64,000 nt of DNA, from assembly GCF_000685395.1 (NCBI RefSeq), contig NZ_AVSQ01000002.1, positions 1 through 64,000 on the forward strand, written 5' to 3'. Position 1 is the stretch's first letter, and every line of letters starts with the position of its first letter. The notes under the pieces were generated by a model. It was not told where the DNA came from. It did not search any database and worked only from the letters and a program-made list of their open reading frames with translations. This stretch comes from Candidatus Nitrosotenuis chungbukensis. Lineage in GTDB: Archaea > Thermoproteota > Nitrososphaeria > Nitrososphaerales > Nitrosopumilaceae. Both the position numbers and the translations under genes were made by a program. Shown piece by piece: positions 1 to 64,000 of the stretch.

Positions 1-21
1 ATGATGTGCCCCGGCACTGAC

Positions 22-99
22 TCACATACGTTCATCGGTTTTTAGCCTAAATCCTCCATATGCTCTGTAGCCGGGGTCTTGTGCCCCATTGTTACACAT
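22..99 (-). other. possible 25-residue micro-ORF at window edge
   Basis: A short open frame with an ATG start and TGA stop lies downstream of pheT on the same strand. It reads as a Gly/Tyr/Arg-rich peptide containing DPGYRAYGGFRL. I recognise no family, and a frame this short can occur by chance. The rest of positions 1-187 shows nothing else that I can support. Confidence 0.15.
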
Positions 100-187
100 C
101 TGGGTGAATTAGAAATCACAGAAATCTAATACGATCGACTCATCCTAATCCGTCTATGTGTATGCTCTTGGGCAATAGCAGATACAT

Positions 188-1822
188 CTAGTCAAATATT
201 AATCCAGATAGTTTTATCTCAAATCCGGACACCGGCACTCTGATTTTGAAATTCTCAATTACCTGCGAGTCTATCTCGCCCACTATTCCTACCGGTTTTC
301 CCCCAACCAAAACCTCCGCAGTTCTTCCGCTTGCAAACGACGGATGAGTGGTGGCATTTGTCTTGCATGTTATACCCGAGTCGGTTTTGAGCAGTGACTG
401 AAGGATTGATTTTATCTCTGTGAAACTGGTGTCCTTGTGCGCACTCACGCATGATAGAGTGACAGTCTCGTCAATCGGGTGTCCCTTTGTGAATACGACT
501 CCGGTCTCAAATAATTTTTGAGGGTACGATTCGTGTATGTTCTTTGAGAGATTCTCCAACAGCCCCGGAAGTATCGAGTCCCTCAGTACTGTGTGCTCCA
601 GGCTCTTTGATTCTGCCACCTCGATTATTTCTGACGGATCCCTTTTGGTGTAATCATACAGGACCTGCCTGCTTGTAAGGCTCGAGTTTAGCGCCTCTGT
701 GAACCCAAGTCCAATCATCACGGATGTGATTTGATCAAGTTTCTTTGTGACGTTGTTTTTCTCCCCGACAGATATTGACGGTGGAAGCGATGGTTTCAGG
801 TTTTCAATTCCATGACCAAGTGCAATCTCCTCAACTAGATCCATCTCGCCCAGTATGTCAAATCGGAACCGCGGAATGCTGCAGAGGATCTTCTTTCCCC
901 TCGGAATGGCATCCAGCCTACATTTTTTCAAAGAGTCGCAAATTTTTGGAACACTCAGGTCCAGTCCCAGAATCTGGTTCACCAGTGCAGGATCAAGCAG
1001 AATGGTGCGCGCCTTGAATGTATCAGACGAGCTTTTTGCATCTATCATAACATCTGATATTGCAAATCCCAGGTTCTGCAGGGTTGTCGCCACCACGGAC
1101 AGAGAGTCATCTACTGCGCCCTTGTCCATCCCGGTTACCTCGACTAGAATGTTTTTTGTCCCGGTGGATACTGCAGTCAGCGCAGAGTTGATTATCGGCG
1201 GAAACGACACGGTGCGGTTTTTTGCATCAAGTATCATCGGGACCTTGGAGTCAGTCAGGAGATGCGAGTATTCCTGACCTGTGGCAGTCTTTTCAAGTAT
1301 TTCCTTTACTGTGACGCTCTGGACAGATGCCAGCGGTACAAACTCGTGGTCCTTTGATACCGCGGTGTACCGGAGGGGCGACGATACCGAGTCAAGGTTG
1401 TGTATTCCGATTGACGCCTTTTTGCGGCGCCTTCCAATCCCAAAGTGAAGGTCTTCCTGTAGCGCTATCAGCTGCCGTATGGACTCGTCGTCAAGCTTTC
1501 CGTTTCTTGCTATTACCGCCGAGATAAAAGGGCGGATTTTCTTGACTGACGCATCAGTCTTTATCAGAAATTTCTTTTTTTCCTTTTTGACTGATACCTT
1601 TACCTGTCCTTTCTTTATGCCAAGCAACCCCTGCAGACCTGACGCTATTCCAACGTCTGTCGCATAGTCCGGTCTATTCGGGCTGTACTCGACTCGGACG
1701 AAATCCTTTTGCTCCTCCTCTATGTCGAGTCCCAGAAAAGGCAGGACATCTAGGATCTTGCTTTTGTTTGCCTTGCCGACAAGTCTTTGCAACCTGTCCA
1801 GGTATAATGTTACTACTGGCAT
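188..1822 (-). CDS. pheT: phenylalanyl-tRNA synthetase, beta subunit
   Basis: This is the beta subunit of the heterotetrameric cytosolic enzyme that charges tRNA-Phe. It is the short archaeal/eukaryotic type of about 545 residues, without the bacterial N-terminal tRNA-binding extension. The protein opens with MPVVTLYLDRL, followed by the B3/B4-type editing region, a B5-type segment, and a C-terminal degenerate synthetase core with the conserved SPNRPD motif near residue 45. I chose the ATG at 1822, which overlaps the end of pheS by about ten bases; an in-frame ATG seven codons upstream would lie deeper inside pheS. The overlap implies co-transcription and coupled translation with pheS. Confidence 0.95.
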   Translation of the reverse strand: MPVVTLYLDRLQRLVGKANKSKILDVLPFLGLDIEEEQKDFVRVEYSPNRPDYATDVGIASGLQGLLGIKKGQVKVSVKKEKKKFLIKTDASVKKIRPFISAVIARNGKLDDESIRQLIALQEDLHFGIGRRRKKASIGIHNLDSVSSPLRYTAVSKDHEFVPLASVQSVTVKEILEKTATGQEYSHLLTDSKVPMILDAKNRTVSFPPIINSALTAVSTGTKNILVEVTGMDKGAVDDSLSVVATTLQNLGFAISDVMIDAKSSSDTFKARTILLDPALVNQILGLDLSVPKICDSLKKCRLDAIPRGKKILCSIPRFRFDILGEMDLVEEIALGHGIENLKPSLPPSISVGEKNNVTKKLDQITSVMIGLGFTEALNSSLTSRQVLYDYTKRDPSEIIEVAESKSLEHTVLRDSILPGLLENLSKNIHESYPQKLFETGVVFTKGHPIDETVTLSCVSAHKDTSFTEIKSILQSLLKTDSGITCKTNATTHPSFASGRTAEVLVGGKPVGIVGEIDSQVIENFKIRVPVSGFEIKLSGLIFD

Positions 1823-3219
1823 TTTGGAACGCTCCTCAGCCACCCAAGGTTGTTGTTGTAAAATTCGCGGACATCGTCCAGTCCGTATTTTAGCATCGCT
1901 ATTCTCTCAATTCCCCCTCCCCATGCAAGGACGGGTCGTGTTATTCCAAATGGTCTAGTCACCTCGGGTCGGAATATTCCCATTCCAAACAGCTCCACCC
2001 ATTTTTCCAGCTTGTCGTTGTACACCATTGTCTGGAGGGACGGCTCCGTATACGGAAAAAATGTAGGCCAGAACTTTATCTTGGACAGTCCCAGTTTTTT
2101 GTAAAACTCTTTTTGTATTCCCATCAGGTCGCGGAGTGACACGTTTTTTCCAACGACAATCCCCTCCACCTGGTTAAACTCTACCAAATGCTTGTAGCTG
2201 ACCTTTTCGTTTCGGAACACCCGTCCGAGCGAGAACACGCGGGCCTCTTCTGGCTTGTTTTCTGCCAGGTACTTTATGGTGACGCACGTGGTGTGGGTTC
2301 GAAGCACCATCTTTTTTGCAGCGTCAACGTTCCAGTTGTACTTCCACCCCCTTCTGTGGGAATCGGAGACCTGCCTTATCTGGGAAGGCGTGGCAAACTT
2401 TTCTGCCGCGTTCCCCTTTATGTAAAACGTGTCCTGCATCTCTCGCGCAGGATGGTCCTGCGGCGTGAACAACGCGTCAAAGTTCCAAAAGCTTGGCTGC
2501 GCAAAGTCGCCCATTATCTCGGTAAAGCCAAGGCTGACAAACGTCTCCCGGATTTCGTTGATGGTGTCTTTCAGTGGGTGGGTCCTTGCGGCAAATATTA
2601 CCGGCGCGTCTGCTGCCACGTCGATTGCCCCGGACTCGATAGCGTCCAGGTCGATTACCTTTGCCTCGTCAGTCAGCGATACCGTTTTTGATTTTATGGT
2701 TTCAAGTATGATATAGTCTGGTCTTTTCTTTAGAGATTCAAGTGCGGACAGGTCCCCGATGTGCTCAATGGGAATCTTGTTTTTGCCAATCAGCGCGATT
2801 AGTTTTTCCTCGCCTGTCTGATCAGGCTTTTGCTTTAGCGACACCATGTTAGATGACTCGCCCTTTTGGATTGCAATCCAATCGTTTCGTTTTGCGTTTG
2901 CAATCGCTGTATTGATCTCGTCGAGTAGTTTTTTTCTCAGATCATCAAGCGATACGGGATTATTTTCAATCAGCTGGACAAGCTTCCTCTCAGGCAGTCC
3001 CTCGTCAAGTGACAGGGTTCCGTTTTTTCCAAGCGATGCAAAAGATTTTTCAGACTCGATAACCACCGCGAGGTTTTTCAGGCGCAGCCACTCTATTCCG
3101 CGCCTTATCTGATCAATTGAGAGGTCGCTCCTTTCCGCTATTTCCTCCGGAGTCAGATTCGGCGTCTCTCTGAGAATTTTGATCATTGTTTTTTCAATTG
3201 GGTGGAGGACCAGAGACAA
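1813..3219 (-). CDS. pheS: phenylalanyl-tRNA synthetase, alpha subunit
   Basis: This is the catalytic class II subunit that activates phenylalanine. An N-terminal winged-helix region contains LHPIEKT, typical of archaeal and eukaryotic PheS. Motif 2 is visible as GRVFRNE, and a motif 3 region is GITRPVLAWGGGIERIAM. The frame is open further upstream, but that extension runs into the divergent trpS gene and has no PheS-like sequence. I therefore place the start at a TTG at 3219, about 25-30 bp after a TATA box, which would make the mRNA leaderless or nearly so. The resulting length of 468 residues fits the archaeal family. It is the first gene of a pheS-pheT operon. Confidence 0.93.
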   Translation of the reverse strand: MSLVLHPIEKTMIKILRETPNLTPEEIAERSDLSIDQIRRGIEWLRLKNLAVVIESEKSFASLGKNGTLSLDEGLPERKLVQLIENNPVSLDDLRKKLLDEINTAIANAKRNDWIAIQKGESSNMVSLKQKPDQTGEEKLIALIGKNKIPIEHIGDLSALESLKKRPDYIILETIKSKTVSLTDEAKVIDLDAIESGAIDVAADAPVIFAARTHPLKDTINEIRETFVSLGFTEIMGDFAQPSFWNFDALFTPQDHPAREMQDTFYIKGNAAEKFATPSQIRQVSDSHRRGWKYNWNVDAAKKMVLRTHTTCVTIKYLAENKPEEARVFSLGRVFRNEKVSYKHLVEFNQVEGIVVGKNVSLRDLMGIQKEFYKKLGLSKIKFWPTFFPYTEPSLQTMVYNDKLEKWVELFGMGIFRPEVTRPFGITRPVLAWGGGIERIAMLKYGLDDVREFYNNNLGWLRSVPKCQ

Positions 3220-3239
3220 CAGTACAACGACCCGAAAAG

Positions 3240-3252
3240 ACTTTTTAAACCT
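3240..3252. promoter_or_regulatory. shared TATA region of divergent pheS and trpS
   Basis: The run CTTTTTAAAC reads as a TATA-like element in both directions. It lies about 25-30 bp upstream of the trpS ATG at 3272 and of the pheS TTG at 3219. Both genes therefore appear to be transcribed from one compact divergent promoter with little or no leader. This is an inference from spacing. Confidence 0.55.
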
Positions 3253-3271
3253 TAATCTACCCCAATCATGA

Positions 3272-4384
3272 ATGCCCCCTGACGAATTCATCGTTACTCC
3301 CTGGCACGTGGAGGGGGACATTGACTATGACAAACTGATCAAGCAGTTTGGCACGGAAAAAATCACAGACTCGATACTAAAGAAAATAGAGAGAACTACA
3401 GGCGAGATCCACTTTATGCTAAGAAGGGGCGTGTTTTTCTCGCACCGGGACCTCGGCAGGCTGTTAGACGAGTACGAAAAGGGGAAAAAGTTTTTCCTGT
3501 ATACAGGGCGCGGGCCGTCAGGTCACACCCATATCGGGCACCTGGTCCCGTGGGTCTTTGCAAAGTGGCTCCAGGAGAAATTTGACACGAACATCTACTT
3601 TCAGCTGACAGACGACGAAAAGTTCTTTGCAAAGCAGGATTTGACCTTGGAGCAGACTAGGAACTTTGCGTACGAGAACGCGCTTGACTTTATCGCGCTA
3701 GGATTCAAGCCGGAAAAAACCAAAATAATAATCAACACAAAAAACATCAAGACGCTATACCCGATAGCAGCCGAGGTCGCAAAAAAGATCAACTTTTCAA
3801 ACACAAAGGCGGTGTTCGGTTTTACAAACGAGACAAACATAGGGATGATCTTCTACACATCTCTCCAGTCGGCGCCGTGCTTTATCGAGGACAGGCCTGT
3901 CCTAATTCCGCTAGGAGTCGACCAGGATCCGCACTTTAGGATAACGCGGGATGTGGCGCCAAGGATAGGAAAGCCAAAGCCCGCACTGATCCACAACATC
4001 ATGATACCGTCGCTTTCAGGACCGGGGGGAAAGATGTCGGCGTCTGACGAATCAGGTACCGTGTACACTACGGATTCGCCAGAAACGGTAAAGAAGAAGA
4101 TAAACAAGTACGCATTCTCAGGCGGGCAGCCAACCGTGGAGGAGCACAGAAAGATGGGAGGAAACCCGGACATCGACGTGTCGTACCAGTATTTGAGAAT
4201 CTTCTTTGAGCCAGACGACCAGAAGCTAAAGACCATACACGATGACTACAAGTCGGGAAAACTTCTCACAGGCGAGCTAAAGGCAATACTAATCGAAAAG
4301 GTAAACTCGTTTCTCAAGGTCCACCAGGAGAGGCGCGAAAAGGCAAAAAGCCAGATTGACAGGTTCCTCTTTGAGGACCGATGA
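3272..4384 (+). CDS. trpS: tryptophanyl-tRNA synthetase
   Basis: This is a class I aminoacyl-tRNA synthetase that charges tRNA-Trp in the cytosol. The HIGH-type signature appears as GPSGHTHIGH at residues 81-90 and the KMSKS-type signature as KMSAS near residue 255. The length of 370 residues and the roughly 75-residue N-terminal extension match archaeal/eukaryotic TrpS. The ATG at 3272 follows the TATA box at the spacing expected for a leaderless message. An ATG four bases earlier is closed by a stop after four codons. The 3' end overlaps the next gene by four bases (ATGA), so the two are probably co-translated. Confidence 0.95.
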   Translation: MPPDEFIVTPWHVEGDIDYDKLIKQFGTEKITDSILKKIERTTGEIHFMLRRGVFFSHRDLGRLLDEYEKGKKFFLYTGRGPSGHTHIGHLVPWVFAKWLQEKFDTNIYFQLTDDEKFFAKQDLTLEQTRNFAYENALDFIALGFKPEKTKIIINTKNIKTLYPIAAEVAKKINFSNTKAVFGFTNETNIGMIFYTSLQSAPCFIEDRPVLIPLGVDQDPHFRITRDVAPRIGKPKPALIHNIMIPSLSGPGGKMSASDESGTVYTTDSPETVKKKINKYAFSGGQPTVEEHRKMGGNPDIDVSYQYLRIFFEPDDQKLKTIHDDYKSGKLLTGELKAILIEKVNSFLKVHQERREKAKSQIDRFLFEDR

Positions 4385-4662
4385 AAGTCAAGATATCGTG
4401 CCAGGACAAACACGAGGCAGTCAAGCTTGCAAGCCTCATTTTCATAAAGGATGGAATGGAGACTTTCATCAGATCGGTCGTAAACGTGTACGGAAGTGAG
4501 CTTGTCATTTCGCTCAAGGACAAGTCGGTCCATTCCATAGTGCTAAGGGACGCAGAGCAGGTCGAGGCGTTTACAGACTTTGTCCAGTCCGTGGTGGAGG
4601 GGAAAAGCAAGATCACCGGCACAAAGGCAGAAAACGACACCGTAGAGATTACAAAAGACTAG
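4381..4662 (+). CDS. conserved small protein, possibly Pcc1-like
   Basis: This 93-residue protein is translationally coupled to trpS through an ATGA overlap. It is hydrophilic, without signal peptide or membrane segment. Its apparent order of strand, helix, two strands and helix resembles the small alpha/beta fold of KEOPS subunit Pcc1, but the Asp/Arg signature of that family is not convincing. A better Pcc1 candidate lies at 16889-17131. I do not recognise the function; a role linked to tRNA biology is a guess from its position after trpS. Confidence 0.6.
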   Translation: MKVKISCQDKHEAVKLASLIFIKDGMETFIRSVVNVYGSELVISLKDKSVHSIVLRDAEQVEAFTDFVQSVVEGKSKITGTKAENDTVEITKD

Positions 4663-4988
4663 ACTAGCGACTTGTCCATTTCGCCAGACAGCGTTTCCTG
4701 CACTTTTAGAAAGTACATCTTTGTCGAGTTCGGCATCGAGCCAAGGTTGTTGTCAACTGCAATCATGAAATACCTGACTGCCCTCTTTGATATGTCGAGG
4801 TTGAACTTCATCTTTAGAATTGGGTCCTGCTTTACTTTGATCTTGTCTGCAAGCCACGGGGGCGCCATGTCCTTTGCCTCAGATATTATCTTGGCATACC
4901 AGAGCGCAAGGTTCTCCGGGTGAAGTCCCTCCTGGAGGTTTGTCACGTCAGTTACGAACCGCTTCATCAGGTGGTTTGTTAGGGTCAA
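4659..4988 (-). CDS. hypothetical cytosolic protein
   Basis: This 109-residue, largely helical protein has no membrane segment or recognisable motif. It reads MTLTNHLMKRFVTDV at its start and contains several hydrophobic heptads (IISEAKDMAPPWLADKI). It is convergent with the preceding gene and the two stops overlap by four bases. Codon use resembles its neighbours. I know no function for it; a lineage-restricted archaeal gene is the most likely description. Confidence 0.6.
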   Translation of the reverse strand: MTLTNHLMKRFVTDVTNLQEGLHPENLALWYAKIISEAKDMAPPWLADKIKVKQDPILKMKFNLDISKRAVRYFMIAVDNNLGSMPNSTKMYFLKVQETLSGEMDKSLV

Positions 4989-5048
4989 CTGCTGGAGCTT
5001 GGGAATTTTCGTTTTATTTCAGTGAATCAAACATAGGCAAGCACTTTG

Positions 5049-5519
5049 TCAACTTTTCAGCAATTTGCCATCTGCGTCAATTTCAGAGTTTCGTATACGG
5101 GTGCTTGAGATCCTGCTCCCGTCCCCCGCAAGAATCATCGGGACTATGACGGTCTGGACCGGATCCAGTCCTCTTTGCCTTCTCTGCAGGTTTAGCACGT
5201 CTCCCTGGTGTGCGGTCTCCTCGCTTACTACTAGCGCCTCCACGTCTCCCTCAAGGACTGCGGGTCCAAAGTCGTCGTCAAGCGGGCTTATCGTATATGG
5301 TCTTCCAGGGTATTTTTTTTCAATTAGCGATTTTAAAGAATCAAGTCTCTGGGAGTATGTGTGCCACGGCTTTTTCCCCTTTTTTGCTGCAAGGGAGTCG
5401 CTTGTCAGGCCTATTATTACACGGGACGATATGGAAAACGCCCGCTCAAGGAGCGCAATGTGCCCTGCATGGATCACGTCAAATGTCCCGCCCATTGCAA
5501 CTAGCCCGAACTGCGGCAT
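5049..5519 (-). CDS. coaD: phosphopantetheine adenylyltransferase, archaeal type
   Basis: This nucleotidyltransferase catalyses the penultimate step of coenzyme A synthesis, transferring AMP from ATP to 4'-phosphopantetheine. The family signature GGTFDVIHAGH lies at residues 10-20, and the second nucleotide-binding motif ISSTRIR lies near the C-terminus. The length of 156 residues fits the archaeal/eukaryotic-type enzyme rather than bacterial CoaD. The start is the ATG of MPQFGLVAMGG, directly before the first strand. It is a cytosolic enzyme, and a high CoA demand is expected in an organism fixing carbon through CoA thioesters. Confidence 0.88.
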   Translation of the reverse strand: MPQFGLVAMGGTFDVIHAGHIALLERAFSISSRVIIGLTSDSLAAKKGKKPWHTYSQRLDSLKSLIEKKYPGRPYTISPLDDDFGPAVLEGDVEALVVSEETAHQGDVLNLQRRQRGLDPVQTVIVPMILAGDGSRISSTRIRNSEIDADGKLLKS

Positions 5520-5550
5520 GGTTTTTGCTTTGGCAATTTTGAAGATAAAC

Positions 5551-6609
5551 CTATGGAGTTACCAGGATGACAGATACGGTGCTTGACTGGGATGCAAGTG
5601 CCACCCCGTTCTGGTCCCACACAAATGTCTCGATGAAAAACCCGCCCTCGTTTTCAGGAACCCATGTTACGTGCGGCGTCTGCTGTGCAGAGTCAAACGT
5701 GCCCTCTGCGATTCCCAGAAACTCGACGGTTCCCCTTTCTCCAAACTGCTTTACCTGGGCGTAGTAGACGTACTGCTGCCCTCCACCAGATACGTCCTGG
5801 ATTGAGAGGGTGCTTGTAATGTCAACTGGCGTGCCGACTCGTATCTTGGAGAGGTGCTCGCCTGACTCGTCCAGAACCTGGATGTCGTTTATCGTGATGA
5901 GCCGCGTCATGATATCCACAGAGACGTCTGTTACCGGCGTGAGCTTTGACTGGTAGTTGTCAGATTCTGCGATTACCTTAAACGACACTGCCCTGGGGTC
6001 TACCTCTCCCTCAAACCCAAAGTCATATGTCGTGTTTGGCTTTAGCTCGTTGATCAGAACGGTCTGGATTCCCACCACTCTTGGAGGGCTGAACGCGTCG
6101 TACGATATCAGGTGGACCTGAGTGTCCACGCTTGACTGCTGTCCCTTGTTGGTGATTGTCCCGTCAAGGCTTGCCACATCAGATATTGACAGGGCAGACG
6201 GGATTACCTCGAGCAGCTGCTGCTTGGGAGACCCAGAGTTGAACCCGAGTATGTTTGCGGAGACCTGGGTGATTTCAGGATCAGGAGTCTTTGACTTTAT
6301 CATAAACGGCGACTTGGCGTGCGGCTGCACTACGGTAAGAAGCGTGGTACCGGTGCTGGTTTCAAGGGGGTTTTTTGAGGACCCATCCCCGTAGAACCCG
6401 ACCCAGATCTTGACGTTAGTCACAGGAAAGGTCATTGTGTTTTCCACCTCGCCTAAAACCACGGTGTACCCCTCGTCATCAGAATAGCTAAATGTGCCCC
6501 CAGTGAGCTTGACCTTTGAGCTTGACGGGGTGTCTGTCATCTGGGCAAACCCGGGCGCCGCAGGCAGAATCAAAACTAGTAATGCGAATACTGCAATTGT
6601 CTTTTTCAA
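5551..6609 (-). CDS. secreted beta-rich protein, unknown function
   Basis: The 352-residue protein begins with a Sec-type signal peptide, MKKTIAVFALLVLILP, with likely cleavage after GFA near residue 22. The remainder is rich in beta strands and contains stretches typical of extracellular Ig-like modules, such as VTNVKIWVGFYGDG and TYDFGFEGEVDPRAVSFKV. No catalytic motif is visible. It is probably a cell-surface or S-layer-associated protein. The start is TTG at 6609, giving the signal peptide at once. An 18-bp palindrome lies about 45 bp upstream and may regulate it. Confidence 0.8.
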   Translation of the reverse strand: MKKTIAVFALLVLILPAAPGFAQMTDTPSSSKVKLTGGTFSYSDDEGYTVVLGEVENTMTFPVTNVKIWVGFYGDGSSKNPLETSTGTTLLTVVQPHAKSPFMIKSKTPDPEITQVSANILGFNSGSPKQQLLEVIPSALSISDVASLDGTITNKGQQSSVDTQVHLISYDAFSPPRVVGIQTVLINELKPNTTYDFGFEGEVDPRAVSFKVIAESDNYQSKLTPVTDVSVDIMTRLITINDIQVLDESGEHLSKIRVGTPVDITSTLSIQDVSGGGQQYVYYAQVKQFGERGTVEFLGIAEGTFDSAQQTPHVTWVPENEGGFFIETFVWDQNGVALASQSSTVSVILVTP

Positions 6610-6651
6610 CTGATTCTAGTACACGGGTATGATTAATCACATAAGAAATAT

Positions 6652-6669
6652 CATATTGTATACAATATG
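6652..6669. promoter_or_regulatory. 18-bp perfect palindrome, possible operator
   Basis: The sequence CATATTGTATACAATATG reads identically on both strands. It lies in the 111-bp gap upstream of the secreted-protein gene that starts at 6609, just beyond where that gene's TATA/BRE region would be. A dimeric regulator site is the simplest reading. No regulator can be assigned. Confidence 0.45.
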
Positions 6670-6720
6670 GACTAGAAGCTTTTACAAAATATTAAGAATA
6701 AAAGATAAAGAGTAAGAGTT

Positions 6721-6828
6721 TTACTTTTTACTTTTCATTGCGGTAATTGCGAGCCAGTAAACTAAACCTGGTGCTAAACCGACAATTAGTGGTATCCATA
6801 CGCCGATTGCTGCGGCTTCGTTTGCCAT
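6721..6828 (-). CDS. 35-residue single-span membrane protein
   Basis: A short frame encodes 35 residues, with MANEAAAIGVWIPLI followed by a hydrophobic stretch VGLAPGLVYWLAITA and the basic tail MKSKK. This is the layout of a small single-span membrane protein with the C-terminus inside. A TATA-like TTTAAATA lies upstream at a fitting distance, and the coding stretch shows codon use like neighbouring genes. Its function is unknown; small membrane subunits are common in this lineage. Confidence 0.65.
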   Translation of the reverse strand: MANEAAAIGVWIPLIVGLAPGLVYWLAITAMKSKK

Positions 6829-6906
6829 GTGTTTGTCGACAAAATTATCATATTTAAATCCATCTCTGGCAACCACGGTTGCAAACGATCTGGTAAATAA
6901 TAAAAA

Positions 6907-6978
6907 TGGACTGAAGGGGATTTGAACCCCTGACCCCTCGCGTGCAAGGCGAGTATTCTACCACTGAACTATCAGCCC
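6907..6978 (-). tRNA. tRNA-Ala (anticodon UGC)
   Basis: A 72-nt cloverleaf has acceptor arms GGGCTGA and TCAGTCC, discriminator A and an anticodon stem CTCGC/GCGAG enclosing CTTGCAC, which gives anticodon TGC. The T arm is AGGGG-TTCAAAT-CCCCT. There is no intron and the CCA end is not encoded. Confidence 0.95.
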
Positions 6979-7064
6979 ATTAAAAATAGTACCTGCCCGC
7001 GTGGATTTTAATTGTTGTTGTTTTGATGCCAAGAATTTTATTTGTAAAATTTCAGGCAAGAGCC

Positions 7065-7616
7065 ATGGTAGTAATGGAATCCCAGATAGTCCTAAAGGCA
7101 GGAGACAGGGCGCCTGAATTTGACCTCACAGGGATTGACGACAAAAAGTACTCGCTTTCAAGCTTCAAAGGGTACGATGCGTTACTGGTAGTTTTCATGT
7201 GCAACCACTGCCCGTATGTCAAGGCAAAGGTGGGCGCGATAAACGAAATCCAGAACAAGTTCAAGGGAAAGGTGGCAGTTGTTGGAATAAACAGCAACGA
7301 CTCGGTTGCGTATCCTGACGATTCCTTTGAGAGCATGAAAAAATTTGCAGCCGAAAAGAAAATCAGTTTCTTTTACCTGGTGGACGAGACCCAGCAGGTG
7401 GCAAAAAAATACGGGGCAGTCTGCACCCCGGATCCGTTCCTGTTTGACAAGGAGCAAAAGCTGGTGTTCCACGGAAAGATAGACAACGCAATGAAGCCGG
7501 AAGATTCCGCAACTGAAAAAACAATGATTGCAAACATTGAGAAATTACTTGGCGGTCAAAAGATTGCAAAAGATTTTGATCCTTCGATTGGTTGTTCCAT
7601 AAAATGGAAGAGTTGA
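7065..7616 (+). CDS. thioredoxin-fold AhpC/TSA-family protein
   Basis: This protein of about 183 residues has an AhpC/TSA-type thioredoxin fold. It opens with AGDRAPEFDLTG, followed by the redox motif FMCNHCPYVKA, a CxxC pair at the end of the first core strand. Later come a VVGINSND strand and a cis-Pro region (VCTPDPFLF). It is likely a thiol-disulfide oxidoreductase or peroxiredoxin-like enzyme; its partner is unknown. Starts at 7026 and 7065 are both possible. I prefer 7065 because a TATA-like ATTTTATTT lies about 28 bp before it and the domain begins just after. No signal peptide is present with this start. Confidence 0.82.
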   Translation: MVVMESQIVLKAGDRAPEFDLTGIDDKKYSLSSFKGYDALLVVFMCNHCPYVKAKVGAINEIQNKFKGKVAVVGINSNDSVAYPDDSFESMKKFAAEKKISFFYLVDETQQVAKKYGAVCTPDPFLFDKEQKLVFHGKIDNAMKPEDSATEKTMIANIEKLLGGQKIAKDFDPSIGCSIKWKS

Positions 7617-7655
7617 CCACACACTTAAAAGACACTTCTTTTTGAGGATTTTTTA

Positions 7656-7746
7656 GGGCCGGTAGCTCAGCTTGGCTGGAGCGTTCGACTGATAAAATAT
7701 CGTTTCAGATATCGAAAGGTCGAGAGTTCGAATCTCTCTCGGCCCA
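7656..7746 (+). tRNA. tRNA-Ile (anticodon GAU) with a 16-nt intron
   Basis: The acceptor stem GGGCCGG/TCGGCCC, D arm and T arm (GAGAG-TTCGAAT-CTCTC) are regular. The anticodon stem is TTCGA/TCGAA and the loop reads CTGATA, then an insertion, then A, giving anticodon GAT at 7691-7693. The insertion of about 16 nt (7695-7710) sits at the canonical 37/38 intron position. Exact splice borders depend on the bulge-helix-bulge fold, which I did not compute. It lies a few bases before a convergent regulator gene. Confidence 0.9.
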
Positions 7747-7751
7747 TCAAT

Positions 7752-8648
7752 TTATCCAAGCGCACTTGATGAAATTGATTCTGCCCACTGGATTGCGTTT
7801 TCAAAATCCCCAGTTACAAACTCCGCCTTTGCGCTTGGTTTTTTGCCGGTCCTAGAATAGATGGCAAGGTGCATGTTTTTTCCAAACTTCGGCCTAACAG
7901 AGTTTACCGCCTCTGAGAAGAACTTGATCCTCTCGTCTGTCGCAGAAATCACCAGCACCACCATTACTCCCTGCTTTTGCTTCCAGATTCTGGTGAGGAA
8001 TTTTTGCAAGTCAAGGTCGTACATTACGTCTATTGCGTCTGACATGTCGCCTAGCGCCCAGACCTGCCACCCAAGTGAGCCAAACGCGCACGACGCGGCA
8101 TGGGAGTGGGGCACGCTCTGCGAGTCTGCAGATATCACGATTACGTTTTTCTTCGGATTGGAATCGTGGGGGATCATGTTTAGGATTTGAATCGAGTTTG
8201 AAATTATTCCGCGGAACAGCTTTGACTCTGACTTGCCTATTTTTGCCTGAAGGTACAGATCATCTATAGAATCAATTGCAGGGATCATTATCTCGCTGAT
8301 GATTTTTGAAATGCTTGCCCCCGAGTGCTGGCAGTTTCGGACAAGGTTGTACACCTGATTCTGCGAGCCCGAAACCAGATACTCTAGGAATTTTTCCTTT
8401 ACGTGAAAATAGTCATCTGGAAAGTGCAGCTTTTCTGTTCCCGACTCTATAAACCACAAATTGATGTTGCCTGCGCTCTTTTGCTTTATCAGGCCCTCCG
8501 CCGCAAATACGTTCAGGTACTTTGCCATCGTTGCGCGGTTGACTTTGAGTCTTTCAGAAATCTCCACACCCGAAAGCCCCGTCTTTGAGTCGGACAGGAC
8601 GTCGATTAGCTTTTGCTGTATTTCATCTAGGGAGTAACCTCGGGTCAT
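7752..8648 (-). CDS. winged-helix regulator with cobalamin-binding-like module
   Basis: The N-terminal 75 residues form a winged helix (VEISERLKVNRATMAKYLN). Residues of about 95-165 resemble the four-helix cap of methyltransferase-type B12-binding modules, with IMPAIDSIDDLYLQAKIGKSES, close to the family's 'PAm..IGelye.GkI' pattern. Residues of about 170-290 look like the following Rossmann domain, with PHSHAASCAFGSLGWQV and WALGDMSD where B12 proteins carry the Hxx(G) loop and the 'GwxVxxLG' strand. The histidine is present but the flanking motif is degenerate. The architecture recalls CarH/LitR-type B12 photoreceptor regulators with a different DNA-binding domain. I chose the ATG at 8648. 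Ligand and targets are unknown. Confidence 0.65.
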   Translation of the reverse strand: MTRGYSLDEIQQKLIDVLSDSKTGLSGVEISERLKVNRATMAKYLNVFAAEGLIKQKSAGNINLWFIESGTEKLHFPDDYFHVKEKFLEYLVSGSQNQVYNLVRNCQHSGASISKIISEIMIPAIDSIDDLYLQAKIGKSESKLFRGIISNSIQILNMIPHDSNPKKNVIVISADSQSVPHSHAASCAFGSLGWQVWALGDMSDAIDVMYDLDLQKFLTRIWKQKQGVMVVLVISATDERIKFFSEAVNSVRPKFGKNMHLAIYSRTGKKPSAKAEFVTGDFENAIQWAESISSSALG

Positions 8649-8798
8649 GGCGAACGCTTTGAAATACAATTACTAATTATTTATGCTGTGATCAGTTTGG
8701 CACGCAAGGAAATGGACGGGTCGAATTACTAGTTGTCTTGCTGGCACCAGATACACCAATGGGTTTGTACGGGACGACGCCATGCAAAGATAAAACAT

Positions 8799-8826
8799 CA
8801 TATACATAGTATGATCCTCATACTAT
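8799..8826 (+). promoter_or_regulatory. TATA box followed by a perfect 9-bp inverted-repeat operator
   Basis: A TATA-like CATATACAT at 8799-8807 is directly followed by ATAGTATGA-TCC-TCATACTAT at 8806-8826, two perfect 9-bp arms around 3 bp. The repeat fills the space between TATA and the expected transcription start of the small zinc protein at 8832. A dimeric repressor bound there would block the promoter. Autoregulation by the downstream gene is possible but unproven. Confidence 0.6.
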
Positions 8827-8831
8827 TAGAA

Positions 8832-8996
8832 ATGATGAAAAAATGCCTCAACTGTGACAAGCAGTTTGACGGCGTTGAGAGGAAATTCTGCTCCTGGCAG
8901 TGCGATGAAAATTACAAAAAAGTACTCAGGACGAAAATAGACGACGCGATATCAAAAGACAATAGTCATACGGACAACCTTTCAAAAGACAAATAG
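8832..8996 (+). CDS. 54-residue zinc-binding protein
   Basis: The short protein MMKKCLNCDKQFDGVE carries two Cys pairs, CLNC and CSWQC (C-x2-C and C-x3-C), fitting a treble-clef-like zinc site. A charged helical tail rich in Lys and Asp follows. The start at 8832 lies just behind the TATA box and the inverted repeat at 8806-8826, so the gene is probably leaderless and tightly controlled. I do not recognise a specific family. Such micro-zinc-finger proteins are frequent in archaea and usually bind nucleic acid or protein. Confidence 0.65.
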   Translation: MMKKCLNCDKQFDGVERKFCSWQCDENYKKVLRTKIDDAISKDNSHTDNLSKDK

Positions 8997-9076
8997 TCCA
9001 GCCAGGAACAGCAAAACGGCCTGACGAGAAACATTAAATAGTACAGTACCTAAAAGTACGGTAACAGGTAAGTAAA

Positions 9077-9463
9077 ATGCCGAAACCAGGTTTCAAATCA
9101 ATAACAGTATCAGAACAAGTCTACGACAAGTTCTACGACGTGTTTGAAAAGAACAAGACAGACCTGACCATGAAGGGCATCAACAGCTTTTCAGGATACG
9201 TGACTTACATGCTCGAGGAGATGATGCAAAAGGACAAGACCTTTGCAAGGTATGCTCCAAAGCTAGAGAAAATCGCAATCGACGAGGACAGGGTAGTCCT
9301 AAAGGACAACATCAAAAACAGGATTGCCGAGGTCACCGTCCAAAAGGGAGAGCTCTTTTGCCAGCTGTGCGAGGAAAAGGACTGCGTTCATGTCGGCTTT
9401 GTGTTTTCGCTTCCAGACGTTTACGAAATTTTGAATTCCAAGGGAATCAAGCACCCTAAATAA
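9077..9463 (+). CDS. ribbon-helix-helix-like protein with C-terminal zinc motif
   Basis: The 128-residue protein begins KPGFKSITVSEQVYDKFYDV, where a short strand then helix resembles the N-terminus of ribbon-helix-helix DNA-binding proteins. The C-terminal third contains FCQLCEEKDCVHVGF, a C-x2-C-x4-C-x-H arrangement suited to one zinc ion. The combination suggests a DNA-binding regulator with a zinc-stabilised C-terminal domain. A TATA box (CATTAAATAG) and three GTAC-containing half sites (TAGTACAGTACC and AAAGTACGG, about 9036-9062) precede the ATG and may be its own operator. I recognise no named family; a lineage-specific regulator is an inference. Confidence 0.7.
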   Translation: MPKPGFKSITVSEQVYDKFYDVFEKNKTDLTMKGINSFSGYVTYMLEEMMQKDKTFARYAPKLEKIAIDEDRVVLKDNIKNRIAEVTVQKGELFCQLCEEKDCVHVGFVFSLPDVYEILNSKGIKHPK

Positions 9464-9468
9464 AAAAA

Positions 9469-9589
9469 TGCAGGAGGTGGGATTTGAACCCACGAACCCC
9501 TGAGAGACGGGATCACCCATTATTAGATCTTAAGTCCCGCGCATCCAAAAGCAACATTGCTTACTTTGGCCAGGCTCGGCTACTCCTGC
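9469..9589 (-). tRNA. tRNA-Leu (anticodon UAA) with two introns
   Basis: The 121-nt gene folds as a class II tRNA with acceptor GCAGGAG/CTCCTGC, a long variable arm and a T arm GTGGG-TTCAAAT-CCCAC. The anticodon loop reads CTTAAG, then 15 extra bases (9514-9528), then A, giving anticodon TAA with an intron at the canonical 37/38 site. A second insertion of 21 nt (9543-9563) lies inside the 3' strand of the D stem, between positions 23 and 24. Removing both restores CAAAGGCGCGGGACTTAAG, a normal archaeal tRNA-Leu. The D-stem insertion contains its own short hairpin (CCAAA with TTTGG, AGCA with TGCT). Confidence 0.9.
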
Positions 9590-9680
9590 GATATGGTTAG
9601 ATTTTGGCTGAAATTTAACAGTTTAGAGAACGGCGCAATTTTTGAAAGAATAATAAGGATTCGAATCACGAAAAATTCGT

Positions 9681-9754
9681 GCTTCGATAGCTCAGCCTGG
9701 TAGAGCGTTACCTTGGTAAGGTAAAGGTCGCGGGTTCGGATCCCGTTCGAAGCT
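9681..9754 (+). tRNA. tRNA-Thr (anticodon GGU)
   Basis: A regular 74-nt cloverleaf has acceptor stem GCTTCGA/TCGAAGC with discriminator T, an anticodon stem TTACC/GGTAA enclosing TTGGTAA (anticodon GGT), and a T arm GCGGG-TTCGGAT-CCCGT. It has no intron, and the CCA end is not encoded. Confidence 0.95.
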
Positions 9755-9806
9755 TCTTAATTTTTACAGTCATGGATTTCTTCCGCATGACATCCATGCA
9801 GGCGTA

Positions 9807-9839
9807 TTTCGCATAAATGCGAGTCGCATAAATGCGAAA
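9807..9839. repeat. tandem pair of 14-bp palindromes
   Basis: Two identical palindromes TCGCATAAATGCGA lie at 9809-9822 and 9824-9837, separated by one G. The outer flanks TTTCGCAT and ATGCGAAA also mirror each other, so the whole 33 bp can fold as two small hairpins or one long one. It sits between the convergent tRNA-Thr and dam genes, where it could act as a bidirectional end-of-transcript structure or a binding site. Confidence 0.6.
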
Positions 9840-9863
9840 CAATCACGGATTCAAAGCCACAGT

Positions 9864-10715
9864 CTAATAATTTTTAATCAGCAGCTCGGTGTGCCCCGTT
9901 CTTTTTGCAGAGTCGGAGTTTATCGCCCGGTTCACAGGGATTTCCACAACCTTCCATTTTGAAGAAAACAGGCAAGTTACCTCCTTTGAGTTTGAATTAG
10001 AGTGGAGCACCTTGCATCCCTTTTGGTGCAGTTTTTCTGAGACGTCGACTAGCATTTCAAGGTCCTGGTACGTAAAGTTCTTGTCAGTGTAGCTTGTGAA
10101 ATTGGCAGTCCTGCTTACCGGCTGGTACGGAGGATCAAAGTACACAAAGTCGCCCTTCCTTGCATGGGACACAATAGACGTAAAGTCCTGGCATGTCACC
10201 TGGATTTTCTTTGACTGGAGTGCGTGGCTTACGGAGAGCAGGTTCTCCTCGTTTACGATATTCGGATTAGAGTATCGCCCAAGCGGGACGTTGAATTTTC
10301 CTTTGCTGTTTACCCTGTACAGCCCGTTAAAGCAGGTCCTGTTTAGGAACAACAGTCTTGAAACTTTTTCAATGCTGCTTGCCGGCTCGCTGTCGCGCAC
10401 CGAGTAATAGTAAGAGTCGGGATTTTTCAAATAATGCTTTGAGTGGCGCTCAAGGGATGTGATCAGTTCCTTCACCCTGTCGCGGATCACCACGTATGAC
10501 AGCACCAGGTCAGAGTTCAGGTCAGAGACGTTGCATTTCAGGTGAGGGTTCTTTGATAGCAGGTGAAACAGCACGGCGCCACCTCCAAGAAACGGCTCAA
10601 AGTACGCGCCAAACTCAGACGGCATGTGCTTTTCTATGACTGGCATGAGCTGCCTTTTTCCGCCGGCCCACTTTACAAACGGCTTTGGCTCGACTGACAG
10701 TAATTGCTGCTTCAC
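9864..10715 (-). CDS. dam: Dam-family DNA adenine-N6 methyltransferase
   Basis: The protein of 283 residues is a D12-class N6-adenine DNA methyltransferase. Motif I appears as FVKWAGGKRQL near residues 13-23, the FEPFLGGGAV segment follows near residue 40, and catalytic motif IV is DPPY near residue 195. This order (SAM motif first) is the alpha-type layout of Dam and DpnM, whose members usually methylate GATC. The target recognition region spans about residues 65-180. No restriction endonuclease gene is adjacent, so it appears to be an orphan methylase. Its sporadic distribution suggests horizontal acquisition, but codon use does not look foreign. Confidence 0.88.
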   Translation of the reverse strand: MKQQLLSVEPKPFVKWAGGKRQLMPVIEKHMPSEFGAYFEPFLGGGAVLFHLLSKNPHLKCNVSDLNSDLVLSYVVIRDRVKELITSLERHSKHYLKNPDSYYYSVRDSEPASSIEKVSRLLFLNRTCFNGLYRVNSKGKFNVPLGRYSNPNIVNEENLLSVSHALQSKKIQVTCQDFTSIVSHARKGDFVYFDPPYQPVSRTANFTSYTDKNFTYQDLEMLVDVSEKLHQKGCKVLHSNSNSKEVTCLFSSKWKVVEIPVNRAINSDSAKRTGHTELLIKNY

Positions 10716-10842
10716 AATAAATCATATCATAAGATAATTTCGTATTGCAAGGCAACAAAAGATCACAATGTGTGCAATATTTTTTAATCAAATCGTACCG
10801 ATAGCATCAGAATCTAAGATAAAGGAAAAGAGAGTTTGGGTT

Positions 10843-11493
10843 TTAGTCCCACTTGGACCAAGCTGCCATCCATCTGTATGTCCACGTGTTCAGTTTGCAT
10901 CCCAATGCGGCCATGGTTACTGATAATACAGCACCCGCGCCAGCACCTAGTGCGACTGGACTGTTATAGAACTTGCCTACGGCAGGCTCTATCGGAGTCA
11001 TATACGGCGGAAGCGTTGGTCTTGGATATTTGAATGCAGTCTCTAATGGATCAGCCACAGTGATGAGGTTGACCATGTTAAACAACGGCAATGACATTCC
11101 ACACATCACACCACCGAATAGTATCAGTGAGTGCTTGTTCTTCTTTGTAGCCCAGTACGCCAGGTCAAGCAACATTGCTGACGGTAGCCAAACGGGTGTT
11201 ACAATGAAGTCATATGGGTATCCGAGTGCAAACCATGCACCTTTTGCTACCCATGTGTAAACAGTCATTATCAACGCATAATACGTTGCTGTTCCTGGGA
11301 CTCCAGTAAATGTCAGGTAGTAGCATGCGCCGACTACTAACATCAGTGTTTGTGATATTGAAAATACGACAAACGAAGTCCAGGCCCAATCGGTGTAGAA
11401 GATGTAGTCTCCTGCGTTAATTGTTAGCAGGGTAGAGTTTACTGCAACCACTACTATGAACAAGTAGTGAGTACATCGTCTAAGCCAGACCAT
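10843..11493 (-). CDS. amoA: ammonia monooxygenase subunit A
   Basis: This is the membrane subunit AmoA of the archaeal copper-dependent ammonia monooxygenase, which oxidises ammonia to hydroxylamine. The sequence starts MVWLRRCTHYLF and continues with the AOA-typical NAGDYIFYTDWAWTSFVVFS, then five or six membrane spans. The 216-residue length is exactly that of archaeal AmoA; the in-frame extension upstream has only a non-ATG start and would pass the TATA box spacing. A TATA element at 11516-11526 supports its own promoter, 25-30 bp upstream. The order here, read along the minus strand from amoC to amoX to amoA, is typical of Nitrosopumilales. Confidence 0.98.
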   Translation of the reverse strand: MVWLRRCTHYLFIVVVAVNSTLLTINAGDYIFYTDWAWTSFVVFSISQTLMLVVGACYYLTFTGVPGTATYYALIMTVYTWVAKGAWFALGYPYDFIVTPVWLPSAMLLDLAYWATKKNKHSLILFGGVMCGMSLPLFNMVNLITVADPLETAFKYPRPTLPPYMTPIEPAVGKFYNSPVALGAGAGAVLSVTMAALGCKLNTWTYRWMAAWSKWD

Positions 11494-11515
11494 TAATCCA
11501 GTAGACAAGATGTCA

Positions 11516-11526
11516 GTATATAAAAT
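11516..11526 (-). promoter_or_regulatory. amoA TATA box
   Basis: On the minus strand AATTTTATATACT lies about 25-30 bp before the amoA ATG. It is one of the strongest TATA boxes in the window and fits the very high transcript level known for archaeal amoA. Confidence 0.65.
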
Positions 11527-11608
11527 TTTAGAAAAATGCAGAGATCGGAGCCCAAAAACGGCACCGTGGGGAGTGAAATTAAAAATAAGAAAAAGACGAA
11601 GATGTTCT

Positions 11609-11968
11609 CTAAACGCCTACGAATAGAGATATCAATACAGTTCCAACGGCTGTTGCACCTAATGTTGCTGCTACGATGCCGTTGCTCTTCTTCTTGGTTC
11701 CCTCTTCCATTACTTTAACACAGAAGAGATAGCCAATTGCTTCAACTATTGTTAGGACGATGAATGCATAGTGACCACTTGGTGTTGGATATGCCCATGG
11801 ATAATAGAAGTATCCTGCGGCTGTACCACCAAAGGTTGCAAGCCAAGCTGCGATGTATGATAGTGTGATGATTCCAGTCATGTTTTCTACACGTCTGCCA
11901 ATCATCTTCTCTACATCGGCGCTTGATGCGCCACTGCCACCGGAGCCAAATCCTTTTGGTAGAGTCAT
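11609..11968 (-). CDS. amoX: AmoX, accessory subunit of archaeal ammonia monooxygenase
   Basis: This 119-residue membrane protein lies between amoA and amoC, the conserved position of AmoX in group I.1a ammonia oxidisers. It has a hydrophilic Gly/Ser-rich N-terminus (MTLPKGFGSGGSG) and three hydrophobic spans, the first starting at GIITLSYIAAWLATFGG. AmoX is known only from archaeal AMO and is a subunit of the complex. The ATG follows a TATA box (ACTTAAAAGG at 11991-12000) by about 25-30 bp, so it can be transcribed separately from amoC. Confidence 0.95.
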   Translation of the reverse strand: MTLPKGFGSGGSGASSADVEKMIGRRVENMTGIITLSYIAAWLATFGGTAAGYFYYPWAYPTPSGHYAFIVLTIVEAIGYLFCVKVMEEGTKKKSNGIVAATLGATAVGTVLISLFVGV

Positions 11969-11990
11969 TTGTGTTACTAATCGGTAGAAT

Positions 11991-12000
11991 CCTTTTAAGT
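11991..12000 (-). promoter_or_regulatory. amoX TATA box
   Basis: On the minus strand ACTTAAAAGG lies 23-32 bp before the amoX ATG. It suggests independent transcription of amoX. Confidence 0.5.
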
Positions 12001-12071
12001 CTTTCTTAAAATCGCGGCATGGATCAACCTAGGATTTAAAAGAGAAAAATAAGAAAAAAGCGATTTTACGC

Positions 12072-12635
12072 TTATGGGATGGATCTGCTGTACAGTTTGC
12101 CTTCGAGGGCTAGCTTGTACATTTCTGCAACATATGGGTTCTCACCTGGTGTTTCTGCACCTAGTTCGACTAGTCTAGCGTATACTCTTACGACATATGC
12201 TAGAGCGCCCATGAAGGCGACTACTACACCCATGTTGAACATCCAGTGGTTTGGAACTGCGAAGATTTCCTCTACAAACCAGAAGTGCCACATTTCATTG
12301 ACTCCGATTGTGAACATGGTTGCAAGGTAACCTAGGATGGTCATCTTCAATCCGGTGTTCATGGAGTTGTTTGGGCCTCTGAGAATTGGTACCTTTCTGT
12401 CATAGATTGCAGCTGCTCCCCAACCGAGTGGTAGTGCAACAAAGTGGCTATAGAGCCACCAGTGTGCTGGGGTAAATGCTGAATCTCTGATAGAGGTCTG
12501 ATGTAGAGAACCGTCTACAAAGTTATCAACTTCCACTGATGCTGCTGTAGATCCCATTGCGATGACGATGAGCCAGATTTTCTTTAATCTCTGGATCTCG
12601 ACTTCTTTTGGAATTAATGCCGGCATCTGTGCCAT
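12072..12635 (-). CDS. amoC: ammonia monooxygenase subunit C
   Basis: AmoC is a membrane subunit that carries a copper site in the related methane monooxygenases. The 187-residue sequence begins MAQMPALIPKEVEIQ and has about five membrane spans. The two histidines expected for the PmoC-type copper site appear as H117 and H130 in NEMWHFWFVEEIFAVPNHW, with the family's 13-residue spacing. At the place of the PmoC aspartate, four residues before the first His, I read Asn113, with Glu114 next to it. The start ATG follows a strong TATA (CTTTTATATATC at 12656-12667). It is divergent from amoB. Confidence 0.97.
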   Translation of the reverse strand: MAQMPALIPKEVEIQRLKKIWLIVIAMGSTAASVEVDNFVDGSLHQTSIRDSAFTPAHWWLYSHFVALPLGWGAAAIYDRKVPILRGPNNSMNTGLKMTILGYLATMFTIGVNEMWHFWFVEEIFAVPNHWMFNMGVVVAFMGALAYVVRVYARLVELGAETPGENPYVAEMYKLALEGKLYSRSIP

Positions 12636-12655
12636 GATTCCCTAGAGCAATTTTT

Positions 12656-12667
12656 GATATATAAAAG
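12656..12667 (-). promoter_or_regulatory. amoC TATA box
   Basis: CTTTTATATATC on the minus strand lies about 21-32 bp before the amoC ATG and is the likely promoter of amoC. Confidence 0.65.
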
Positions 12668-12791
12668 ATGAGTTTACGTTTACAGAAATTTCTTGTATTT
12701 TTTATACAAAATCTATGCAAATAGTAGAATATTTAGTTGCATATAAGGCGTACTTACAAATTATCCTATGCTAAAAATCAGCCATTTCGAT

Positions 12792-12811
12792 GTTCAACAT
12801 CAGTGTTGAAC
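12792..12811. promoter_or_regulatory. 8-bp inverted repeat between amoC and amoB
   Basis: GTTCAACA and TGTTGAAC form perfect 8-bp arms around TCAG in the middle of the 280-bp divergent amoC-amoB gap. A second, imperfect dyad (TCCGG...CCGGA) follows at about 12825-12840. Also present is TTGTAT/ATACAA around five T's near 12692-12708. These may be binding sites for a regulator acting on both amo promoters, or RNA hairpins in an amo leader. The gap contains no gene. Confidence 0.45.
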
Positions 12812-12870
12812 TAATGGATCACAGTCCGGAATCCGCCGGATCATTTTCGTTTATGGATACCAACGGTAAA

Positions 12871-12880
12871 ACATATATCA
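12871..12880 (+). promoter_or_regulatory. amoB TATA box
   Basis: ACATATATCA lies about 40 bp before the ATG chosen for amoB and about 17 bp before an alternative upstream ATG. This predicts a transcript with a short leader of roughly 10-20 nt, unlike the leaderless amoA, amoX and amoC messages. Confidence 0.5.
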
Positions 12881-12917
12881 TTCCATGTGGACGATGTCAT
12901 TAATTAACGGGATAACT

Positions 12918-13484
12918 ATGGTCGACAAAAAAATATTCGTAGTGGCACTCGCTGCAGTCTTAGCACTTGGCACATTTGGTCCAAACTTGGCCCACATGGT
13001 ACAATCTGCAGAAGCGCACGGTGTACAAGCACAGTTGCAAAGTCGTTTCGTGAAAATTGAAGATGAGACATTCAACAGACAATCACTGCAAACCGGTGAA
13101 GAGCTAGTCCTCAGCGGCAAGTTCGTAAGTCTTGTTGAAAGAGACCTAAGAGGTTGGAACTCTATATTCTCAGAGTCAACCAACGCAGGTAACAGATGGG
13201 AGATTCTCGCAAGAAGTCCACCAGGAAACGTCTTTCAGATACCAGGCAATGCTGTAGTCCCATATGAGATTAGGGCAAAGGCATTAGAGCCAGGAGTATA
13301 TCACGTACACACACAACTTAATGTTGCTTCAGTTGGACCAGGATTAGGCCCAGGACAGACAGTAGTAGTTACTGGCGAACCAATATTGAAACCAATTCCA
13401 TACACAAACATCATGTATCAATCAATCATCATTGGAGTTGGCTACGTCATAACATTCGCAACTCGCCCCTGGCAAGTAATCTAA
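12918..13484 (+). CDS. amoB: ammonia monooxygenase subunit B
   Basis: AmoB is the mostly extracellular subunit that holds a copper centre. A signal peptide (KKIFVVALAAVLALG) is probably cleaved after AEA, which leaves His34 as the new N-terminus. His34 together with His129 and His131 (VYHVHTQ) match the three histidine ligands known from PmoB. A C-terminal membrane span (SIIIGVGYVITFA) anchors the protein. At 189 residues it is the short archaeal form lacking the second cupredoxin domain of bacterial AmoB. I chose the ATG of MVDKK, as in other AOA; the upstream in-frame ATG codons would lengthen the signal peptide. Confidence 0.97.
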   Translation: MVDKKIFVVALAAVLALGTFGPNLAHMVQSAEAHGVQAQLQSRFVKIEDETFNRQSLQTGEELVLSGKFVSLVERDLRGWNSIFSESTNAGNRWEILARSPPGNVFQIPGNAVVPYEIRAKALEPGVYHVHTQLNVASVGPGLGPGQTVVVTGEPILKPIPYTNIMYQSIIIGVGYVITFATRPWQVI

Positions 13485-13594
13485 ACCAACACCCTCTCTT
13501 TTCATTTTATTATTTACGGCACACGAGTGCGTATTTTGCATAGTCGGCAAGACAATTTAGAAACGACTTTATGTAATCTAGGAATCATCGAGGC

Positions 13595-14131
13595 ATGATT
13601 TGGCCGGGGATGGGAGATCCTGCAAAAAGGAAAAAAACTCTCAAGTTCCTGCTGCTCACGGCGGCAGTCGGCATATCAGTTGGAGTAGCAAGCATTTTCA
13701 TCCAGCAGTGGTTCAACATGGACAATCCGCTTAGAATGTGCGTCAACACGGTCGATGCAGATTACAAGATTAGCGCGACTTTGGAATTATACGTAAACAA
13801 TGAAAAAGTCGAGATCCCGGCAAACATCGGGAACAACGAAAACTGCAGGCACTCGCTGTACACTTTGACTAACGACGGGACAATACATGCGGAATGGAAG
13901 GAAGAGTACCCCTTTGAGATAGGGCACTTTTTGTGGACTTGGACGCAGTATCACGAGGGAGGGTTCCCAAAGACAGACATGGACGACTCCAAGTCAAAGA
14001 TATTCGTAAACGGCAACGAGGCCAAAGAATACATCCATGCGCGCCTAGTAGACGGATACCACTACCGCGCAGAGTTTTTCACAAAGACGTATGACAAGTC
14101 GCAAGAGCACGACTTTGCACCGCCGCAATAA
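13595..14131 (+). CDS. membrane-anchored extracellular protein next to amoB
   Basis: The 178-residue protein has a short basic N-terminus (GDPAKRKKTLK), one membrane span (FLLLTAAVGISVGVASIFI) and an external domain with two Cys (MCVNTVD and NENCRHS) that could form a disulfide. A His pair is present in IGHFLWTWTQYHEGG. It lies downstream of amoB on the same strand, separated by 110 bp. The position suggests a link to the AMO system or its assembly, but this is inferred only from context, and I recognise no family. Confidence 0.7.
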   Translation: MIWPGMGDPAKRKKTLKFLLLTAAVGISVGVASIFIQQWFNMDNPLRMCVNTVDADYKISATLELYVNNEKVEIPANIGNNENCRHSLYTLTNDGTIHAEWKEEYPFEIGHFLWTWTQYHEGGFPKTDMDDSKSKIFVNGNEAKEYIHARLVDGYHYRAEFFTKTYDKSQEHDFAPPQ

Positions 14132-14232
14132 CGGCCTAGTCCGCATAGACTGAAAAGCAAGATTTGTCAAGCCAGAGCTAAAAAATACGCAAAGTGCACT
14201 AGAGGTATTAAAAATAATGAAAAAAGAGAATT

Positions 14233-14502
14233 TTACCAGTATTTACCGTTGTCTGGAATGAGGCCGATTCCTTCTCTTTCAAAGTGTCTGTCTAACTCGT
14301 CTACCCATCTCTCACGGTTGTCTTTGTATGACCAGCCGTGTACGCGCAACCAGTATGCTATGATTCCTAGAAGGAACACAGTAAACATGATTGTGCCGAA
14401 GATGTAAACCATAACGTCGTAGAACAATGGATCATAGTTTGGTCCTAATTGTCCAAATACGGTAGACAGAATGCTGAACACTGTACCGAGTAATGGAGTC
14501 AT
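14233..14502 (-). CDS. small two-span membrane protein, candidate extra AMO subunit (AmoY/AmoZ type)
   Basis: This 89-residue protein has an N-terminal hydrophobic helix (TPLLGTVFSILSTVFG), a strong central span (VMVYIFGTIMFTVFLLGIIAYWL) and a charged C-terminal tail with aromatic residues. The ATG at 14502 lies about 30 bp after a TATA box (TGTATATAAC at 14529-14538). It is the second gene of a pair of small membrane proteins just beyond amoB. Two additional AMO subunits, AmoY and AmoZ, have been reported for archaeal AMO as small helical membrane proteins, and this pair fits that description. The assignment is by size, topology and location only. Confidence 0.6.
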   Translation of the reverse strand: MTPLLGTVFSILSTVFGQLGPNYDPLFYDVMVYIFGTIMFTVFLLGIIAYWLRVHGWSYKDNRERWVDELDRHFEREGIGLIPDNGKYW

Positions 14503-14611
14503 TGAATTAATCAACTCAATATGTGCGTTATATACATTTCTCTGATAATCAAAAATTTGGCAAGATCGGTTTCACTAGGAGATAATAATAAAATAGGAAA
14601 AAGAGGTTTTT

Positions 14612-14941
14612 TTACCCTCGGCCTTGGGCTGCATATCGTCCGCTTCTCGCTCTGATGAAGAATGCTGCTGCGATTCCTCCAAAGATTGCTGCGGAAATTG
14701 CTGAAGCTCCCAAGACACCATCTGCTGCAAGGTATGGAGTGCCTGAACCTGTTGATGGGTTCGCTTTGGCCCAATCCACTCGCTCTTTAGCAAGTTTTAG
14801 TGTCTCTTCCAAGGTGTTCTTGCCTGTTTTACCAGTCTGATCAACGCTTCCCATGTACTGGGCAAATGCCTGTGAGGTCATTAGGCTGACAGATATGGCA
14901 GCTATGGCAAGTATTGATGCGCCTAATAGTGCTTTATTCAT
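14612..14941 (-). CDS. small secreted/membrane protein, candidate extra AMO subunit (AmoY/AmoZ type)
   Basis: The 109-residue protein has a signal peptide (MNKALLGASILAIAAI) with likely cleavage after AFA, an external helical segment (EETLKLAKERVDWAKAN), a C-terminal span (VLGASAISAAIFGGIAAAFFI) and a short basic tail. This N-out/C-in single-span topology and the position beside amoB and the other small membrane gene make it a candidate for a helical AMO accessory subunit. A TATA-like GTTAAATAG lies about 38 bp upstream of the chosen ATG. An in-frame TTG nine codons upstream is less likely because it sits before the signal peptide. Confidence 0.6.
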   Translation of the reverse strand: MNKALLGASILAIAAISVSLMTSQAFAQYMGSVDQTGKTGKNTLEETLKLAKERVDWAKANPSTGSGTPYLAADGVLGASAISAAIFGGIAAAFFIRARSGRYAAQGRG

Positions 14942-15055
14942 AGTGTTTACCTGTTGTGTGGAAACCAAGGTTTCTATTTAACTTTTTTCTAATGTCCACT
15001 TTTGATAATTTTCGTCCGGGGTAACGTTTATGTTTGTTCTAGAATGACGATTTTC

Positions 15056-15505
15056 ATGGGACGAGTTCACACTCACAGACACGGTCAGTCACACTCTACT
15101 AGACCGATCACACAGAGAACACCTTCTTGGTTGTCAATGAGCCAAAAAGAAGTTGAGGATCTTGTTGTAAAATACGGCAAGGACGGAGTCCCAATGAGCC
15201 AGATAGGAATCAGGATGCGAGATCAGCACGCGATCCCACTTGTAAAACCAATTGTCAAAAAGTCGATCAAAAAAATTCTTGACGACAACGGAGTGACACC
15301 TGAGATCCCAGAGGACCTAAACAACATCGTGAGAAAAGCAGTAGGACTGCAAAAGCACCTCAAGACACACAACTCTGACAAGAGAAACGTCAGATCGCTT
15401 GAACTGGTAGAGGCAAAGGTGCACAGAATTTCAACATACTACAAAAGAATCGGAGCACTTCCTGAAAACTGGAAATATAAGTCAGTGGTAGCCCAACTAG
15501 AATAA
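15056..15505 (+). CDS. rps15: 30S ribosomal protein S15 (archaeal S15P)
   Basis: The protein of 149 residues begins MGRVHTHRHGQSHSTRP, the typical His-rich start of archaeal/eukaryotic S15 (RPS13). The conserved C-terminal core includes LQKHLKTHNSDKRNVRSLE, which binds the central domain of 16S rRNA. Two upstream in-frame ATGs would add residues with no family match. Its stop overlaps the start of the following RecJ-like gene (TAATG), indicating a four-gene unit with rps15, the nuclease, pcc1 and serS. Confidence 0.95.
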   Translation: MGRVHTHRHGQSHSTRPITQRTPSWLSMSQKEVEDLVVKYGKDGVPMSQIGIRMRDQHAIPLVKPIVKKSIKKILDDNGVTPEIPEDLNNIVRKAVGLQKHLKTHNSDKRNVRSLELVEAKVHRISTYYKRIGALPENWKYKSVVAQLE

Positions 15506-16923
15506 TGGGAAAAAATTTTAGCGAACATTTATCAAATTTCAACGACAAAATTTCAGACTGCATAAAATCCGGAAAGGACGTGATCGTCACCACTCACATC
15601 GATTGTGACGGGCTGACATCTGGAAGCATAATCACAAAGGCACTCATCCACGCAGGCGCCAAGGTAACAGTAAGGACAGTCAAGGAGATGAACGGCGCAG
15701 TCATCAAAAACATGCAGCAGGATTCTCGCGATCTCCACATAGTAACGGATCTCGGCGGCGGGTTTGCAAAGCAGTTTGACGAGGCGTTTGGCGAAAACTG
15801 GTTTGTTTTGGATCACCACGAAATCCCGCAAGAAGAGTGCGAAAACGAGCGCGTCATAAACGCCTGGAAGTTCGGGATGAACGGCGGCACGGAAATTTGC
15901 GCAGGCGGCATGGCATACCTTGCTGCAAAATCACTTGACAGGAGAAACGCAAATCTTGCGGCAATTGCAGTAGTATCGGCACTGGGCGACAGGCAAGACC
16001 AGGGCGAAAGAAAGTCGTTTACCGGAATGAACGCAGAAATTGCGGAGGAGGCAAAAAACGCAGGCCACCTAAAAATCGATTTGGATTTATTGCTAGTAGG
16101 AAGGGAGACCAGACCTATTGCAGACTCCCTGGCATTTACATCGCAGCCGTTCATCGAGGGGCTGACGTGGAACCGGGACTCTTGCTTTTCATTACTTAGA
16201 ACGTCCGGGATAAACCTCAAGGACGGCGGAAGGTGGAGGACACCGTCGGATCTCACAGACGACGAAAAGCGAACCCTGATCGAAATAATTACAAAATTTG
16301 CCAGCAGCCAAAATGCAACGCAGATAATGGAAGAGTTAATCGGGTACACCTACACGTTTCCAAGCGAGGACAGACGCAGCTTTTTGCGCGATGCCCGCGA
16401 GTTTTCAACCATGCTAAATTCCTGCGGAAGAATAAACAGGGCAGGAGTCGGAATAGCAATCTGCATGGGCGACAGAAACAAGATGCTGCAGGCAGGAGAA
16501 AACATCCTTGGAGAATACAGGAAAATGATCAGAGACTACATGAACATTTTGTCAAACGAGCGCTGGAGAATGAACGACTCGATTAGCTGCCTGATGGTAA
16601 ACGGCGAGGGCGTCGTCCCAGAGACGATGAGCGGAACGATTTCGTCCCTACTTGCAGGCTCCCCAAAGAACGCAGGAAAAATAATAATTTTGAGGACAAA
16701 CGGAGAGGAAAACACGATCAAGTTTTCCTCAAGAAAGTCAATGGGCTGCAAGTCCGATGTGAACCTGAGCATACTGATGAGGACCGGCGCTGAAAAGTTC
16801 GACGGAGTGGGCGGCGGACACGATGCCGCTGCAGGAGCAAAGATAACTAAAGACAAATTGGATGGATTTTTGGATTACCTTGAAGACAATGTCGCTCACG
16901 TGCAGAGTTCAGATAGCAATTAA
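15505..16923 (+). CDS. DHH-family RecJ-like exonuclease
   Basis: This 472-residue protein has the N-terminal DHH phosphoesterase motifs: TTHIDCDGLTSG (motif I), VTDLGGG (motif II) and VLDHHEIPQ (motif III). A C-terminal DHHA1 domain ends in the GGGHDAAAGA motif. These match archaeal RecJ homologues (such as GAN), manganese-dependent single-strand exonucleases that associate with the GINS complex at the replication fork. Archaeal RecJ also takes part in RNA decay. The location between rps15 and pcc1 is a conserved archaeal arrangement. The ATG is fused to the rps15 stop, so translation is coupled. Confidence 0.9.
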   Translation: MGKNFSEHLSNFNDKISDCIKSGKDVIVTTHIDCDGLTSGSIITKALIHAGAKVTVRTVKEMNGAVIKNMQQDSRDLHIVTDLGGGFAKQFDEAFGENWFVLDHHEIPQEECENERVINAWKFGMNGGTEICAGGMAYLAAKSLDRRNANLAAIAVVSALGDRQDQGERKSFTGMNAEIAEEAKNAGHLKIDLDLLLVGRETRPIADSLAFTSQPFIEGLTWNRDSCFSLLRTSGINLKDGGRWRTPSDLTDDEKRTLIEIITKFASSQNATQIMEELIGYTYTFPSEDRRSFLRDAREFSTMLNSCGRINRAGVGIAICMGDRNKMLQAGENILGEYRKMIRDYMNILSNERWRMNDSISCLMVNGEGVVPETMSGTISSLLAGSPKNAGKIIILRTNGEENTIKFSSRKSMGCKSDVNLSILMRTGAEKFDGVGGGHDAAAGAKITKDKLDGFLDYLEDNVAHVQSSDSN

Positions 16924-17131
16924 CAACATCTCTGAGAAAAAGGCAAAGGCGGTGCAAAGTGCGCTTGAGCCAGATAACGTGGACTTTCCAGAGGGGCTCT
17001 CACTTGAAATAGAAAATATTGATAATGCACTAGTCTTTAATTTTCAGAGTACAGGCAGCATGAAAAAACTAATCCCCACAATAGACGAGGTCCTGGCGCA
17101 CGTGCAGATGGCGCTAAAGGTGATTGAATAA
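16889..17131 (+). CDS. pcc1: KEOPS complex subunit Pcc1
   Basis: This 80-residue protein resembles Pcc1, the small dimerisation subunit of KEOPS, which makes the universal t6A modification on ANN-decoding tRNAs. It shows the family order of an N-terminal strand (CRVQIAINNI), a helix, LEPDNVDFPEGLSLEIENID, and a C-terminal helix (LIPTIDEVLAHVQMALKVI). The chosen ATG at 16889 lies inside the end of the preceding gene, overlapping it by 35 bp. Its stop overlaps the serS start by one base. Placement between a nuclease gene and serS is usual for archaea. Confidence 0.82.
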   Translation: MSLTCRVQIAINNISEKKAKAVQSALEPDNVDFPEGLSLEIENIDNALVFNFQSTGSMKKLIPTIDEVLAHVQMALKVIE

Positions 17132-18393
17132 TGCTTGACCCAAAGACAATCAAGGAAAAACCGGAACTAATCCGCAAGATGCTCAGGGACAGAAACTCTG
17201 ACTTTGACTTGGATTCCCTGGTATCTCTTGACTCCAAGAGAAGGGAGATGATAGTAAAAACAGACGAGCTTAGAAAAAAGAAAAACACGGTATCCATAGA
17301 GATTGCCCAAAAGAAAAAGTCAGGCCAGGACGCGAGTGCCGCAATTGCGCAGATGCAGCAGGTCTCACAGGAATTGATATCGCTTGAGGAGGACCAGAAA
17401 AAGACAGAGTCGAATTACGAAAAACTGATACTTACGATTCCGAACTTGGTTCACGAGTCAGTGCCAATAGGGCCAGACGATGCTGCAAATTTGGAGATCA
17501 GGAAATTTGGCACCATACCACAGTTTGACTTTCAAGCCAAGGACCACATCGACATATCGCAGAGCTTGGACCTTGTGGATTTGGAGCGCGCCGCAAAGAC
17601 TGCAGGTGCGAGATTTTATTATTTGAAAAACGGTCTGGTCAAACTCAACCAGGCGCTCATCCACTTTGCGCTGGACTACATGGAGCAAAAGCAGTATGTC
17701 CTGGTTCAGCCCCCATACATGATAAACCAAAAGTCGATGGAGGGCGCAATCATCGCGCAGGACTTTCAGGATGTAATTTACAAAATACAGGACGAGGATC
17801 TGTTTCTGATTGGAACGTCCGAGCACTCGATTGCATCGATGCACTCTGATGAAATTTTGGATGGAAAGGACCTGCCGATAAGATACGCGGGGATAAGCCC
17901 GTGCTTTAGAAAGGAGGCAGGCGCCCACGGGCGGGACCAGAAGGGGATATTCCGGGTCCACCAGTTTGAGAAAATCGAGCAGTACGTGTTTGCAAGGCCC
18001 GAGGAATCCTGGAAGGAGCACGAAAGAATGCTTGCAGTGGCAGAGGAATTCTACCAAAGGCTCGAAATCCCATACCGCGTGATGCTCCTCTCAAGTGGAG
18101 ACATGGGAAAGATTTCCGCAAAGACATACGACATCGAGGCGTGGATGGCAGGCCAGAACGCGTACCGCGAAATAGTGTCCTGCTCAAACTGCCTTGACTT
18201 TCAGACGCGCAGACTCAAGATAAGATTCCGTGACAAGACAAACGAGCAGACGCAGTACCTGCATTCGCTAAACAGCACACTTGTCGCAACCACAAGAACG
18301 CTTGTTGCAATCATGGAGAACTTTCAGACAAAGGACGGACACATTGCAGTCCCAAAGGCTTTGCAAAAATACCTCGGATCAAGTGCCATATAG
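17131..18393 (+). CDS. serS: seryl-tRNA synthetase
   Basis: This 420-residue class II enzyme charges tRNA-Ser. The N-terminal 110 residues form the long antiparallel coiled coil that contacts the tRNA extra arm (LRKKKNTVSIEIAQKKK). The catalytic core shows LIGTSEHS (serine pocket), motif 2 CFRKEAGAHGRDQKGIFRVHQFEK and motif 3 near LHSLNSTLVATTRTLVA. It is the common, non-methanogen type. It is the last gene of the rps15 unit. Confidence 0.95.
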   Translation: MLDPKTIKEKPELIRKMLRDRNSDFDLDSLVSLDSKRREMIVKTDELRKKKNTVSIEIAQKKKSGQDASAAIAQMQQVSQELISLEEDQKKTESNYEKLILTIPNLVHESVPIGPDDAANLEIRKFGTIPQFDFQAKDHIDISQSLDLVDLERAAKTAGARFYYLKNGLVKLNQALIHFALDYMEQKQYVLVQPPYMINQKSMEGAIIAQDFQDVIYKIQDEDLFLIGTSEHSIASMHSDEILDGKDLPIRYAGISPCFRKEAGAHGRDQKGIFRVHQFEKIEQYVFARPEESWKEHERMLAVAEEFYQRLEIPYRVMLLSSGDMGKISAKTYDIEAWMAGQNAYREIVSCSNCLDFQTRRLKIRFRDKTNEQTQYLHSLNSTLVATTRTLVAIMENFQTKDGHIAVPKALQKYLGSSAI

Positions 18394-18433
18394 GTAGTAC
18401 AACTTATATTTTGGAGTTAGACGCCGTTAGTAA

Positions 18434-19051
18434 TTGGCACGTAGAAAGGGTGGAAAGGTAAAAGACAAGTGGCGTGAGAAAAAATGGGTCACAGTTATCG
18501 CCCCAGAGTCATTTAACAATGCACCAATAGCATACATACCAATCACTGATGAGCAAAAAGCAATCGGCAGAGTTATCGAGGTTACATTGTTTGACATCCT
18601 AAAGGGAGATCCATCCCAGTACCAGTACAAGATTTACTTCCAGATCAGCAAAATTGACGGAGACAAGGCATACTCCATATTCAAGAGATACGAGTACGCA
18701 AAGGAGTTCCTGAGAAGCCTCATCAGACGAGGATCAAGCAAGGTCAGCTATGTAATGGACGTAAAGACAAAAGACAATTACATTTTCAGAATAAAGATAA
18801 TTGCACTCACACACAAAAAGCTAAACACGTCAAGAAAGCACGCGCTAAGACTAATCGCAAACGACGTGATGAGCAAGACAATCAAAGAGATGACAATTGA
18901 TCAGTTCGTCCAGGCAACGTGCTATGGAAAGATAAACTCCGACATCATGGCAGCTGCAAAGAAGGTCATCCGCATGAGACATGTGGGATTAGAAAAAGTA
19001 AAGCTAATCAGAACAGCAGAAGCCGAAGTCGCATTGCTACAAGCGCAATAG
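18434..19051 (+). CDS. rps3ae: 30S ribosomal protein S3Ae
   Basis: This is the archaeal/eukaryotic ribosomal protein S3Ae (eS1), 205 residues long, starting MARRKGGKVKDKWREKKW. The conserved segment GRVIEVTLFDILKGDPSQ is present near residue 48. The start codon is TTG, with a TATA-like element in AACTTATATTTTGG at about 18400-18413, which fits a near-leaderless message. It is followed by an RNA-binding protein gene 15 bp downstream, and both are probably co-transcribed. Confidence 0.95.
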   Translation: MARRKGGKVKDKWREKKWVTVIAPESFNNAPIAYIPITDEQKAIGRVIEVTLFDILKGDPSQYQYKIYFQISKIDGDKAYSIFKRYEYAKEFLRSLIRRGSSKVSYVMDVKTKDNYIFRIKIIALTHKKLNTSRKHALRLIANDVMSKTIKEMTIDQFVQATCYGKINSDIMAAAKKVIRMRHVGLEKVKLIRTAEAEVALLQAQ

Positions 19052-19065
19052 ACTTTCTTTTTACT

Positions 19066-19497
19066 ATGGAAAAAAGGCTCGAAGTAGACATTCAACTAAT
19101 TGTCCACGCGACTGAGGATTTGGAAAAGATCCTTGCCACATTCAAGGAAGCGTTTGACATAGACAGGGAGGACTTTGACATGCAAAACCTCACAGGCCAC
19201 TTTGAGAACCCAATCATCATGCTGCACGCAAAGATTAAGAAAAAAAAGGCGCAGTTCTTTGTAAAAAAACTAGTCGCGTCAATCCCGAGGGAGCAGATCA
19301 ACACGATAATTGAGGACTTGGAAAACAGATACGACGACTCTACGCTGTACCTGAGAATAGGCAAGCAGTCGCTTGTAAAGGGCGAAATAGTGCTAAGCGA
19401 CAAGGAGCCGGTCAAGATTAAAATTTTCACCCCGATATACAAGCAGGCAGACATCGAGGACACATTTACCAGACTGCTCACACAAGGCACGATTTAA
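19066..19497 (+). CDS. RNA-binding protein of the COG1325 (exosome-associated) family
   Basis: This 143-residue protein begins MEKRLEVDIQLIVHATED and contains GHFENPIIMLHAKIKKKKAQ, which matches the archaeal 'predicted exosome subunit' or RNA_binding family (COG1325). Members have an L5-like alpha/beta fold and are often encoded near exosome or ribosomal genes. A much longer upstream frame overlaps rps3ae and is not coding. The start ATG follows rps3ae by 14 bp, as expected in an operon. The function in RNA handling is known only by association. Confidence 0.8.
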   Translation: MEKRLEVDIQLIVHATEDLEKILATFKEAFDIDREDFDMQNLTGHFENPIIMLHAKIKKKKAQFFVKKLVASIPREQINTIIEDLENRYDDSTLYLRIGKQSLVKGEIVLSDKEPVKIKIFTPIYKQADIEDTFTRLLTQGTI

Positions 19498-19521
19498 TAT
19501 CAATTTGATCAGTACAGAAAC

Positions 19522-19590
19522 GGGAATGAAGAGCTGCAAAGCCGCTCCAGTCTGAGTAATACTGTGAAGATGCCGCGACGATCTGACCCA
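19522..19590 (+). ncRNA. candidate C/D-box sRNA (2'-O-methylation guide)
   Basis: In the 146-bp gap I read a C-like box ATGAAGA (19526-19532), a D' box CTGA (19552-19555), a C'-like box GTGAAGA (19564-19570) and a D box CTGA (19583-19586). The C'-D interval is exactly 12 nt, the archaeal guide length; the C-D' interval is 19 nt. GGG before C and CCC after D can form the terminal stem. Both C boxes deviate from RTGATGA at position 5. Predicted targets were not determined. Confidence 0.45.
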
Positions 19591-19643
19591 AAAAAATTCG
19601 ATGCAAGATTGTTTTAAATAATGTTGCTTCAGCTGTCTGATAG

Positions 19644-21122
19644 TTGAAAGCCGATTACGACCTGATTGTAGCAGGAGGGGGACTTGCCGGAATGGTTGCT
19701 GCCCAGTCTGCAGCGCATCACTCCAAACAGAGACTGTCCATTTTGGTGATTGATAGAAACCCATCGATTTTCCTTGGGCGCAAGACCATAAACGGATGGG
19801 TCTGCGGAGACGCAGTCAGCAAAGAAGCAGTAGACTACATGGGAAAAAAGATCAACGTAATCTGGGGAAAGCCTGAGCTCGAATACAGGGTAAAAGGCGT
19901 AATCGCGTTGTCACCTGACAGGGAAACGTCAATCCCATTTGACGGCGACGGATATCTCCTCAACAGGCAGGAGCTTCCACAGAGCCAGTACAAGCAGGCG
20001 CAGAAAATGGGAATAAATTTTGATTTTGAAATTAATCTTACCAACCTTCTCTATGACGGAAACCAGGTCATCGGGGTGCAGGGAACAAACAGGCATACAA
20101 ACGAGCCTTACAAAAAAACCGCAAAGGTGGTAATTGACGCAACAGGCGTTGCATCGATGCTGAGAAACGGAGTCCAGAACACCACGAAGATGGAAAAGAA
20201 AATCGACCGCAGAGATCTGGAATCGACTGGAAGGCACATCATGTTTTTTGAAAAAGGGGTAGAGGACCTCACGGAGTTTGATCCTGATTACTGTTTGATT
20301 CACCTAGACCAGGACATCGCACCTGGCGGCTACGGGTGGGTTTTTCCAAAGGGCAAAGACAAGGTAAACATCGGACTTGGGGTCGAAAAGACGCTTTTGG
20401 AAAAGCGAAACAAGAGGCTTGGAAAACACGACGACGTCACGGGGCTGATAAACCAGTATGTGGCGCGCAACAAGGCAATCAAGAACCCAAGGCTTTCTGA
20501 CGATCCATCGGATATTCACAATGCAACGGGCAACTGGCAGGTGTCGGTGAGAAGGCAAAACGACTGCATGGTTTCAAACGGGTTCATGCTAGTTGGCGAT
20601 TCCGCATGGATGCCAAAACCGCTTGATGCAGGAGGCATAGGCCCCGCCCTCATCGCAGGATCACTCATTGGCAAAAACGTAGTTGACGCAATCGAGTCAA
20701 ACGATGTCACGGAAAAAGGACTCTGGCAGTACAATGTGGATTATGTAAAAGAGTACGGGTACAAGACCCCTGGACTGGAGGTGTTTAGAAGACTATTGCA
20801 GTTGCTGACAAACGCCCAGCTCAACTACGGCATGAAGCACTTTTTGGGAAACCTCGATGTCGAGGCAATAAGCAAGGGGGAGCACCCGGACTTTAGCGCA
20901 GTTGGAAAGATGAGCGTCATTGGAAAGATGACCATGCTCATGCGCGGCGCACTAAACATGAAGCTTGCAGAGGGATTACGATACACCACACAGCGAAACA
21001 AGATCCTCACAGAGCACTATGCCAATTATCCAAAGAACCCTGAGAGCTTTGACGCATGGAACAAGCAGCTGCAAAAAATACTCCACGAGTCATTTGTGCA
21101 TTTGGAAAAATGGGAAAACTGA
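19644..21122 (+). CDS. geranylgeranyl reductase family flavoprotein
   Basis: The 492-residue protein has an N-terminal FAD-binding motif VAGGGLAGMVAAQSA and a second FAD contact GDSAWMPKPLDAGGIGPALIAG near residue 320. The segment GYGWVFPKGKDKVNIGLG is typical of geranylgeranyl reductases, which saturate archaeal lipid chains (digeranylgeranylglycerophospholipid) or related isoprenoids. Substrate identity cannot be told from sequence alone. The TTG start lies about 27 bp after the TATA box TTTAAATAA (19613-19621), so the message is leaderless. It is a peripheral membrane enzyme. Confidence 0.85.
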   Translation: MKADYDLIVAGGGLAGMVAAQSAAHHSKQRLSILVIDRNPSIFLGRKTINGWVCGDAVSKEAVDYMGKKINVIWGKPELEYRVKGVIALSPDRETSIPFDGDGYLLNRQELPQSQYKQAQKMGINFDFEINLTNLLYDGNQVIGVQGTNRHTNEPYKKTAKVVIDATGVASMLRNGVQNTTKMEKKIDRRDLESTGRHIMFFEKGVEDLTEFDPDYCLIHLDQDIAPGGYGWVFPKGKDKVNIGLGVEKTLLEKRNKRLGKHDDVTGLINQYVARNKAIKNPRLSDDPSDIHNATGNWQVSVRRQNDCMVSNGFMLVGDSAWMPKPLDAGGIGPALIAGSLIGKNVVDAIESNDVTEKGLWQYNVDYVKEYGYKTPGLEVFRRLLQLLTNAQLNYGMKHFLGNLDVEAISKGEHPDFSAVGKMSVIGKMTMLMRGALNMKLAEGLRYTTQRNKILTEHYANYPKNPESFDAWNKQLQKILHESFVHLEKWEN

Positions 21123-21157
21123 CTAGTCTTAAATAAAGTAAAGCAGATAGGAAAATC

Positions 21158-21958
21158 ATGTTACAGGCAGCATCGACCTACCTTGACTGGAACAACTCCA
21201 TTGACATTTTGAACAAGGCGTATGACGCCGGGCTTTTTGCACTTATCATAGGCCCAAAGGGAACCGGAAAGACTTCGCTTGTGCGAGAGTTTGCCGCAAA
21301 AAAATCTGCAAAGCTAGAGTCAGTCAACTTTTCGCTTCGAACGAGGGAGAGCCACCTCGTTGGAGCAAAGACCCTGACTGACGGCTCGATTGGGTTTGAC
21401 GAGGGAATTTTGATTAGATCAATGAGGGAGGGAAGCCTCCTGTATCTTGACGAGATAAACGCAGCAGAGGCAGACGTCCTGCTAAGGCTTGACGAGGCGC
21501 TAGACGACAGAAGGCAGATAGTCCTCAAAGAGTCGACAGGCGAGATGATCAAGGCAAACGAGAAATGGTTTGTAGTCGCGACAATCAACCCGCTCACGCA
21601 CGTGGGGACAAAGGAGCTTCCGCCGCAAATCCTGAGCAGGTTCCCAATAAGGATAAGACTTGACTACCCCCCAGAAGAAACCGAGCTGCAGATCGTAAAG
21701 AGATACGCATCGAGCGGACACGATGAAAAGCTGATCCAGGGAATAAAGCTTGCAAACACGCTGCGCCAGGCAGCGGCAGTGGAGGAGCTGTACTACTCCC
21801 CAAGTCTCAGGGAGACAATCGCGTTTGCAAAACTTCTTGACTCTGGCATGAACGCCAAGGAGGCGGCCGTAATCGTGTTTGGCAACGTATATTCCCAGTG
21901 GGGAAACGTCGAGTATCAAAAAGTAAATGACATCATCACGTCGATGTTTGGTAGTTAA
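21158..21958 (+). CDS. MoxR-type AAA+ ATPase
   Basis: This is a 266-residue AAA+ ATPase with Walker A GPKGTGKTS (residues 32-40), Walker B LLYLDEIN near residue 98, sensor 1 ATINPLTHVG and an arginine-containing sensor 2 region. It belongs to the MoxR/CbbQ/GvpN group, which act as chaperones that remodel or insert metal cofactors, normally with a von Willebrand factor A (VWA) protein. The next gene, sharing the TAATG stop-start, encodes such a VWA protein. The client complex is unknown. Confidence 0.88.
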   Translation: MLQAASTYLDWNNSIDILNKAYDAGLFALIIGPKGTGKTSLVREFAAKKSAKLESVNFSLRTRESHLVGAKTLTDGSIGFDEGILIRSMREGSLLYLDEINAAEADVLLRLDEALDDRRQIVLKESTGEMIKANEKWFVVATINPLTHVGTKELPPQILSRFPIRIRLDYPPEETELQIVKRYASSGHDEKLIQGIKLANTLRQAAAVEELYYSPSLRETIAFAKLLDSGMNAKEAAVIVFGNVYSQWGNVEYQKVNDIITSMFGS

Positions 21959-23526
21959 TGCAAACGCTACACCTAAGAAACGACACGCTAGTTGAGATTG
22001 CAACATTTCTTGCAAGACGCTGGTCTGAAAAGGACAAGATCACAGTCGAGTTCTCAGACAAAAGAGAAACGCAGACTAAGCTAAAGGAAAACAAGATCAG
22101 CCTTGTCTCCCCCGAGAGGCTAGCAGGAACTGACTTTGACAAATACAGGCAGTTTCGAACGGCAATATGGTACGAGGCGATGCGAATCAAGTTTTGCAAA
22201 AAAATCCTAAGCAACGAGCACGCATTTGGCTTTGTCCTAAACACGCTTGAGACGCGCAGAATCGAGCTGCTCGGAAGAAAGGTCTGGCGAGGAATGGATG
22301 CAGAGATGATCTTCAGCTACACGTACCAGTGGCTATACAGGCCCCAGCTTGCAAACGTTCTTGGAAAGCACAGGATAGTCGAGGCGTTCTACCAGTACTT
22401 TTTGTTTGGCGACATAAAGGGCGAGATGCAGCCAAGCTACTACGACAAAATAACAAACGCATCGGCACGCGCAAAAGAAATCGTAAACGAGGCACTTGAA
22501 AAAAAGCACGACACAGAATGGATTGAGAAAAAAATTCCAGAGATTTTGAAAATTTTGGATCTTGATGCGCTAGTCACCATACAGATATCACTGCCATGGA
22601 AGAATCCCGGACTTTTGACAACGCAGCAGGACTTTGTAAAGGCGGTGCAAAAGACGGCAAAAAACAGGGAGTCGGATTTTGGAAAAATCGACGTTCAGAA
22701 CATTTTGGAGAGCACGTCGGTTGCAGAAGAGTTCAAGGTGCTAAAGGACGAAAACAGGAAAAACGAGAACAAGGGGCTTGGCACCGAGTCAGTCGGGATA
22801 CAGATCCCGGGATCTACCAACGTGGACGAGACCAGGATTTACGACCAGGACCTGATCAGCAACCTAAAGACAAAGTTCAAGGAATGGAAGACCAGCTGGA
22901 GCGAGCAGCACGTCGTATCGGGGGACGAGTTTGACGAGGAGGCATACGCGGAAGGGCATCATTCCCCGTTTATCACGGATGTGAAAAAATCAATCAAGGC
23001 AAAGATCGTAATTTTGCTTGATCACTCGTCATCCATAATGGACCAGCAAATCCAGTACAAGAAGGCAACGCTTGCACTGTGCGAGGTGCTGTCATTTTTA
23101 AAAATAAAATTCTCAGTGTACGCGTTTAACACGACGCAAAAGCAGGTGGTGTGCTGGCTTGTAAAACCAGAGGACATCAAGTGGAACAATGCTTCTGCAA
23201 AGAGGCTTGCGCAGATTGACGCAAACGGGGGTACTCCGCTTGCAGAGGTCTACGAAAAGATGTATCCTAGCTTGCGCTCAAAAAAGCCAGACATATTTTT
23301 GACACTGTCAGACGGCGAGCCGTCTGACCCGGACGCGGTGCGCTATATGATAAAATCCCTAAAGGCACTCGGGATAAGGATGGTCGCAATCGGAGTCGGC
23401 AGGGACACGTTTGGCGCAACAAACATTGCAAACAACTTGAAGTATCTTGGATATGAGAACACGCTTGCAGTCTCAAGACTAAAGGACATTCCAAACAGGG
23501 TCCTTTCTGTTTTGAGTGCAGAGTAA
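21958..23526 (+). CDS. VWA-domain protein, partner of MoxR-type ATPase
   Basis: The 522-residue protein carries a C-terminal VWA domain with the metal-ion-dependent adhesion site LLDHSSSIMD (DxSxS, near residue 355), the threonine of DANGGTPL and the aspartate of LSDGEPSD. The N-terminal 330 residues are helical and charged, as in CbbO/NorD/CoxE-type partners. It overlaps the ATPase gene by one base, so both are made together. By analogy with CbbQO and NorQD the pair would activate a metalloenzyme. None is encoded in this window next to it. Confidence 0.85.
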   Translation: MQTLHLRNDTLVEIATFLARRWSEKDKITVEFSDKRETQTKLKENKISLVSPERLAGTDFDKYRQFRTAIWYEAMRIKFCKKILSNEHAFGFVLNTLETRRIELLGRKVWRGMDAEMIFSYTYQWLYRPQLANVLGKHRIVEAFYQYFLFGDIKGEMQPSYYDKITNASARAKEIVNEALEKKHDTEWIEKKIPEILKILDLDALVTIQISLPWKNPGLLTTQQDFVKAVQKTAKNRESDFGKIDVQNILESTSVAEEFKVLKDENRKNENKGLGTESVGIQIPGSTNVDETRIYDQDLISNLKTKFKEWKTSWSEQHVVSGDEFDEEAYAEGHHSPFITDVKKSIKAKIVILLDHSSSIMDQQIQYKKATLALCEVLSFLKIKFSVYAFNTTQKQVVCWLVKPEDIKWNNASAKRLAQIDANGGTPLAEVYEKMYPSLRSKKPDIFLTLSDGEPSDPDAVRYMIKSLKALGIRMVAIGVGRDTFGATNIANNLKYLGYENTLAVSRLKDIPNRVLSVLSAE

Positions 23527-23571
23527 TCCCAACCATAAATTCTAAATTTAGCGTCAAATTGACCGAGAGTC

Positions 23572-24975
23572 ATGAGTACGATAGAAATCACGCAGGACGA
23601 GTTATTATCAAACATAGAAAGCAAGATTCCGCTTTTAATTTTGGACATAAGGGCAAAAGACGCATACATGCAGGGTCACATACAGGGTGCGGCAAACGCC
23701 ATATGCGATTCGATGCAGCAAAAACAGGTCATAATGTCAAAGATTCCGCAAAACATGAGAATCGTTCTAATCGATGATGACGCCACCGCAGCAAAGGAAA
23801 ACGCCACAATGATGGCAAGATTTGGCTTTGATGTACACTATCTAAAAGACGGAATGAAAGGCTGGGACAAGGAGACGGTAAAGAGCACGCAGGACACAAC
23901 TGTCAGCGGCGACAACTTGTGGAACTCCATAAAACAAAACGAGAACGTGTTTTTGCTAGACGTCAGAGAGCCGCAGGAATATGCAGAGTTTAGAATTCCA
24001 GGCGCAGTAAACATCCCGTTATCCAGACTGTTCATGCCAGGATCACAGTCAGAAATTCCAAAGGACAAAAAAATTATAACGATATGCTCGCACGGGAATC
24101 GCTCCATGGTTGCGACGTTTGCGCTTGCAAAAAACGGAATCGAGTCGACATCGCTTGTCGGAGGAATGGCGTGGTGGAACCAGGTCCTAAATGCAACCAC
24201 ACTCAAAGAGGGAGACGTCACAATAATCCAGGTGGAAAAAATCGGAAAGGGCTGCCTCTCCCACATAGTCGGCTCAAACGGCGAGGCAGTAGTAATTGAT
24301 CCCACATATCCCGCAGCAAAATACATCGAGTTTGCGCAAAAGGAAGGACTCAAGATTACCAAAGTAATTGACACGCACCAGCACGCAGACCACGTCTCTG
24401 CAGCAAAGGAACTGGCGCATTCTACGGGCGCAAAACTCTACTTCAGCAAGCTGGAAGAGTACAAGCTGGAAAGCGAAAAAGTCGAGGACGGAAACACCAT
24501 ACCTTTTGGGACAAAACATCTGCGCGCAATCCACACGCCAGGACACACTGCGGGTAGCATGTCGTACGTTCTTGATGACAAGTACGTTTTCAGCGGCGAC
24601 ATACTGTTTGTAGAGGGGATAGGCAGGCCAGACCTGAGAGACCAGGTGGAGGAATACGCCACAAAACTATACGACACGTTACACAGCAAGCTTTTGAAAT
24701 TTTCCGACAGCACCAAGGTCTTCCCAACGCACCACGGCGAGGGAGTAAAGCCAACTGAGAACGGCATCTACTGCACCACCATAGGAGTGGCAAGGAAGCT
24801 TCCCCTGCTGGATCTTGATCAGTCAGCGTTTGTCTCCAAGGTTGTCAGCATCACGACCCCAAGGCCAATGAACTACTCCATGATCATCAAGATAAACAAG
24901 GGAGTGATTCCAATGTCCCCAATGCAGATTCCCGACCTAGAGATGGGTCCAAACAGATGCAGCATCAAGATGTGA
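23572..24975 (+). CDS. double rhodanese-metallo-beta-lactamase protein
   Basis: The 467-residue protein has three domains. Residues 1-110 form a rhodanese fold whose active-site loop reads LIDDDATAAK and lacks the catalytic Cys. Residues 120-225 are a second rhodanese with an intact loop ICSHGNRS (Cys near residue 171). The C-terminal half is a metallo-beta-lactamase domain with the metal motif THQHADH near residue 265, HTPGHTAGS and FSGDILF. Such fusions are related to ETHE1-type persulfide dioxygenases, which oxidise glutathione or other persulfides; the archaeal thiol substrate is unknown. It is cytosolic, with a start at ATG 23572. Confidence 0.85.
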   Translation: MSTIEITQDELLSNIESKIPLLILDIRAKDAYMQGHIQGAANAICDSMQQKQVIMSKIPQNMRIVLIDDDATAAKENATMMARFGFDVHYLKDGMKGWDKETVKSTQDTTVSGDNLWNSIKQNENVFLLDVREPQEYAEFRIPGAVNIPLSRLFMPGSQSEIPKDKKIITICSHGNRSMVATFALAKNGIESTSLVGGMAWWNQVLNATTLKEGDVTIIQVEKIGKGCLSHIVGSNGEAVVIDPTYPAAKYIEFAQKEGLKITKVIDTHQHADHVSAAKELAHSTGAKLYFSKLEEYKLESEKVEDGNTIPFGTKHLRAIHTPGHTAGSMSYVLDDKYVFSGDILFVEGIGRPDLRDQVEEYATKLYDTLHSKLLKFSDSTKVFPTHHGEGVKPTENGIYCTTIGVARKLPLLDLDQSAFVSKVVSITTPRPMNYSMIIKINKGVIPMSPMQIPDLEMGPNRCSIKM

Positions 24976-25015
24976 TTGACTAAATTCATAAGATTGATCA
25001 GTTGAGAGTCAAGCA

Positions 25016-26011
25016 GTGTCTTGGACTAATTTTGGCGCAATGATATTACTTGGGCTATCACTTCTTTTCGTTTTATCAGTCCCGCACGTCTATGCGATTA
25101 ATTCCAGTACTGACAAAACGTCCTACGGTCCAGGCGATAAAATCACGATTTCAGGAAACGTCGGAAATATAGCTGCTGGAAAATACATCGGTCTGCAGAT
25201 TAGAAGCTCAAACGACTTGGTTCAGATTGACCAGTTTATGCCGTCAGGGGACGGATCGTTTTCAAAAGAATATTTTGCAAAGGGCGCAAAGTGGAGCTTG
25301 CCTGGAACATACAGCGTAATTGTCGCATATGACGGGCAGACTGCCACGTCTACTTTTCAGTTCAGCCTAGAACCAAATCAAGACAATCCAGATGATCAGG
25401 AAGATCAAAGTCCGAGCCAGCCCCCCATGCAGCCAACTGTTCAGCCAGCGCCCCAGACAAAGCCAAAGGTCCCAGGCTTTCCCGCACTAGATGCGTCACC
25501 GCAGCACTACTTTGACAGATACCAGAACGAGCCGGCATTCAGGGAATGGTTTGAGAAAGCATTCCAGGGCTACACCATACAGGAAATTGTCGGATACAAA
25601 AAAACTCACCTGGAATCATTTCCAGACGTGACAAAGTCGCGCCAGTATTATCTGGACAGGTACAACAGCGAAACAGAGTACAAGGAGTGGTTTGACTCGC
25701 AGTTTCCAGGAGAGTCCGTCTACGAGTTCTTCGACATAGCGCATGACAAGATACCAAGCTGGATAAAAAACATGGCAGCGCAGTGGTCAAGAGGGGAAAC
25801 GTCAGATTCTGACTTTGTAAACGGAATAAAATACCTCATTGAAAACGATTTCATAAAAACGCACGACATGCAGGACACGGGGTCAGAAAGCGAGATACCG
25901 GACTGGATAAAAAACAGCGCGTCATGGTGGGCGTCTGGAAAAATAACTGAAGACGAGTTCGTAAACTCTATCAAGTATTTAATCGAAAACAAAATCATCA
26001 TACTAGATTAA
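25016..26011 (+). CDS. secreted thaumarchaeal protein with tandem C-terminal repeats
   Basis: The 331-residue protein has a signal peptide (LLGLSLLFVLSVPHVYA), then a beta-sandwich domain (NSSTDKTSYGPGDKITISG) of the MG2/Ig type. A Pro/Gln-rich linker of about 40 residues follows. Two repeats of the type YFDRYQNEPAFREWFEKAF follow and then two of the type IPSWIKNMAAQWSRGE / IPDWIKNSASWWASGK, ending in KYLIENKII. These repeat types recur in many thaumarchaeal surface proteins. GTG is the start. It is probably a surface protein with adhesive or structural function; its partner is unknown. Confidence 0.8.
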   Translation: MSWTNFGAMILLGLSLLFVLSVPHVYAINSSTDKTSYGPGDKITISGNVGNIAAGKYIGLQIRSSNDLVQIDQFMPSGDGSFSKEYFAKGAKWSLPGTYSVIVAYDGQTATSTFQFSLEPNQDNPDDQEDQSPSQPPMQPTVQPAPQTKPKVPGFPALDASPQHYFDRYQNEPAFREWFEKAFQGYTIQEIVGYKKTHLESFPDVTKSRQYYLDRYNSETEYKEWFDSQFPGESVYEFFDIAHDKIPSWIKNMAAQWSRGETSDSDFVNGIKYLIENDFIKTHDMQDTGSESEIPDWIKNSASWWASGKITEDEFVNSIKYLIENKIIILD

Positions 26012-26036
26012 ATCACGCCATACCCGCAGATACCAA

Positions 26037-26501
26037 GTGCCAATTGCAAAATGTTTGTCCGTATCACAGCCGTTTGCGGACCTGATCATCATGGGAAAGA
26101 AAACAATTGAGCTAAGAAAGTGGAACACCAGATTTCGCGGCGAGTTTCTCATTCACTCCCCAGTGGCAATAAAATCAGACGACTGCAAGAGGCTTGGGAT
26201 TGACGAGTCGGGCCTTAGGACTGGCGCAATAATCGGCAAGGCAGTGATCTACGACGTGAAGATTTACAAGACAAAAAAAGAACTGCAGGCAGACAAGAAA
26301 TATCATTTTGCGTCAGACGAGTCATACAGAAAATACGGGTTTCTGCTAAAAAACGCAAAAGCATTCAAGGTCCCAATACCATACAAGGGCAAGCTTGGGT
26401 TTTTCGACATACGTCTGGACGACACCATAGTAAGGGACGAAGATATTACGTCGGATCTTTTCGACGAGGAATACCGCACGCAGTGGATAAACCACCACTA
26501 G
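26037..26501 (+). CDS. ASCH (PUA-like) domain protein
   Basis: This 154-residue protein opens with KCLSVSQPFADLIIMGKKTIELRKW, the conserved ASCH motif (QPfAdLIv.GkKtiElR), followed by a small beta barrel (GEFLIHSPVAIK, GAIIGKAVIYDV). ASCH domains belong to the PUA-like fold and bind RNA; some are nucleases or N4-acetylcytidine amidohydrolases. The basic surface residues fit RNA binding, but the particular activity is unknown. The start is GTG, 25 bp after the preceding gene. Confidence 0.8.
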   Translation: MPIAKCLSVSQPFADLIIMGKKTIELRKWNTRFRGEFLIHSPVAIKSDDCKRLGIDESGLRTGAIIGKAVIYDVKIYKTKKELQADKKYHFASDESYRKYGFLLKNAKAFKVPIPYKGKLGFFDIRLDDTIVRDEDITSDLFDEEYRTQWINHH

Positions 26502-26517
26502 TGCGAAAAACCGTTAC

Positions 26518-26551
26518 TATCTATATATAAAGGCGGTATTTAAAAAACCGC
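26518..26551 (+). promoter_or_regulatory. strong TATA box and inverted repeat before TBP gene
   Basis: CTATATATAAAGG at 26519-26531 is a near-ideal archaeal TATA box about 28 bp before the TBP ATG. It is followed by GCGGT-ATTTAAAAA-ACCGC (about 26532-26550), an inverted repeat that itself contains a TATA-like core. Such an arrangement would allow TBP or a repressor to compete with initiation, i.e. feedback control. Confidence 0.5.
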
Positions 26552-26553
26552 AA

Positions 26554-27117
26554 ATGCCACAGACAAAGCCAATCGTTAGCGTTGAAAACGTAGTAGCCTC
26601 CGCATCAGTTGACCAAAAAATAGACCTAAACGAGGTAACAAAAAAATTCCCAGACACTGAATATCATCCTGACCAGTTTCCAGGACTTGTCTTTAGACTG
26701 AAGACCCCAAGGACTGCCACGCTGATATTTAGAACAGGAAAGATGGTCTGCACTGGCGCAAAATCAGAGGAGATGGCAATCAAGGCAGTGCAAACAGTTG
26801 TGCAGCAACTGCGAAAGGGAGGAATCAAAATAAAAAAGGACGCAGAGATTGTAGTTCAGAACATTGTTGCCGCAATTAACCTGGGCGGCAAGATTCACCT
26901 CGAGTCGGCTGCAAGAACCCTGCCGCGAAGCATGTACGAGCCAGAGCAGTTTCCGGGATTGATCCACAGGATGCTTGACCCAAAGACGGTGATACTGCTA
27001 TTTGCATCAGGCAAGCTGGTTTGCACGGGCGCAAAAAAGGAGGCAGACGTGTACCGCTCCGTGAACAACCTGCATGCGCTACTTGAAGAAAAAAAACTAA
27101 TGATCTACGACAAGTAG
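26554..27117 (+). CDS. tbp: TATA-box-binding protein (paralogue 1)
   Basis: TBP binds the TATA box and recruits TFB and RNA polymerase at archaeal promoters. The 187-residue protein is made of two imperfect repeats of about 90 residues, each with the conserved core QFPGLVFRLKTPRTATLIF and QFPGLIHRMLDPKTVILLF and an 'SGKLVCTGAK' type loop. It is complete and has no unusual insertion. A second TBP gene at 43042-43605 is nearly identical in the second repeat. The start codon follows its TATA box at leaderless spacing. Confidence 0.95.
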   Translation: MPQTKPIVSVENVVASASVDQKIDLNEVTKKFPDTEYHPDQFPGLVFRLKTPRTATLIFRTGKMVCTGAKSEEMAIKAVQTVVQQLRKGGIKIKKDAEIVVQNIVAAINLGGKIHLESAARTLPRSMYEPEQFPGLIHRMLDPKTVILLFASGKLVCTGAKKEADVYRSVNNLHALLEEKKLMIYDK

Positions 27118-27192
27118 ATTCCAAACATCTTTGTATAATAAAAGGCCGATTTCCAAGACTGAAAATTAAATGATTTTATTTATAGTCCCACA

Positions 27193-28050
27193 ATGCCAGT
27201 GTTTTTGTTGCCAGCAGTAAAATCAATAATGAAAAAGGCCATTTCGATCCCAAAGGAATCGTCAGTGGCGCACGCGATCAGGCAGATGCTTGATCACAAA
27301 GTATCGCGTCTCCTAGTCAGCAAGGAGGACGAACCCGTAGGGATTGTAACTGAAAGGGATGTGGGTTTTTTTCTTTTGGCAGACAACACCGAGGAAAACC
27401 TGGACAAAATACCTCTCAGCAAGGTAACAAAGCCCCTTGTAACTGTCGATGAGGAAATGAGCATAAAGGAATGCGCACAGATAATGGCAGACAGGAAAAT
27501 AGGATCACTTGGAATAAACCTGCACGGAAAGACAGTCGGAATAATCACAAAGACAGATTTGACAAGACATTATCTGCAAGAGCACGTAGGCAAAAAACGC
27601 GTCGGCGACTTTATGACAGTATCATATGTTTCGATGTACGAGGACGATCCGATTTACAAGATTGCCGCAAAGATGGTAGAAGAAAAGGTGTCCAGAATAA
27701 TTCTAAAAAACAAAAGCGACGTGCCAATTGGAGTGGTCACGTTTAGGGACTTGTTCAGAATTGCCCTCACCATGGGACAGGAAGAAAACACAGTAGACAA
27801 TACAGATTCTATGATTTCAGTGGTTTTCCCAAGAAAGGGATTTCTCTCAGAGTCAGGCTTTGGCAAGACGATCATCACAAAGGAAGTGATGAGCAACAAA
27901 ATAGTAACGGCAGACTACAATGACGACGTGATAACTGCATGCGAGATCATACTGGACAACAATGTAAACGGCGTTGGCGTTTTGATCAATGGCAAGCTTG
28001 GCGGAGTGCTAAGCAAGACAGACATCACACGCGCGCTAGTATCAGTGTGA
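27193..28050 (+). CDS. protein with four CBS domains
   Basis: The 285-residue protein consists entirely of four CBS motifs, with units such as VSRLLVSKEDEPVGIVTERD, KIGSLGINLHGKTVGIITKTD, VSRIILKNKSDVPIGVVTFRD and VNGVGVLINGKLGGVLSKTD. CBS pairs bind adenosine nucleotides (AMP, ATP, SAM) and act as energy or ligand sensors. There is no fused catalytic or DNA-binding domain. The ATG follows a TATA-like ATTTTATTTATAG. The regulated partner is unknown. Confidence 0.85.
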   Translation: MPVFLLPAVKSIMKKAISIPKESSVAHAIRQMLDHKVSRLLVSKEDEPVGIVTERDVGFFLLADNTEENLDKIPLSKVTKPLVTVDEEMSIKECAQIMADRKIGSLGINLHGKTVGIITKTDLTRHYLQEHVGKKRVGDFMTVSYVSMYEDDPIYKIAAKMVEEKVSRIILKNKSDVPIGVVTFRDLFRIALTMGQEENTVDNTDSMISVVFPRKGFLSESGFGKTIITKEVMSNKIVTADYNDDVITACEIILDNNVNGVGVLINGKLGGVLSKTDITRALVSV

Positions 28051-28105
28051 GTTTCAGGTTTGAAATTACACCATACCGAGTGTGAAAATTTGTGCGCTCG
28101 TACAG

Positions 28106-28762
28106 TTATTTGTGATTTTCTTGTTTTAGCTTTTCCCAGTCTGCCAGGAAATTCTTCAGTCCTATATCCGTGAGTGGGTGCTTTAGCATTTTTCCCAGAA
28201 CATCTGGCGGGAGAGTAACTACGTCTGCGCCGATTTTGGCAGCCTCCACTATATGCATCGGGTGTCGTATGCTTGCAACTAGGATCTGCGTCTTGAAATT
28301 ATAATTTGTAAATATTTGCTTTATCTCCGCAATTAGGCTCATCCCGTCCTGGCCAATGTCGTCCAGCCTTCCGATGAATGGGCTGACATATTTTGCCCCG
28401 GCCTTTGCCGCAAGAATTGCCTGGTTTGGCGAGAACACCAGTGTGACATTTACCGGAATCCCCTCAGATGAAAAGCTCTTGCATGCCTTTAGCCCGTCGG
28501 CAGTCATCGGGACCTTGATCACGACGTTTTGCCCGTATTTTTTTAGCCTGTGCCCCTCGTCCATCATTCCGGAATAGTCTGTTGCGACAACCTCGAGGCT
28601 CACGTCGCCTTTGATTATTTTGGTGATCTCCTCCATTGCCTTTAGCGGGTCGCCGCCTTCCTTTGCCAACAGCGACGGGTTGGTGGTTATTCCGTCAAGC
28701 AGGCCCATGTCGTTGTACGTTCTAATGGACTGGAGGTTTGCAGTATCAAGAAAGATTTTCAT
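28106..28762 (-). CDS. tal: transaldolase (TalC-type)
   Basis: This 218-residue (beta/alpha)8 enzyme belongs to the small transaldolase/fructose-6-phosphate aldolase family. The N-terminus [16 protein letters not shown] and the segment [13 protein letters not shown] are diagnostic, and the Schiff-base lysine sits in [11 protein letters not shown]. It interconverts sugar phosphates in the non-oxidative pentose phosphate pathway. The start overlaps the stop of the transketolase C-terminal-subunit gene by four bases (ATGA), so the three genes of this operon are translationally coupled. Confidence 0.93.
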
Positions 28763-29733
28763 TGTTTTTTCTTACCTGTGATTTCCCTTACCGCTTTTGC
28801 TATATTAATTGATGTAAGGCCGTGCTTTTCTAAGAGCAGCGGAATTTCAGAGTCACGCGCAGACTCGCCGAACCTATCGTTTACGCCGATGCGCTTGATT
28901 GGAACAGGATACGATTCAGAAACCACTTCGGCAACTGCCGAGCCAAGCCCACCCATGATGTTGTGCTCCTCGCATGTCACAATGCACCCGGTTTCCCTTG
29001 CGGACTTTTCCAAGAGTGCAGAGTCAATTGGCTTTATCGAAAACATGTCAATCACCTTGCAGGACACTCCCTCCTGCTTTAGAGAGTCGGCAGCATCAAG
29101 TGCCATCTTTACCGTTATGCCGCACGCTGCAATCGTGCAGTCAGCGCCTTCCCTCATCGTGATCCCCTTTCCCGCTTCAAATTCCTGCGAGTCCTCGTGC
29201 ACGACAGGGCTGTTTGATCTGGTCATCCTCATGTAGAAGGGTCCGTACCTTTGAGACATCAGCCTGGTCAGCTTGCCCACTGCAACAGTGTCTGCCGGAA
29301 TGAAAACGGAAAAGTGCGGGATTGCGCGCATTATTGCGATGTCTTCTATTTGCTGGTGCGACCCGCCGTCTGCGCCAACTGAGATTCCACCGTGAGACAC
29401 TACAAGCTTCACGTTTAGCCCCTTGTTGCCATTTGGCGATGGATATGCAATCGCGTTTCGGATTTGATCGACGCACCTTCCCGGAAGAAATATCGCATAT
29501 GTGCTGGCAAACGCGGTTTTGCCAGATATTGCAAGGCCTGCAGAAACGGAGACAAGGTTTGCCTCCGCTATGCCAACGTTGAAAAATCTGTCGGGAAACT
29601 TTTTCCCAAAGTCTGCTGTTTTTAGCGAGTCAGTCGTGTCTGCCCCAAGCACCACAACGTTTGGGTTTTCGTCCCCTATCTCCAATAGCGCCTTTCCATA
29701 AGCGGTGCGCATGTCAGTCATCTGGCCAATCAT
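28759..29733 (-). CDS. transketolase, C-terminal subunit
   Basis: This 324-residue protein corresponds to the C-terminal half of transketolase. It contains the pyrimidine-binding domain ([36 protein letters not shown]) and the C-terminal alpha/beta domain ([20 protein letters not shown]). Many archaea have transketolase split into two genes; the N-terminal partner is encoded directly upstream and overlaps by four bases. Together they transfer two-carbon units with thiamine diphosphate, supplying ribose and erythrose phosphates. The ATG of [10 protein letters not shown], four codons later, is an alternative start. Confidence 0.92.
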
Positions 29734-31397
29734 GCGTATCCAAGCTCCTTTGCAATTTGGCTAATCAGATTCTTTTTTTCTCCAATTATGTGCAGGTCAA
29801 TCCACTTTGCCACGAGATCCTTTCCCCCAAGGTCAAATGCCTTTTGGATTAGCATCTTGCGTCTGGCGTGCGCAATTTTGTGTCTAAACTCTCTTATTAT
29901 TCCGCGCACGTCCTGCTGCCCTATGATGGCACTTCCCCCGACAAATGCCCTCGCCCCGTCAACAAAACACGCGCCAATGTTATCCAGTGTGACTCCCCCG
30001 TCTGCCTCTATGCACCCATCAAATCTGTTCTCAGACAGGATTTGGTTTAGCCTGCGCATTTTTTCATGCGTTGACTCGATGTATTTCTGTCCTGACCTGC
30101 CAGGTACCACTGACATCACTATGATTTGGTCAAGCCTTGGGATGAACTGCTTTGACCATTCGGGCAGCTCCGTGTCAGGATTTATGGCAAGCCCCACGCC
30201 GACCTGGTTTGCGTTTAGGATGTCACAGATTTCTCCAAAGCTTGCCGCGTCGCAGACCTCTGCATGGACAGTCACTATGTCAGAGCCGGCGTCCACGTAA
30301 TCTCTTACGTGTCGTACGGGATTGTTTATCATCAGATGGGTGTCAAACGGGATTACGGTTAGCGGCCTGAGCTCTTTTATTTTTGTGTGATCAAAAGTCT
30401 TGTTTGGGACGAACTCCCCGTCCATCACGTCCAAATGGATATAGTCGGCCCGCCCTGCAACGCATCGCTTTACCTCGTTTTCAAGGTTTGTCATGTCGCC
30501 TGCGATTATGGACGGCGCAATCATCGACTGGGAGTCCAGCTCCATTTCGATTATCGGGACGAACTCTTTTTTCGGGGCCTGGCCGTGCCACTTGGGGTTG
30601 TCCTCCATGTGCTCGACGCCTTTTCCCTTTATGGTCCTTGCAATTATTATTGACGGCGCTCCCTTGGTCTGTGCCGCTTTTTTTATTGCCGAGTCAACCT
30701 GCTCTATCCTGTGCCCGTCTATCTCAATTACGTTCCACCCAAACGATCTCCACTTGTCGCCAACCTTCCACCTGCTCGCATCCTTCCACATTTCGGACAA
30801 GTCGTCGCCGACTAGCTCCTCGTCAAGCGGCATTACCTTCTCAGTGTAAGAGTCCTGCTGTATGAAATTCCTGTCCAAAATTGCAGTCAGATTGTCCACC
30901 TTGTATTTTGATGCAGACATCGCAGCCTCCCATACCTGGCCCTCGTCTGTCTCGCCGTCTCCCATGACGGTGTAGATTCTTGTCTGCTTGCCGTCAAGCC
31001 TTGCTGCAAGTGCGCTGCCTATTGAAAACGACAGTCCAATCCCAAGTGATCCTCCGCAAAATTCTACGCCGGGGCACTTTAGGTCAGGGTGTCCCTGGAG
31101 TCTACTTCCAAACTGCCTCAGGGTGTCAAGCTCCGACGTGTCAAAATATCCAGCAAGTGCCATATTTGAAAACAGCCCAGGCGACGCGTGTCCCTTTGAG
31201 AGAATCAGCTTGTCCCTTTGGTCCCACTGCGGATTCTTTGGATCAAATCTGAGATGCTTGAAAAAAACACATCCCATTATCTCTGCCATCGAGAAGGATC
31301 CTCCGGGATGTCCTGAGCCCGCGTTTGAGGTCGCCTTGATTACAAGCTTGCGCGCATTGCGGACATTTTTTTTAATTTGATAATAGTTTAGGCCCAT
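29730..31397 (-). CDS. transketolase N-terminal subunit fused to ribulose-phosphate 3-epimerase
   Basis: This 555-residue protein joins two pathway enzymes. Residues 1-285 are the thiamine-diphosphate-binding half of transketolase (SNAGSGHPGGSFSMAE near 24, GDGETDEGQVWEAA at 147-160). Residues 292-510 form a complete ribulose-5-phosphate 3-epimerase barrel (MIAPSIIAGDM, IHLDVMDGEFVPN, THLMINNP, VMSVVPGRSGQ, EADGGV), with metal and catalytic Asp/His residues visible. A helical tail of about 45 residues follows. No stop or frameshift separates the domains, so this is a true fusion. The TATA region upstream starts a three-gene operon with transketolase-C and transaldolase. Confidence 0.93.
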   Translation of the reverse strand: MGLNYYQIKKNVRNARKLVIKATSNAGSGHPGGSFSMAEIMGCVFFKHLRFDPKNPQWDQRDKLILSKGHASPGLFSNMALAGYFDTSELDTLRQFGSRLQGHPDLKCPGVEFCGGSLGIGLSFSIGSALAARLDGKQTRIYTVMGDGETDEGQVWEAAMSASKYKVDNLTAILDRNFIQQDSYTEKVMPLDEELVGDDLSEMWKDASRWKVGDKWRSFGWNVIEIDGHRIEQVDSAIKKAAQTKGAPSIIIARTIKGKGVEHMEDNPKWHGQAPKKEFVPIIEMELDSQSMIAPSIIAGDMTNLENEVKRCVAGRADYIHLDVMDGEFVPNKTFDHTKIKELRPLTVIPFDTHLMINNPVRHVRDYVDAGSDIVTVHAEVCDAASFGEICDILNANQVGVGLAINPDTELPEWSKQFIPRLDQIIVMSVVPGRSGQKYIESTHEKMRRLNQILSENRFDGCIEADGGVTLDNIGACFVDGARAFVGGSAIIGQQDVRGIIREFRHKIAHARRKMLIQKAFDLGGKDLVAKWIDLHIIGEKKNLISQIAKELGYA

Positions 31398-31504
31398 TTC
31401 TAATCAAAATTCATAATCGGCAGATTCATGATTTGAGACTTTTCCTGAATTCAATAAAAAGCTACTTCTGCAAAAGTTTAATCTCGGAGCGGCATACCAT
31501 ACAC

Positions 31505-31888
31505 ATGATAGATCTGAAGGGAGTGGTTCCGCTCATCATATATGACAACAGGTGCTACCTCTGCACAAAATTTGCCAAAATTGTCGACTTTGTGGCGGGG
31601 AAAAGGCTGACGCTTGTTGGCCACTATACGGATCTTGGAGAGGAGCTCCGGGGCCAGATACTTGATTCAAGCGCCCTTGAGATGTTTTGGTTTGTCGACG
31701 GAAAGACGGCATATGGCGGAAGGGCCGCCCTCATCCCGCTGATATTGTCAATAATTCGCCACGACAGAAGTCAAGGCCGCGGCACCGCAGACATAGGGTC
31801 CTGCGAGACGGAGTGCAGGACTGCAAAGGCAGTCTTTTTGCGATCTGCCAGCCTGCTCTCACACAGCAAGAAAATAAAAATAGCCTAA
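31505..31888 (+). CDS. DCC-type thiol-disulfide oxidoreductase (DUF393)
   Basis: This protein of 127 residues has the DUF393 signature: a first strand ending in IIYDNRCYLCTKF with a redox-active CxxC, then a thioredoxin-like fold and FWFVDGKTAYGGRAAL. In the family the first motif is usually DGxCxxC; here NRCYLC is present. The ATG at 31505 follows a TATA box (GTTTAATCTC) by about 30 bp. An upstream in-frame start would add 24 residues unlike the family. Its electron partner is unknown. Confidence 0.8.
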   Translation: MIDLKGVVPLIIYDNRCYLCTKFAKIVDFVAGKRLTLVGHYTDLGEELRGQILDSSALEMFWFVDGKTAYGGRAALIPLILSIIRHDRSQGRGTADIGSCETECRTAKAVFLRSASLLSHSKKIKIA

Positions 31889-31958
31889 GATGTTTTTACC
31901 AAAAGATCTACCACGCTAAAACACTAGTTTGGAATATGCTCAGAACCATACACGGCCT

Positions 31959-32298
31959 GTGTCAGAAAAGCCGCCTGAGAAAAAAGGGCTCATTCAAGAG
32001 TTCGCGCATTTCCTGCAGACGTTTGGGGTAATAGGCCTGCAATAGCGTTTGTAATCGGCTCTGCATCATCGAATCTTGTAACGGCAGTGGTAAACGACAT
32101 TGTAAACCGCTAATCGGACTTGCCCTGCAAGACGTAGGCGACCTAAAGCAGCTGTCATTTACAGTGTACAAGTCGACGTTTGCCTACGGCGACCTCATTG
32201 CAAGCACGGTTGACCTTCTCATAATTGCAGGACTGGTATTCTTGCCGTACAAGCAGCTCTCCAAGTTCAAGCTGGTAGAGGACAAGACAAAGGGCTAA
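31959..32298 (+). pseudogene. mscL: frameshifted large-conductance mechanosensitive channel (mscL)
   Basis: Reading three frames in turn recovers an almost complete MscL of 113 residues: GTG start, SEKPPEKKGLIQEFAHFLQT, FGVIGL, then, after a shift, IAFVIGSASSNLVTAVVNDIV, and after a second shift LIGLALQDVGDLKQL to the end FLPYKQLSKFKLVEDKTKG. One base is missing near 32037-32041 (GGCCTGCAATAG) and one near 32105-32110 (GTAAACCGCTAATC). Both create immediate stops. The rest of the sequence is well preserved, so decay is recent, or the two deletions are sequencing errors. A separate MscS-family channel is intact at 39148-40074. Confidence 0.8.
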
Positions 32299-32368
32299 CG
32301 CTAGTACTGTAATAAAATAAAAAAGAACTGGCCCCAGATTATTTTAAAAATTAAAATCTAAATTTAAT

Positions 32369-32506
32369 TTAAAATCTTGGAGTTCTGTGTTTTGGTAGGC
32401 ATTCACGACAATAAACTGGTTTGCCTTCTTTTGGTTGGAAAGGTACCTCTGCTGACTTGCCGCAATCGGAACAAGTGCATGGATACATTTTCTTGTTGTA
32501 TGACAT
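32369..32506 (-). CDS. 45-residue zinc-ribbon protein
   Basis: The protein MSYNKKMYPCTCSDCGKSAEVPF contains two zinc-binding pairs, CTCSDCG and YCRECLPKH, around a conserved VPFQPKEGKPVYC linker. This 'CxxC...VPF.P..GrPVyC..C' pattern is a small zinc-ribbon family common in archaea and some bacteria. The ATG follows a TATA-like TTTTTATG by about 27 bp. It diverges from the following gene, although the two promoters are close. The function is unknown. Confidence 0.7.
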   Translation of the reverse strand: MSYNKKMYPCTCSDCGKSAEVPFQPKEGKPVYCRECLPKHRTPRF

Positions 32507-32597
32507 GATTGTCGATATTTTTCTCCACATAAAAACGAAGGGGTTTTCCGGAATCAAACACCCGCGAACTCTTATAGTCTCACGCCTAGGGATTCCA

Positions 32598-32984
32598 TTG
32601 TCAAGAAAGCAGAGCCACCCGTCTTTGATCAAGGGCATGATAGATCATTTTGTGTCAGGCGGGCTCCAAGTCCAGTATGCAAACTATGACGGATTTGACA
32701 AACCATTTGTGATAACGCGCCATGCGCCAGATGTCATTGCAGTCAATCCCCAAAACCAGCTAAAATACATCGGAAAGGTAAAACTTTGCAGCGAGCTTGT
32801 GGAGCAGTCCACCAAGGAGCAGTTTACGGATTTTTCAAAAATGCTGATGAAGGGCGGCAAGTCGCAAGGCCTAAAGATTCCGTTTTTCATCGGCGTTCCA
32901 CAGGAGTGCCATTCCAAGATAAGGCAGACATACAGCAATTTTGACATCGCTTGGAGAGAGAACATCCAAGTGCTTGGATTCTAA
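32598..32984 (+). CDS. conserved protein with possible nuclease-like fold
   Basis: This protein of about 128 residues contains APDVIAVNPQNQLKYIGKVKLCSEL. The pattern 'PDV...(E)xK' resembles the core of PD-(D/E)xK nucleases, but at the acidic position I read Gly-Lys (IGKVK) in place of the expected Glu. If the fold is right, the site may be inactive. The remainder includes a helix-rich QFTDFSKML and FFIGVPQECHSKI. The start at TTG 32598 lies 27 bp after a TATA-like CTTATAG, and the ATG at 32637 is an alternative. No close function can be given. Confidence 0.55.
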   Translation: MSRKQSHPSLIKGMIDHFVSGGLQVQYANYDGFDKPFVITRHAPDVIAVNPQNQLKYIGKVKLCSELVEQSTKEQFTDFSKMLMKGGKSQGLKIPFFIGVPQECHSKIRQTYSNFDIAWRENIQVLGF

Positions 32985-33045
32985 TTACAAAGTTTCCTTT
33001 ACAGCGGGACAAGGTTTTTTAGGTAATCGCATCTGATGATGGTGC

Positions 33046-33576
33046 TTGTTAGCAAAGAAGAACATAATCATGATTGGGGTTGCAGCAGCGATTGTGATTG
33101 GCTTTGCAGCGTATGCCATCGCAGGCCAAGATCTTACAAAGCAGGACTTGGAATCAGACATTGCGCATGATGTCACAGATGAGGTACTAGGACCAAGCCC
33201 CACTCCAGAGGAAAATGCAGATATGTACAAGATCAACACGGAATGCGAATTGATTTATGCCATTGCTTACGGCAAATACCCCGACGGCGAGGAATTGCCT
33301 GACGTAAAAGTAGAGACTTTGCTTGCCAACTACCCAGAGGAGTTTGAGCCGTGGAAAGAAAATTTGCAGAACATAGAAAACAGGACGGCGTTTTTCGCAA
33401 AACCGCTCTCAGACGAGTTTCGAAATGTTTTGACGCCGGCACTCATGAAGGAGGCATCGATAAACCCGGTGCTTGAACAAACCGCAAGAATTGTCTCAGA
33501 CGGAAACGGGCAAGAAAAGCTCCAGCAGGCATTCCAGGAATTCGGATGCCAGAAATACTTTGACGAGAGAAGGTAG
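33046..33576 (+). CDS. membrane-anchored extracellular protein
   Basis: The 176-residue protein starts at a TTG preceded by a TATA-like TTTTTTAGG. It has an N-terminal hydrophobic segment (IIMIGVAAAIVIGFAAYAIA) that serves as anchor or signal peptide. The rest is an acidic helical domain with two Cys (TECELIYAIAYGKYP and EFGCQKYF), which may form a disulfide. I recognise no family. It probably faces outward. Confidence 0.65.
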   Translation: MLAKKNIIMIGVAAAIVIGFAAYAIAGQDLTKQDLESDIAHDVTDEVLGPSPTPEENADMYKINTECELIYAIAYGKYPDGEELPDVKVETLLANYPEEFEPWKENLQNIENRTAFFAKPLSDEFRNVLTPALMKEASINPVLEQTARIVSDGNGQEKLQQAFQEFGCQKYFDERR

Positions 33577-33608
33577 CGTTCCTGATTTTATAAAATTAAA
33601 ATAAAAAA

Positions 33609-33749
33609 TTAGTGACTATGTCCGCAACCGCAAGAGTCGTGGCCATGATCCATTTCTGCGCCCTGATTTTTTGTGCACTTGGGACACTTGTTTGAGCCAG
33701 TTGGCGAAAAGAAGCCGATTCCGCAAGATACACATTTCATGCTAGTCAT
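33609..33749 (-). CDS. 46-residue zinc ribbon with His-rich tail
   Basis: The protein MTSMKCVSCGIGFFSPTGSN has CVSC and CPKC pairs that form a classic rubredoxin-like zinc knuckle, and ends in a metal-binding tail DHGHDSCGCGHSH. The combination suggests metal storage or delivery, perhaps nickel, copper or zinc, but this is inference. An ATG four codons after the first could be the real start. It lies in the gap before pepA and is divergent to it. Confidence 0.65.
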   Translation of the reverse strand: MTSMKCVSCGIGFFSPTGSNKCPKCTKNQGAEMDHGHDSCGCGHSH

Positions 33750-33827
33750 GTTAATTGAGGGAAAAATCATCTATTTATCAATATGCATCAAAGAGCCCTG
33801 TCAAAGTAATCTATAATAGCGCAAAAA

Positions 33828-35318
33828 ATGCGAGCCAGAACAATGATTATCAGTTCAGAAAGCGCGCAGCCGATAAAAAAGAAAACACGCGCCCTGTGCT
33901 TTTTTGTTGCAGAAAAATCAGAACCGTTTGGCCTTCCAAAGATGGACGCAAAGATACTTGCGGCGATAAAACAGTCGGTAAAGGAAACAAAGGGCAAGCG
34001 CGCAAGCCTTGACGTAATACACAGCCACGGGCTGATTCCTGCAGAAAGAATTGTCATTGCAGGGCTGGGGCCGGTTCACAAGATAACCCATGAGACTGTC
34101 AGGATATCGTCAGGCAAGATAGCAAAAAAGATCAGGGATTTAGAGATATCAGAATTTTCAATCGTGCTTCCAGACAAGTTTCCCCTCAAGGCAGATGTCG
34201 CTGCAAACGCAATAGTCGAAGGAGTCAGCCTCTCGCAGTACTCGTTTGACAAATACAAAAAGGAAAAAAATCCAAAACTGCAAAGAGTTACAATCTTAGT
34301 ATCAGACAAAACCAAGATATCGGATCAAATATCAAAGGCAATGACAGTCTCAGACGGAGTGAATTTTGCAAGAAGTATAGCAAATCTCCCCCCAAACGAG
34401 TGCGCCCCAGTGCACATGGCAGGCTTTGCAAAGTCGCTTGCGGCAAAAAACAAGCTCAAGTGCACAATCCTATCAAAAAACGAGCTGCGGCAAAAGGGGT
34501 TTGGCGGAATCACGGCAGTGGGCCAGGGAAGTAAAAACGAGCCAAAACTCATCATACTAGAATACAACGGGAAAAAGGACGACAGGCCCACGGTTCTGGT
34601 TGGAAAGGCAGTTACCTTTGACACCGGCGGGATTTCGATCAAGCCTGCGGACAAAATGGACGAGATGAAATTTGACAAGTGCGGCGGCTGCACGGTTTTA
34701 GGGATAATGAAGGCAGTCTCAGAATTAAAGCTGCCAGTAAACGTAGTTGGAATAATTCCGTCAGTTGAGAACATGCCGGGAGGAGAGTCGTACAGGCCGG
34801 GGGACATCATCAGGATGTACGGAGGAAGCACTGCGGAAATTCTCAACACGGATGCCGAGGGAAGGCTCATTTTATCTGACGCATTATCATACGGAGTGAA
34901 GACGTACAAGCCAAAGGCAGTGCTTGACTTTGCAACGCTCACTGGCGCGTGCATTGTTGCACTCGGTCCAAACGTGGCAGGACTTGTGAGCAACAACAAC
35001 GGCATCGCAAGCAAGATCAGAAAATCCTCAGAGAAGACAGGGGAGGAGGTGTGGCAGCTTCCGCTAAATGACGACTATACCGACATGATAAAGTCAGACT
35101 ATGCGGACATCAAAAACGTAGGAATTGGAAGGGCTGCAGGCGCGATTACGGCTGCCGCGTTTTTGGCAAACGCAGTTGGAACCACCCCGTGGGCCCACTT
35201 TGACATTGCCGGAACCGCGTGGATTCAGACTGGGACAAAGGAAAAATCCTACAATCCAAAGGGCGCAACAGGATTTGGCGTAAGGCTCGGCGTGGATTAC
35301 TTGGCTAGTAGCCCCTAG
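33828..35318 (+). CDS. pepA: leucyl aminopeptidase (M17 family)
   Basis: This 496-residue dinuclear metallopeptidase removes N-terminal residues from peptides in the cytosol. The catalytic region shows VGKAVTFDTGGISIKP, DKCGGCTVLG, the active-site signature NTDAEGRL near residue 343 and LTGACIVALG. The N-terminal domain is longer and more diverged, as usual. The ATG at 33828 or the ATG five codons later (MIISSESAQ) could be used; a CTATAATAG element lies closer to the spacing for the later one. The gene ends overlapping a convergent zinc-finger gene by 14 bp. Confidence 0.9.
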   Translation: MRARTMIISSESAQPIKKKTRALCFFVAEKSEPFGLPKMDAKILAAIKQSVKETKGKRASLDVIHSHGLIPAERIVIAGLGPVHKITHETVRISSGKIAKKIRDLEISEFSIVLPDKFPLKADVAANAIVEGVSLSQYSFDKYKKEKNPKLQRVTILVSDKTKISDQISKAMTVSDGVNFARSIANLPPNECAPVHMAGFAKSLAAKNKLKCTILSKNELRQKGFGGITAVGQGSKNEPKLIILEYNGKKDDRPTVLVGKAVTFDTGGISIKPADKMDEMKFDKCGGCTVLGIMKAVSELKLPVNVVGIIPSVENMPGGESYRPGDIIRMYGGSTAEILNTDAEGRLILSDALSYGVKTYKPKAVLDFATLTGACIVALGPNVAGLVSNNNGIASKIRKSSEKTGEEVWQLPLNDDYTDMIKSDYADIKNVGIGRAAGAITAAAFLANAVGTTPWAHFDIAGTAWIQTGTKEKSYNPKGATGFGVRLGVDYLASSP

Positions 35319-35433
35319 AGTTTCTGTCAGGCGTGCCGACGTTTGAATTTCTAAATCCGTGTTTTTCCATCATGTGGTTTAGGAACCGGATGTCATTTTC
35401 TATCTGCTGGCCGCAAACAGTACATGTGGGCAT
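35305..35433 (-). CDS. 42-residue C2H2 zinc-finger protein
   Basis: The protein starts MPTCTVCGQQIENDIRFLNH and contains a C2H2 finger: Cys4, Cys7, His20, His25 (C-x2-C-x12-H-x4-H). It overlaps the 3' end of pepA by 14 bp on the opposite strand. Small single-finger proteins of this type occur in thaumarchaea. It may bind DNA or RNA, but there is no evidence for targets. Confidence 0.55.
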   Translation of the reverse strand: MPTCTVCGQQIENDIRFLNHMMEKHGFRNSNVGTPDRNSRGY

Positions 35434-35480
35434 GGAATGGTGTCAAAAATTGTCTCTTATAGGTCATTTGATTAAAAGAT

Positions 35481-35593
35481 GCCAGCACTACTGCTTCCCA
35501 AGAGCTCTCGCACCTTAGTAGCACAGTAGCGACATTGGGTTTGACTTCCAGGTTCGGAAAGAGACTGGGTCGCGCCCCAACGCTGTGGCCGGC
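35481..35593 (-). rRNA. rrf: 5S ribosomal RNA
   Basis: On the minus strand the sequence runs from GCCGGCCACAGCGTTGGG to AGCAGTAGTGCTGGC, with terminal arms GCCGGC and GCTGGC pairing in full, one G-T. The conserved CCGAACCTGGAAGTCAA loop C/helix III region and GGGTTTG-type segments are present. It is separate from 16S and 23S genes, none of which occur here, as is usual in this group. A TATA-like CTTAATAC lies about 30 bp upstream. The ends may extend by a few bases. Confidence 0.93.
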
Positions 35594-35691
35594 TTGAAAA
35601 CATTTCTTCGCTTGATCTGTATTAAGATTACTCTTAGATTTGCAAAAACAGCCTATATGAGATATAAATTGAACAAGTCCGAGATGTTTTT

Positions 35692-37476
35692 GTGACCCAC
35701 AGAGTAGCGGTACTTGACAAGGAGCTGTGCCAGCCAAAAAAATGCGGCCTTGAGTGCATCAAGTACTGTCCAGTGAACAAGTCCGGCGCGGACTGCATCG
35801 TAATGAATGAGGAAATAAAAAAAGCGCAGATCGACGAGGACCTCTGCAACGGGTGCGGGATTTGCGTAAAGGTTTGCCCCTTTGAGGCAATTACAATTGT
35901 CAATTTAGCAACTGAGCTTGGAACTGAGAAAATCCACCAGTACGGGATGAACTCGTTTAGGCTGTACCGCCTTCCGACTCCGAAAAAAGGCGAAGTCGTC
36001 GGGCTGCTTGGAAGAAACGGAATGGGAAAAAGCACGGTGGTGAGCATTTTGTCCGGTAACCTAAAACCAAACCTCGGAAACTATGAGAACCCTCCAGAGT
36101 GGGACGAGATCCTGAAATCTTTTGCCGGGACCGAGCTCAAGACTCACTTTGAAAAAATTAAAAATCAGGAAATAAAGGCGTCCATAAAACCGCAGCAGGT
36201 GTACCACGTGGCGGAGATATTTGACGGGACGGCCAAGGAACTGCTAGACAAGTACGACCAGCGAAACGTAACACAGGATTTGATCAGGCAGCTTTCACTT
36301 GAGAATTCCATAGAGCATCACGTAAAGGAGCTCAGCGGCGGGGAACTGCAAAGGCTTGCAGTCGCAGTCGCGGCATCAAAAGAGGCCGACTTTTACTTTT
36401 TTGACGAGCCGTCATCGTACAACGACGTGTTTCAGAGAAGGGGGGTGGCAAGGGTGATTCACAGCCTTGCAAACATTGGGAAAAGCGTAATGGTAGTCGA
36501 GCACGACCTGACTCTGCTAGACTTTCTCAGCGACTATATCGACGTGCTGTACGGCGAGCCTGCGGCATACGGTATCGTCTCAAACATTCTGTCAACCAAG
36601 GTCGGCATCAACGTGTTTTTGGACGGCTATCTGCCAAACGAGAACGTAAGGTTCAGGGACAAAAAATTCACATTTGACGTATCCACCTCTACTGACGATT
36701 TCGAGAAAGGCGAAGTCGTCATATCATATCCTGAGCTAAAGCGACAGTACCCGGCATTTTCTGTATCAATTGATGCAGGGCAGGTAAGGAGGGGAGAGGT
36801 CCTTGGAATAATGGGCGCAAACGCGCTTGGCAAGACAACGATGATGAAGATGATTGCTGGGGTCGAAAAGCCAGACGTCGGCGAAATAGACAGGGCAGTC
36901 ACCATTTCCTACAAGCCCCAGTACCTGACAAACGACATTGACGTTGACGTCATATCGGTGCTCGACGCTGCAAACGGTGGGCCGATTTTTGGAAGCGTGG
37001 AGGAGGAGCAGATCGTCGATCCGCTAAAAATTAAAAAACTCTACAACAAGTCAGTCAAGAATCTGTCAGGCGGCGAACTGCAAAAGGTGGCAATTGTCAC
37101 GTGCCTCTTGAAAAAGGCAGACGTGTACGCGCTAGACGAGCCGTCCGCATTTTTGGATGTGGAGGACAGAATAGCAGTTGCCAAGTTCATCCAGAGGTTT
37201 GTCCGCTCTTATGCAAAATCAGCAATAATAATTGATCACGACATCCAGCTGATGGACTTGATTTCTGACAAGATGGTAATTTTTGAGGGAGTCTCCGGAA
37301 AGGCAGGGCATGCGACATCCCCCCTGACCAAGGCAGAGGCGATGAACATGTTTCTCAAGTCACTTGACATCACGTTTAGGAGAGACGAGGCAACTCGCAG
37401 GCCCCGCGTAAACAAGGCAGAGAGCAGACTGGACAAGATGCAAAAAGAATCGGGCAACTTTTACTACAAGATTTGA
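35692..37476 (+). CDS. ABCE1 (RLI) ribosome-recycling ATPase
   Basis: ABCE1 splits ribosomes after termination. The 594-residue protein has an N-terminal pair of 4Fe-4S clusters (CQPKKCGLECIKYCPV and CNGCGICVKVCPF) and two ABC ATPase domains. Walker A motifs are GLLGRNGMGKSTVV and GIMGANALGKTTMM, and signature motifs are ELSGGELQRLAVA and NLSGGELQKVAIV. The start is GTG at 35692, 30 bp after the TATA box GATATAAAT. It overlaps the next gene by four bases. Confidence 0.97.
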   Translation: MTHRVAVLDKELCQPKKCGLECIKYCPVNKSGADCIVMNEEIKKAQIDEDLCNGCGICVKVCPFEAITIVNLATELGTEKIHQYGMNSFRLYRLPTPKKGEVVGLLGRNGMGKSTVVSILSGNLKPNLGNYENPPEWDEILKSFAGTELKTHFEKIKNQEIKASIKPQQVYHVAEIFDGTAKELLDKYDQRNVTQDLIRQLSLENSIEHHVKELSGGELQRLAVAVAASKEADFYFFDEPSSYNDVFQRRGVARVIHSLANIGKSVMVVEHDLTLLDFLSDYIDVLYGEPAAYGIVSNILSTKVGINVFLDGYLPNENVRFRDKKFTFDVSTSTDDFEKGEVVISYPELKRQYPAFSVSIDAGQVRRGEVLGIMGANALGKTTMMKMIAGVEKPDVGEIDRAVTISYKPQYLTNDIDVDVISVLDAANGGPIFGSVEEEQIVDPLKIKKLYNKSVKNLSGGELQKVAIVTCLLKKADVYALDEPSAFLDVEDRIAVAKFIQRFVRSYAKSAIIIDHDIQLMDLISDKMVIFEGVSGKAGHATSPLTKAEAMNMFLKSLDITFRRDEATRRPRVNKAESRLDKMQKESGNFYYKI

Positions 37477-38309
37477 CACGAATGCTAAAAAAAGCACTGG
37501 AGGGGATCCTCTCAGAGGAGGAGGGCCTGGAACTATTTTCGGCCTTTGACCAGATAGGCGAGATAATCATAGTCAGGATTCCGGACTCTTTGCTGTCAAA
37601 GAAAAAGATGATTGGCGAGGCCCTGCTTGAAAACGTGCACCCGGCAAGGTCAGTGTTCTACCAGGCAACCCCGGTCGAGGGTGACTTTAGGACAAGAAAC
37701 CTGGAGATACTTGCAGGAGAGGACAATACCGAAACGGAGTACAGAGAGTACGGCTGCAGGTTCAAAGTTGATGTGGAAAAGGCGTTTTTTTCTCCGAGGC
37801 TTTCGACTGAGCGAGACAGAATCGCCCAGATGATCCAGGACGGGGAAACCATGATCAACATGTTTGGGGGGATAGGAATGTTTTCGATAATTGCAGCTAA
37901 AAAGAAAAAATGCACTGTATACAACATAGACCTAAACCCGTACGCTGCCAAGCTCTGCGAGGAAAACATCAGGCTGAACAAACTGGCAGGCAGGGTGATT
38001 TCAATTCACGGGGACGCGGCGCAGGTGGTAAAAGAGCAACTCCAGGACAAGGGCGACAGGACGCTGATGCTCCTCCCCGAGAGGTCAGACGAGTTTTTGG
38101 ATTCGGCAATCAGCGCAACCAAAAGCGGCGGGACAATCCACTATTACTCGCACCAACACGCAGACAAAAGGCAGGACGCAGTCGAGGTCTCAAAGCAGCA
38201 CTACCTGCAGGTCACGCCAGTAAAATCAGAAATCCTGGGCGGCAGAATGGTCAGGGCAGTCGGTCCCAGATACTACCAGACGGTAGTCGATGTCAGGATA
38301 ACTAAATAA
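37473..38309 (+). CDS. Trm5-family tRNA methyltransferase-like protein
   Basis: The 278-residue protein has a Trm5-like N-terminal region and a class I SAM fold: FSPRLSTERDRI, then INMFGGIGMFSIIAAK (motif I), VYNIDLNPYAAKLCEENI (motif II) and GTIHYYSH. Trm5/Taw2 enzymes methylate or modify G37 of tRNA. At the usual 'NLP' catalytic-loop position I read MLLPERSDEFL, in which Asn is replaced by Leu. That may mean a Taw2-like activity or altered chemistry. The ATGA overlap with ABCE1 indicates an operon of translation-related genes. Confidence 0.78.
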   Translation: MTRMLKKALEGILSEEEGLELFSAFDQIGEIIIVRIPDSLLSKKKMIGEALLENVHPARSVFYQATPVEGDFRTRNLEILAGEDNTETEYREYGCRFKVDVEKAFFSPRLSTERDRIAQMIQDGETMINMFGGIGMFSIIAAKKKKCTVYNIDLNPYAAKLCEENIRLNKLAGRVISIHGDAAQVVKEQLQDKGDRTLMLLPERSDEFLDSAISATKSGGTIHYYSHQHADKRQDAVEVSKQHYLQVTPVKSEILGGRMVRAVGPRYYQTVVDVRITK

Positions 38310-38531
38310 TTATTTGTCGTCTGGAAAAATCGAAGACGGCGAGGGCTTTGTCGTTGCCATCATGTACCCAATCCACGATATGACGCCAAGTATTCCGCCT
38401 GCAATCATCAGAACGGACAGCTGCAATACAATCGGGCTCCACTCAGAAAGCATGAGCAGGTACGCGTATAGAAAGAACGCCACGATGCACGCGCAAAATA
38501 TGAAAATTCCAGTAGTCTTCCGCCTTGACAT
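38310..38531 (-). CDS. small two-span membrane protein
   Basis: The 73-residue protein has a basic start (MSRRKTTG), two hydrophobic spans (IFIFCACIVAFFLYAYLLML and LSVLMIAGGILGVISWIGYM) and a hydrophilic tail. It is convergent with the Trm5-like gene, only one base from its stop. I recognise no family; an archaeal membrane protein of unknown role is the best description. Confidence 0.65.
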   Translation of the reverse strand: MSRRKTTGIFIFCACIVAFFLYAYLLMLSEWSPIVLQLSVLMIAGGILGVISWIGYMMATTKPSPSSIFPDDK

Positions 38532-38566
38532 TAGCTAAAACCTCGAACGGAGTAATTTAACTGAAT

Positions 38567-39082
38567 CTAGTATTCGAACTCGATTGCCATCAAAAAGGCG
38601 TCTTCGCCGTCGCGGTAGTACGCCTTGAGCCTCTGCTTTATGACAAAGCCCAGCTTCTCGTACAGTCTTACGGCGTCAGTGTTGCTGCACCTCACCTCAA
38701 GGTACAGCTCATCGCATCGCTTTTCCTTTATTCCGTTGATTGACTCTTCGATTATCGCAGAGCCAACGCCAAGCTTCCTGTGCTCGTCTAGCACGGCAAC
38801 GGACACCACGTGCCCCTTTTTTACAAATCCTAATTTTTTAAAATTGGAAAACCCGTACTCTGTCTTGCACATGATGTATCCGACTGCCTTTCCGTTTAGT
38901 TCTGCAACCAGAAACGCCTCTGGAAGCTCTGCAAGAAGGCTTTCGTAGAAATAATCAGAATAATGCTCAGGCAGAGTCTTTAGATTTATTTCCATCACTG
39001 GGATCAGATCGCCTGGCTGGCACCGCCTAACGACGTAATCGCCCACCTGCCTGTTGATTATCTGCATCGCTATGGCTTCCAA
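38567..39082 (-). CDS. rimI: RimI-type N-acetyltransferase (GNAT)
   Basis: This 171-residue acetyltransferase carries the GNAT acetyl-CoA site VVSVAVLDEHRKLGVGSAIIEESI (V-x-x-x-R/Q-x-x-G-x-G/A pattern) and the closing LEVRCSNTDAVRLYEKLGF. It is most like archaeal Ard1/RimI N-terminal acetyltransferases that modify nascent proteins. The start could be MEAIAM or the ATG of MQIINRQ, five codons later. No motif indicates small-molecule specificity. Confidence 0.85.
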   Translation of the reverse strand: MEAIAMQIINRQVGDYVVRRCQPGDLIPVMEINLKTLPEHYSDYFYESLLAELPEAFLVAELNGKAVGYIMCKTEYGFSNFKKLGFVKKGHVVSVAVLDEHRKLGVGSAIIEESINGIKEKRCDELYLEVRCSNTDAVRLYEKLGFVIKQRLKAYYRDGEDAFLMAIEFEY

Positions 39083-39147
39083 TACCAGAATATTTAATGT
39101 TAAAGTAGAATACTAGACATAGAAATTATTTCGCTTAAAATCAGGAT

Positions 39148-40074
39148 TTAGTTTAAGAGCACTATTGTTTTGCTCATCAGATCTTTGGTTGGAATGACGG
39201 TGCTCTCGTTTTTCTCGTTTGTCACTATCAGGTACAGCAACTGGGACGCAGTTACGGTGCCGGTGATCTCCCCGATTCTGACCTTTTGACCCACCTTGAG
39301 CAGCGAGCGCTGGTTTGACGCGCCGACTATCGATGCCGGGATGATATCCTTTAGCGCAAATCCAAGGCCTACCGCTATTGCTGCGCCTATTGCAATTGCA
39401 ATGCTCCAGGAAAACGCAGATACCAGGATTGGAATTATTGATTCGCCTACGCCAAGCTGTGTAAAGCCTATTGCAAACACCAAGCCGTACAGGACTGCCT
39501 TTATCACCGGAGTGATGAATTTTGGGCTGCCTACGTGGTGGTCCAGCAACTGGTGCTCTACCCATCGCGTCACAAAGTTGACAACGATTGAGCCTATCAC
39601 TATAATCAGAACAAATGCAAGCAGGTTTGGAACCCACAGCCACAGGTTTGTCAGCGCAGTCGTAAGCTGGTCAAACTGCATCGCGTTTACTGCTGCAACT
39701 ATGAAAAACAGATAGACAAACCAGCGTATGGTAGCAGAAATCAGTCGTACAGAGTCGAATTTGTCTGATAACCCTTCAAGTATTTGTGAATCATGAGCTT
39801 GCTGGCGGGTTTTTTGCAGGATATTTTTTGTAACCTTGGTGACAACCCTGCCGACAATCTTTCCAGCTGCAAAACCAATCACAAGCAGGATTGTTGCGGC
39901 AATTATCTTCGGTATGCTGCCTGCAATGCTTACGGCAAATTCCGTTAGCGCGTCGCGCGTAGGACTGTAAATTCCTGCAAGCGGATCAGACTGGGCAAAT
40001 GCTGCCTGGCTTGCAAATACGGTAAGCGAGAAAAGAGCAGAGAAAAGCAGTGCTTTTTGTTTTACAGAGCGCAT
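39148..40074 (-). CDS. MscS-family mechanosensitive channel
   Basis: This 308-residue membrane protein starts with a signal-like helix (ALLFSALFSLTVFASQAAFA). Three conserved TM-helix repeats follow, the pore-lining region with many Gly/Ala (AIAIGAAIAVGLGFALKDIIPA) and the cytosolic beta domain with VGQKVRIGEITGTVTASQLL. It is the small-conductance type, opening under membrane tension. The ATG lies about 30 bp after the TATA box GTTTAAATCG. It is probably the main osmotic safety valve here, since mscL is broken. Confidence 0.85.
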   Translation of the reverse strand: MRSVKQKALLFSALFSLTVFASQAAFAQSDPLAGIYSPTRDALTEFAVSIAGSIPKIIAATILLVIGFAAGKIVGRVVTKVTKNILQKTRQQAHDSQILEGLSDKFDSVRLISATIRWFVYLFFIVAAVNAMQFDQLTTALTNLWLWVPNLLAFVLIIVIGSIVVNFVTRWVEHQLLDHHVGSPKFITPVIKAVLYGLVFAIGFTQLGVGESIIPILVSAFSWSIAIAIGAAIAVGLGFALKDIIPASIVGASNQRSLLKVGQKVRIGEITGTVTASQLLYLIVTNEKNESTVIPTKDLMSKTIVLLN

Positions 40075-40228
40075 TCTTTAACGCAGACGGCAGAGTCGAT
40101 TTAAACGCAGCCGCTAAATTTTTCTACACTAGAGTTTTTTATTTAGTTGACAAGATCTGCTTCCAGTACACGGTTTTAGGAGAAGTTCTCAGATAACAAT
40201 TAATGCGCATGCAGACCACTTAGGATCA

Positions 40229-41320
40229 ATGAGCGAACCGACACAGGAAGATGTAATCAGCACAGTGTCTTCGTTTTTTGACGTCAGGGAAGTGTCAGTA
40301 ACCCTTGAGAAAATGGAGTTTGAAATTTCTGATTTGGACTTTAAACAAAAATTTGTTTTGCTTGCGCAAAAGATGGAAGGCATGGGCCTTGTTTGTTTTA
40401 TCAACGAGTCGCACGGAAGGCTTCTAATCCAGGTAAACAGGCTTCCCCCGCAGCGACGCGGCTTTAAGCTGATTCCCAAGTCGTGGACTCCGAGAATACT
40501 TTTTGCAATAGTGGTGTCCTTTGTTATGGTTGACGGATACTACAGGACCCTTGGCGTAAACAGCATCATCTTCATAGGGGATCCGCTTGATTTTGCCATC
40601 CTGTACACGTTTTCGCTTGTCGGAATTTTGGGGGTGCACGAGGCGGGCCACATCATTGCAGCAAGGATTCACAAGTTGCGTACGAGCTGGCCGTATTTCA
40701 TTCCAGGAATACCTGTCTTTGGGATACCGACGTTTGGCGCACTCATCCAGTCCCGAAGCCTCACCATCAACAGGGACATTCTGTTTGACGTGGCAATTGC
40801 AGGCCCGATTGCTGGCCTTGTGATCACCATAATAGTGTCATTTTACGGCGCATACACATCACCCATTTTGGATGAGGAGACCGTTGCGGGTTTTTCTGAC
40901 CTGCGTTTGGAAAAGTTAAACGACAACATTCTGATGAAGTTAGCCCTTGGCGCATACGGCAAGGGAGGTCCCAACACAGAGGTGATAATGTCTCCCATTT
41001 TGTTTGCAGCATGGCTTGGCTTTTTGATTACGTTTCTAAACTTGCTTCCAGCCTGGCAGCTGGACGGGGGCCACATGGCACGCGCCATCTTTGGCCAAAG
41101 GATACACCAGTTTGCAACATACGGGAGCGTCGGGGTTTTGTTCCTTCTAGACTACCAGTTCATGGCAATGTTCATTCTGATTTTCAGCATCAGAAACATG
41201 AGCGCAAGGCCGCTTGACGACGTATCACCGCTTTCAAAAAACAGAAAGATCCTCTACATAGGAATCATAATAGTGGCAATGCTGTGCGCCCCGCTGCCAG
41301 ACTCAATTTGGCCCAAGTAA
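40229..41320 (+). CDS. site-2-protease-type zinc metallopeptidase (M50)
   Basis: The 363-residue protein has an N-terminal soluble domain of about 90 residues, then membrane spans. The zinc-binding HEAGH motif (GVHEAGHIIAARI) lies near residue 137. The second conserved motif, LLPAWQLDGGHMARA, supplies the third ligand (Asp). M50 enzymes cleave membrane proteins within the bilayer. The N-terminal soluble domain is like a sensor or regulatory region. Substrate is unknown. It is convergent with the next gene. Confidence 0.9.
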   Translation: MSEPTQEDVISTVSSFFDVREVSVTLEKMEFEISDLDFKQKFVLLAQKMEGMGLVCFINESHGRLLIQVNRLPPQRRGFKLIPKSWTPRILFAIVVSFVMVDGYYRTLGVNSIIFIGDPLDFAILYTFSLVGILGVHEAGHIIAARIHKLRTSWPYFIPGIPVFGIPTFGALIQSRSLTINRDILFDVAIAGPIAGLVITIIVSFYGAYTSPILDEETVAGFSDLRLEKLNDNILMKLALGAYGKGGPNTEVIMSPILFAAWLGFLITFLNLLPAWQLDGGHMARAIFGQRIHQFATYGSVGVLFLLDYQFMAMFILIFSIRNMSARPLDDVSPLSKNRKILYIGIIIVAMLCAPLPDSIWPK

Positions 41321-42388
41321 TATTCTTGAACCGTCAGGTACGATTGAAACTTTTTGCCTTGCTCCCTGAACCTTCAACACGTGATCAAGCGTCTCCTTTA
41401 CGCCGTCAAACGAAAGAATGTTGAGCTTCTTTAGGTAGAATTCCGGCAGGACTGAAACCAATCCAATTTGGATCTTTTTTTGGATTTCAGTCAGATACAA
41501 AAGATCCTCCATTCCATCAATGTATTTTGCTGGCTTTTGGAGCCTGTCTGTGCTCATCCTTCCCTCAACGTACTGCCTTATTGCCTCAGAGCCAATCCCT
41601 CCCTTGCATTCGCAGAGCAGAATTGCAAGGCCGTCGTCCCGTATTGCAGAATGACAGTTCCAGATAGAATTTAGCGATTTTCCAAGCGTGTAGTTGCTAG
41701 AATCCTTTCCAGTGCTGATGAGAAGTGTTCGGTGCTTGTCTATTTTTTGAACGAATGTTCCAAGCGTTTTTGATGTCTCAAGCGTTTTTGATGGATGCCC
41801 CACAGAAATGTCGGCAATTCCCTTTGGGCTGGCGACAATTTCGATTGCAGATATCTCAAAAGAGTCTGTAAAGTTTTTTGCAACTGGCATGCTCTCTGTT
41901 TCCTGGCCGGAACTTGGGAGATTCCCGCGCCTTTTCTCATATGCCAAAAGCATCGAGTCCTTGCCAAACCTCCTTAGAAGTTTGGTGGAAACCGTATCAA
42001 ACCCAAAGAGGCCGTCAAACTCCATCTCGCCTACAAACACAAGGTCGGGATTTGCGCTTTCGATTCCCTCAAAGGCCAAGACCTGTCCGTCTGGAGGAAG
42101 CAGTGACTTTACCAGGTTCATGATTTGCCTGTCTGCAAAAACCTTGGGCCGGGGGACGGACTTTTGGGCGCATTTCTCAAAGATCATTCCGAGTGTTTTT
42201 TTTACCGAGTCAGTATAATTTAGGACCACCAGATCAAGCGGCCTTGTAATGTCAAGTGCGTCCAGTTTCTCAGACACTGCAGAGTCTTGCAGGAGAGGGC
42301 TGTCAAACTCTACTTTTTGCTCCAGATTTTCCGCCTTTATATCGAGTACGACATCTGTTGCACCGTAGTTTAACCAGATTTCAGGCAC
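41303..42388 (-). CDS. LarA-like (lactate racemase/DUF2088) protein
   Basis: The protein of about 361 residues begins MPEIWLNYGATDVVLDIKAENL, which resembles the N-terminus of nickel-pincer racemase LarA-type proteins. The C-terminus has DHVLKVQGARQKVSIVPDGSRIL, also LarA-like. However, the histidines that bind the pincer cofactor in LarA are not obvious. A GTG start at 42388 is preceded by a TATA box TTTATTTT at about 30 bp. It diverges from pyrE. I place it in the broad family with moderate trust; no reaction is assigned. Confidence 0.6.
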   Translation of the reverse strand: MPEIWLNYGATDVVLDIKAENLEQKVEFDSPLLQDSAVSEKLDALDITRPLDLVVLNYTDSVKKTLGMIFEKCAQKSVPRPKVFADRQIMNLVKSLLPPDGQVLAFEGIESANPDLVFVGEMEFDGLFGFDTVSTKLLRRFGKDSMLLAYEKRRGNLPSSGQETESMPVAKNFTDSFEISAIEIVASPKGIADISVGHPSKTLETSKTLGTFVQKIDKHRTLLISTGKDSSNYTLGKSLNSIWNCHSAIRDDGLAILLCECKGGIGSEAIRQYVEGRMSTDRLQKPAKYIDGMEDLLYLTEIQKKIQIGLVSVLPEFYLKKLNILSFDGVKETLDHVLKVQGARQKVSIVPDGSRILLGPN

Positions 42389-42439
42389 GACTATATCCAG
42401 AAAACAAACCAAAATAAATCCAGTATAGTAAATTTTGGT

Positions 42440-43045
42440 GTGGAATTTGTAAAAGAGTTTGCAACGTTTTTGCACCAAAAGGGCATAATTCGCTTTGGAG
42501 ACTTTACGCTGGCAAGCGGCAAAAAAAGCTCATACTATGTAGATTTGAGAATAGTCCCAAGCTTCCCGCACCAGTTCAGGCGCATGATAAAGCATCTCCA
42601 AAACACCATATCGGAGGAGGTAGGCCTTGACAGTTTCGACGCAATCGCGTCCGTGCCAACAGGCGGGCTAGTAATTGCGTCTGCCCTTGCCCTAGAGACG
42701 GTAAAGCCACTTGTGTACGTACGAAGCCAGGCAAAAAGCTACGGCACTGGAAAGCTAGTCGAGGGAGTGGTCACCGAGGGAATGAGAATACTAGTTGTGG
42801 ACGACGTTGCAACTACCGGCGGCTCCGTCATAAACGGAATTAAAGAGCTCAAAAAGGCAGGCGCCGTCATATCAGACACATACGTAATAGTGAACCGCCT
42901 AGAGGGGGCGCAGGAAGCACTTGAGCAAGAAAACGTAAAACTGCACCACATGCTTGACATTCTCAGTGCGGCAAGGACACTGGCAGACTCAAAGCTCATC
43001 GATAAATCAGTTCTAGACAGGGTACAAAAGCAGGTATCTGCCTAG
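42440..43045 (+). CDS. pyrE: orotate phosphoribosyltransferase
   Basis: PyrE converts orotate and PRPP to OMP in pyrimidine synthesis. The 201-residue sequence contains FGDFTLASGKKSSYYVDLR, a loop ASVPTGGLVIASALA, and the PRPP-binding motif LVVDDVATTGGSV near residue 115. The start is GTG at 42440, about 28 bp after the TATA-like AAATAAATC, indicating a leaderless message. It is convergent with and overlaps the second TBP gene by four bases. Confidence 0.95.
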   Translation: MEFVKEFATFLHQKGIIRFGDFTLASGKKSSYYVDLRIVPSFPHQFRRMIKHLQNTISEEVGLDSFDAIASVPTGGLVIASALALETVKPLVYVRSQAKSYGTGKLVEGVVTEGMRILVVDDVATTGGSVINGIKELKKAGAVISDTYVIVNRLEGAQEALEQENVKLHHMLDILSAARTLADSKLIDKSVLDRVQKQVSA

Positions 43046-43605
43046 CTGTCGTAAATCATCAGATTCTTTTCTTCAAGACTATTGTGCAGGTTGTGCACTG
43101 AGCGGTACACGTCTGCTTCCTTTTTTGCGCCGGTGCAGACCAATTTGCCTGATGCAAACAACAGTATCACTGTCTTTGGGTCAAGCATCCTGTGGATCAA
43201 TCCCGGGAATTGCTCCGGCTCGTACATGCTTCGCGGCAGGGTTCTTGCCGCCTGCTCCAAGTGAATCTTTCCGCCCAGGTTAATTGACGCCACAATATTT
43301 TGCACTGTGACGACTGGCTCGTTTTTTACTTTGACTCCGCCTTTGCGCAATTGCTGCACTACGGATCTTACTGCCTTTACTGCCATGTCTTCTGATTTGC
43401 CTCCGGTGCAGACCATCTTGCCTGATGAGAAGATCAGCGTTGCAGTTTTAGGGTTCTTTATTCTAAAGACGAGTCCTGGGAACTGATCAGGGTTCCACTC
43501 GGTGTCTGGAAATTTTTTTGTAATCTCGTTTAGGTCAAGCTTCTGATCCACAGTAGCAGATGCAACCACGTTTTCAATACTAACAATCGGCTTTGTCTGT
43601 GGCAT
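43042..43605 (-). CDS. tbp: TATA-box-binding protein (paralogue 2)
   Basis: This second TBP has 187 residues with the same two-repeat layout as the gene at 26554-27117. The C-terminal repeats of both differ at only a few positions (for instance HLEQAA in place of HLESAA), and the N-terminal repeats diverge more. Both retain the intercalating Phe pairs and the LVCTGAKKEADVYRSV region. Near-identical C-terminal repeats suggest gene conversion or a recent duplication. A TATA box (GTATATATAAAAGC) precedes the ATG by about 30 bp. Separate promoters and partners may give alternative initiation complexes. Confidence 0.93.
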   Translation of the reverse strand: MPQTKPIVSIENVVASATVDQKLDLNEITKKFPDTEWNPDQFPGLVFRIKNPKTATLIFSSGKMVCTGGKSEDMAVKAVRSVVQQLRKGGVKVKNEPVVTVQNIVASINLGGKIHLEQAARTLPRSMYEPEQFPGLIHRMLDPKTVILLFASGKLVCTGAKKEADVYRSVHNLHNSLEEKNLMIYDS

Positions 43606-43621
43606 CTGCAGTTGTTATATA

Positions 43622-43636
43622 TCGCTTTTATATATA
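43622..43636 (-). promoter_or_regulatory. TATA box of second TBP gene
   Basis: On the minus strand GTATATATAAAAGCG lies about 20-32 bp before the ATG of the TBP gene at 43605. It is as strong as the TATA box of the first TBP gene, which suggests both paralogues are expressed. Confidence 0.5.
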
Positions 43637-43669
43637 CTCCAAGGATTGATACCAGCACTGAAAAAAGGC

Positions 43670-43725
43670 AGCTCAGACAAATGCCTTCACATCATCTTTC
43701 AGATATAACTCTGATTCTTCATTGC
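43670..43725 (-). ncRNA. candidate C/D-box sRNA
   Basis: On the minus strand a C-like box ATGAAGA (43716-43722) is followed by a 13-nt guide, a D' box CTGA (43699-43702), a 3-nt spacer, a C'-like box ATGATGT (43689-43695), a 12-nt guide and a D box CTGA (43673-43676). The flanking GGCCGC and GCTGCC can form the terminal stem with one mismatch, and a T-run follows. This is almost the standard archaeal C/D guide RNA layout. rRNA or tRNA targets were not searched. Confidence 0.6.
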
Positions 43726-43880
43726 GGCCAACCATTAACTGGCCGCCACATCTTAAATTGATTTCATTGGGGACTCAGTAGGCGTGGTTTGCCAATCTTT
43801 TCAAGTCGGACAAACGCATCTATTTTAGATCATGTTTTGCAAAAAAACCAACGGCTGAAAGTCAAATAGTATGCACCGGT

Positions 43881-44345
43881 GTGGATAGTTGCCAGATAGT
43901 AAACACGTCCCTCATCAGAAACATTCTCGTTCCTTTTGACAACTCAAAGCATGCGGTGCGGGCGTTTGGACACGCGCTTGATCTGGCAAGAAAGTATCAC
44001 TCCTCCATAATCCTGATAACTGTGACAGACGAGGACCAGGCAACGCAGTGGCTCAACGACACGCCAAGCAGACAGCACGGAGTGGAAAAAAGCAGGAACT
44101 CGGAATTTAAGAGAATATTTAAGATATTGGAAACGCAGGCTGCAAAATTCCAGATTCGTTTTGAGGCAATGATTCTAGAGTCCAGCACCATTGCAGAGTC
44201 AATAATTTCATTTGCCACAAAAAAGAACATCGACTATATCGTAATGGGAACGCACGGGAACGGGATGGTAAAAGAAATGATGCTAGGAAGGGTGTCAACA
44301 AACATAGCGCTAAACGCGCACTGCCCCGTGGTATTGGTAAAATAA
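43881..44345 (+). CDS. universal stress protein (UspA family)
   Basis: The 154-residue protein shows IRNILVPFDNSKHAVRAFGH at the start and the ATP-binding C-terminal motif GTHGNGMVKEMMLGRVSTN (G-2x-G-9x-G-S/T), so it belongs to the ATP-binding UspA type. GTG is taken as start at 43881. Usp proteins respond to stress and energy state; this lineage has many copies. It is followed closely by a convergent DUF1801 gene. Confidence 0.88.
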   Translation: MDSCQIVNTSLIRNILVPFDNSKHAVRAFGHALDLARKYHSSIILITVTDEDQATQWLNDTPSRQHGVEKSRNSEFKRIFKILETQAAKFQIRFEAMILESSTIAESIISFATKKNIDYIVMGTHGNGMVKEMMLGRVSTNIALNAHCPVVLVK

Positions 44346-44349
44346 TGAA

Positions 44350-44706
44350 TTATCTCCTTGCCTCGTTTTCCGCGATTCGCGCCTTGACGAGTTTCTTTAC
44401 CAGTGCGGCGGGAAGCGGTTTGTCGGCTGGAAAGTTTATGGTGGCCTTGCCGAGTTTGTAGCCCTTGAGCTCAGCGGAATGCGAACGCATCACGGACGGG
44501 CTTGCGACAAAGAAACTGCAATGATCCCTGAATGCACCAAAGCCCACAAGCGATCCGTGGTCTTTGTACATTGGTATCCTGTAGCTGATCGTCTCTGTGG
44601 CCTTGGGTGCCGCAGCCTTGATAGCACTGCGAATCTTCGCAAGCGCGGCTCGTGCATCATCTGGCACAGCCGCAAGGTAGTCATCCACAGTCTTAATTTT
44701 TGTCAT
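44350..44706 (-). CDS. DUF1801 (YdhG-like) protein
   Basis: This 118-residue protein matches the DUF1801 family: TVDDYLAAVPDDARAALAKIRSAIKAAAPKATETISYRIPMY, and the aromatic-rich segment LVGFGAFRDHCSFF. The family is common in bacteria, where some members are called iron chaperones, but the function is not proven. Base composition looks higher in GC than the following genes. It may have come from a bacterium. It marks the left limit of the accessory stretch. Confidence 0.78.
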   Translation of the reverse strand: MTKIKTVDDYLAAVPDDARAALAKIRSAIKAAAPKATETISYRIPMYKDHGSLVGFGAFRDHCSFFVASPSVMRSHSAELKGYKLGKATINFPADKPLPAALVKKLVKARIAENEARR

Positions 44707-44883
44707 GACAGTTTTCCATTACGCTTGTCTAATCCTCTTTTTGTAATATTTCCTTTTTGACATCATAAATTCATACGGCATGTTTAGAAAAAGCGCAACT
44801 CAAACTCTCCCATAAATTGCAGTCAGCCAATGAAGAGTAAAACTACCACATAATAAAAAAAATAAATTGTGCCAAAAACGGCA

Positions 44884-45315
44884 TTATTGAAGAAAGTTTG
44901 GGATTCTCTTCAAACGAGAGGAAATTGAAAGACTTCCTGAACCTGCCACTATTATGAACAGCACCATTGCAAGTAGTGCCAAATCATAATCCCAGCCGCC
45001 CTTTGCTATGAAAAACCCCTTTTCCCACCTAATGTGAAATATTGCGTCAACCAAGATTATGCTAAATATTGCACCAGTTATTCTGGTCAACACTCCAACA
45101 ATCAGAGCTATTCCACCAATGGTTTCAGCTAGTGCGATTGGAATTTGCAGCTCAGGTGGAAGCCCAAAACCCACCAACAGATCTCTCCAGACAGGGTCAA
45201 ATTTTTGCAGACCATATGCAATAAAGATGACGCCGACTGAAGATCTGATTCCCCAGTATGTTATCTCGTGTAACCTACTGGTTTTTGCGACGTTTTCGCT
45301 TAAACTTGTACTCAT
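44884..45315 (-). CDS. DoxX family membrane protein
   Basis: The protein of 143 residues has four membrane spans. The DoxX/SURF4-like pattern is seen in WGIRSSVGVIFIAYGLQKF, then PIALAETIGGIALIVGVLTRI and a Trp-rich loop (RWEKGFFIAKGGWDYDLALLAM). DoxX proteins form part of thiosulfate:quinone oxidoreductase in some archaea, but many members have other or unknown roles. I chose ATG 45315. The gene is preceded by two identical palindromes flanking a TATA box, so it is probably strongly regulated. Confidence 0.78.
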   Translation of the reverse strand: MSTSLSENVAKTSRLHEITYWGIRSSVGVIFIAYGLQKFDPVWRDLLVGFGLPPELQIPIALAETIGGIALIVGVLTRITGAIFSIILVDAIFHIRWEKGFFIAKGGWDYDLALLAMVLFIIVAGSGSLSISSRLKRIPNFLQ

Positions 45316-45353
45316 TGATTTGATGAAGTAATGCCAGATACAAAAACACCCAG

Positions 45354-45413
45354 CTTTACAATTGTAAAATATGATCATCTGAAATATAAAACTCGTACTT
45401 TACAATTGTAAAA
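45354..45413. promoter_or_regulatory. twin 14-bp palindromes flanking the doxX TATA box
   Basis: The palindrome TTTACAATTGTAAA occurs twice, at 45355-45368 and 45399-45412, with centres 44 bp apart (about four helical turns). Both lie within an identical 17-bp block. Between them, on the minus strand, is a TATA box (GTTTTATATTTC, about 45381-45392), whose expected start site falls in the downstream palindrome. This is the geometry of a repressor that binds two sites, with possible looping or cooperative binding. Confidence 0.65.
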
Positions 45414-45438
45414 TCAAAAAATAAGAAAATGCTTTTAC

Positions 45439-46281
45439 TCACATTCCAGCAAACTGTGTGCCTAAAAGTGATTCAAGCAGATTCGTCATCTCGGGGTTTT
45501 GTCCTACATACAGAACAATTAGTTTGCCTTTTGTGTAAAAGTGCGGCGTGTCAATCCAGTGAATTATGCTGGTTCCAATCTCGGTGCCGTCATCGGACAC
45601 AGTAAGACCTGATGCTTGTGCGTCAGATTCGCTTTGGAACTCAAAGACTTGAACATCTGCACCTCCAACTGATATGACCTGGGTTGGAACAGAAAACGAT
45701 GAGCTTTCGGCTGCAATCTCCTCAACATGCTCTACCAGAATACCGCGTGACCTGATGGCCTCGACCAACGACGCATAGTCAGTGACTTCTCCTTCAAACG
45801 GTGTGACTGGACTGTCATGAGACGGCAGTTTGGGCTGTGGTTTTAGTACGTATTGATTATTCAACTCGTCCCATGTCTCATCGATCACTGCAGATATTAC
45901 AGAACCTTCTGAAATCAGAATTCGCATTTCATGAGGCGTGAGCGCTTGCGTTAGCATCTGCCCCTCCCTATTTCCAAATCCACCATGTGCTGACGTGAAT
46001 TGTATCACTATCTCATATTCTTGTGGATTTGGCATGGCAGTAACACCAACCAAATCTACAGTATCTGCAATTCCGTCAAAGGTAAATGTAGGCGATTCCC
46101 CGCGAACAAATCGCTGAGCAATGTCAACTGCTTTTCCTTCTTCTATATCTTGTACGGTTGGCGGGATTGTAGTAGGGGCGGTTTGGGCTGGAATAAAATA
46201 CGCACCAGTTGCACCTGCAGCAATAACTCCTATTATTGCCGCCGTTATGGCAAATTTTTTGTGTTTTAGATGTTGTGACAT
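45439..46281 (-). CDS. membrane-anchored extracellular protein
   Basis: The 280-residue protein starts with a membrane anchor (FAITAAIIGVIAAGATGAYF), followed by a Pro/Thr-rich linker and two domains. The last 85 residues (VGGADVQVFEFQSESDAQA, IHWIDTPHFYTKGKLIVLYVG) form a unit I have seen described as a hypothetical conserved domain in archaea and bacteria. No catalytic motif is evident. It is probably an extracellular protein anchored in the membrane. The end lies just before the DoxX operator region. Confidence 0.65.
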   Translation of the reverse strand: MSQHLKHKKFAITAAIIGVIAAGATGAYFIPAQTAPTTIPPTVQDIEEGKAVDIAQRFVRGESPTFTFDGIADTVDLVGVTAMPNPQEYEIVIQFTSAHGGFGNREGQMLTQALTPHEMRILISEGSVISAVIDETWDELNNQYVLKPQPKLPSHDSPVTPFEGEVTDYASLVEAIRSRGILVEHVEEIAAESSSFSVPTQVISVGGADVQVFEFQSESDAQASGLTVSDDGTEIGTSIIHWIDTPHFYTKGKLIVLYVGQNPEMTNLLESLLGTQFAGM

Positions 46282-46363
46282 TTTGTTGTCTAAGGAAAAA
46301 CAATCTCCTAGGACTATAACCTTTGATTAAATTTGATTTTAACTGAAGATTTATCTAGTAAAA

Positions 46364-46567
46364 ATGGCAATACGTCGGAACTCTTCCAAACAGAAATGTC
46401 GTGCTAAAACAGGGCTCATCGAATACATAAGTGGTCACTTGTGCTCGGTGTCAGTTGGGCATCACGAAGGCAGAAGTAAGATCAAGTCTTTATTGATTGA
46501 ATCTGCAAAAAACGCGGATGTATTATTGAAAATCTACAGCTTGGCATTACCACCGCAAGAGCCCTGA
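46364..46567 (+). CDS. 67-residue basic protein
   Basis: A short frame starts MAIRRNSSKQKCRAKTGLIEY and has a weakly helical C-terminal part (KSLLIESAKNADVLLKIY). A TATA-like TTTTAACT lies about 30 bp upstream. It may be real, but length and lack of a known family leave it uncertain. Confidence 0.35.
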   Translation: MAIRRNSSKQKCRAKTGLIEYISGHLCSVSVGHHEGRSKIKSLLIESAKNADVLLKIYSLALPPQEP

Positions 46568-46633
46568 AAAATACGTTATCAGCCCATATGTCACTACTTA
46601 ATTTAATATCTCGGTTATACAAAATGCTCATTA

Positions 46634-47434
46634 ATGCAAGACACTTTCTTAGCTAGGATGAAAGACAGGATTATTGTATCAAAATTTGTATTTGTGATCT
46701 TATTGCTCGTGTTTTTACCATTGATATCAAATTCAGTTCATGCAGCTGAGACTATTGAATTAGATAATCTGAATGAGGAGTTCGTCATTGGGCATTTGAA
46801 TAGGATTGTAGAAAACATAATCCAAGAGGCTTCATTCTATGATCTTATCAGCTTTTCAATCGGGATGGTAGTTTATGGAATTTTCATCTTTCACTTCTAC
46901 CGATTTCTTGCGAAAAGGAATATTCTTTCCTATGATATTGAAAGACGTCTTCGTGGCGGGAAACTCAAATCGAGTGGGGAAAAGATTTCAGCAGCACCAA
47001 GAATTGCGGCATACATAGCAACAAAAATCTTCATTTTCCCAATCATAATTTTTCTCTGGTTTTTGGCATACTCGCTTTTCATGCTCTTTCTTGCCCAAGA
47101 TCTGTCAATAAAGACGATTTTTCTTGTCTCCAGTTCTCTTGTGATTGCAATTCGAATTACCGCATATTACAACGAGGATCTTGCCAGAGATATCGCAAAA
47201 CTACTGCCACTCATATTATTGGGCATATTCTTGCTCAGCCCTACATTTTTTGATGTTGGTGAGATAAAATCCAGACTCACAGAAGTACCCAATTTTTTGG
47301 TTCACATACCGGCATTTATCCTAGTGGCCATCATGGTTGAGACATCCCTGAGCATTTTATATATAATCAAGCTCAAATTCTTTAGTCATAAAGAAAAAAA
47401 GAGCAGTCTTTCTGATTCCGAGCAGCCGGTGTGA
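46634..47434 (+). CDS. multi-span membrane protein with signal peptide
   Basis: The 266-residue protein starts with a signal-like helix (FVFVILLLVFLPLISNSVHAAE), then an external segment with acidic residues, then five or so membrane spans (FSIGMVVYGIFIFHFY, FPIIIFLWFLAYSLFMLFL, LLPLILLGIFLLSPT, FLVHIPAFILVAIMVE). A cytosolic loop is basic (ERRLRGGKLKSSGEK). I recognise no family. Codons appear more AT-rich than the core genes, which supports the accessory-region interpretation. Confidence 0.65.
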   Translation: MQDTFLARMKDRIIVSKFVFVILLLVFLPLISNSVHAAETIELDNLNEEFVIGHLNRIVENIIQEASFYDLISFSIGMVVYGIFIFHFYRFLAKRNILSYDIERRLRGGKLKSSGEKISAAPRIAAYIATKIFIFPIIIFLWFLAYSLFMLFLAQDLSIKTIFLVSSSLVIAIRITAYYNEDLARDIAKLLPLILLGIFLLSPTFFDVGEIKSRLTEVPNFLVHIPAFILVAIMVETSLSILYIIKLKFFSHKEKKSSLSDSEQPV

Positions 47435-47484
47435 TTAATTACCTTTGGAAAAATACTAAAATCAATATTTAGTATCCATGACGT

Positions 47485-47730
47485 TTGACACAAAAACATG
47501 AGTGTAGGAATATCATCAGAATCACAGATCCCGAAACTGGCGAAATAGCCTGTGATCAGCGTGGAATTGTCTCAATCAGGATTGAACAAACTTTCAAAAG
47601 AATCAATTGGTGTAATGCATGAAAAAAGCACAGATGCAGTGATGACAATAAAAAAACTATTGACAAACTAGAAAATTCAAATAAAAATATAATTCATCTT
47701 GAAAAACTATACAAAGAATTGAACAATTAA
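47485..47730 (+). pseudogene. decayed TFB-like zinc-ribbon fragment and helical remnant
   Basis: The frame from TTG 47485 reads TQKHECRNIIRITDPETGEI then ACDQRGIVSIRIEQTFKR and stops at 47622. It resembles the zinc-ribbon N-terminus of transcription factor B ('..G.I...DxExGEiaCdxCGiV'), but the final Cys is Arg and the cyclin domains are missing. A second frame, overlapping the end, gives LNKLSKESIGVMHEKSTDAV, then, after a one-base shift, a coiled-coil tail KLENSNKNIIHLEKLYKELN ending at 47730. Both point to a broken gene or two broken genes. The similarity to TFB is limited and is my reading, not a search result. Confidence 0.4.
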
Positions 47731-47828
47731 TTTAATCCACGATAAATGTACCGATGACTAGATGTATTATTTGAGTATTTTCTTGAAATAACAGATAAGA
47801 ATTTCTACACACAAGAATCACATCAGTT

Positions 47829-49046
47829 ATGTCTGAATCGTTTGTATTCAACATACTTGTAATGTTGACATCTGCTATTGTGTTGGGTGAAGCTTTCAAG
47901 AGAATAAAGATGCCTGCAATGGTAGGACATCTCTTAGCTGGTGTAATCATAGGGCCGACGTTATTGAATCTAGTCCGTACAGACGATTCATTTATGGTAT
48001 TAATAGATCTCTGTGTCTTCTTTCTGATGTTTCTTGCGGGCTTGGAACTGCATCCTGAAGAAATCAAAAAGGCAGGCAAAAAAGCAATAATTCTTTCTCT
48101 GTTTGCATTTACAATTCCGTTTGTATCTACATTTGGCCTGATGCAGTTACTAGAACAATCTATGGTGTCTTCGTTATTTATTGCACTGACGCTTGCCATT
48201 ACGGCAGTACCAGTAAGCGCAGTTATCTTAATGGAATTCGGTCTACTAAAAAGCAAGCTTGGGACTACGGTAATGACTGCAGGAATAATTAACGACATAA
48301 TATCTCTAGTAATCCTAGCAATAATTTTGCAGATGGTAGCTAACGGTGATGATGGAATTAATGGAGTCAATGTGAGCGAAATTGTGTTTTCGACTGCCAA
48401 AATTGCTGCATTCGTAGGCGGGATATTCCTGCTAGACTTTTTACTTGGCAAAATCAGACACCTGATTCCTACTAAGATCTCGCCACTATTTTCAAAATTA
48501 AAAACAAAAGAGTCAAGCTTTGCAATTTTAATCATAGTGACTTTTGCAATATCACTGATTGCAGAACAATCTGGACTTCATTTTGTAATTGGCACGTTTT
48601 TTGCAGGATTGATAATCTACAGAGATGTCATTGGGAAAGAAAACTTTGAAACCGTTAATGATGTGTATTCAAAGATTACTTTTGGTTTCTTCTCTCCCGT
48701 ATTCTTCGCATTCATCGGAGTTGAATTATACGCTCAATCACTTTCGCCTGTCCTTCCACTGTTTTTGGCATTATTGGGAGTTGCAATCATTGGTAAAGTT
48801 GGGGGAGGATTCATTGGAGCTAAAATTGTTGGATTCTCAACTGTTGAAAGCAAAACGATAGGATATCTTATGAATAGTAGGGGAATGGTTGAATTGGTTA
48901 TTGCGATTATTGGACTTGAGGCAGGCCTGATAGATCATACCATGTTTTCAATTATAGTGGCAGTTGGATTTATCACCACAATTCTTGCCCCAATTCTCTC
49001 AAGAGTCTCACTTAAGCATTCAAAGGACAAAATTGCGCAAGAGTAA
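47829..49046 (+). CDS. cation:proton antiporter (CPA-type)
   Basis: This 405-residue protein has about 12 membrane spans and the fold of Na+/H+ or K+/H+ antiporters. The core ion-site segment reads TAVPVSAVILMEFGLL and GIINDIISLVIL; the Asn-Asp pair, rather than Asp-Asp, is the signature usually tied to electroneutral exchange. KefB/C-like C-terminal regulatory domains are missing. It probably controls internal pH and salt. It appears complete, and it lies inside the accessory stretch. Confidence 0.85.
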   Translation: MSESFVFNILVMLTSAIVLGEAFKRIKMPAMVGHLLAGVIIGPTLLNLVRTDDSFMVLIDLCVFFLMFLAGLELHPEEIKKAGKKAIILSLFAFTIPFVSTFGLMQLLEQSMVSSLFIALTLAITAVPVSAVILMEFGLLKSKLGTTVMTAGIINDIISLVILAIILQMVANGDDGINGVNVSEIVFSTAKIAAFVGGIFLLDFLLGKIRHLIPTKISPLFSKLKTKESSFAILIIVTFAISLIAEQSGLHFVIGTFFAGLIIYRDVIGKENFETVNDVYSKITFGFFSPVFFAFIGVELYAQSLSPVLPLFLALLGVAIIGKVGGGFIGAKIVGFSTVESKTIGYLMNSRGMVELVIAIIGLEAGLIDHTMFSIIVAVGFITTILAPILSRVSLKHSKDKIAQE

Positions 49047-49276
49047 ATCACGTCCATTCCAAGCAATAAAGATAGTGAATCGAGCGAGTCTTGAGGAGGA
49101 ATTGAGACATTTGTGATCGAACCAATCTCGGTTAGGAATACGTTAAACTTGGCAATTACAAACCCGAGTCCAATTAGGACTATGCAGGTTCCAAGCCATG
49201 TAAGAAACATCCGTTGGTTTGCAAGAGGTTGCTGTGATCTGTCAAGATTTTTTTTCGTCCATACGACACTACACAT
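48935..49276 (-). pseudogene. truncated DUF202 (YidH-like) membrane protein
   Basis: The frame contains LANQRMFLTWLGTCIVLIG then LGFVIAKFNVFL, the first span of DUF202/YidH proteins ('LAneRTfLaWiRT.lalig.gfvi..f'). The typical second and third spans are absent; after SLSLLLGM the frame runs into the antisense of the antiporter gene's end and no longer looks like the family. This suggests loss of the C-terminal half by deletion or replacement. The ATG at 49276 overlaps the end of the upstream gene, so it was once co-transcribed with it. Confidence 0.5.
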
Positions 49277-49694
49277 GCTTGCGAGACAGGCCAGAAAGAT
49301 CTCGTTCGAGAAACGTACTATGCTCGCATGATTTTGCCAGTTCGCGCACGTTTTTAGCAATGTTCACTACCAAGTGTTTTTGTCTGCGATGAATCTGGGC
49401 AATCGACTTTTCCGAGAGCTGCTCCAAGCCAGATACGGAAACTGATTGCTGTTCAAGCTTTTTTATTTCCACGTACATATTTCGCAATAGTTTTTTTTGT
49501 TCCACTTGCTTTGCCCTAATCTGTTTTTTCAATGAATTCTTTAGGCGGATATCCACGCCGCCGAATCGCTTTTTGTATTCTTTGTTTATGAGTATTGGAA
49601 ATGGGCTTATTTCTATTCCCTCTGCAAGCATTCGGAGCTTGTTGTCTGGAAGTTTCGACAACATATGTTTCAGATTTCGTTCTGTTTGCTTCAT
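49269..49694 (-). CDS. charged helical protein of unknown function
   Basis: From ATG 49694 the protein has 141 residues and is rich in Lys, Arg and Glu, with long predicted helices (SLKKQIRAKQVEQKKLLRNM, NIAKNVRELAKSCEHS) that could form a coiled coil. No zinc or membrane motif is seen. An in-frame start 17 codons upstream also exists. It probably formed a unit with the truncated DUF202 gene that overlaps its end. Confidence 0.5.
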   Translation of the reverse strand: MKQTERNLKHMLSKLPDNKLRMLAEGIEISPFPILINKEYKKRFGGVDIRLKNSLKKQIRAKQVEQKKLLRNMYVEIKKLEQQSVSVSGLEQLSEKSIAQIHRRQKHLVVNIAKNVRELAKSCEHSTFLERDLSGLSRKHV

Positions 49695-49778
49695 GTTTTC
49701 TCTTATTCTAAAATGATACTTAACTGTTAACAGATTACCAGACATCAGTGATGTTATTTTTTAAATAACAAGCAGTTA

Positions 49779-49793
49779 GGCCCAAAGGGCTTC
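49779..49793 (+). repeat. 15-bp direct repeat matching tRNA(CAU) 3' end (left copy)
   Basis: GGCCCAAAGGGCTTC at 49779-49793 is identical to 50331-50345, which covers the acceptor/T-arm end of the tRNA(CAU) gene. The copy sits about 550 bp from the tRNA. A partial tRNA 3'-end duplication is the usual mark left by site-specific integration into a tRNA gene. The surrounding 49746-49893 contains no gene. Confidence 0.5.
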
Positions 49794-49893
49794 ATCGTAC
49801 TGAGGGTAGCGAAGCCCAAACTACGGCAGAAAGTCATCGGTGGGCTTAGAATACACCTACACATTTTTTATTGCAAATTTAGAATAGTGGTCT

Positions 49894-50139
49894 TTGTTTT
49901 ATCATCAGATTAAAAAGCATGAAACAATCACCAACGGTATGACAAAATCTCTGGATAAAACACTGGAAGCATTTCAGAATGTAGAAGATGCGATAGTAGA
50001 TATCAAAACACAGAGAAACGTCATGACGGATAAAACCAAGATTGCAGATTACGACAAAATACTTGTCCAGCTAGAAAAGGCGTCAGAAGATCTGATCAAT
50101 GCGATTGTGATATTTCAGAAACATGAAGGGTCTCTGTAA
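49894..50139 (+). CDS. 81-residue coiled-coil protein
   Basis: The frame starts MFYHQIKKHETITNG (or at the ATG of MTKSLDKTLEAF, 15 codons later) and encodes an amphipathic helical hairpin (AFQNVEDAIVDIKTQRNVM, KILVQLEKASEDLINAIVIF). It lies between the 15-bp direct repeats. No homologous family is known to me. Confidence 0.45.
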   Translation: MFYHQIKKHETITNGMTKSLDKTLEAFQNVEDAIVDIKTQRNVMTDKTKIADYDKILVQLEKASEDLINAIVIFQKHEGSL

Positions 50140-50269
50140 AAGCCTCGATTGTTCCAAGATAATTGCAGTTCTTACACTTGTAGAATATTGTTCCGTTTGA
50201 GTGGCTGACAAACTTTTGCGGCTCTGCTTTTGAGCAATGTGGTCTTCTCAAGTCGTGCCTTGTTTCCAT
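50096..50269 (-). CDS. 57-residue zinc-ribbon-like protein
   Basis: The protein METRHDLRRPHCSKAEPQKF contains HCSKAEP then, after a beta hairpin (FVSHSNGTIFYKC), KCKNCNYLG. This gives a possible zinc site formed by His/Cys and a CxxC pair. The gene overlaps the convergent coiled-coil gene by about 44 bp, so one of the two may not be real. I favour this one because of the consistent motif. Confidence 0.45.
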   Translation of the reverse strand: METRHDLRRPHCSKAEPQKFVSHSNGTIFYKCKNCNYLGTIEAFTETLHVSEISQSH

Positions 50270-50328
50270 GCTGTACATATACAAAATTTGTATAAAAAGA
50301 TGTTAGTAACATAACCAAGAAAATTTTA

Positions 50329-50402
50329 TGGGCCCAAAGGGCTTCGATCCCTTGGCTCACCGGTTATGAGCCGGTTACTCTACCAAGCTGAGTTATGGGC
50401 CC
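50329..50402 (-). tRNA. tRNA with CAU anticodon (Ile2 or elongator Met)
   Basis: The acceptor stem is GGGCCCA/TGGGCCC with discriminator A; the anticodon stem is ACCGG/CCGGT around CTCATAA (anticodon CAT). The GGGCC start resembles the tRNA-Ile above, so a lysidine/agmatidine-type Ile2 is as likely as elongator Met; initiator identity is unlikely because the GGG/CCC anticodon-stem pairs are missing. The T loop reads ATCGAAG, with A rather than T at position 54, which is unusual. Its 3' end is partly duplicated at 49779. Confidence 0.9.
50331..50345 (+). repeat. 15-bp direct repeat within tRNA(CAU) (right copy)
   Basis: GGCCCAAAGGGCTTC at 50331-50345 is identical to 49779-49793. It lies inside the 3' end of the tRNA gene and is the likely attachment core if the pair came from integration. 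Confidence 0.5.
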
Positions 50403-50432
50403 CAAAAAACAGATTTCTTTTGCGTATAAAAG

Positions 50433-51080
50433 TTATAGAGCTCGGCAGTAGTTTTCGTAACAGCTGTCAAGCAGATGGTTTTGTGCAGACAGGGATTTTT
50501 CTGCCACACGGATCAGTTCATCGTGTCTTTCTTCAGGTATGGCATCGATTATGTTTCTCCATGTTGCCGCATGTCGTATGTCTGCCTCCATGTGCAGCCT
50601 AAAGTATTCGGTCGCCTCGCTTGCAGTGATGCTGTAGAATTTTTCCAGCCCCTCCAGCTTTGTGTGGCTTATTTTTGGAATTTCTTTTTCAAACGCATAC
50701 ATTGCGACTGCGCCAGATTCCAGATTTGTGATTAACTGAGATAGTTCAGATACTGCACTGTTTGTTTTCTCCAGCCCAGAATAGTTTACAACCTCGGTGT
50801 CATTGACGCCCAAGGAAACTGCAAAGTTTATCCACGGTTCTAGGTGCTCTGCCTCTTCTGCCTGGTTTTCCTTGATTTCGGTGACTAGTGACTCTGGGGC
50901 AAATGACGCGATCGTCCCTACAAAGCCCGGGACTGCCTTTACCATCTGAAAGTATTCTTTTGAGTATCCGGCAAGTGAGTCAATTGAGAGCTTTCCATCG
51001 CTCCACATTTGGTAAAACGGGTGTTTTAGCAAGCTTTTTTCTTCTATGATATTATCAATTTTTTTTGAAAGTGAGTTCAT
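50433..51080 (-). CDS. CADD/PqqC-like (heme-oxygenase-fold) protein
   Basis: The 215-residue, all-helical protein has HPFYQMWSDGKLSIDSLAGYSKEYF, then ENQAEEAEHLEPW and a late HMEADIRHAATW. The Glu/His residues in these helices fit the dinuclear metal site of the CADD branch of the TenA/PqqC fold. CADD homologues from Chlamydia and Nitrosomonas can supply para-aminobenzoate for folate-like cofactors. The archaeal protein may serve the tetrahydromethanopterin pathway or another oxygen-dependent reaction. The thiaminase active-site Cys of TenA is not obvious. ATG 51080 is the start. Confidence 0.75.
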   Translation of the reverse strand: MNSLSKKIDNIIEEKSLLKHPFYQMWSDGKLSIDSLAGYSKEYFQMVKAVPGFVGTIASFAPESLVTEIKENQAEEAEHLEPWINFAVSLGVNDTEVVNYSGLEKTNSAVSELSQLITNLESGAVAMYAFEKEIPKISHTKLEGLEKFYSITASEATEYFRLHMEADIRHAATWRNIIDAIPEERHDELIRVAEKSLSAQNHLLDSCYENYCRAL

Positions 51081-51159
51081 GTGGTACTGATGTTCTGCCG
51101 ATAAAAAAATCTTTCATGTTCAAAACGATTTTAAGGACTCGATGCGGCGATGCAAACGG

Positions 51160-51250
51160 GCTCCTGTGGTGTAGTCCGGTCAAGCATGTCGCCCTTTCAA
51201 GGCGGAGATCCCGGGTCCAAAATCTTATGATGGAAATCCCGGCGGGAGCA
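51160..51250 (+). tRNA. tRNA-Glu (anticodon UUC) with a T-loop insertion
   Basis: The acceptor stem GCTCCTG/CGGGAGC, D arm and anticodon stem TCGCC/GGCGG around CTTTCAA (anticodon TTC) are regular. The T stem CCGGG/CCCGG, however, encloses 22 nt (51216-51237) in place of 7. Removing about 15 nt restores a 7-nt loop, reading TCCAAAT, the simplest product I can make. The insert contains TCC and GGA that may pair in a bulge-helix-bulge. Splice borders are uncertain. It could be an archaeal T-loop intron. Confidence 0.85.
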
Positions 51251-51286
51251 CCTACAACTATTAATAATCTCAGGTGAGAGGAAAAC

Positions 51287-52150
51287 TTGAGCAGTTTTTT
51301 GGATCGAAAAAATCTGAAAATAAATCCATTATTTGAGACGTATAAGGAGTATATTACAAGAATTGATCACGCACTCGAATCAGAGCTTGCACTGTATTCG
51401 CAGTCCGAGTTTATGCAGCCGCTCAAATACGCAATTGACGGCGGCAAGAGAATCAGGCCGCTGATTCTGCTTCTTTCCGCAGAATGCGTCGGAAAGATAG
51501 ACGAGCGCGCATACATTGCGGGATGCGCAGTTGAATTCTTGCACACAGAGTCAGTCATACACGATGACATCATCGACAACGAGACGTCAAGGCGCTACAA
51601 GGATCCGTTCCACATCAAATACGGGTACAACACCAGCATTCTGACTGGCGATTTTGTCCTGGGATTAATACTAAACATTTCATCTCGACTAAACGACCCG
51701 CGAGTCACAAAGGACCTGGCAAACACTGCGATGCTGATGAGTGAAGGCGAGGTCATAGAGACAAGGCTTGAGACAAGCGAGGACGTAACGTTTGACGACT
51801 ACCTAAAGGTCATAGAGTACAAGACTGCCGTTGCCTTTGAGACAGCCGCAAGGCTTGGCGCAATAATCGGGGGCGGTGACGAAGAAAAGATAATGGCATT
51901 ATCAGAGTATGGAAAAAACATCGGCATCGCATACCAGATAAGAGATGACCTCATAGACTGGAAAAACGAGGACAAGCTGTTCAACTTGCTTGTGAAAAAG
52001 AGTGCAGACCCCCGCGACGTTTTCAACCACATGGAAAAACTGCTAAAGGATTATGCAGACAAGGCAAACACTAGTTTGCGAAAGATTTCAGAGAGCAACG
52101 CAAAATCGCATTTAGAGTTCCTGCTGAAATTTACTACCCTGAAGGTGTAA
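51287..52150 (+). CDS. idsA: polyprenyl diphosphate synthase (GGPP-type)
   Basis: This 287-residue enzyme condenses isoprenoid units for archaeal lipid synthesis. The first Asp-rich motif is HDDIIDNETSRR near residue 93 and the second is RDDLIDWKNED near residue 222. The GGKRIRP substrate motif is at DGGKRIRPLILLLS. Product length cannot be inferred with certainty from the residues before the first Asp-rich motif, but geranylgeranyl diphosphate is the usual archaeal product. The start is TTG at 51287. The 3' end overlaps the convergent nuoN by 17 bp. Confidence 0.88.
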   Translation: MSSFLDRKNLKINPLFETYKEYITRIDHALESELALYSQSEFMQPLKYAIDGGKRIRPLILLLSAECVGKIDERAYIAGCAVEFLHTESVIHDDIIDNETSRRYKDPFHIKYGYNTSILTGDFVLGLILNISSRLNDPRVTKDLANTAMLMSEGEVIETRLETSEDVTFDDYLKVIEYKTAVAFETAARLGAIIGGGDEEKIMALSEYGKNIGIAYQIRDDLIDWKNEDKLFNLLVKKSADPRDVFNHMEKLLKDYADKANTSLRKISESNAKSHLEFLLKFTTLKV

Positions 52151-53621
52151 TCAGGGCGCTAAGCGAAGGCACCGCAGTCTTTGTAAAGTCAATTATCGGA
52201 TCCGGATAGACTCCTATTCCGACTAGGAAGATGATTGAGAATATCATCACTGCAATTATTGACTTGGGCTCTGCGATTCTCTTTTCTGTCTCCCCTTCAA
52301 AGTACATCTTGCGAATTATCCAACCATAGTAAGCCAGAGAGAGTGCGCTGTTTAGCACGCCGGCTATTGCAAGCCATGGGGCCCACGACGGCACGCCAGT
52401 GTCAAGCGCTGAGCCAAAGAGCATCAGCTTGCTCCAGAATCCGGCTGTCGGCGGAACGCCTGCAAGCGCAAGCAGAGATATTACCAAACCAATTGATATG
52501 ATTGGCATTTTCCTGCCAAGCCCCTTTAGCTTGTCGATGTTCGTTATGCCAAGTGCGACTACTATTCCCGCAATTGCGATAAATGCAGCACCCTTCATGA
52601 CTGCATGGTTTAAAATGTGAAACAGAGAGCCCTGGATTCCAAGTATCGTAAACGGTGCGACTGCCAGGCCTATGAGAATGTATCCTGCGTGCCCGATGCT
52701 AGAGTAAGCAAGCATTCTTGAGATGTTCTTTTGCATTATGGCTGCAACGTTTCCGACAGTCATTGTCATTACCGCGATTACTGCAAGCGCAAACGACCAG
52801 TCCAGGTTCAGCGCCACAGTTCCCATTATTATTACTCTGAGTGCGGCTGCAAATCCTGCCTTTTTGGTTCCTGCTGCAAGCAGCGCAGTTATGGTAGGAG
52901 GTGCGCCCTCGTAGGTGTCAGGAAGCCACATGTGGAACGGGACAAGTCCCATCTTGAATCCAAATCCCGCAATGAACATTCCCACTGCCAGTATGGCAAG
53001 CGGCATCATCTGCGGATCCAGAGTTGCAAGGCCTGCTATCACGACTCCGATGTTTGTAGAGCCGGTCAGTCCGTATACAAGCGAGATTCCGTAAACTATG
53101 ATTGCAGACGACAGTGCGCCAAACAAAAAGTACTTGAGTGCCGCTTCGTTTGAGCTTGGGTTCTTTTTCATGAATCCCGCAAGGACGTATGTCGGGATGC
53201 TCATCAGCTCCCATGCGACAAAGAGCATTACCAAGTCAGTCGAATATGCGACAAGCACCATTCCGATTGTGGATAGCAGTATCAGGGAGTAGTAGACTGC
53301 AGGGTGCGACTGGCCCCTCATGAAGTTAAACGAGCCGACAGTTGTCATGATTGACACGATTAGCATTGCGATTGCAAACAGCGCGCTAAACGAGTCGTTT
53401 GCAAGTACATCGCCTGAGAACAGCGCAGACTGTGGTATCTGGTTTGTGAATACCTCGTATACTACGTATCCTATCGATGCGATGAGTGCGCCAAATGCGA
53501 TTGCGCCGTACAGCGAGGACGAGCCCTTTTCTTTTCTCAGTATGCTAATTACCGGAAGAATCATTCCGATTGTTCCAAGTATCGCTATTAGGATTACCGG
53601 TGGAGAAGTTATTTCGATCAT
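52134..53621 (-). CDS. nuoN: complex I-like subunit NuoN
   Basis: NuoN is one of three antiporter-like proton-pumping subunits. The 495-residue protein has about 14 membrane spans with the conserved discontinuous helices, including FKMGLVPFHMWLPDTYEGAP near residue 222 and the key Lys/Glu residues of the proton path (GTKKAGFAA). It is the last gene of the operon. The neighbouring nuoL stop lies 11 bp upstream, consistent with a polycistronic message. Confidence 0.95.
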   Translation of the reverse strand: MIEITSPPVILIAILGTIGMILPVISILRKEKGSSSLYGAIAFGALIASIGYVVYEVFTNQIPQSALFSGDVLANDSFSALFAIAMLIVSIMTTVGSFNFMRGQSHPAVYYSLILLSTIGMVLVAYSTDLVMLFVAWELMSIPTYVLAGFMKKNPSSNEAALKYFLFGALSSAIIVYGISLVYGLTGSTNIGVVIAGLATLDPQMMPLAILAVGMFIAGFGFKMGLVPFHMWLPDTYEGAPPTITALLAAGTKKAGFAAALRVIIMGTVALNLDWSFALAVIAVMTMTVGNVAAIMQKNISRMLAYSSIGHAGYILIGLAVAPFTILGIQGSLFHILNHAVMKGAAFIAIAGIVVALGITNIDKLKGLGRKMPIISIGLVISLLALAGVPPTAGFWSKLMLFGSALDTGVPSWAPWLAIAGVLNSALSLAYYGWIIRKMYFEGETEKRIAEPKSIIAVMIFSIIFLVGIGVYPDPIIDFTKTAVPSLSALITPSG

Positions 53622-53631
53622 GCCATGTCTC

Positions 53632-55704
53632 CTAAATGAACAAAAACAGGACTACGAAAAGTATTCCAGCTCCAAATACGTAAAGATATGATTGTGCAAC
53701 GCCAGTCTGAGTCTTTTGCACTACTTTGGCACTCCAGCCAACTGCGCGCTCGACTCCCATGTTCATGCCGGCGTCAATTGCTGTCTTTTCAAAGTATCTC
53801 CAGACTCCCCTTGCCAACCAAAGCGGCGCTACGACAAAGCACCAGTATACCATGGCGTTGAGGTACCATCTGTTTAGTATTACCTTGTGAAGAGAGTAAA
53901 AGAAAATGTTAGAGTTTACAAACTTGACTGGGTCTACAAATCTTCCGATATAGAACACGTACCCAAGGCCTGCACCTATTGCAAATGCTGCAAGCGATGC
54001 GCCAAGTGCGACGGGGTTGATTCCCTCAAGGAACGGAATTCCAATGCCGGACTCTGCTTCCACGTGCGCAGACTCGATGTGGAACGTGTGTGCAAGGTAT
54101 TCTGTGAACAGTTCGTGAATTCCATGTTCTGCTGTCAGTCCAATTACTCCGATTCCAATTGTCAGCGCTGCAAGTATTCCGTATGGCACCCACATTGAGA
54201 GGGGCGCCTCGTGCACGTGGTGTCCTTCTTTTTCCATGTGCTCTATGTGCTTGCTCTTGTCTCCAAAGAAGACCATGCCGATCATTCTTGTTGTATAGAA
54301 TGCGGTGATTACCGCAGTGAGTACTGCTATTGCAAATAATGGCAATGCCCACTCGCTTCCAGACTCGTACACTGCTGCAAATATTGCGTCCTTGCTCCAA
54401 AATCCAGTAGTGATAAACGGCGCGCCCATCAGGCCAAGCCCTGCTGCCCACATGAACGCGTATGTCTTTTTCATGTGCTTTCGCAGGCCGCCCATGTCAG
54501 TCATGAACCTAGATCCCACAACGTGTAGAAGAGATCCTGCTGCCATGAACAAGGAGGCCTTGAACATTGCATGTGAAATCAAGTGGAAGAATCCTGCAGT
54601 GTATCCGTCAACGAACTGCTTTGAGAGTCCTGCCACGCCAAGTGCCAGCATCATGTAGCCAATTTGAGAGCCAGTCGAATACGCAAGTACCTTTTTGATT
54701 TCAGGATTTACCATTCCCTGCGTTGCAAGCAGTATCGCAGTTATTGCTCCAACCCAGGCTATCACCATGAAGAACTGGTCCAGTGCAAATCCGGCTGCTG
54801 CCAGCGCAAAGAACAGCGGCCCGATTCTTGCAACCAGGAACACTCCTGCCTTTACCATGGTTGCTGCGTGAATGAGTGCAGATACTGCAGTCGGGCCAGT
54901 CATTGCCTCTAGCAGCCACTCGTTTAGCGGGAACTGGGCGGACTTGCCGATTGCTCCGCCAAACAGCAACACTGCTGCAGGTACAAGCAGGCCTTGGGCC
55001 TGCATTGAGGTTGCCCATGCGGTGTCATGCATTAATTCCCTAAATCCAAACGTTCCTGCAAATGCAAATATCAAAAACATGCCAGAGAGCATCATGATGT
55101 CTCCTACTTTGGTCATGATGAACGCCTTCATTCCGGCGTGTGTAGGGGAGTAGTAGTCCATCAATCCAAGCACCTTCCTTCCTTGAACGCCCACGTGGTC
55201 TTTGGCCTTGTCACGATACCAGAACCCGATGAGGGCATATGACGCAAGGCCCACTCCCTCCCATCCAAAGAACATCATTAGCAGGTTGTCTGAGAGCACG
55301 ATGATTTGCATCGATCCGATAAAGAACATCATCCAGAACCAGAACCTGACAATGTCCTTGTCCCCTTTCATGTATCCTGTGCTGTACACTATAATCAAAA
55401 ACGCAATCCAGCCGACAACGTTTGCCATTATCACTGCAAGAGGATCAGCTAGGACTCCGGCCTTGATGCCTATTGACGAGATCCAGTTTACCTGGTCATG
55501 CACTTCCTGCGCTTCCAGTGCCCCCGGAAGAAGTGACACTGCGCAAAGCGCGCTGGCCAGTGCAAATGCTATTGCCACCCAGCCAGTTGCCCTCTTGGAG
55601 GCCTTGCCCACTGCAGGCAGTATCAGAGCTGCGACAAAAGGAAGTATCCATATTGCCCAGGCTTGTAGTCCGAGGTCAAGTGATAATCCAGGTATCAGTT
55701 CCAT
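53632..55704 (-). CDS. nuoL: complex I-like subunit NuoL
   Basis: NuoL is the largest proton-pumping membrane subunit, here about 690 residues with 16 predicted spans. The NuoL-specific C-terminal amphipathic helix that braces the membrane arm is represented by the final 100 residues. Conserved segments include GWEGVGLASYALIGFW and the AMTGPTAVSALIHAATMVKAG motif with its Lys. ATG 55704 is preferred over an ATG three codons before because it follows the nuoM stop directly. Confidence 0.95.
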   Translation of the reverse strand: MELIPGLSLDLGLQAWAIWILPFVAALILPAVGKASKRATGWVAIAFALASALCAVSLLPGALEAQEVHDQVNWISSIGIKAGVLADPLAVIMANVVGWIAFLIIVYSTGYMKGDKDIVRFWFWMMFFIGSMQIIVLSDNLLMMFFGWEGVGLASYALIGFWYRDKAKDHVGVQGRKVLGLMDYYSPTHAGMKAFIMTKVGDIMMLSGMFLIFAFAGTFGFRELMHDTAWATSMQAQGLLVPAAVLLFGGAIGKSAQFPLNEWLLEAMTGPTAVSALIHAATMVKAGVFLVARIGPLFFALAAAGFALDQFFMVIAWVGAITAILLATQGMVNPEIKKVLAYSTGSQIGYMMLALGVAGLSKQFVDGYTAGFFHLISHAMFKASLFMAAGSLLHVVGSRFMTDMGGLRKHMKKTYAFMWAAGLGLMGAPFITTGFWSKDAIFAAVYESGSEWALPLFAIAVLTAVITAFYTTRMIGMVFFGDKSKHIEHMEKEGHHVHEAPLSMWVPYGILAALTIGIGVIGLTAEHGIHELFTEYLAHTFHIESAHVEAESGIGIPFLEGINPVALGASLAAFAIGAGLGYVFYIGRFVDPVKFVNSNIFFYSLHKVILNRWYLNAMVYWCFVVAPLWLARGVWRYFEKTAIDAGMNMGVERAVGWSAKVVQKTQTGVAQSYLYVFGAGILFVVLFLFI

Positions 55705-55705
55705 G

Positions 55706-57280
55706 TTATGCACCCAAAACTCCCTTCATATATGGAATTATGTCGTTAAAGAAAATGTCAGGATACAGGCCAACAACTATGGTAAATCCTGCAAGCACCA
55801 TCATTGGGGCAGTCATGTACCAGCTTGCCTCCTTGACGTGAGAAAGATTTTCTGGAAGCTTTCCAAAGAACACCCGCTTTAGCATCCACAGCATGTAAGA
55901 CATTGTAAGTACGGTTGCCACAAGGCCGAGTCCGAACGTGACCATTCTTAGGACAGAGCCGGTTGCCGCGTGATCCTTGATTGCAGTTTCCAGTGCGCCG
56001 TAGAACAGTGTCCATTCTCCCATGAAGCCGCTAGTTGGCGGAACTCCTATGATTGTGAGTGCGCCTATAACGCCGCACACTGCGGTGATTGGCATTTTTC
56101 CTGCCAGCCCGCCAAGCTTGCTTAGGCTTCTCGATCCCACTTGGACTATCAGTACGCCGGCAGTCATGAAGAGGAGAGCCTTACCAAGTCCGTGGGTCAC
56201 ATACATCATCTCCGCTCCTGCAAGTCCCAAAGTAGAGTAAGAACCGATTCCAAACAAAATGTATCCCATTTGAGATATGCTAGAATATGCCAGCAGCCGC
56301 TTCATGTCGTCTTGCATGAGTGCCATCGCTCCGCCGTAAATCATGGTGGCAAGGCCCCATATGTGGAGCCAGAGGGCCATCTCAGCATATTGGTTTGGCA
56401 GAAATTCAATGATTAGTCGAAATATTCCGTATGCTCCGATTCCGATCATCGCAGGAGACAAGAGCGCACTGATTGGTGTCGGTGCGGCGCCGTGGACATA
56501 CGGCAGCCAGATGTGGAAAACAAATGCGGCAAGCTTTACCCCAAGTCCGATTACTATTGCAACTGCGGCAAGCATCACGACATCTGACGGAATCTTTGAT
56601 TCCTGTATCGCCGTAAAGTCAAAGCTTCCAACGTTAAGTCCGATTGTCAGAAATCCCAGCAGCAGCACCACTGCGCCCGCATGGGTCCAGAATAGGAACA
56701 TCAGCGAGATTCTTCGTCTCGGCCCGTCTCCCCAGAATGCCACTAGGAAGAAACCGGGGATCAGCATTACCTCAAAAAATATGTAAAATTCTATCAGGTT
56801 TGTTGCAAGGACGGTTCCAAGCATTCCCATTGCAAATACGAGATACAGCGCAAAGTACAGTCCTGACTGGTGGTTCACATAGCTTGTCATGGCAGATGAT
56901 TCCACTAGTGCAGTGGACTGGCCGGCTCCAGATTCGCTGGAATGGTCGTGCGCGTGCTCCTCGAAGAACTCTTTGAACTTGTGTATCATGTATGGCTTTG
57001 AGTACAGTGCGAGAATTGTGCTTAGCACGTAGATTATTACTGCAAACGGAATCGCAAGACCATCCAGTTTGAAGCCGAACTCTCCGAAAAGCTTAGTCCA
57101 GGTATAGTGTTCCTCGTAGTTTCCGCTCAGTGCGACGCTTATCACAAGGAACGTGCAGTAGAGGAGCAGTCCGAATGTAAACCAGGTTGCCGCAGTCGGG
57201 CCTACCTTTCTTCCAAGGATGTATGCTACTGGTGCCAATAACAATGGCAGGAAGACTGCCTGAAGTAATGCAAATTCCAT
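55706..57280 (-). CDS. nuoM: complex I-like subunit NuoM
   Basis: NuoM is the second antiporter-like pumping subunit. The 524-residue protein has about 14 spans, with FEVMLIPGFFLVAFWG (Glu of the proton path), GVKLAAFVFHIWLPYVHGAAP and YSSISQMGYILFGI. A hydrophilic, His-rich loop follows KFKEFFEEHAHDHSSES near residue 110, which is unusual and may bind metal. It starts one base into the nuoK stop and runs directly into nuoL. Confidence 0.95.
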   Translation of the reverse strand: MEFALLQAVFLPLLLAPVAYILGRKVGPTAATWFTFGLLLYCTFLVISVALSGNYEEHYTWTKLFGEFGFKLDGLAIPFAVIIYVLSTILALYSKPYMIHKFKEFFEEHAHDHSSESGAGQSTALVESSAMTSYVNHQSGLYFALYLVFAMGMLGTVLATNLIEFYIFFEVMLIPGFFLVAFWGDGPRRRISLMFLFWTHAGAVVLLLGFLTIGLNVGSFDFTAIQESKIPSDVVMLAAVAIVIGLGVKLAAFVFHIWLPYVHGAAPTPISALLSPAMIGIGAYGIFRLIIEFLPNQYAEMALWLHIWGLATMIYGGAMALMQDDMKRLLAYSSISQMGYILFGIGSYSTLGLAGAEMMYVTHGLGKALLFMTAGVLIVQVGSRSLSKLGGLAGKMPITAVCGVIGALTIIGVPPTSGFMGEWTLFYGALETAIKDHAATGSVLRMVTFGLGLVATVLTMSYMLWMLKRVFFGKLPENLSHVKEASWYMTAPMMVLAGFTIVVGLYPDIFFNDIIPYMKGVLGA

Positions 57281-57585
57281 TAGCCCTTCAAGCTCCTAAA
57301 TTCTGCAATGTCCACGTTCTTGTACATTCTGTATGCTACTATGATCAGTGCGAGCCCGACTGCCACTTCGGCTGCGGCGATCGCGATTGAGAATAATGCA
57401 AACGTCTGTCCCTGGCTGTTTGGGATGAATCGTGCAAATGCAACCAAGTTAAGGTTTGCTGCGTTGATTATGATTTCAATTGCAAATAGCATGCGGATTG
57501 CATTTCGCTTTACCGACACGCCGTAGATTCCAATTGCAAGCAGTGCAATTGATATAATTACAAAGTCAATTAGTTCGTTGGTCAT
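57280..57585 (-). CDS. nuoK: complex I-like subunit NuoK
   Basis: NuoK is a three-span membrane subunit at the base of the membrane arm. The 101-residue protein reads MTNELIDFVIISIALLAIGI, then MLFAIEIIINAANLN with the conserved Glu residues that form the E-channel, and ALALIIVAYRMYKN-like C-terminus. ATG 57585 overlaps the end of nuoJ by 20 bp, which is usual in this operon. An earlier start would lie deeper in nuoJ. Confidence 0.93.
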   Translation of the reverse strand: MTNELIDFVIISIALLAIGIYGVSVKRNAIRMLFAIEIIINAANLNLVAFARFIPNSQGQTFALFSIAIAAAEVAVGLALIIVAYRMYKNVDIAEFRSLKG

Positions 57586-58078
57586 CTTCCATGTCCTCCC
57601 TTCTTGCAAGTGTCAGCGCGCCAACTACAGACGACGCCAGAATTAATGCCATCAGTATCAGTGCAGGCCAGTAATACGTGAGAAAGTCCGCGCCTATTGT
57701 TCTAAAGTCAATTGGCGGCGCATCGGTTTGAATTGTCTTTATTCCGGAGCTTAAGATTATTGCTCCAAGTGCCACCATCATTATCAGCATCAGTCCGATT
57801 CCAGCGTATCTTCTTCTCGGATCCTCTACTTTGGTGAAGATGAGCTGGCGCCTCACAAGCATAACTGTGAACAGTATCAGAACTGCGATAGAACCGATGT
57901 ATACTGCGATTTGGAACATTGCGACAAACGGAGAGTCAAGCAGCAAAAAGTATCCTGCGATTCCCCCGAGCGTTCCCATTAGCGAGATAGAGCCGTAAAT
58001 CAGAGAGCGCACTTCAAGTGCGGCAATTGCAGAGCCGATTGTCAGAACAGATATTGCCAGAAACACCGAGTCAGCCAT
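57566..58078 (-). CDS. nuoJ: complex I-like subunit NuoJ
   Basis: NuoJ is a five-span membrane subunit needed to couple quinone reduction to pumping. The 170-residue sequence begins MADSVFLAISVLTIGSAIA, with the conserved FQIAVYIGSIAVLILFTVML (Tyr/Gly of the pi-bulge helix). ATG 58078 overlaps the nuoI stop by 8 bp. The C-terminus is hydrophilic and acidic. Confidence 0.93.
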   Translation of the reverse strand: MADSVFLAISVLTIGSAIAALEVRSLIYGSISLMGTLGGIAGYFLLLDSPFVAMFQIAVYIGSIAVLILFTVMLVRRQLIFTKVEDPRRRYAGIGLMLIMMVALGAIILSSGIKTIQTDAPPIDFRTIGADFLTYYWPALILMALILASSVVGALTLARREDMEDDQRTN

Positions 58079-58568
58079 GTGTCGCACCCCTTGCATCAAA
58101 TACGATTTCTGCGTCTTGCTGCACGTACGGCTTTACCTGCAGCTGGGCAGGCGTGTAGATTAGCGCCTCTTTTGTAAATGATGATAACTCGTAGTCGTTT
58201 GTCATGTATAGCGCATAAAATGGGCATGCGTCAACGCACAGCCCGCAAAAGACGCACTTGCCATAATCGATTTGCGGCATTATTCCCTTTTTGTTTTGTT
58301 TCCAGTCCTCTTGCACTTTGACCATGCCGATTGCCTCTGCCACTCCCTCGCATGCAATGGCACACAGCTGGCACCCTGTGCACTTGTCGTGGAACAGCAT
58401 GTGCCTTCCCTTGTATCCTGCTATTCCGACACCGGTTGTTGGATCAAACTGGTATCCGTCCCCTACAAACTTTAGTTTTTGTTCTGGGTATCTGAGTGTG
58501 AATCGCTTTACGGCAAGATGCTTTATTCCAGAGTTTAATGCTTTGATAATTCCAGTAGCTGTTCCCAT
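58071..58568 (-). CDS. nuoI: complex I-like subunit NuoI (two 4Fe-4S clusters)
   Basis: NuoI carries the N6a and N6b clusters that pass electrons to NuoB. The 165-residue protein contains CTGCQLCAIACEG and CVFCGLCVDACPF, each with four Cys, though the first lacks the Pro that usually follows its last Cys. An N-terminal amphipathic part (GIIKALNSGIKHLAVKRFT) attaches it to the membrane arm. It lies between nuoH and nuoJ with a four-base gap or overlap on either side. Confidence 0.95.
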   Translation of the reverse strand: MGTATGIIKALNSGIKHLAVKRFTLRYPEQKLKFVGDGYQFDPTTGVGIAGYKGRHMLFHDKCTGCQLCAIACEGVAEAIGMVKVQEDWKQNKKGIMPQIDYGKCVFCGLCVDACPFYALYMTNDYELSSFTKEALIYTPAQLQVKPYVQQDAEIVFDARGATHG

Positions 58569-59873
58569 TTACAATATTCCCCCTGGACCTAGTACTCCTG
58601 CATACAGCAAGCCGAGTGCTATAAAGATGTTAACGAAAGACAGGCCGATTAATTTGTACCATCCAATGTGCAGCAGAAGATCAATTCTGATTCTTGGGAA
58701 CACACCCCTTGGAAGCAGTATGACAAATATGACGCCCATTGTTTTTATCACGAACCAGAGAACGTCGTTGAGCATTTGCTGATCAAACAGGGGCAGTCCT
58801 GGCAGGTGCACAGTTATCGGCCCCATAGTTATGCCGTTTGTGATGATTTCTTCTGGGAACGGCGGCCACACCATTGGTCCGTGCCATCCGCCCAGGAACA
58901 GCACGACAAACAAGGCTGCAAACGCGTACAGCTTGACGTATGATCCCAGCTGGACCAGCCCGTACATCATTCCTGAAAATTCGGTGAGCCATCCTGCGAC
59001 GATTTCGCTTTCTGCCTCCGGGAGGTCAAATGGAATTCTTTCAAGTTCTGCTAAAATGGCGATAAAGAACACGATTGCGCCTATCGGCAGGAAGACAATC
59101 CACCAGTAGGTATCCTGGCTTTGGACAATTTCTGTCAGGTTCAGCGTGCCGGTAAGAATTACGATTCCAAGGACTGACAGAATTAGCGGGATTTCAAACG
59201 AGACCATCTGGTGCAGTGCCCTCAGTCCGCCGATGAACGGGTACTTGCTGTTTGCAGACCAGGCCGACAGGACTGTGATGACGGGGAAGAATCCAATTAC
59301 TGCAAAGACTGCCAACAGCCCAACATCTACGTCTGCAACGACCCATCCGCCGCTTGCAACCGGGATTAGAGACACAAATGCAGCCGCGGTTGCTACAAAA
59401 AGCACCGGCGCTGCCCAAAATATCGGCTTGTCCGCTTTTGCCGGAATGATGATTTCTTTTGATATCAGTTTTAGCCCGTCTCCCATGAGCTGCAATATTC
59501 CCTCCACCTTTCCACAGTAGAACGGCCCTACCCTGAGCTGTAGCTTGGCAAGCATTTTTCTTTCGATAAAAATCGTTGCAGCCGCAAGCAGTGCTGCAAA
59601 TCCAAATCCTGGAAATGCAGTTATTCTAAAAAAGTCAGAGTGGATAATCGATTTTAGCATCGGGATCTGCCTTGACGGATCAGCCAGGGTGGTCAGTGCA
59701 AGGTATGGGTCCAGGAGCTTCTTGCCATTGATTACAGGAAGCTCGATGTAGAACAAGAGTATCATTACAAGCGGGATTCCAATTAACGTAAAGAGAGTAA
59801 CTATCCAAAACACATTATCGAGAATGGACTTTAGGAAATAGCTGAAGCGGAACTTTGGTGCAATGGCGGACAT
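58569..59873 (-). CDS. nuoH: complex I-like subunit NuoH
   Basis: NuoH contributes to the quinone chamber and links the two arms. The 434-residue protein has about eight or nine spans, with the conserved FAALLAAATIFIERKMLAKL, GDGLKLISKEIIIPAKAD and the acidic loop AELERIPFDLPEAESEIV. A longer N-terminus than bacterial NuoH (about 50 residues more) is seen. It follows nuoD with no spacer, in keeping with an operon. Confidence 0.95.
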   Translation of the reverse strand: MSAIAPKFRFSYFLKSILDNVFWIVTLFTLIGIPLVMILLFYIELPVINGKKLLDPYLALTTLADPSRQIPMLKSIIHSDFFRITAFPGFGFAALLAAATIFIERKMLAKLQLRVGPFYCGKVEGILQLMGDGLKLISKEIIIPAKADKPIFWAAPVLFVATAAAFVSLIPVASGGWVVADVDVGLLAVFAVIGFFPVITVLSAWSANSKYPFIGGLRALHQMVSFEIPLILSVLGIVILTGTLNLTEIVQSQDTYWWIVFLPIGAIVFFIAILAELERIPFDLPEAESEIVAGWLTEFSGMMYGLVQLGSYVKLYAFAALFVVLFLGGWHGPMVWPPFPEEIITNGITMGPITVHLPGLPLFDQQMLNDVLWFVIKTMGVIFVILLPRGVFPRIRIDLLLHIGWYKLIGLSFVNIFIALGLLYAGVLGPGGIL

Positions 59874-61007
59874 TTATCGGTCAGCCTCCACCGGCCAGTA
59901 GTTAAGACTCCAATAAACCGCTGGCATGTTTCCTAATTTTTCTCCCTTTAGCAGGTACGGCATGCAGATCAGATTCCTAAAGGAGCCAACGCTCATCTTG
60001 ACTCGGTATGGTTCTGGCTTGCTGCGTGAAACGATATAGCATCCAAGTGAGCCGCGTCCCGATTCTACGCGCTTGTAGACTTCGTCGTTTCCTCCCTTTG
60101 GATTTGGCTTTAGCTTTACTCTGACGGAGCCGGACTTGGGCATTTTTTGCAGCGCTTGTCTGATGATGTTGCAGCTTTCAAGCATGTCAAGCCATGGGAT
60201 TTTTGATCGTGCATAGGAATCGCCGTCCTTTAGAACGTTAGAGTGGACATCAAGTTCGCTATATACGTCGTATGGCTCTTTTTTTCTCAGGTCAAAGTCG
60301 ACGCCGCTTGCGCGCAGAGTAGAGCCCGTTGTTCCAAGGCGTATGGCGTCATCTCGTGACAGAACTCCCGCCCCGCGTGTTCGAGATATCAGGATTGGGT
60401 TATCGTAAAATATTGCGGCGTATTCCTTGATTCGTTTTTCAAAATAATTGACGCGCTTGAGACACATGTCCTCAAAGTTTGCAGGAACGTCATTTCTTAT
60501 TCCGCCTGGGACAAAAAATGCGTGCGTCACTCTGGCACCTGTCATCTTTTCCAGGAGGTCGATGAACAGCTCTCTGTCGCCGGCTGGCCACATGAACATC
60601 GTAGAATGCCCAAGAAATATTCCGTATATTGCAAGCCAGTATTGGATGTAAACGCACCTGTTGAGTTCAGACGCTATTACCCTGAGGTATTGCGCTCTTT
60701 CTGGCACCTCGACACCGAGAAGCTCTTCTACTCCCAGGCAGTACGGGTACAGCACATTACAGGAATCATGAATTACAGGCCTTTCAAGGTGGGGAATGTT
60801 TTGGATATAGTTTCTGTACTCTGCCATCTTCTCCTCCCCCCTGTGGACATAGCCAGGATCTGGATCGCATGATACGATATAGTCGCCGTCGACTTTGATT
60901 ACAAGCCTCATGTGTCCGGAGCCAGGATGCTGTGGGCCTACGTTGAGCGTCATGATGCGCTCGTTTAGTTTCTCCAATTGCAATCCAGGCGGTAGCTGAG
61001 TGGTCAT
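59874..61007 (-). CDS. nuoD: complex I-like subunit NuoD
   Basis: NuoD forms the quinone site with NuoB. The 377-residue protein has NVGPQHPGSGHMRLVIKVDG (the HPG-type loop) and PDPGYVHRGEEKMAEYRNY, and ends in CMPYLLKGEKLGNMPAVYWS-type residues. Related [NiFe] hydrogenase large subunits have four Cys for nickel; these are missing here, which confirms a quinone oxidoreductase. The nuoC stop is two bases away. Confidence 0.95.
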   Translation of the reverse strand: MTTQLPPGLQLEKLNERIMTLNVGPQHPGSGHMRLVIKVDGDYIVSCDPDPGYVHRGEEKMAEYRNYIQNIPHLERPVIHDSCNVLYPYCLGVEELLGVEVPERAQYLRVIASELNRCVYIQYWLAIYGIFLGHSTMFMWPAGDRELFIDLLEKMTGARVTHAFFVPGGIRNDVPANFEDMCLKRVNYFEKRIKEYAAIFYDNPILISRTRGAGVLSRDDAIRLGTTGSTLRASGVDFDLRKKEPYDVYSELDVHSNVLKDGDSYARSKIPWLDMLESCNIIRQALQKMPKSGSVRVKLKPNPKGGNDEVYKRVESGRGSLGCYIVSRSKPEPYRVKMSVGSFRNLICMPYLLKGEKLGNMPAVYWSLNYWPVEADR

Positions 61008-61009
61008 CT

Positions 61010-61564
61010 CTATCTTCCCTTTATCTTAAAGTCCTTGCGCATTGGTGGTAAGTCTGCCCAGTCTTCAGGCAGGAGCAGTCGTCTATTATCTGGATGATTC
61101 TCAAAGTAAACTCCCAACATTTCAAAACACTCCCTTTCGTGAAACTCTACGCTGTAGAATATATCTCTAAGACTTGGCAGGCGGGTGCTGTCGTTTCCAG
61201 GGTTCGGGTTTTCCTCGCGGGGAGCTCTTGTTGCCAATGTCAAAACCTGCTTTGACAGCTCGGGATCGGTGTAGGATCCAAGGTGATACACGACCTCGAT
61301 TTCTTTTTGATCAGGATAGTCAACGCCGGTTACGGATTCTGCATGATCGAAATGGATCTCGTCCCGGAGGAACCTTGCCACGTCAAGCACGTCTTCTTTC
61401 TTTACTTTTACTCGAATTCTAGTCGGCTTTACGAATTCAATTGCAACTTTTGAGCTAAACTTACCCTCAAGCTTGTCAGCTATTGATTTTTCAAATTTTG
61501 GCAGCTCCTTTTGAGGTTGTGCTGTTGCTACTGGTTTTGTTTCGGGGGATTCTGGTTGGCTCAT
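61010..61564 (-). CDS. nuoC: complex I-like subunit NuoC
   Basis: NuoC is a peripheral subunit that supports NuoB and NuoD. The 184-residue protein has a 60-residue N-terminal tail rich in Pro, Gln and Lys, then VTGVDYPDQKEIEVVYHLGS and the family signature FHERECFEMLGVYFENHPD, ending in PPMRKDFKIKGR. It follows nuoB by about 10 bp. Confidence 0.93.
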   Translation of the reverse strand: MSQPESPETKPVATAQPQKELPKFEKSIADKLEGKFSSKVAIEFVKPTRIRVKVKKEDVLDVARFLRDEIHFDHAESVTGVDYPDQKEIEVVYHLGSYTDPELSKQVLTLATRAPREENPNPGNDSTRLPSLRDIFYSVEFHERECFEMLGVYFENHPDNRRLLLPEDWADLPPMRKDFKIKGR

Positions 61565-61573
61565 GAGGATTTT

Positions 61574-62089
61574 CTACCTAGCCTTCATCCTTTTGATTTT
61601 TTCTTGTAGTAGCATACATCCTTGTATGAGGGTCTCAGGTCTAGGGGGGCAGCCTGGGACATACACGTCGACGGGAAGTATTCCGTCGATTCCCGGCAGG
61701 ACGTTGTACGAGTCAAAGTATAATCCGCCAGTAATGGCACATGCGCCCATAGCGATAACGTATTTCGGCTCTGGCATTTGATCATATACCAGTCTGAGTC
61801 GAGGCGCCATCTTTCTCGTGATCGTTCCCTGTACCACGACTAGGTCACATTGTCGAAGGGATCCAAATGCTTCAATGATTCCAAATCTCTCGACGTCGTA
61901 TCGTGGGCCTGACGCGGCGCCAAACTCCACACTGCAGCACGCAGTCTCGATGTGCACAGGCCAGAGCGACCACAGCCTGCCCCAGTTAATGGCGTAGCCC
62001 AGCGGCGCATCTATTGCCTTGACTAGGATGTCTCCCAGCTTGCCGACAAACACGTTTGCGTTCTGCGGGGTTATGAGTTCCTTTAGCAA
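61574..62089 (-). CDS. nuoB: complex I-like subunit NuoB
   Basis: NuoB binds the terminal cluster N2 next to the quinone. The 171-residue protein shows HIETACCSVEFGAASGPRYD with the paired Cys, VVQGTITRKMAP, AMGACAITGG and VPGCPPRPETLIQG, giving the four ligands. ATG 62089 is the start, a few bases after nuoA's end region (43 bp). Confidence 0.95.
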   Translation of the reverse strand: MLKELITPQNANVFVGKLGDILVKAIDAPLGYAINWGRLWSLWPVHIETACCSVEFGAASGPRYDVERFGIIEAFGSLRQCDLVVVQGTITRKMAPRLRLVYDQMPEPKYVIAMGACAITGGLYFDSYNVLPGIDGILPVDVYVPGCPPRPETLIQGCMLLQEKIKRMKAR

Positions 62090-62132
62090 AGTAATCCCTC
62101 GCCTCTGCTACTTTGGATATGAGTAATAAAAT

Positions 62133-62507
62133 TTACCATATGTTTCGCCTCTTTGACTGATAGAGTGCAAATGCCATTGCCGCAAACATGATTCCCAAAA
62201 ACGCAATAATTGGCAAAGTCGCAGTTTTTGGAAGATTAAGCAACGTGCTTCCCCAAGCATACAGGAAAATCGACATTACGTCAAAAACAACAAACATCAA
62301 GACATACGCATAATATTGCATCATAAAGTGAGTTCTTCCTTCGCCTTGAGGTACCTGGCCGCATTCCATCGGAAGGAACTTTACTGGATTGCTTCGCCTC
62401 CGTGGCGAAATCATACGTGATAACAAGAGTGCCGGCCCTACTGCAACTATAGCAAATCCAAACATCAGAAGAACATGACTAAAGTTAGCAGCATATTCCC
62501 CAACCAA
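62133..62507 (-). CDS. nuoA: complex I-like subunit NuoA
   Basis: NuoA is a three-span membrane subunit and first gene of the 11-gene operon A-B-C-D-H-I-J-K-M-L-N. The 124-residue protein has the conserved segment KFLPMECGQVPQGEGRTHFM (the Cys/Glu loop at the quinone site) and LMFVVFDVMSIFLYAW. The start codon is TTG at 62507. A TATA box (CTTTTTATATTATC at about 62527-62541) lies 21-34 bp upstream. NuoE, NuoF and NuoG, which take electrons from NADH, are missing, so a different donor must be used. Confidence 0.93.
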   Translation of the reverse strand: MVGEYAANFSHVLLMFGFAIVAVGPALLLSRMISPRRRSNPVKFLPMECGQVPQGEGRTHFMMQYYAYVLMFVVFDVMSIFLYAWGSTLLNLPKTATLPIIAFLGIMFAAMAFALYQSKRRNIW

Positions 62508-62526
62508 ATCAGCTTGACACCCTATT

Positions 62527-62541
62527 GATAATATAAAAAGC
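62527..62541 (-). promoter_or_regulatory. nuo operon TATA box
   Basis: On the minus strand CTTTTTATATTATC lies about 25-30 bp before the TTG start of nuoA. It is the only strong promoter element seen before the 11-gene nuo unit. Confidence 0.5.
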
Positions 62542-62624
62542 TATGCAAAAAAAATGCACAAAAAAACGCGATCTAAATTATGATCTCATTATGATTGATA
62601 TATGACAAAACCAAGTTGTAACTC

Positions 62625-63098
62625 ATGGCCGTAAATATTGGCGACAGAGCTCCGGAATTTGAGCTTGTTGATACAGAATTAAAAATGAGAAAACTGAGCG
62701 AGTTCAAAGGCAAAAAAGTAGTTTTGTCATTTTTCGTAGCTGCAAGCTCTCCTGTGTGCACCACGGAAATGTGCACGTTCAGAGACAGATGGGGCGAGAT
62801 ATCAAATCTCGGTGCCCAAGTGATTGGAATAAGTAACGATGGTCCATTTGCAAACAAGGCTTTTGCAGAAAAATTCAACCTCAACTATCCAGTTCTTGGA
62901 GACTACAAAAGCAAAACAATTAGAGACTATGACATACTGATGCCAGATCTTTTGCACGTCAAGGGATACGATGCAGCAAAGCGCTCTGTTTTCGTATTGG
63001 ATGAAAACGGAACCGTCAGGTACAAGTGGGTCTCGGAAAGTCCTCTAGTTGAACCAAACTATCAAGAAATAATTGACTTTCTAAAGAAAGGAAATTAA
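62625..63098 (+). CDS. peroxiredoxin (AhpC/TSA family)
   Basis: This 157-residue thiol peroxidase has the typical start GDRAPEFELVDTEL and the active-site loop FFVAASSPVCTTEMCTFRD, in which Cys48 is the peroxidatic residue and Cys53 the likely resolving one (C-x4-C). The pattern resembles BCP/AhpE-type enzymes. It reduces hydrogen peroxide or organic peroxides and is probably useful near the electron transport chain. ATG 62625 follows a TATA box (GATATATGAC) by 28 bp. Confidence 0.9.
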   Translation: MAVNIGDRAPEFELVDTELKMRKLSEFKGKKVVLSFFVAASSPVCTTEMCTFRDRWGEISNLGAQVIGISNDGPFANKAFAEKFNLNYPVLGDYKSKTIRDYDILMPDLLHVKGYDAAKRSVFVLDENGTVRYKWVSESPLVEPNYQEIIDFLKKGN

Positions 63099-63110
63099 TT
63101 TTTCTTTATT

Positions 63111-63623
63111 TTATTCTATTTCCGCCAAGATGTCGTTTTTAGCAACGGACATTCCGCCTTTGACTTTGATCTTTTTGACTACGCCGTCCTTGTGAGATTT
63201 GACTGAGACCTGCATCTTCATTGACTCTAAAACGCACACGACGTCGCCTTTTTTGACATTTGTGCCGTCTTCTACATTTACCGAGACAACCTTTCCAGGT
63301 ATCTGGCTTCGCAGACTTGTTTGCGCATCTCCACTGTCGGCACCGCCGGTATTTTTGTAAACAATTTCAGCAAACTTGGAATTCGTGTTTATTTTCATGG
63401 GAATTCCGTCAACTACCAGATTCATCTGGGCAGTCGTGTTTTCAAGATACTTGACTTTGTGGTATTTCTGATCCAAGATGAATTCGATTCCTCGGGAATT
63501 CATGCTGAGAACTTTGAGCTGGTGCTCTTGGGAATCTATCTTAATTACGTACTCGTTGTTCCCCAAATTTTTGAGGATTTGGCCCTGAAACGTTCCTGTG
63601 ACATCTTCTATTTTGTATTCCAT
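63111..63623 (-). CDS. biotin carboxyl carrier protein of acyl-CoA carboxylase
   Basis: The 170-residue protein has an N-terminal beta-rich region, a linker (GGADSGDAQTSLRSQ), and a C-terminal biotinyl domain with the biotinylation site CVLESMKMQV (Lys in MKM). It passes carboxyl groups from the biotin carboxylase, encoded just upstream, to the carboxyltransferase. In this lineage the enzyme carboxylates acetyl-CoA and propionyl-CoA in the 3-hydroxypropionate/4-hydroxybutyrate cycle. The two genes lie four bases apart. Confidence 0.92.
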   Translation of the reverse strand: MEYKIEDVTGTFQGQILKNLGNNEYVIKIDSQEHQLKVLSMNSRGIEFILDQKYHKVKYLENTTAQMNLVVDGIPMKINTNSKFAEIVYKNTGGADSGDAQTSLRSQIPGKVVSVNVEDGTNVKKGDVVCVLESMKMQVSVKSHKDGVVKKIKVKGGMSVAKNDILAEIE

Positions 63624-63627
63624 GTCA

Positions 63628-64000
63628 TCAATCCAGTTTATTTTTCCATGACGAGCTTCCAGTTGGCGAACTCTTTACCCTGCTTTTGAGATATTCAGAA
63701 TGCATTATGGCTGCAGCGAGTGCAGACTCTTTATTTTCAAGTTTTTCGTCTTTGATGTCTTGGGTCAGCTTGTCAATGATTCCGTATCTTTTCAGAAAGT
63801 CTGTTGAAAGATTGCCTTTTTTGTACTCGTCTGTCTTGAGAATTGTCTTGTAAAGTGGAATCGATGTCTCCACGCCCTGAATGTAGAAATCATTTAGCGC
63901 GTTGAGCATTCGAGTTCTTGACTCTTCAAAGTTCTGCCCCCACGCGCAAAGCTTTGCCATGAGCGAGTCGTAGTATGGCGAAACGGTGCATCCAGAATAC
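63628..64000 (-). CDS. accC: biotin carboxylase subunit (C-terminal end, truncated by window)
   Basis: The open frame runs off the right edge. The visible 123 residues cover the end of biotin carboxylase, starting CTVSPYYDSLMAKLCAWG and NFEESRTRMLNALNDFYIQGVET, typical of the last domain before the C-terminal helix. It ends SSWKNKLD just before the biotin-carrier gene, its partner. Together they are part of the bifunctional acetyl-CoA/propionyl-CoA carboxylase for carbon fixation. The ATP-grasp core must lie beyond the window. Confidence 0.9.
   Translation of the reverse strand, partial: YSGCTVSPYYDSLMAKLCAWGQNFEESRTRMLNALNDFYIQGVETSIPLYKTILKTDEYKKGNLSTDFLKRYGIIDKLTQDIKDEKLENKESALAAAIMHSEYLKSRVKSSPTGSSSWKNKLD

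Follow-up and report, generated by a model that had tools for sequence, protein, structure and literature searches.

A predicted bulge-helix-bulge intron in the T loop of the only tRNA-Glu(UUC) gene of an ammonia-oxidizing archaeon, and its covariation with exon position 55

In the stretch of DNA analyzed here (64,000 nt of Candidatus Nitrosotenuis chungbukensis, hereafter the window), the gene for tRNA-Glu(UUC) carries an insert in its T loop that we interpret, at a probability of about 95%, as a bulge-helix-bulge (BHB) intron lying between tRNA positions 59 and 60 of an essential single-copy gene and removed by splicing. As BHB introns of archaea go it is ordinary, and its non-canonical site is a known one. 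What is unusual is the covariation between exon and intron at position 55 of the tRNA.

Results

A single tRNA-Glu(UUC) gene with an enlarged T loop

The gene (Table 1) has a full cloverleaf with a UUC anticodon, comprising an acceptor stem of 7 bp, a D stem of 4 bp, an anticodon stem of 5 bp with the loop CTTTCAA, a T stem of 5 bp (CCGGG/CCCGG) and a discriminator A. Only the T loop departs from this pattern, at 22 nt (TCCAAAATCTTATGATGGAAAT). An earlier sequence-only reading, which had described a tRNA-Glu(UUC) with about 15 extra T-loop nucleotides and otherwise regular, is therefore borne out. As the sole gene in the genome for this isoacceptor of Glu, with no second UUC gene found there, it combines cloverleaf, anticodon and uniqueness in the manner of a functional tRNA, and it is essential.

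Because of the enlarged T loop, neither ARAGORN nor Rfam at its gathering score detected the gene in the window (Rfam score of 21.3 bits against a cut-off of 29). A tRNA-Glu model derived from relatives whose genes lack the intron covers the full gene at 91 bits and gives other tRNAs about 58 bits or less. In practice, finders that are blind to T-loop introns will call a tRNA-Glu gene missing in these archaea.

Table 1. Predicted features of the tRNA-Glu(UUC) gene and its flanks, in window coordinates
Feature	Position	Strand	Basis
Upstream neighbor, TENA/THI-4-type protein	50433–51080	-	Conserved flank, marks locus orthology
tRNA-Glu(UUC) gene, single copy, with T-loop intron	51160–51250	+	Stems, anticodon, genome-wide uniqueness, Glu model
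Acceptor stem 5′ strand GCTCCTG, partner 51243–51249	51160–51166	+	Sequence, fold
Anticodon TTC (UUC) of tRNA-Glu	51196–51198	+	Sequence
T stem 5′ strand CCGGG, outer helix h of the BHB	51211–51215	+	Fold
Exon T-loop positions 54–59, TCCAAA; C55 at 51217	51216–51221	+	Identical in intronless same-genus genes
Central BHB helix 5′ strand TCCA (exon), partner 51231–51234	51216–51219	+	Fold, relatives, covariation
5′ bulge AAA, predicted cut after second A (51221/51222)	51220–51222	+	Fold, relatives
Intron, 15 nt, ATCTTATGATGGAAA, between tRNA positions 59 and 60	51222–51236	+	Fold, intronless orthologs, relatives
Inner helix h′ TC/GA with loop TTAT	51223–51230	+	Fold; compensatory change in a related family
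Central BHB helix 3′ strand TGGA (intron); G at 51233 pairs with C55	51231–51234	+	Fold, relatives, covariation
3′ bulge AAT, predicted cut before T60 (51236/51237)	51235–51237	+	Fold, relatives
3′ exon: T60, T stem 3′ strand, acceptor 3′ strand, discriminator A	51237–51250	+	Sequence and intronless same-genus genes
Downstream neighbor, polyprenyl synthetase	51287–52150	+	Conserved flank, marks locus orthology

Inserts are also present in tRNA-Ile(GAU) and tRNA-Leu(UAA), so that three of the six tRNA genes in the window carry them, as had been counted from the letters alone. tRNA-Ile(GAU) (7656–7746, +) has an insert of about 17 nt in its anticodon loop, where a canonical 37/38 intron would be expected. 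tRNA-Leu(UAA) (about 9470–9586, -), missed by ARAGORN and Rfam, apparently has two: an insert of about 15 nt follows the anticodon, and another lies in the D arm or close to it. On other contigs of this genome, positions 421–567 of locus L286 (contig C24) encode a tRNA, probably Trp(CCA), with several inserts, not called by ARAGORN and scored low by Rfam, and locus L283 (contig C9) holds a tRNA, probably Arg(CCU), in which an insert separates the D arm from the anticodon arm.

The insert folds into a complete splicing motif

Folded alone, the T arm adopts an exact hBHBh′ motif as its minimum-energy structure. Two 3-nt bulges, AAA and AAT, lie on opposite strands with the 4-bp helix TCCA:TGGA between them, and helices flank both sides, the inner one only 2 bp long in this genome. 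When the 15 intron letters alone were permuted, 0.13% of 200,000 shuffles contained an in-register 4-bp central helix together with a 2-bp inner helix. Canonical cuts, predicted after the second base of each bulge, would excise 51222–51236, join position 59 to 60 and leave the loop TCCAAAT, which has the normal 7 nt, matches that of intronless orthologs and restores a regular tRNA.

The fold, the intronless orthologs and the canonical cuts thus agree in supporting a T-loop intron. The sequence-only reading had derived the same spliced loop, with C at position 55, and on account of that C had doubted the border. The loop stands and the doubt does not: since intronless orthologs at the same locus read TCCAAAT, the splice border and C55 are both real, and the BHB cuts place the border at the same point.

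Genes for the required enzymes are present. The genome encodes two different tRNA_int_endo proteins, a catalytic subunit with Tyr, His and Lys at the expected places (YQRGPGVDHAPYLV...SVKK) and a second subunit that lacks the catalytic His. Judged from its genes, this endonuclease appears to be as expected of the α2β2 type, that is, with two different subunits, which a review assigns to Thaumarchaeota (PMC4090602). The type of endonuclease correlates with the handling of non-canonical sites (PMC4090602), and the two-subunit type predicted here is the one suited to them. There are also two genes for the tRNA ligase RtcB, and Pus10 is encoded as well. In the mechanism that we propose, the heteromeric (α2β2-type) endonuclease would cut the tRNA-Glu(UUC) precursor in both 3-nt bulges and RtcB would ligate the exons, giving a mature T loop of UCCAAAU.

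The intron is widespread in the family and absent from sister species

Among 14 UUC genes of the same genus, five, including the one studied here, have the intron, at 15–16 nt. The remaining nine have a loop of exactly TCCAAAT and are otherwise identical. With or without the intron, all copies lie between the same two neighboring genes. In a PheRS-alpha tree, the species of the genus fall into two clades, one with the intron and one without, so that one event accounts for the difference between them.

To place these genes in a wider context, we examined the tRNA-Glu(UUC) gene from 66 more genomes of the host's family. Of 22 genera, 19 have the T-loop intron at this very site, the host's own genus included, which contradicts the earlier statement that T-loop introns are rare outside hyperthermophilic crenarchaea, at least for this family. 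It is absent from part of genus g15 and from both genes examined of g22. The Nitrosopelagicus-like genus g14 has a diverged, intronless tRNA-Glu(UUC), and the UUC gene was not recovered from genus g9. Within the order, T-loop introns in tRNA-Glu are also found in families f2 and f10, and the class-level outgroups examined have tRNA-Glu without one. Comparison with relatives, proposed along with the initial description, therefore yields a same-site intron in most of them and clean empty alleles in sister species.

Some side observations concern individual lineages. One g15 genome (G138, locus L177) has the diverged intronless gene otherwise seen in g14, for which transfer, replacement and a mixed bin are the alternatives. 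Some members of family f2 (L190–L194) have a tRNA-Glu(UUC) with both anticodon-loop and T-loop introns, and one T-loop insert in this family looks much longer.

The 67 intron-bearing genes reduce to 43 distinct loops, in all of which the inner helix has at least 2 bp and the predicted spliced loop is TTCAAAT or TCCAAAT. All four central-helix pairs form in each of the 41 distinct loops outside f10, and three of four form in the two f10 introns. Variation among relatives falls on the third base of the 5′ bulge (A, T or C) and on the middle base of the 3′ bulge, and the first two bases of the 5′ bulge (A, A) and T60 are constant. This pattern agrees with what a 59/60 border predicts.

These comparisons bear on two other accounts of the insert. 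A pseudogene or assembly artefact, created by random insertion into the T loop, might be suspected in a gene that standard tRNA finders miss, and the sequence-only reading had named normal loops in all homologs together with a second intact UUC gene as its marks. Neither was found: the intronless state belongs to sister species, not to a second gene of this genome. We reject this account as scarcely credible: the genome has no other UUC gene, the tRNA is flawless outside the insert, 19 genera share the insert site and its motif at a conserved locus, and sister species have a clean empty allele. Within the genus, the PheRS-alpha tree gives one change and no direction, and the intron might accordingly have been gained in the intron-bearing clade instead of being lost in the other. 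Such a gain is very improbable: nearly every other genus, and family f2 too, has this intron with its motif, and the intronless species also have C55, which is the exon side of a pair in the intron's own helix. Because nearly all other genera of the family have the intron, loss is the better reading for the genus. The distribution as a whole is best explained by a T-loop intron that is old in the family, with a probable precise loss at the same locus in one clade of the genus as well as in other lineages.

Exon position 55 covaries with the intron

Position 55 is near-universal and the most conserved position of the T loop. In the motif described here this exon base belongs to the splicing helix and therefore covaries with the intron. 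Across the 43 distinct introns, the pair between position 55 and its intron partner is T-A in 37 and C-G in 6, with no mismatch. The C55-G introns come from genera g1, g3 and g17. In a covariation analysis of 20 sequences, four motif pairs changed on both sides and 100% of cells were paired, a result that none of 500 shuffles equaled.

A single origin of C55 was rejected on one protein: with PheRS alpha, one clade of C55 lineages is rejected both for g1, g3 and g17 together (p-AU 3.5e-5) and for g1 and g17 (p-AU 1.8e-5), with the caveats of one gene, long branches and a possible transfer. The double change from U55-A to C55-G thus probably happened at least twice. A route through a U·G wobble is possible, and such an intermediate at position 55 is absent from every genome examined.

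With the same intron folded in silico at 37 °C without enzyme, which is a rough guide, the BHB reaches -11.1 kcal/mol with C55-G and -8.7 kcal/mol with U55-A, a gain of 2.4 kcal/mol. The BHB is the predicted fold of this intron with C-G, and not with U-A, U·G or C·A. Similarly, for most relatives with U55 the BHB is not the predicted minimum-energy fold. This result, the 2-bp inner helix and the incomplete central helix of the two f10 introns are points against the intron reading.

C55 is kept in same-genus tRNA-Glu(UUC) genes that have lost the intron, and the intronless Glu(CUC) paralog has T55. Both tRNA-Lys of this genome (CUU, L007 on contig C3; UUU, L008 on contig C2) have the T loop TCCGAAT, with C55 and no intron. 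In several other genera, too, tRNA-Lys, Lys(UUU) included, has C55 and lacks a T-loop intron, and no T-loop intron was present in the Lys genes examined, which are a part of all Lys genes. The intron therefore cannot be the sole cause of C55, which weakens any explanation by the intron alone. Whatever the reason, C55 is tolerated in this clade.

How C55 arose can be read in several ways. Our proposal, which we advance tentatively and with the odds somewhat against it, is that the splicing motif shapes the mature tRNA: in at least two lineages, selection favoring a stronger BHB helix would have turned U55 into C and changed its intron partner along with it, C55 would persist as a scar after precise intron loss, and Glu codons would be read by a tRNA whose elbow cannot carry Ψ55. 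Part of our main interpretation is that in this genus U55-A changed to C55-G, which strengthens the BHB, with C55 remaining in the gene even once the intron was gone. It is an even call whether C55 instead drifts freely in some tRNAs of the clade, the intron base having just followed and kept the helix. The intronless C55 tRNA-Lys of this genome and of other genera fit such drift well. Against it, C55 in Glu(UUC) is seen only in lineages that have or once had the intron, always opposite an intron G where the intron is present, the intronless Glu(CUC) paralog keeps T55, and the C55-G pair makes the splicing helix stronger by about 2.4 kcal/mol. C8 is edited to U in Methanopyrus, and editing of C55 to U in the mature tRNA would restore a normal elbow here. 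This is quite unlikely, as C55 looks tolerated, being found in several tRNA species across genera, and under our proposal it would remain unedited.

Discussion

Archaeal BHB tRNA introns at non-canonical positions have reportedly been described by Marck and Grosjean and by Sugahara et al. The T-loop intron of tRNA-Glu is no different in kind, sharing with them a short intron, an hBHBh′ motif and a two-subunit endonuclease in the same genome. The tRNAscan-SE 2.0 paper counts 107 non-canonical tRNA introns in Thaumarchaeota with a clade-specific BHB model (PMC8450103). The permuted tRNAs of Thermofilum pendens have a 59/60 processing junction with a BHB (PMC3218864); the junction and motif are common to both systems, but the tRNA halves are permuted there, whereas here the intron is a plain cis intron. 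In Cyanidioschyzon merolae, a T-arm intron of tRNA-Ile(UAU) blocks formation of Ψ55 by Pus4 in vitro (PMC9602550). An hBHBh′ T-loop intron is found in both organisms; C. merolae, however, is a eukaryote with an exon U55, while the C55 found here allows no Ψ unless edited. Our literature search, which covered few subscription papers, returned no text naming this tRNA-Glu T-loop intron, and we did not find the exon-intron covariation at position 55 or the persistence of C55 after intron loss described in the literature.

Together, these findings present a natural experiment in an ammonia-oxidizing archaeon, in which one deeply conserved locus occurs with and without its intron in sister species. 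A single exon base, position 55, doubles as a base of the splicing helix and as a near-invariant base of the tRNA elbow. Two questions thereby become testable: can the demands of splicing alter a universal position of tRNA, and does a tRNA function when Ψ55 is missing?
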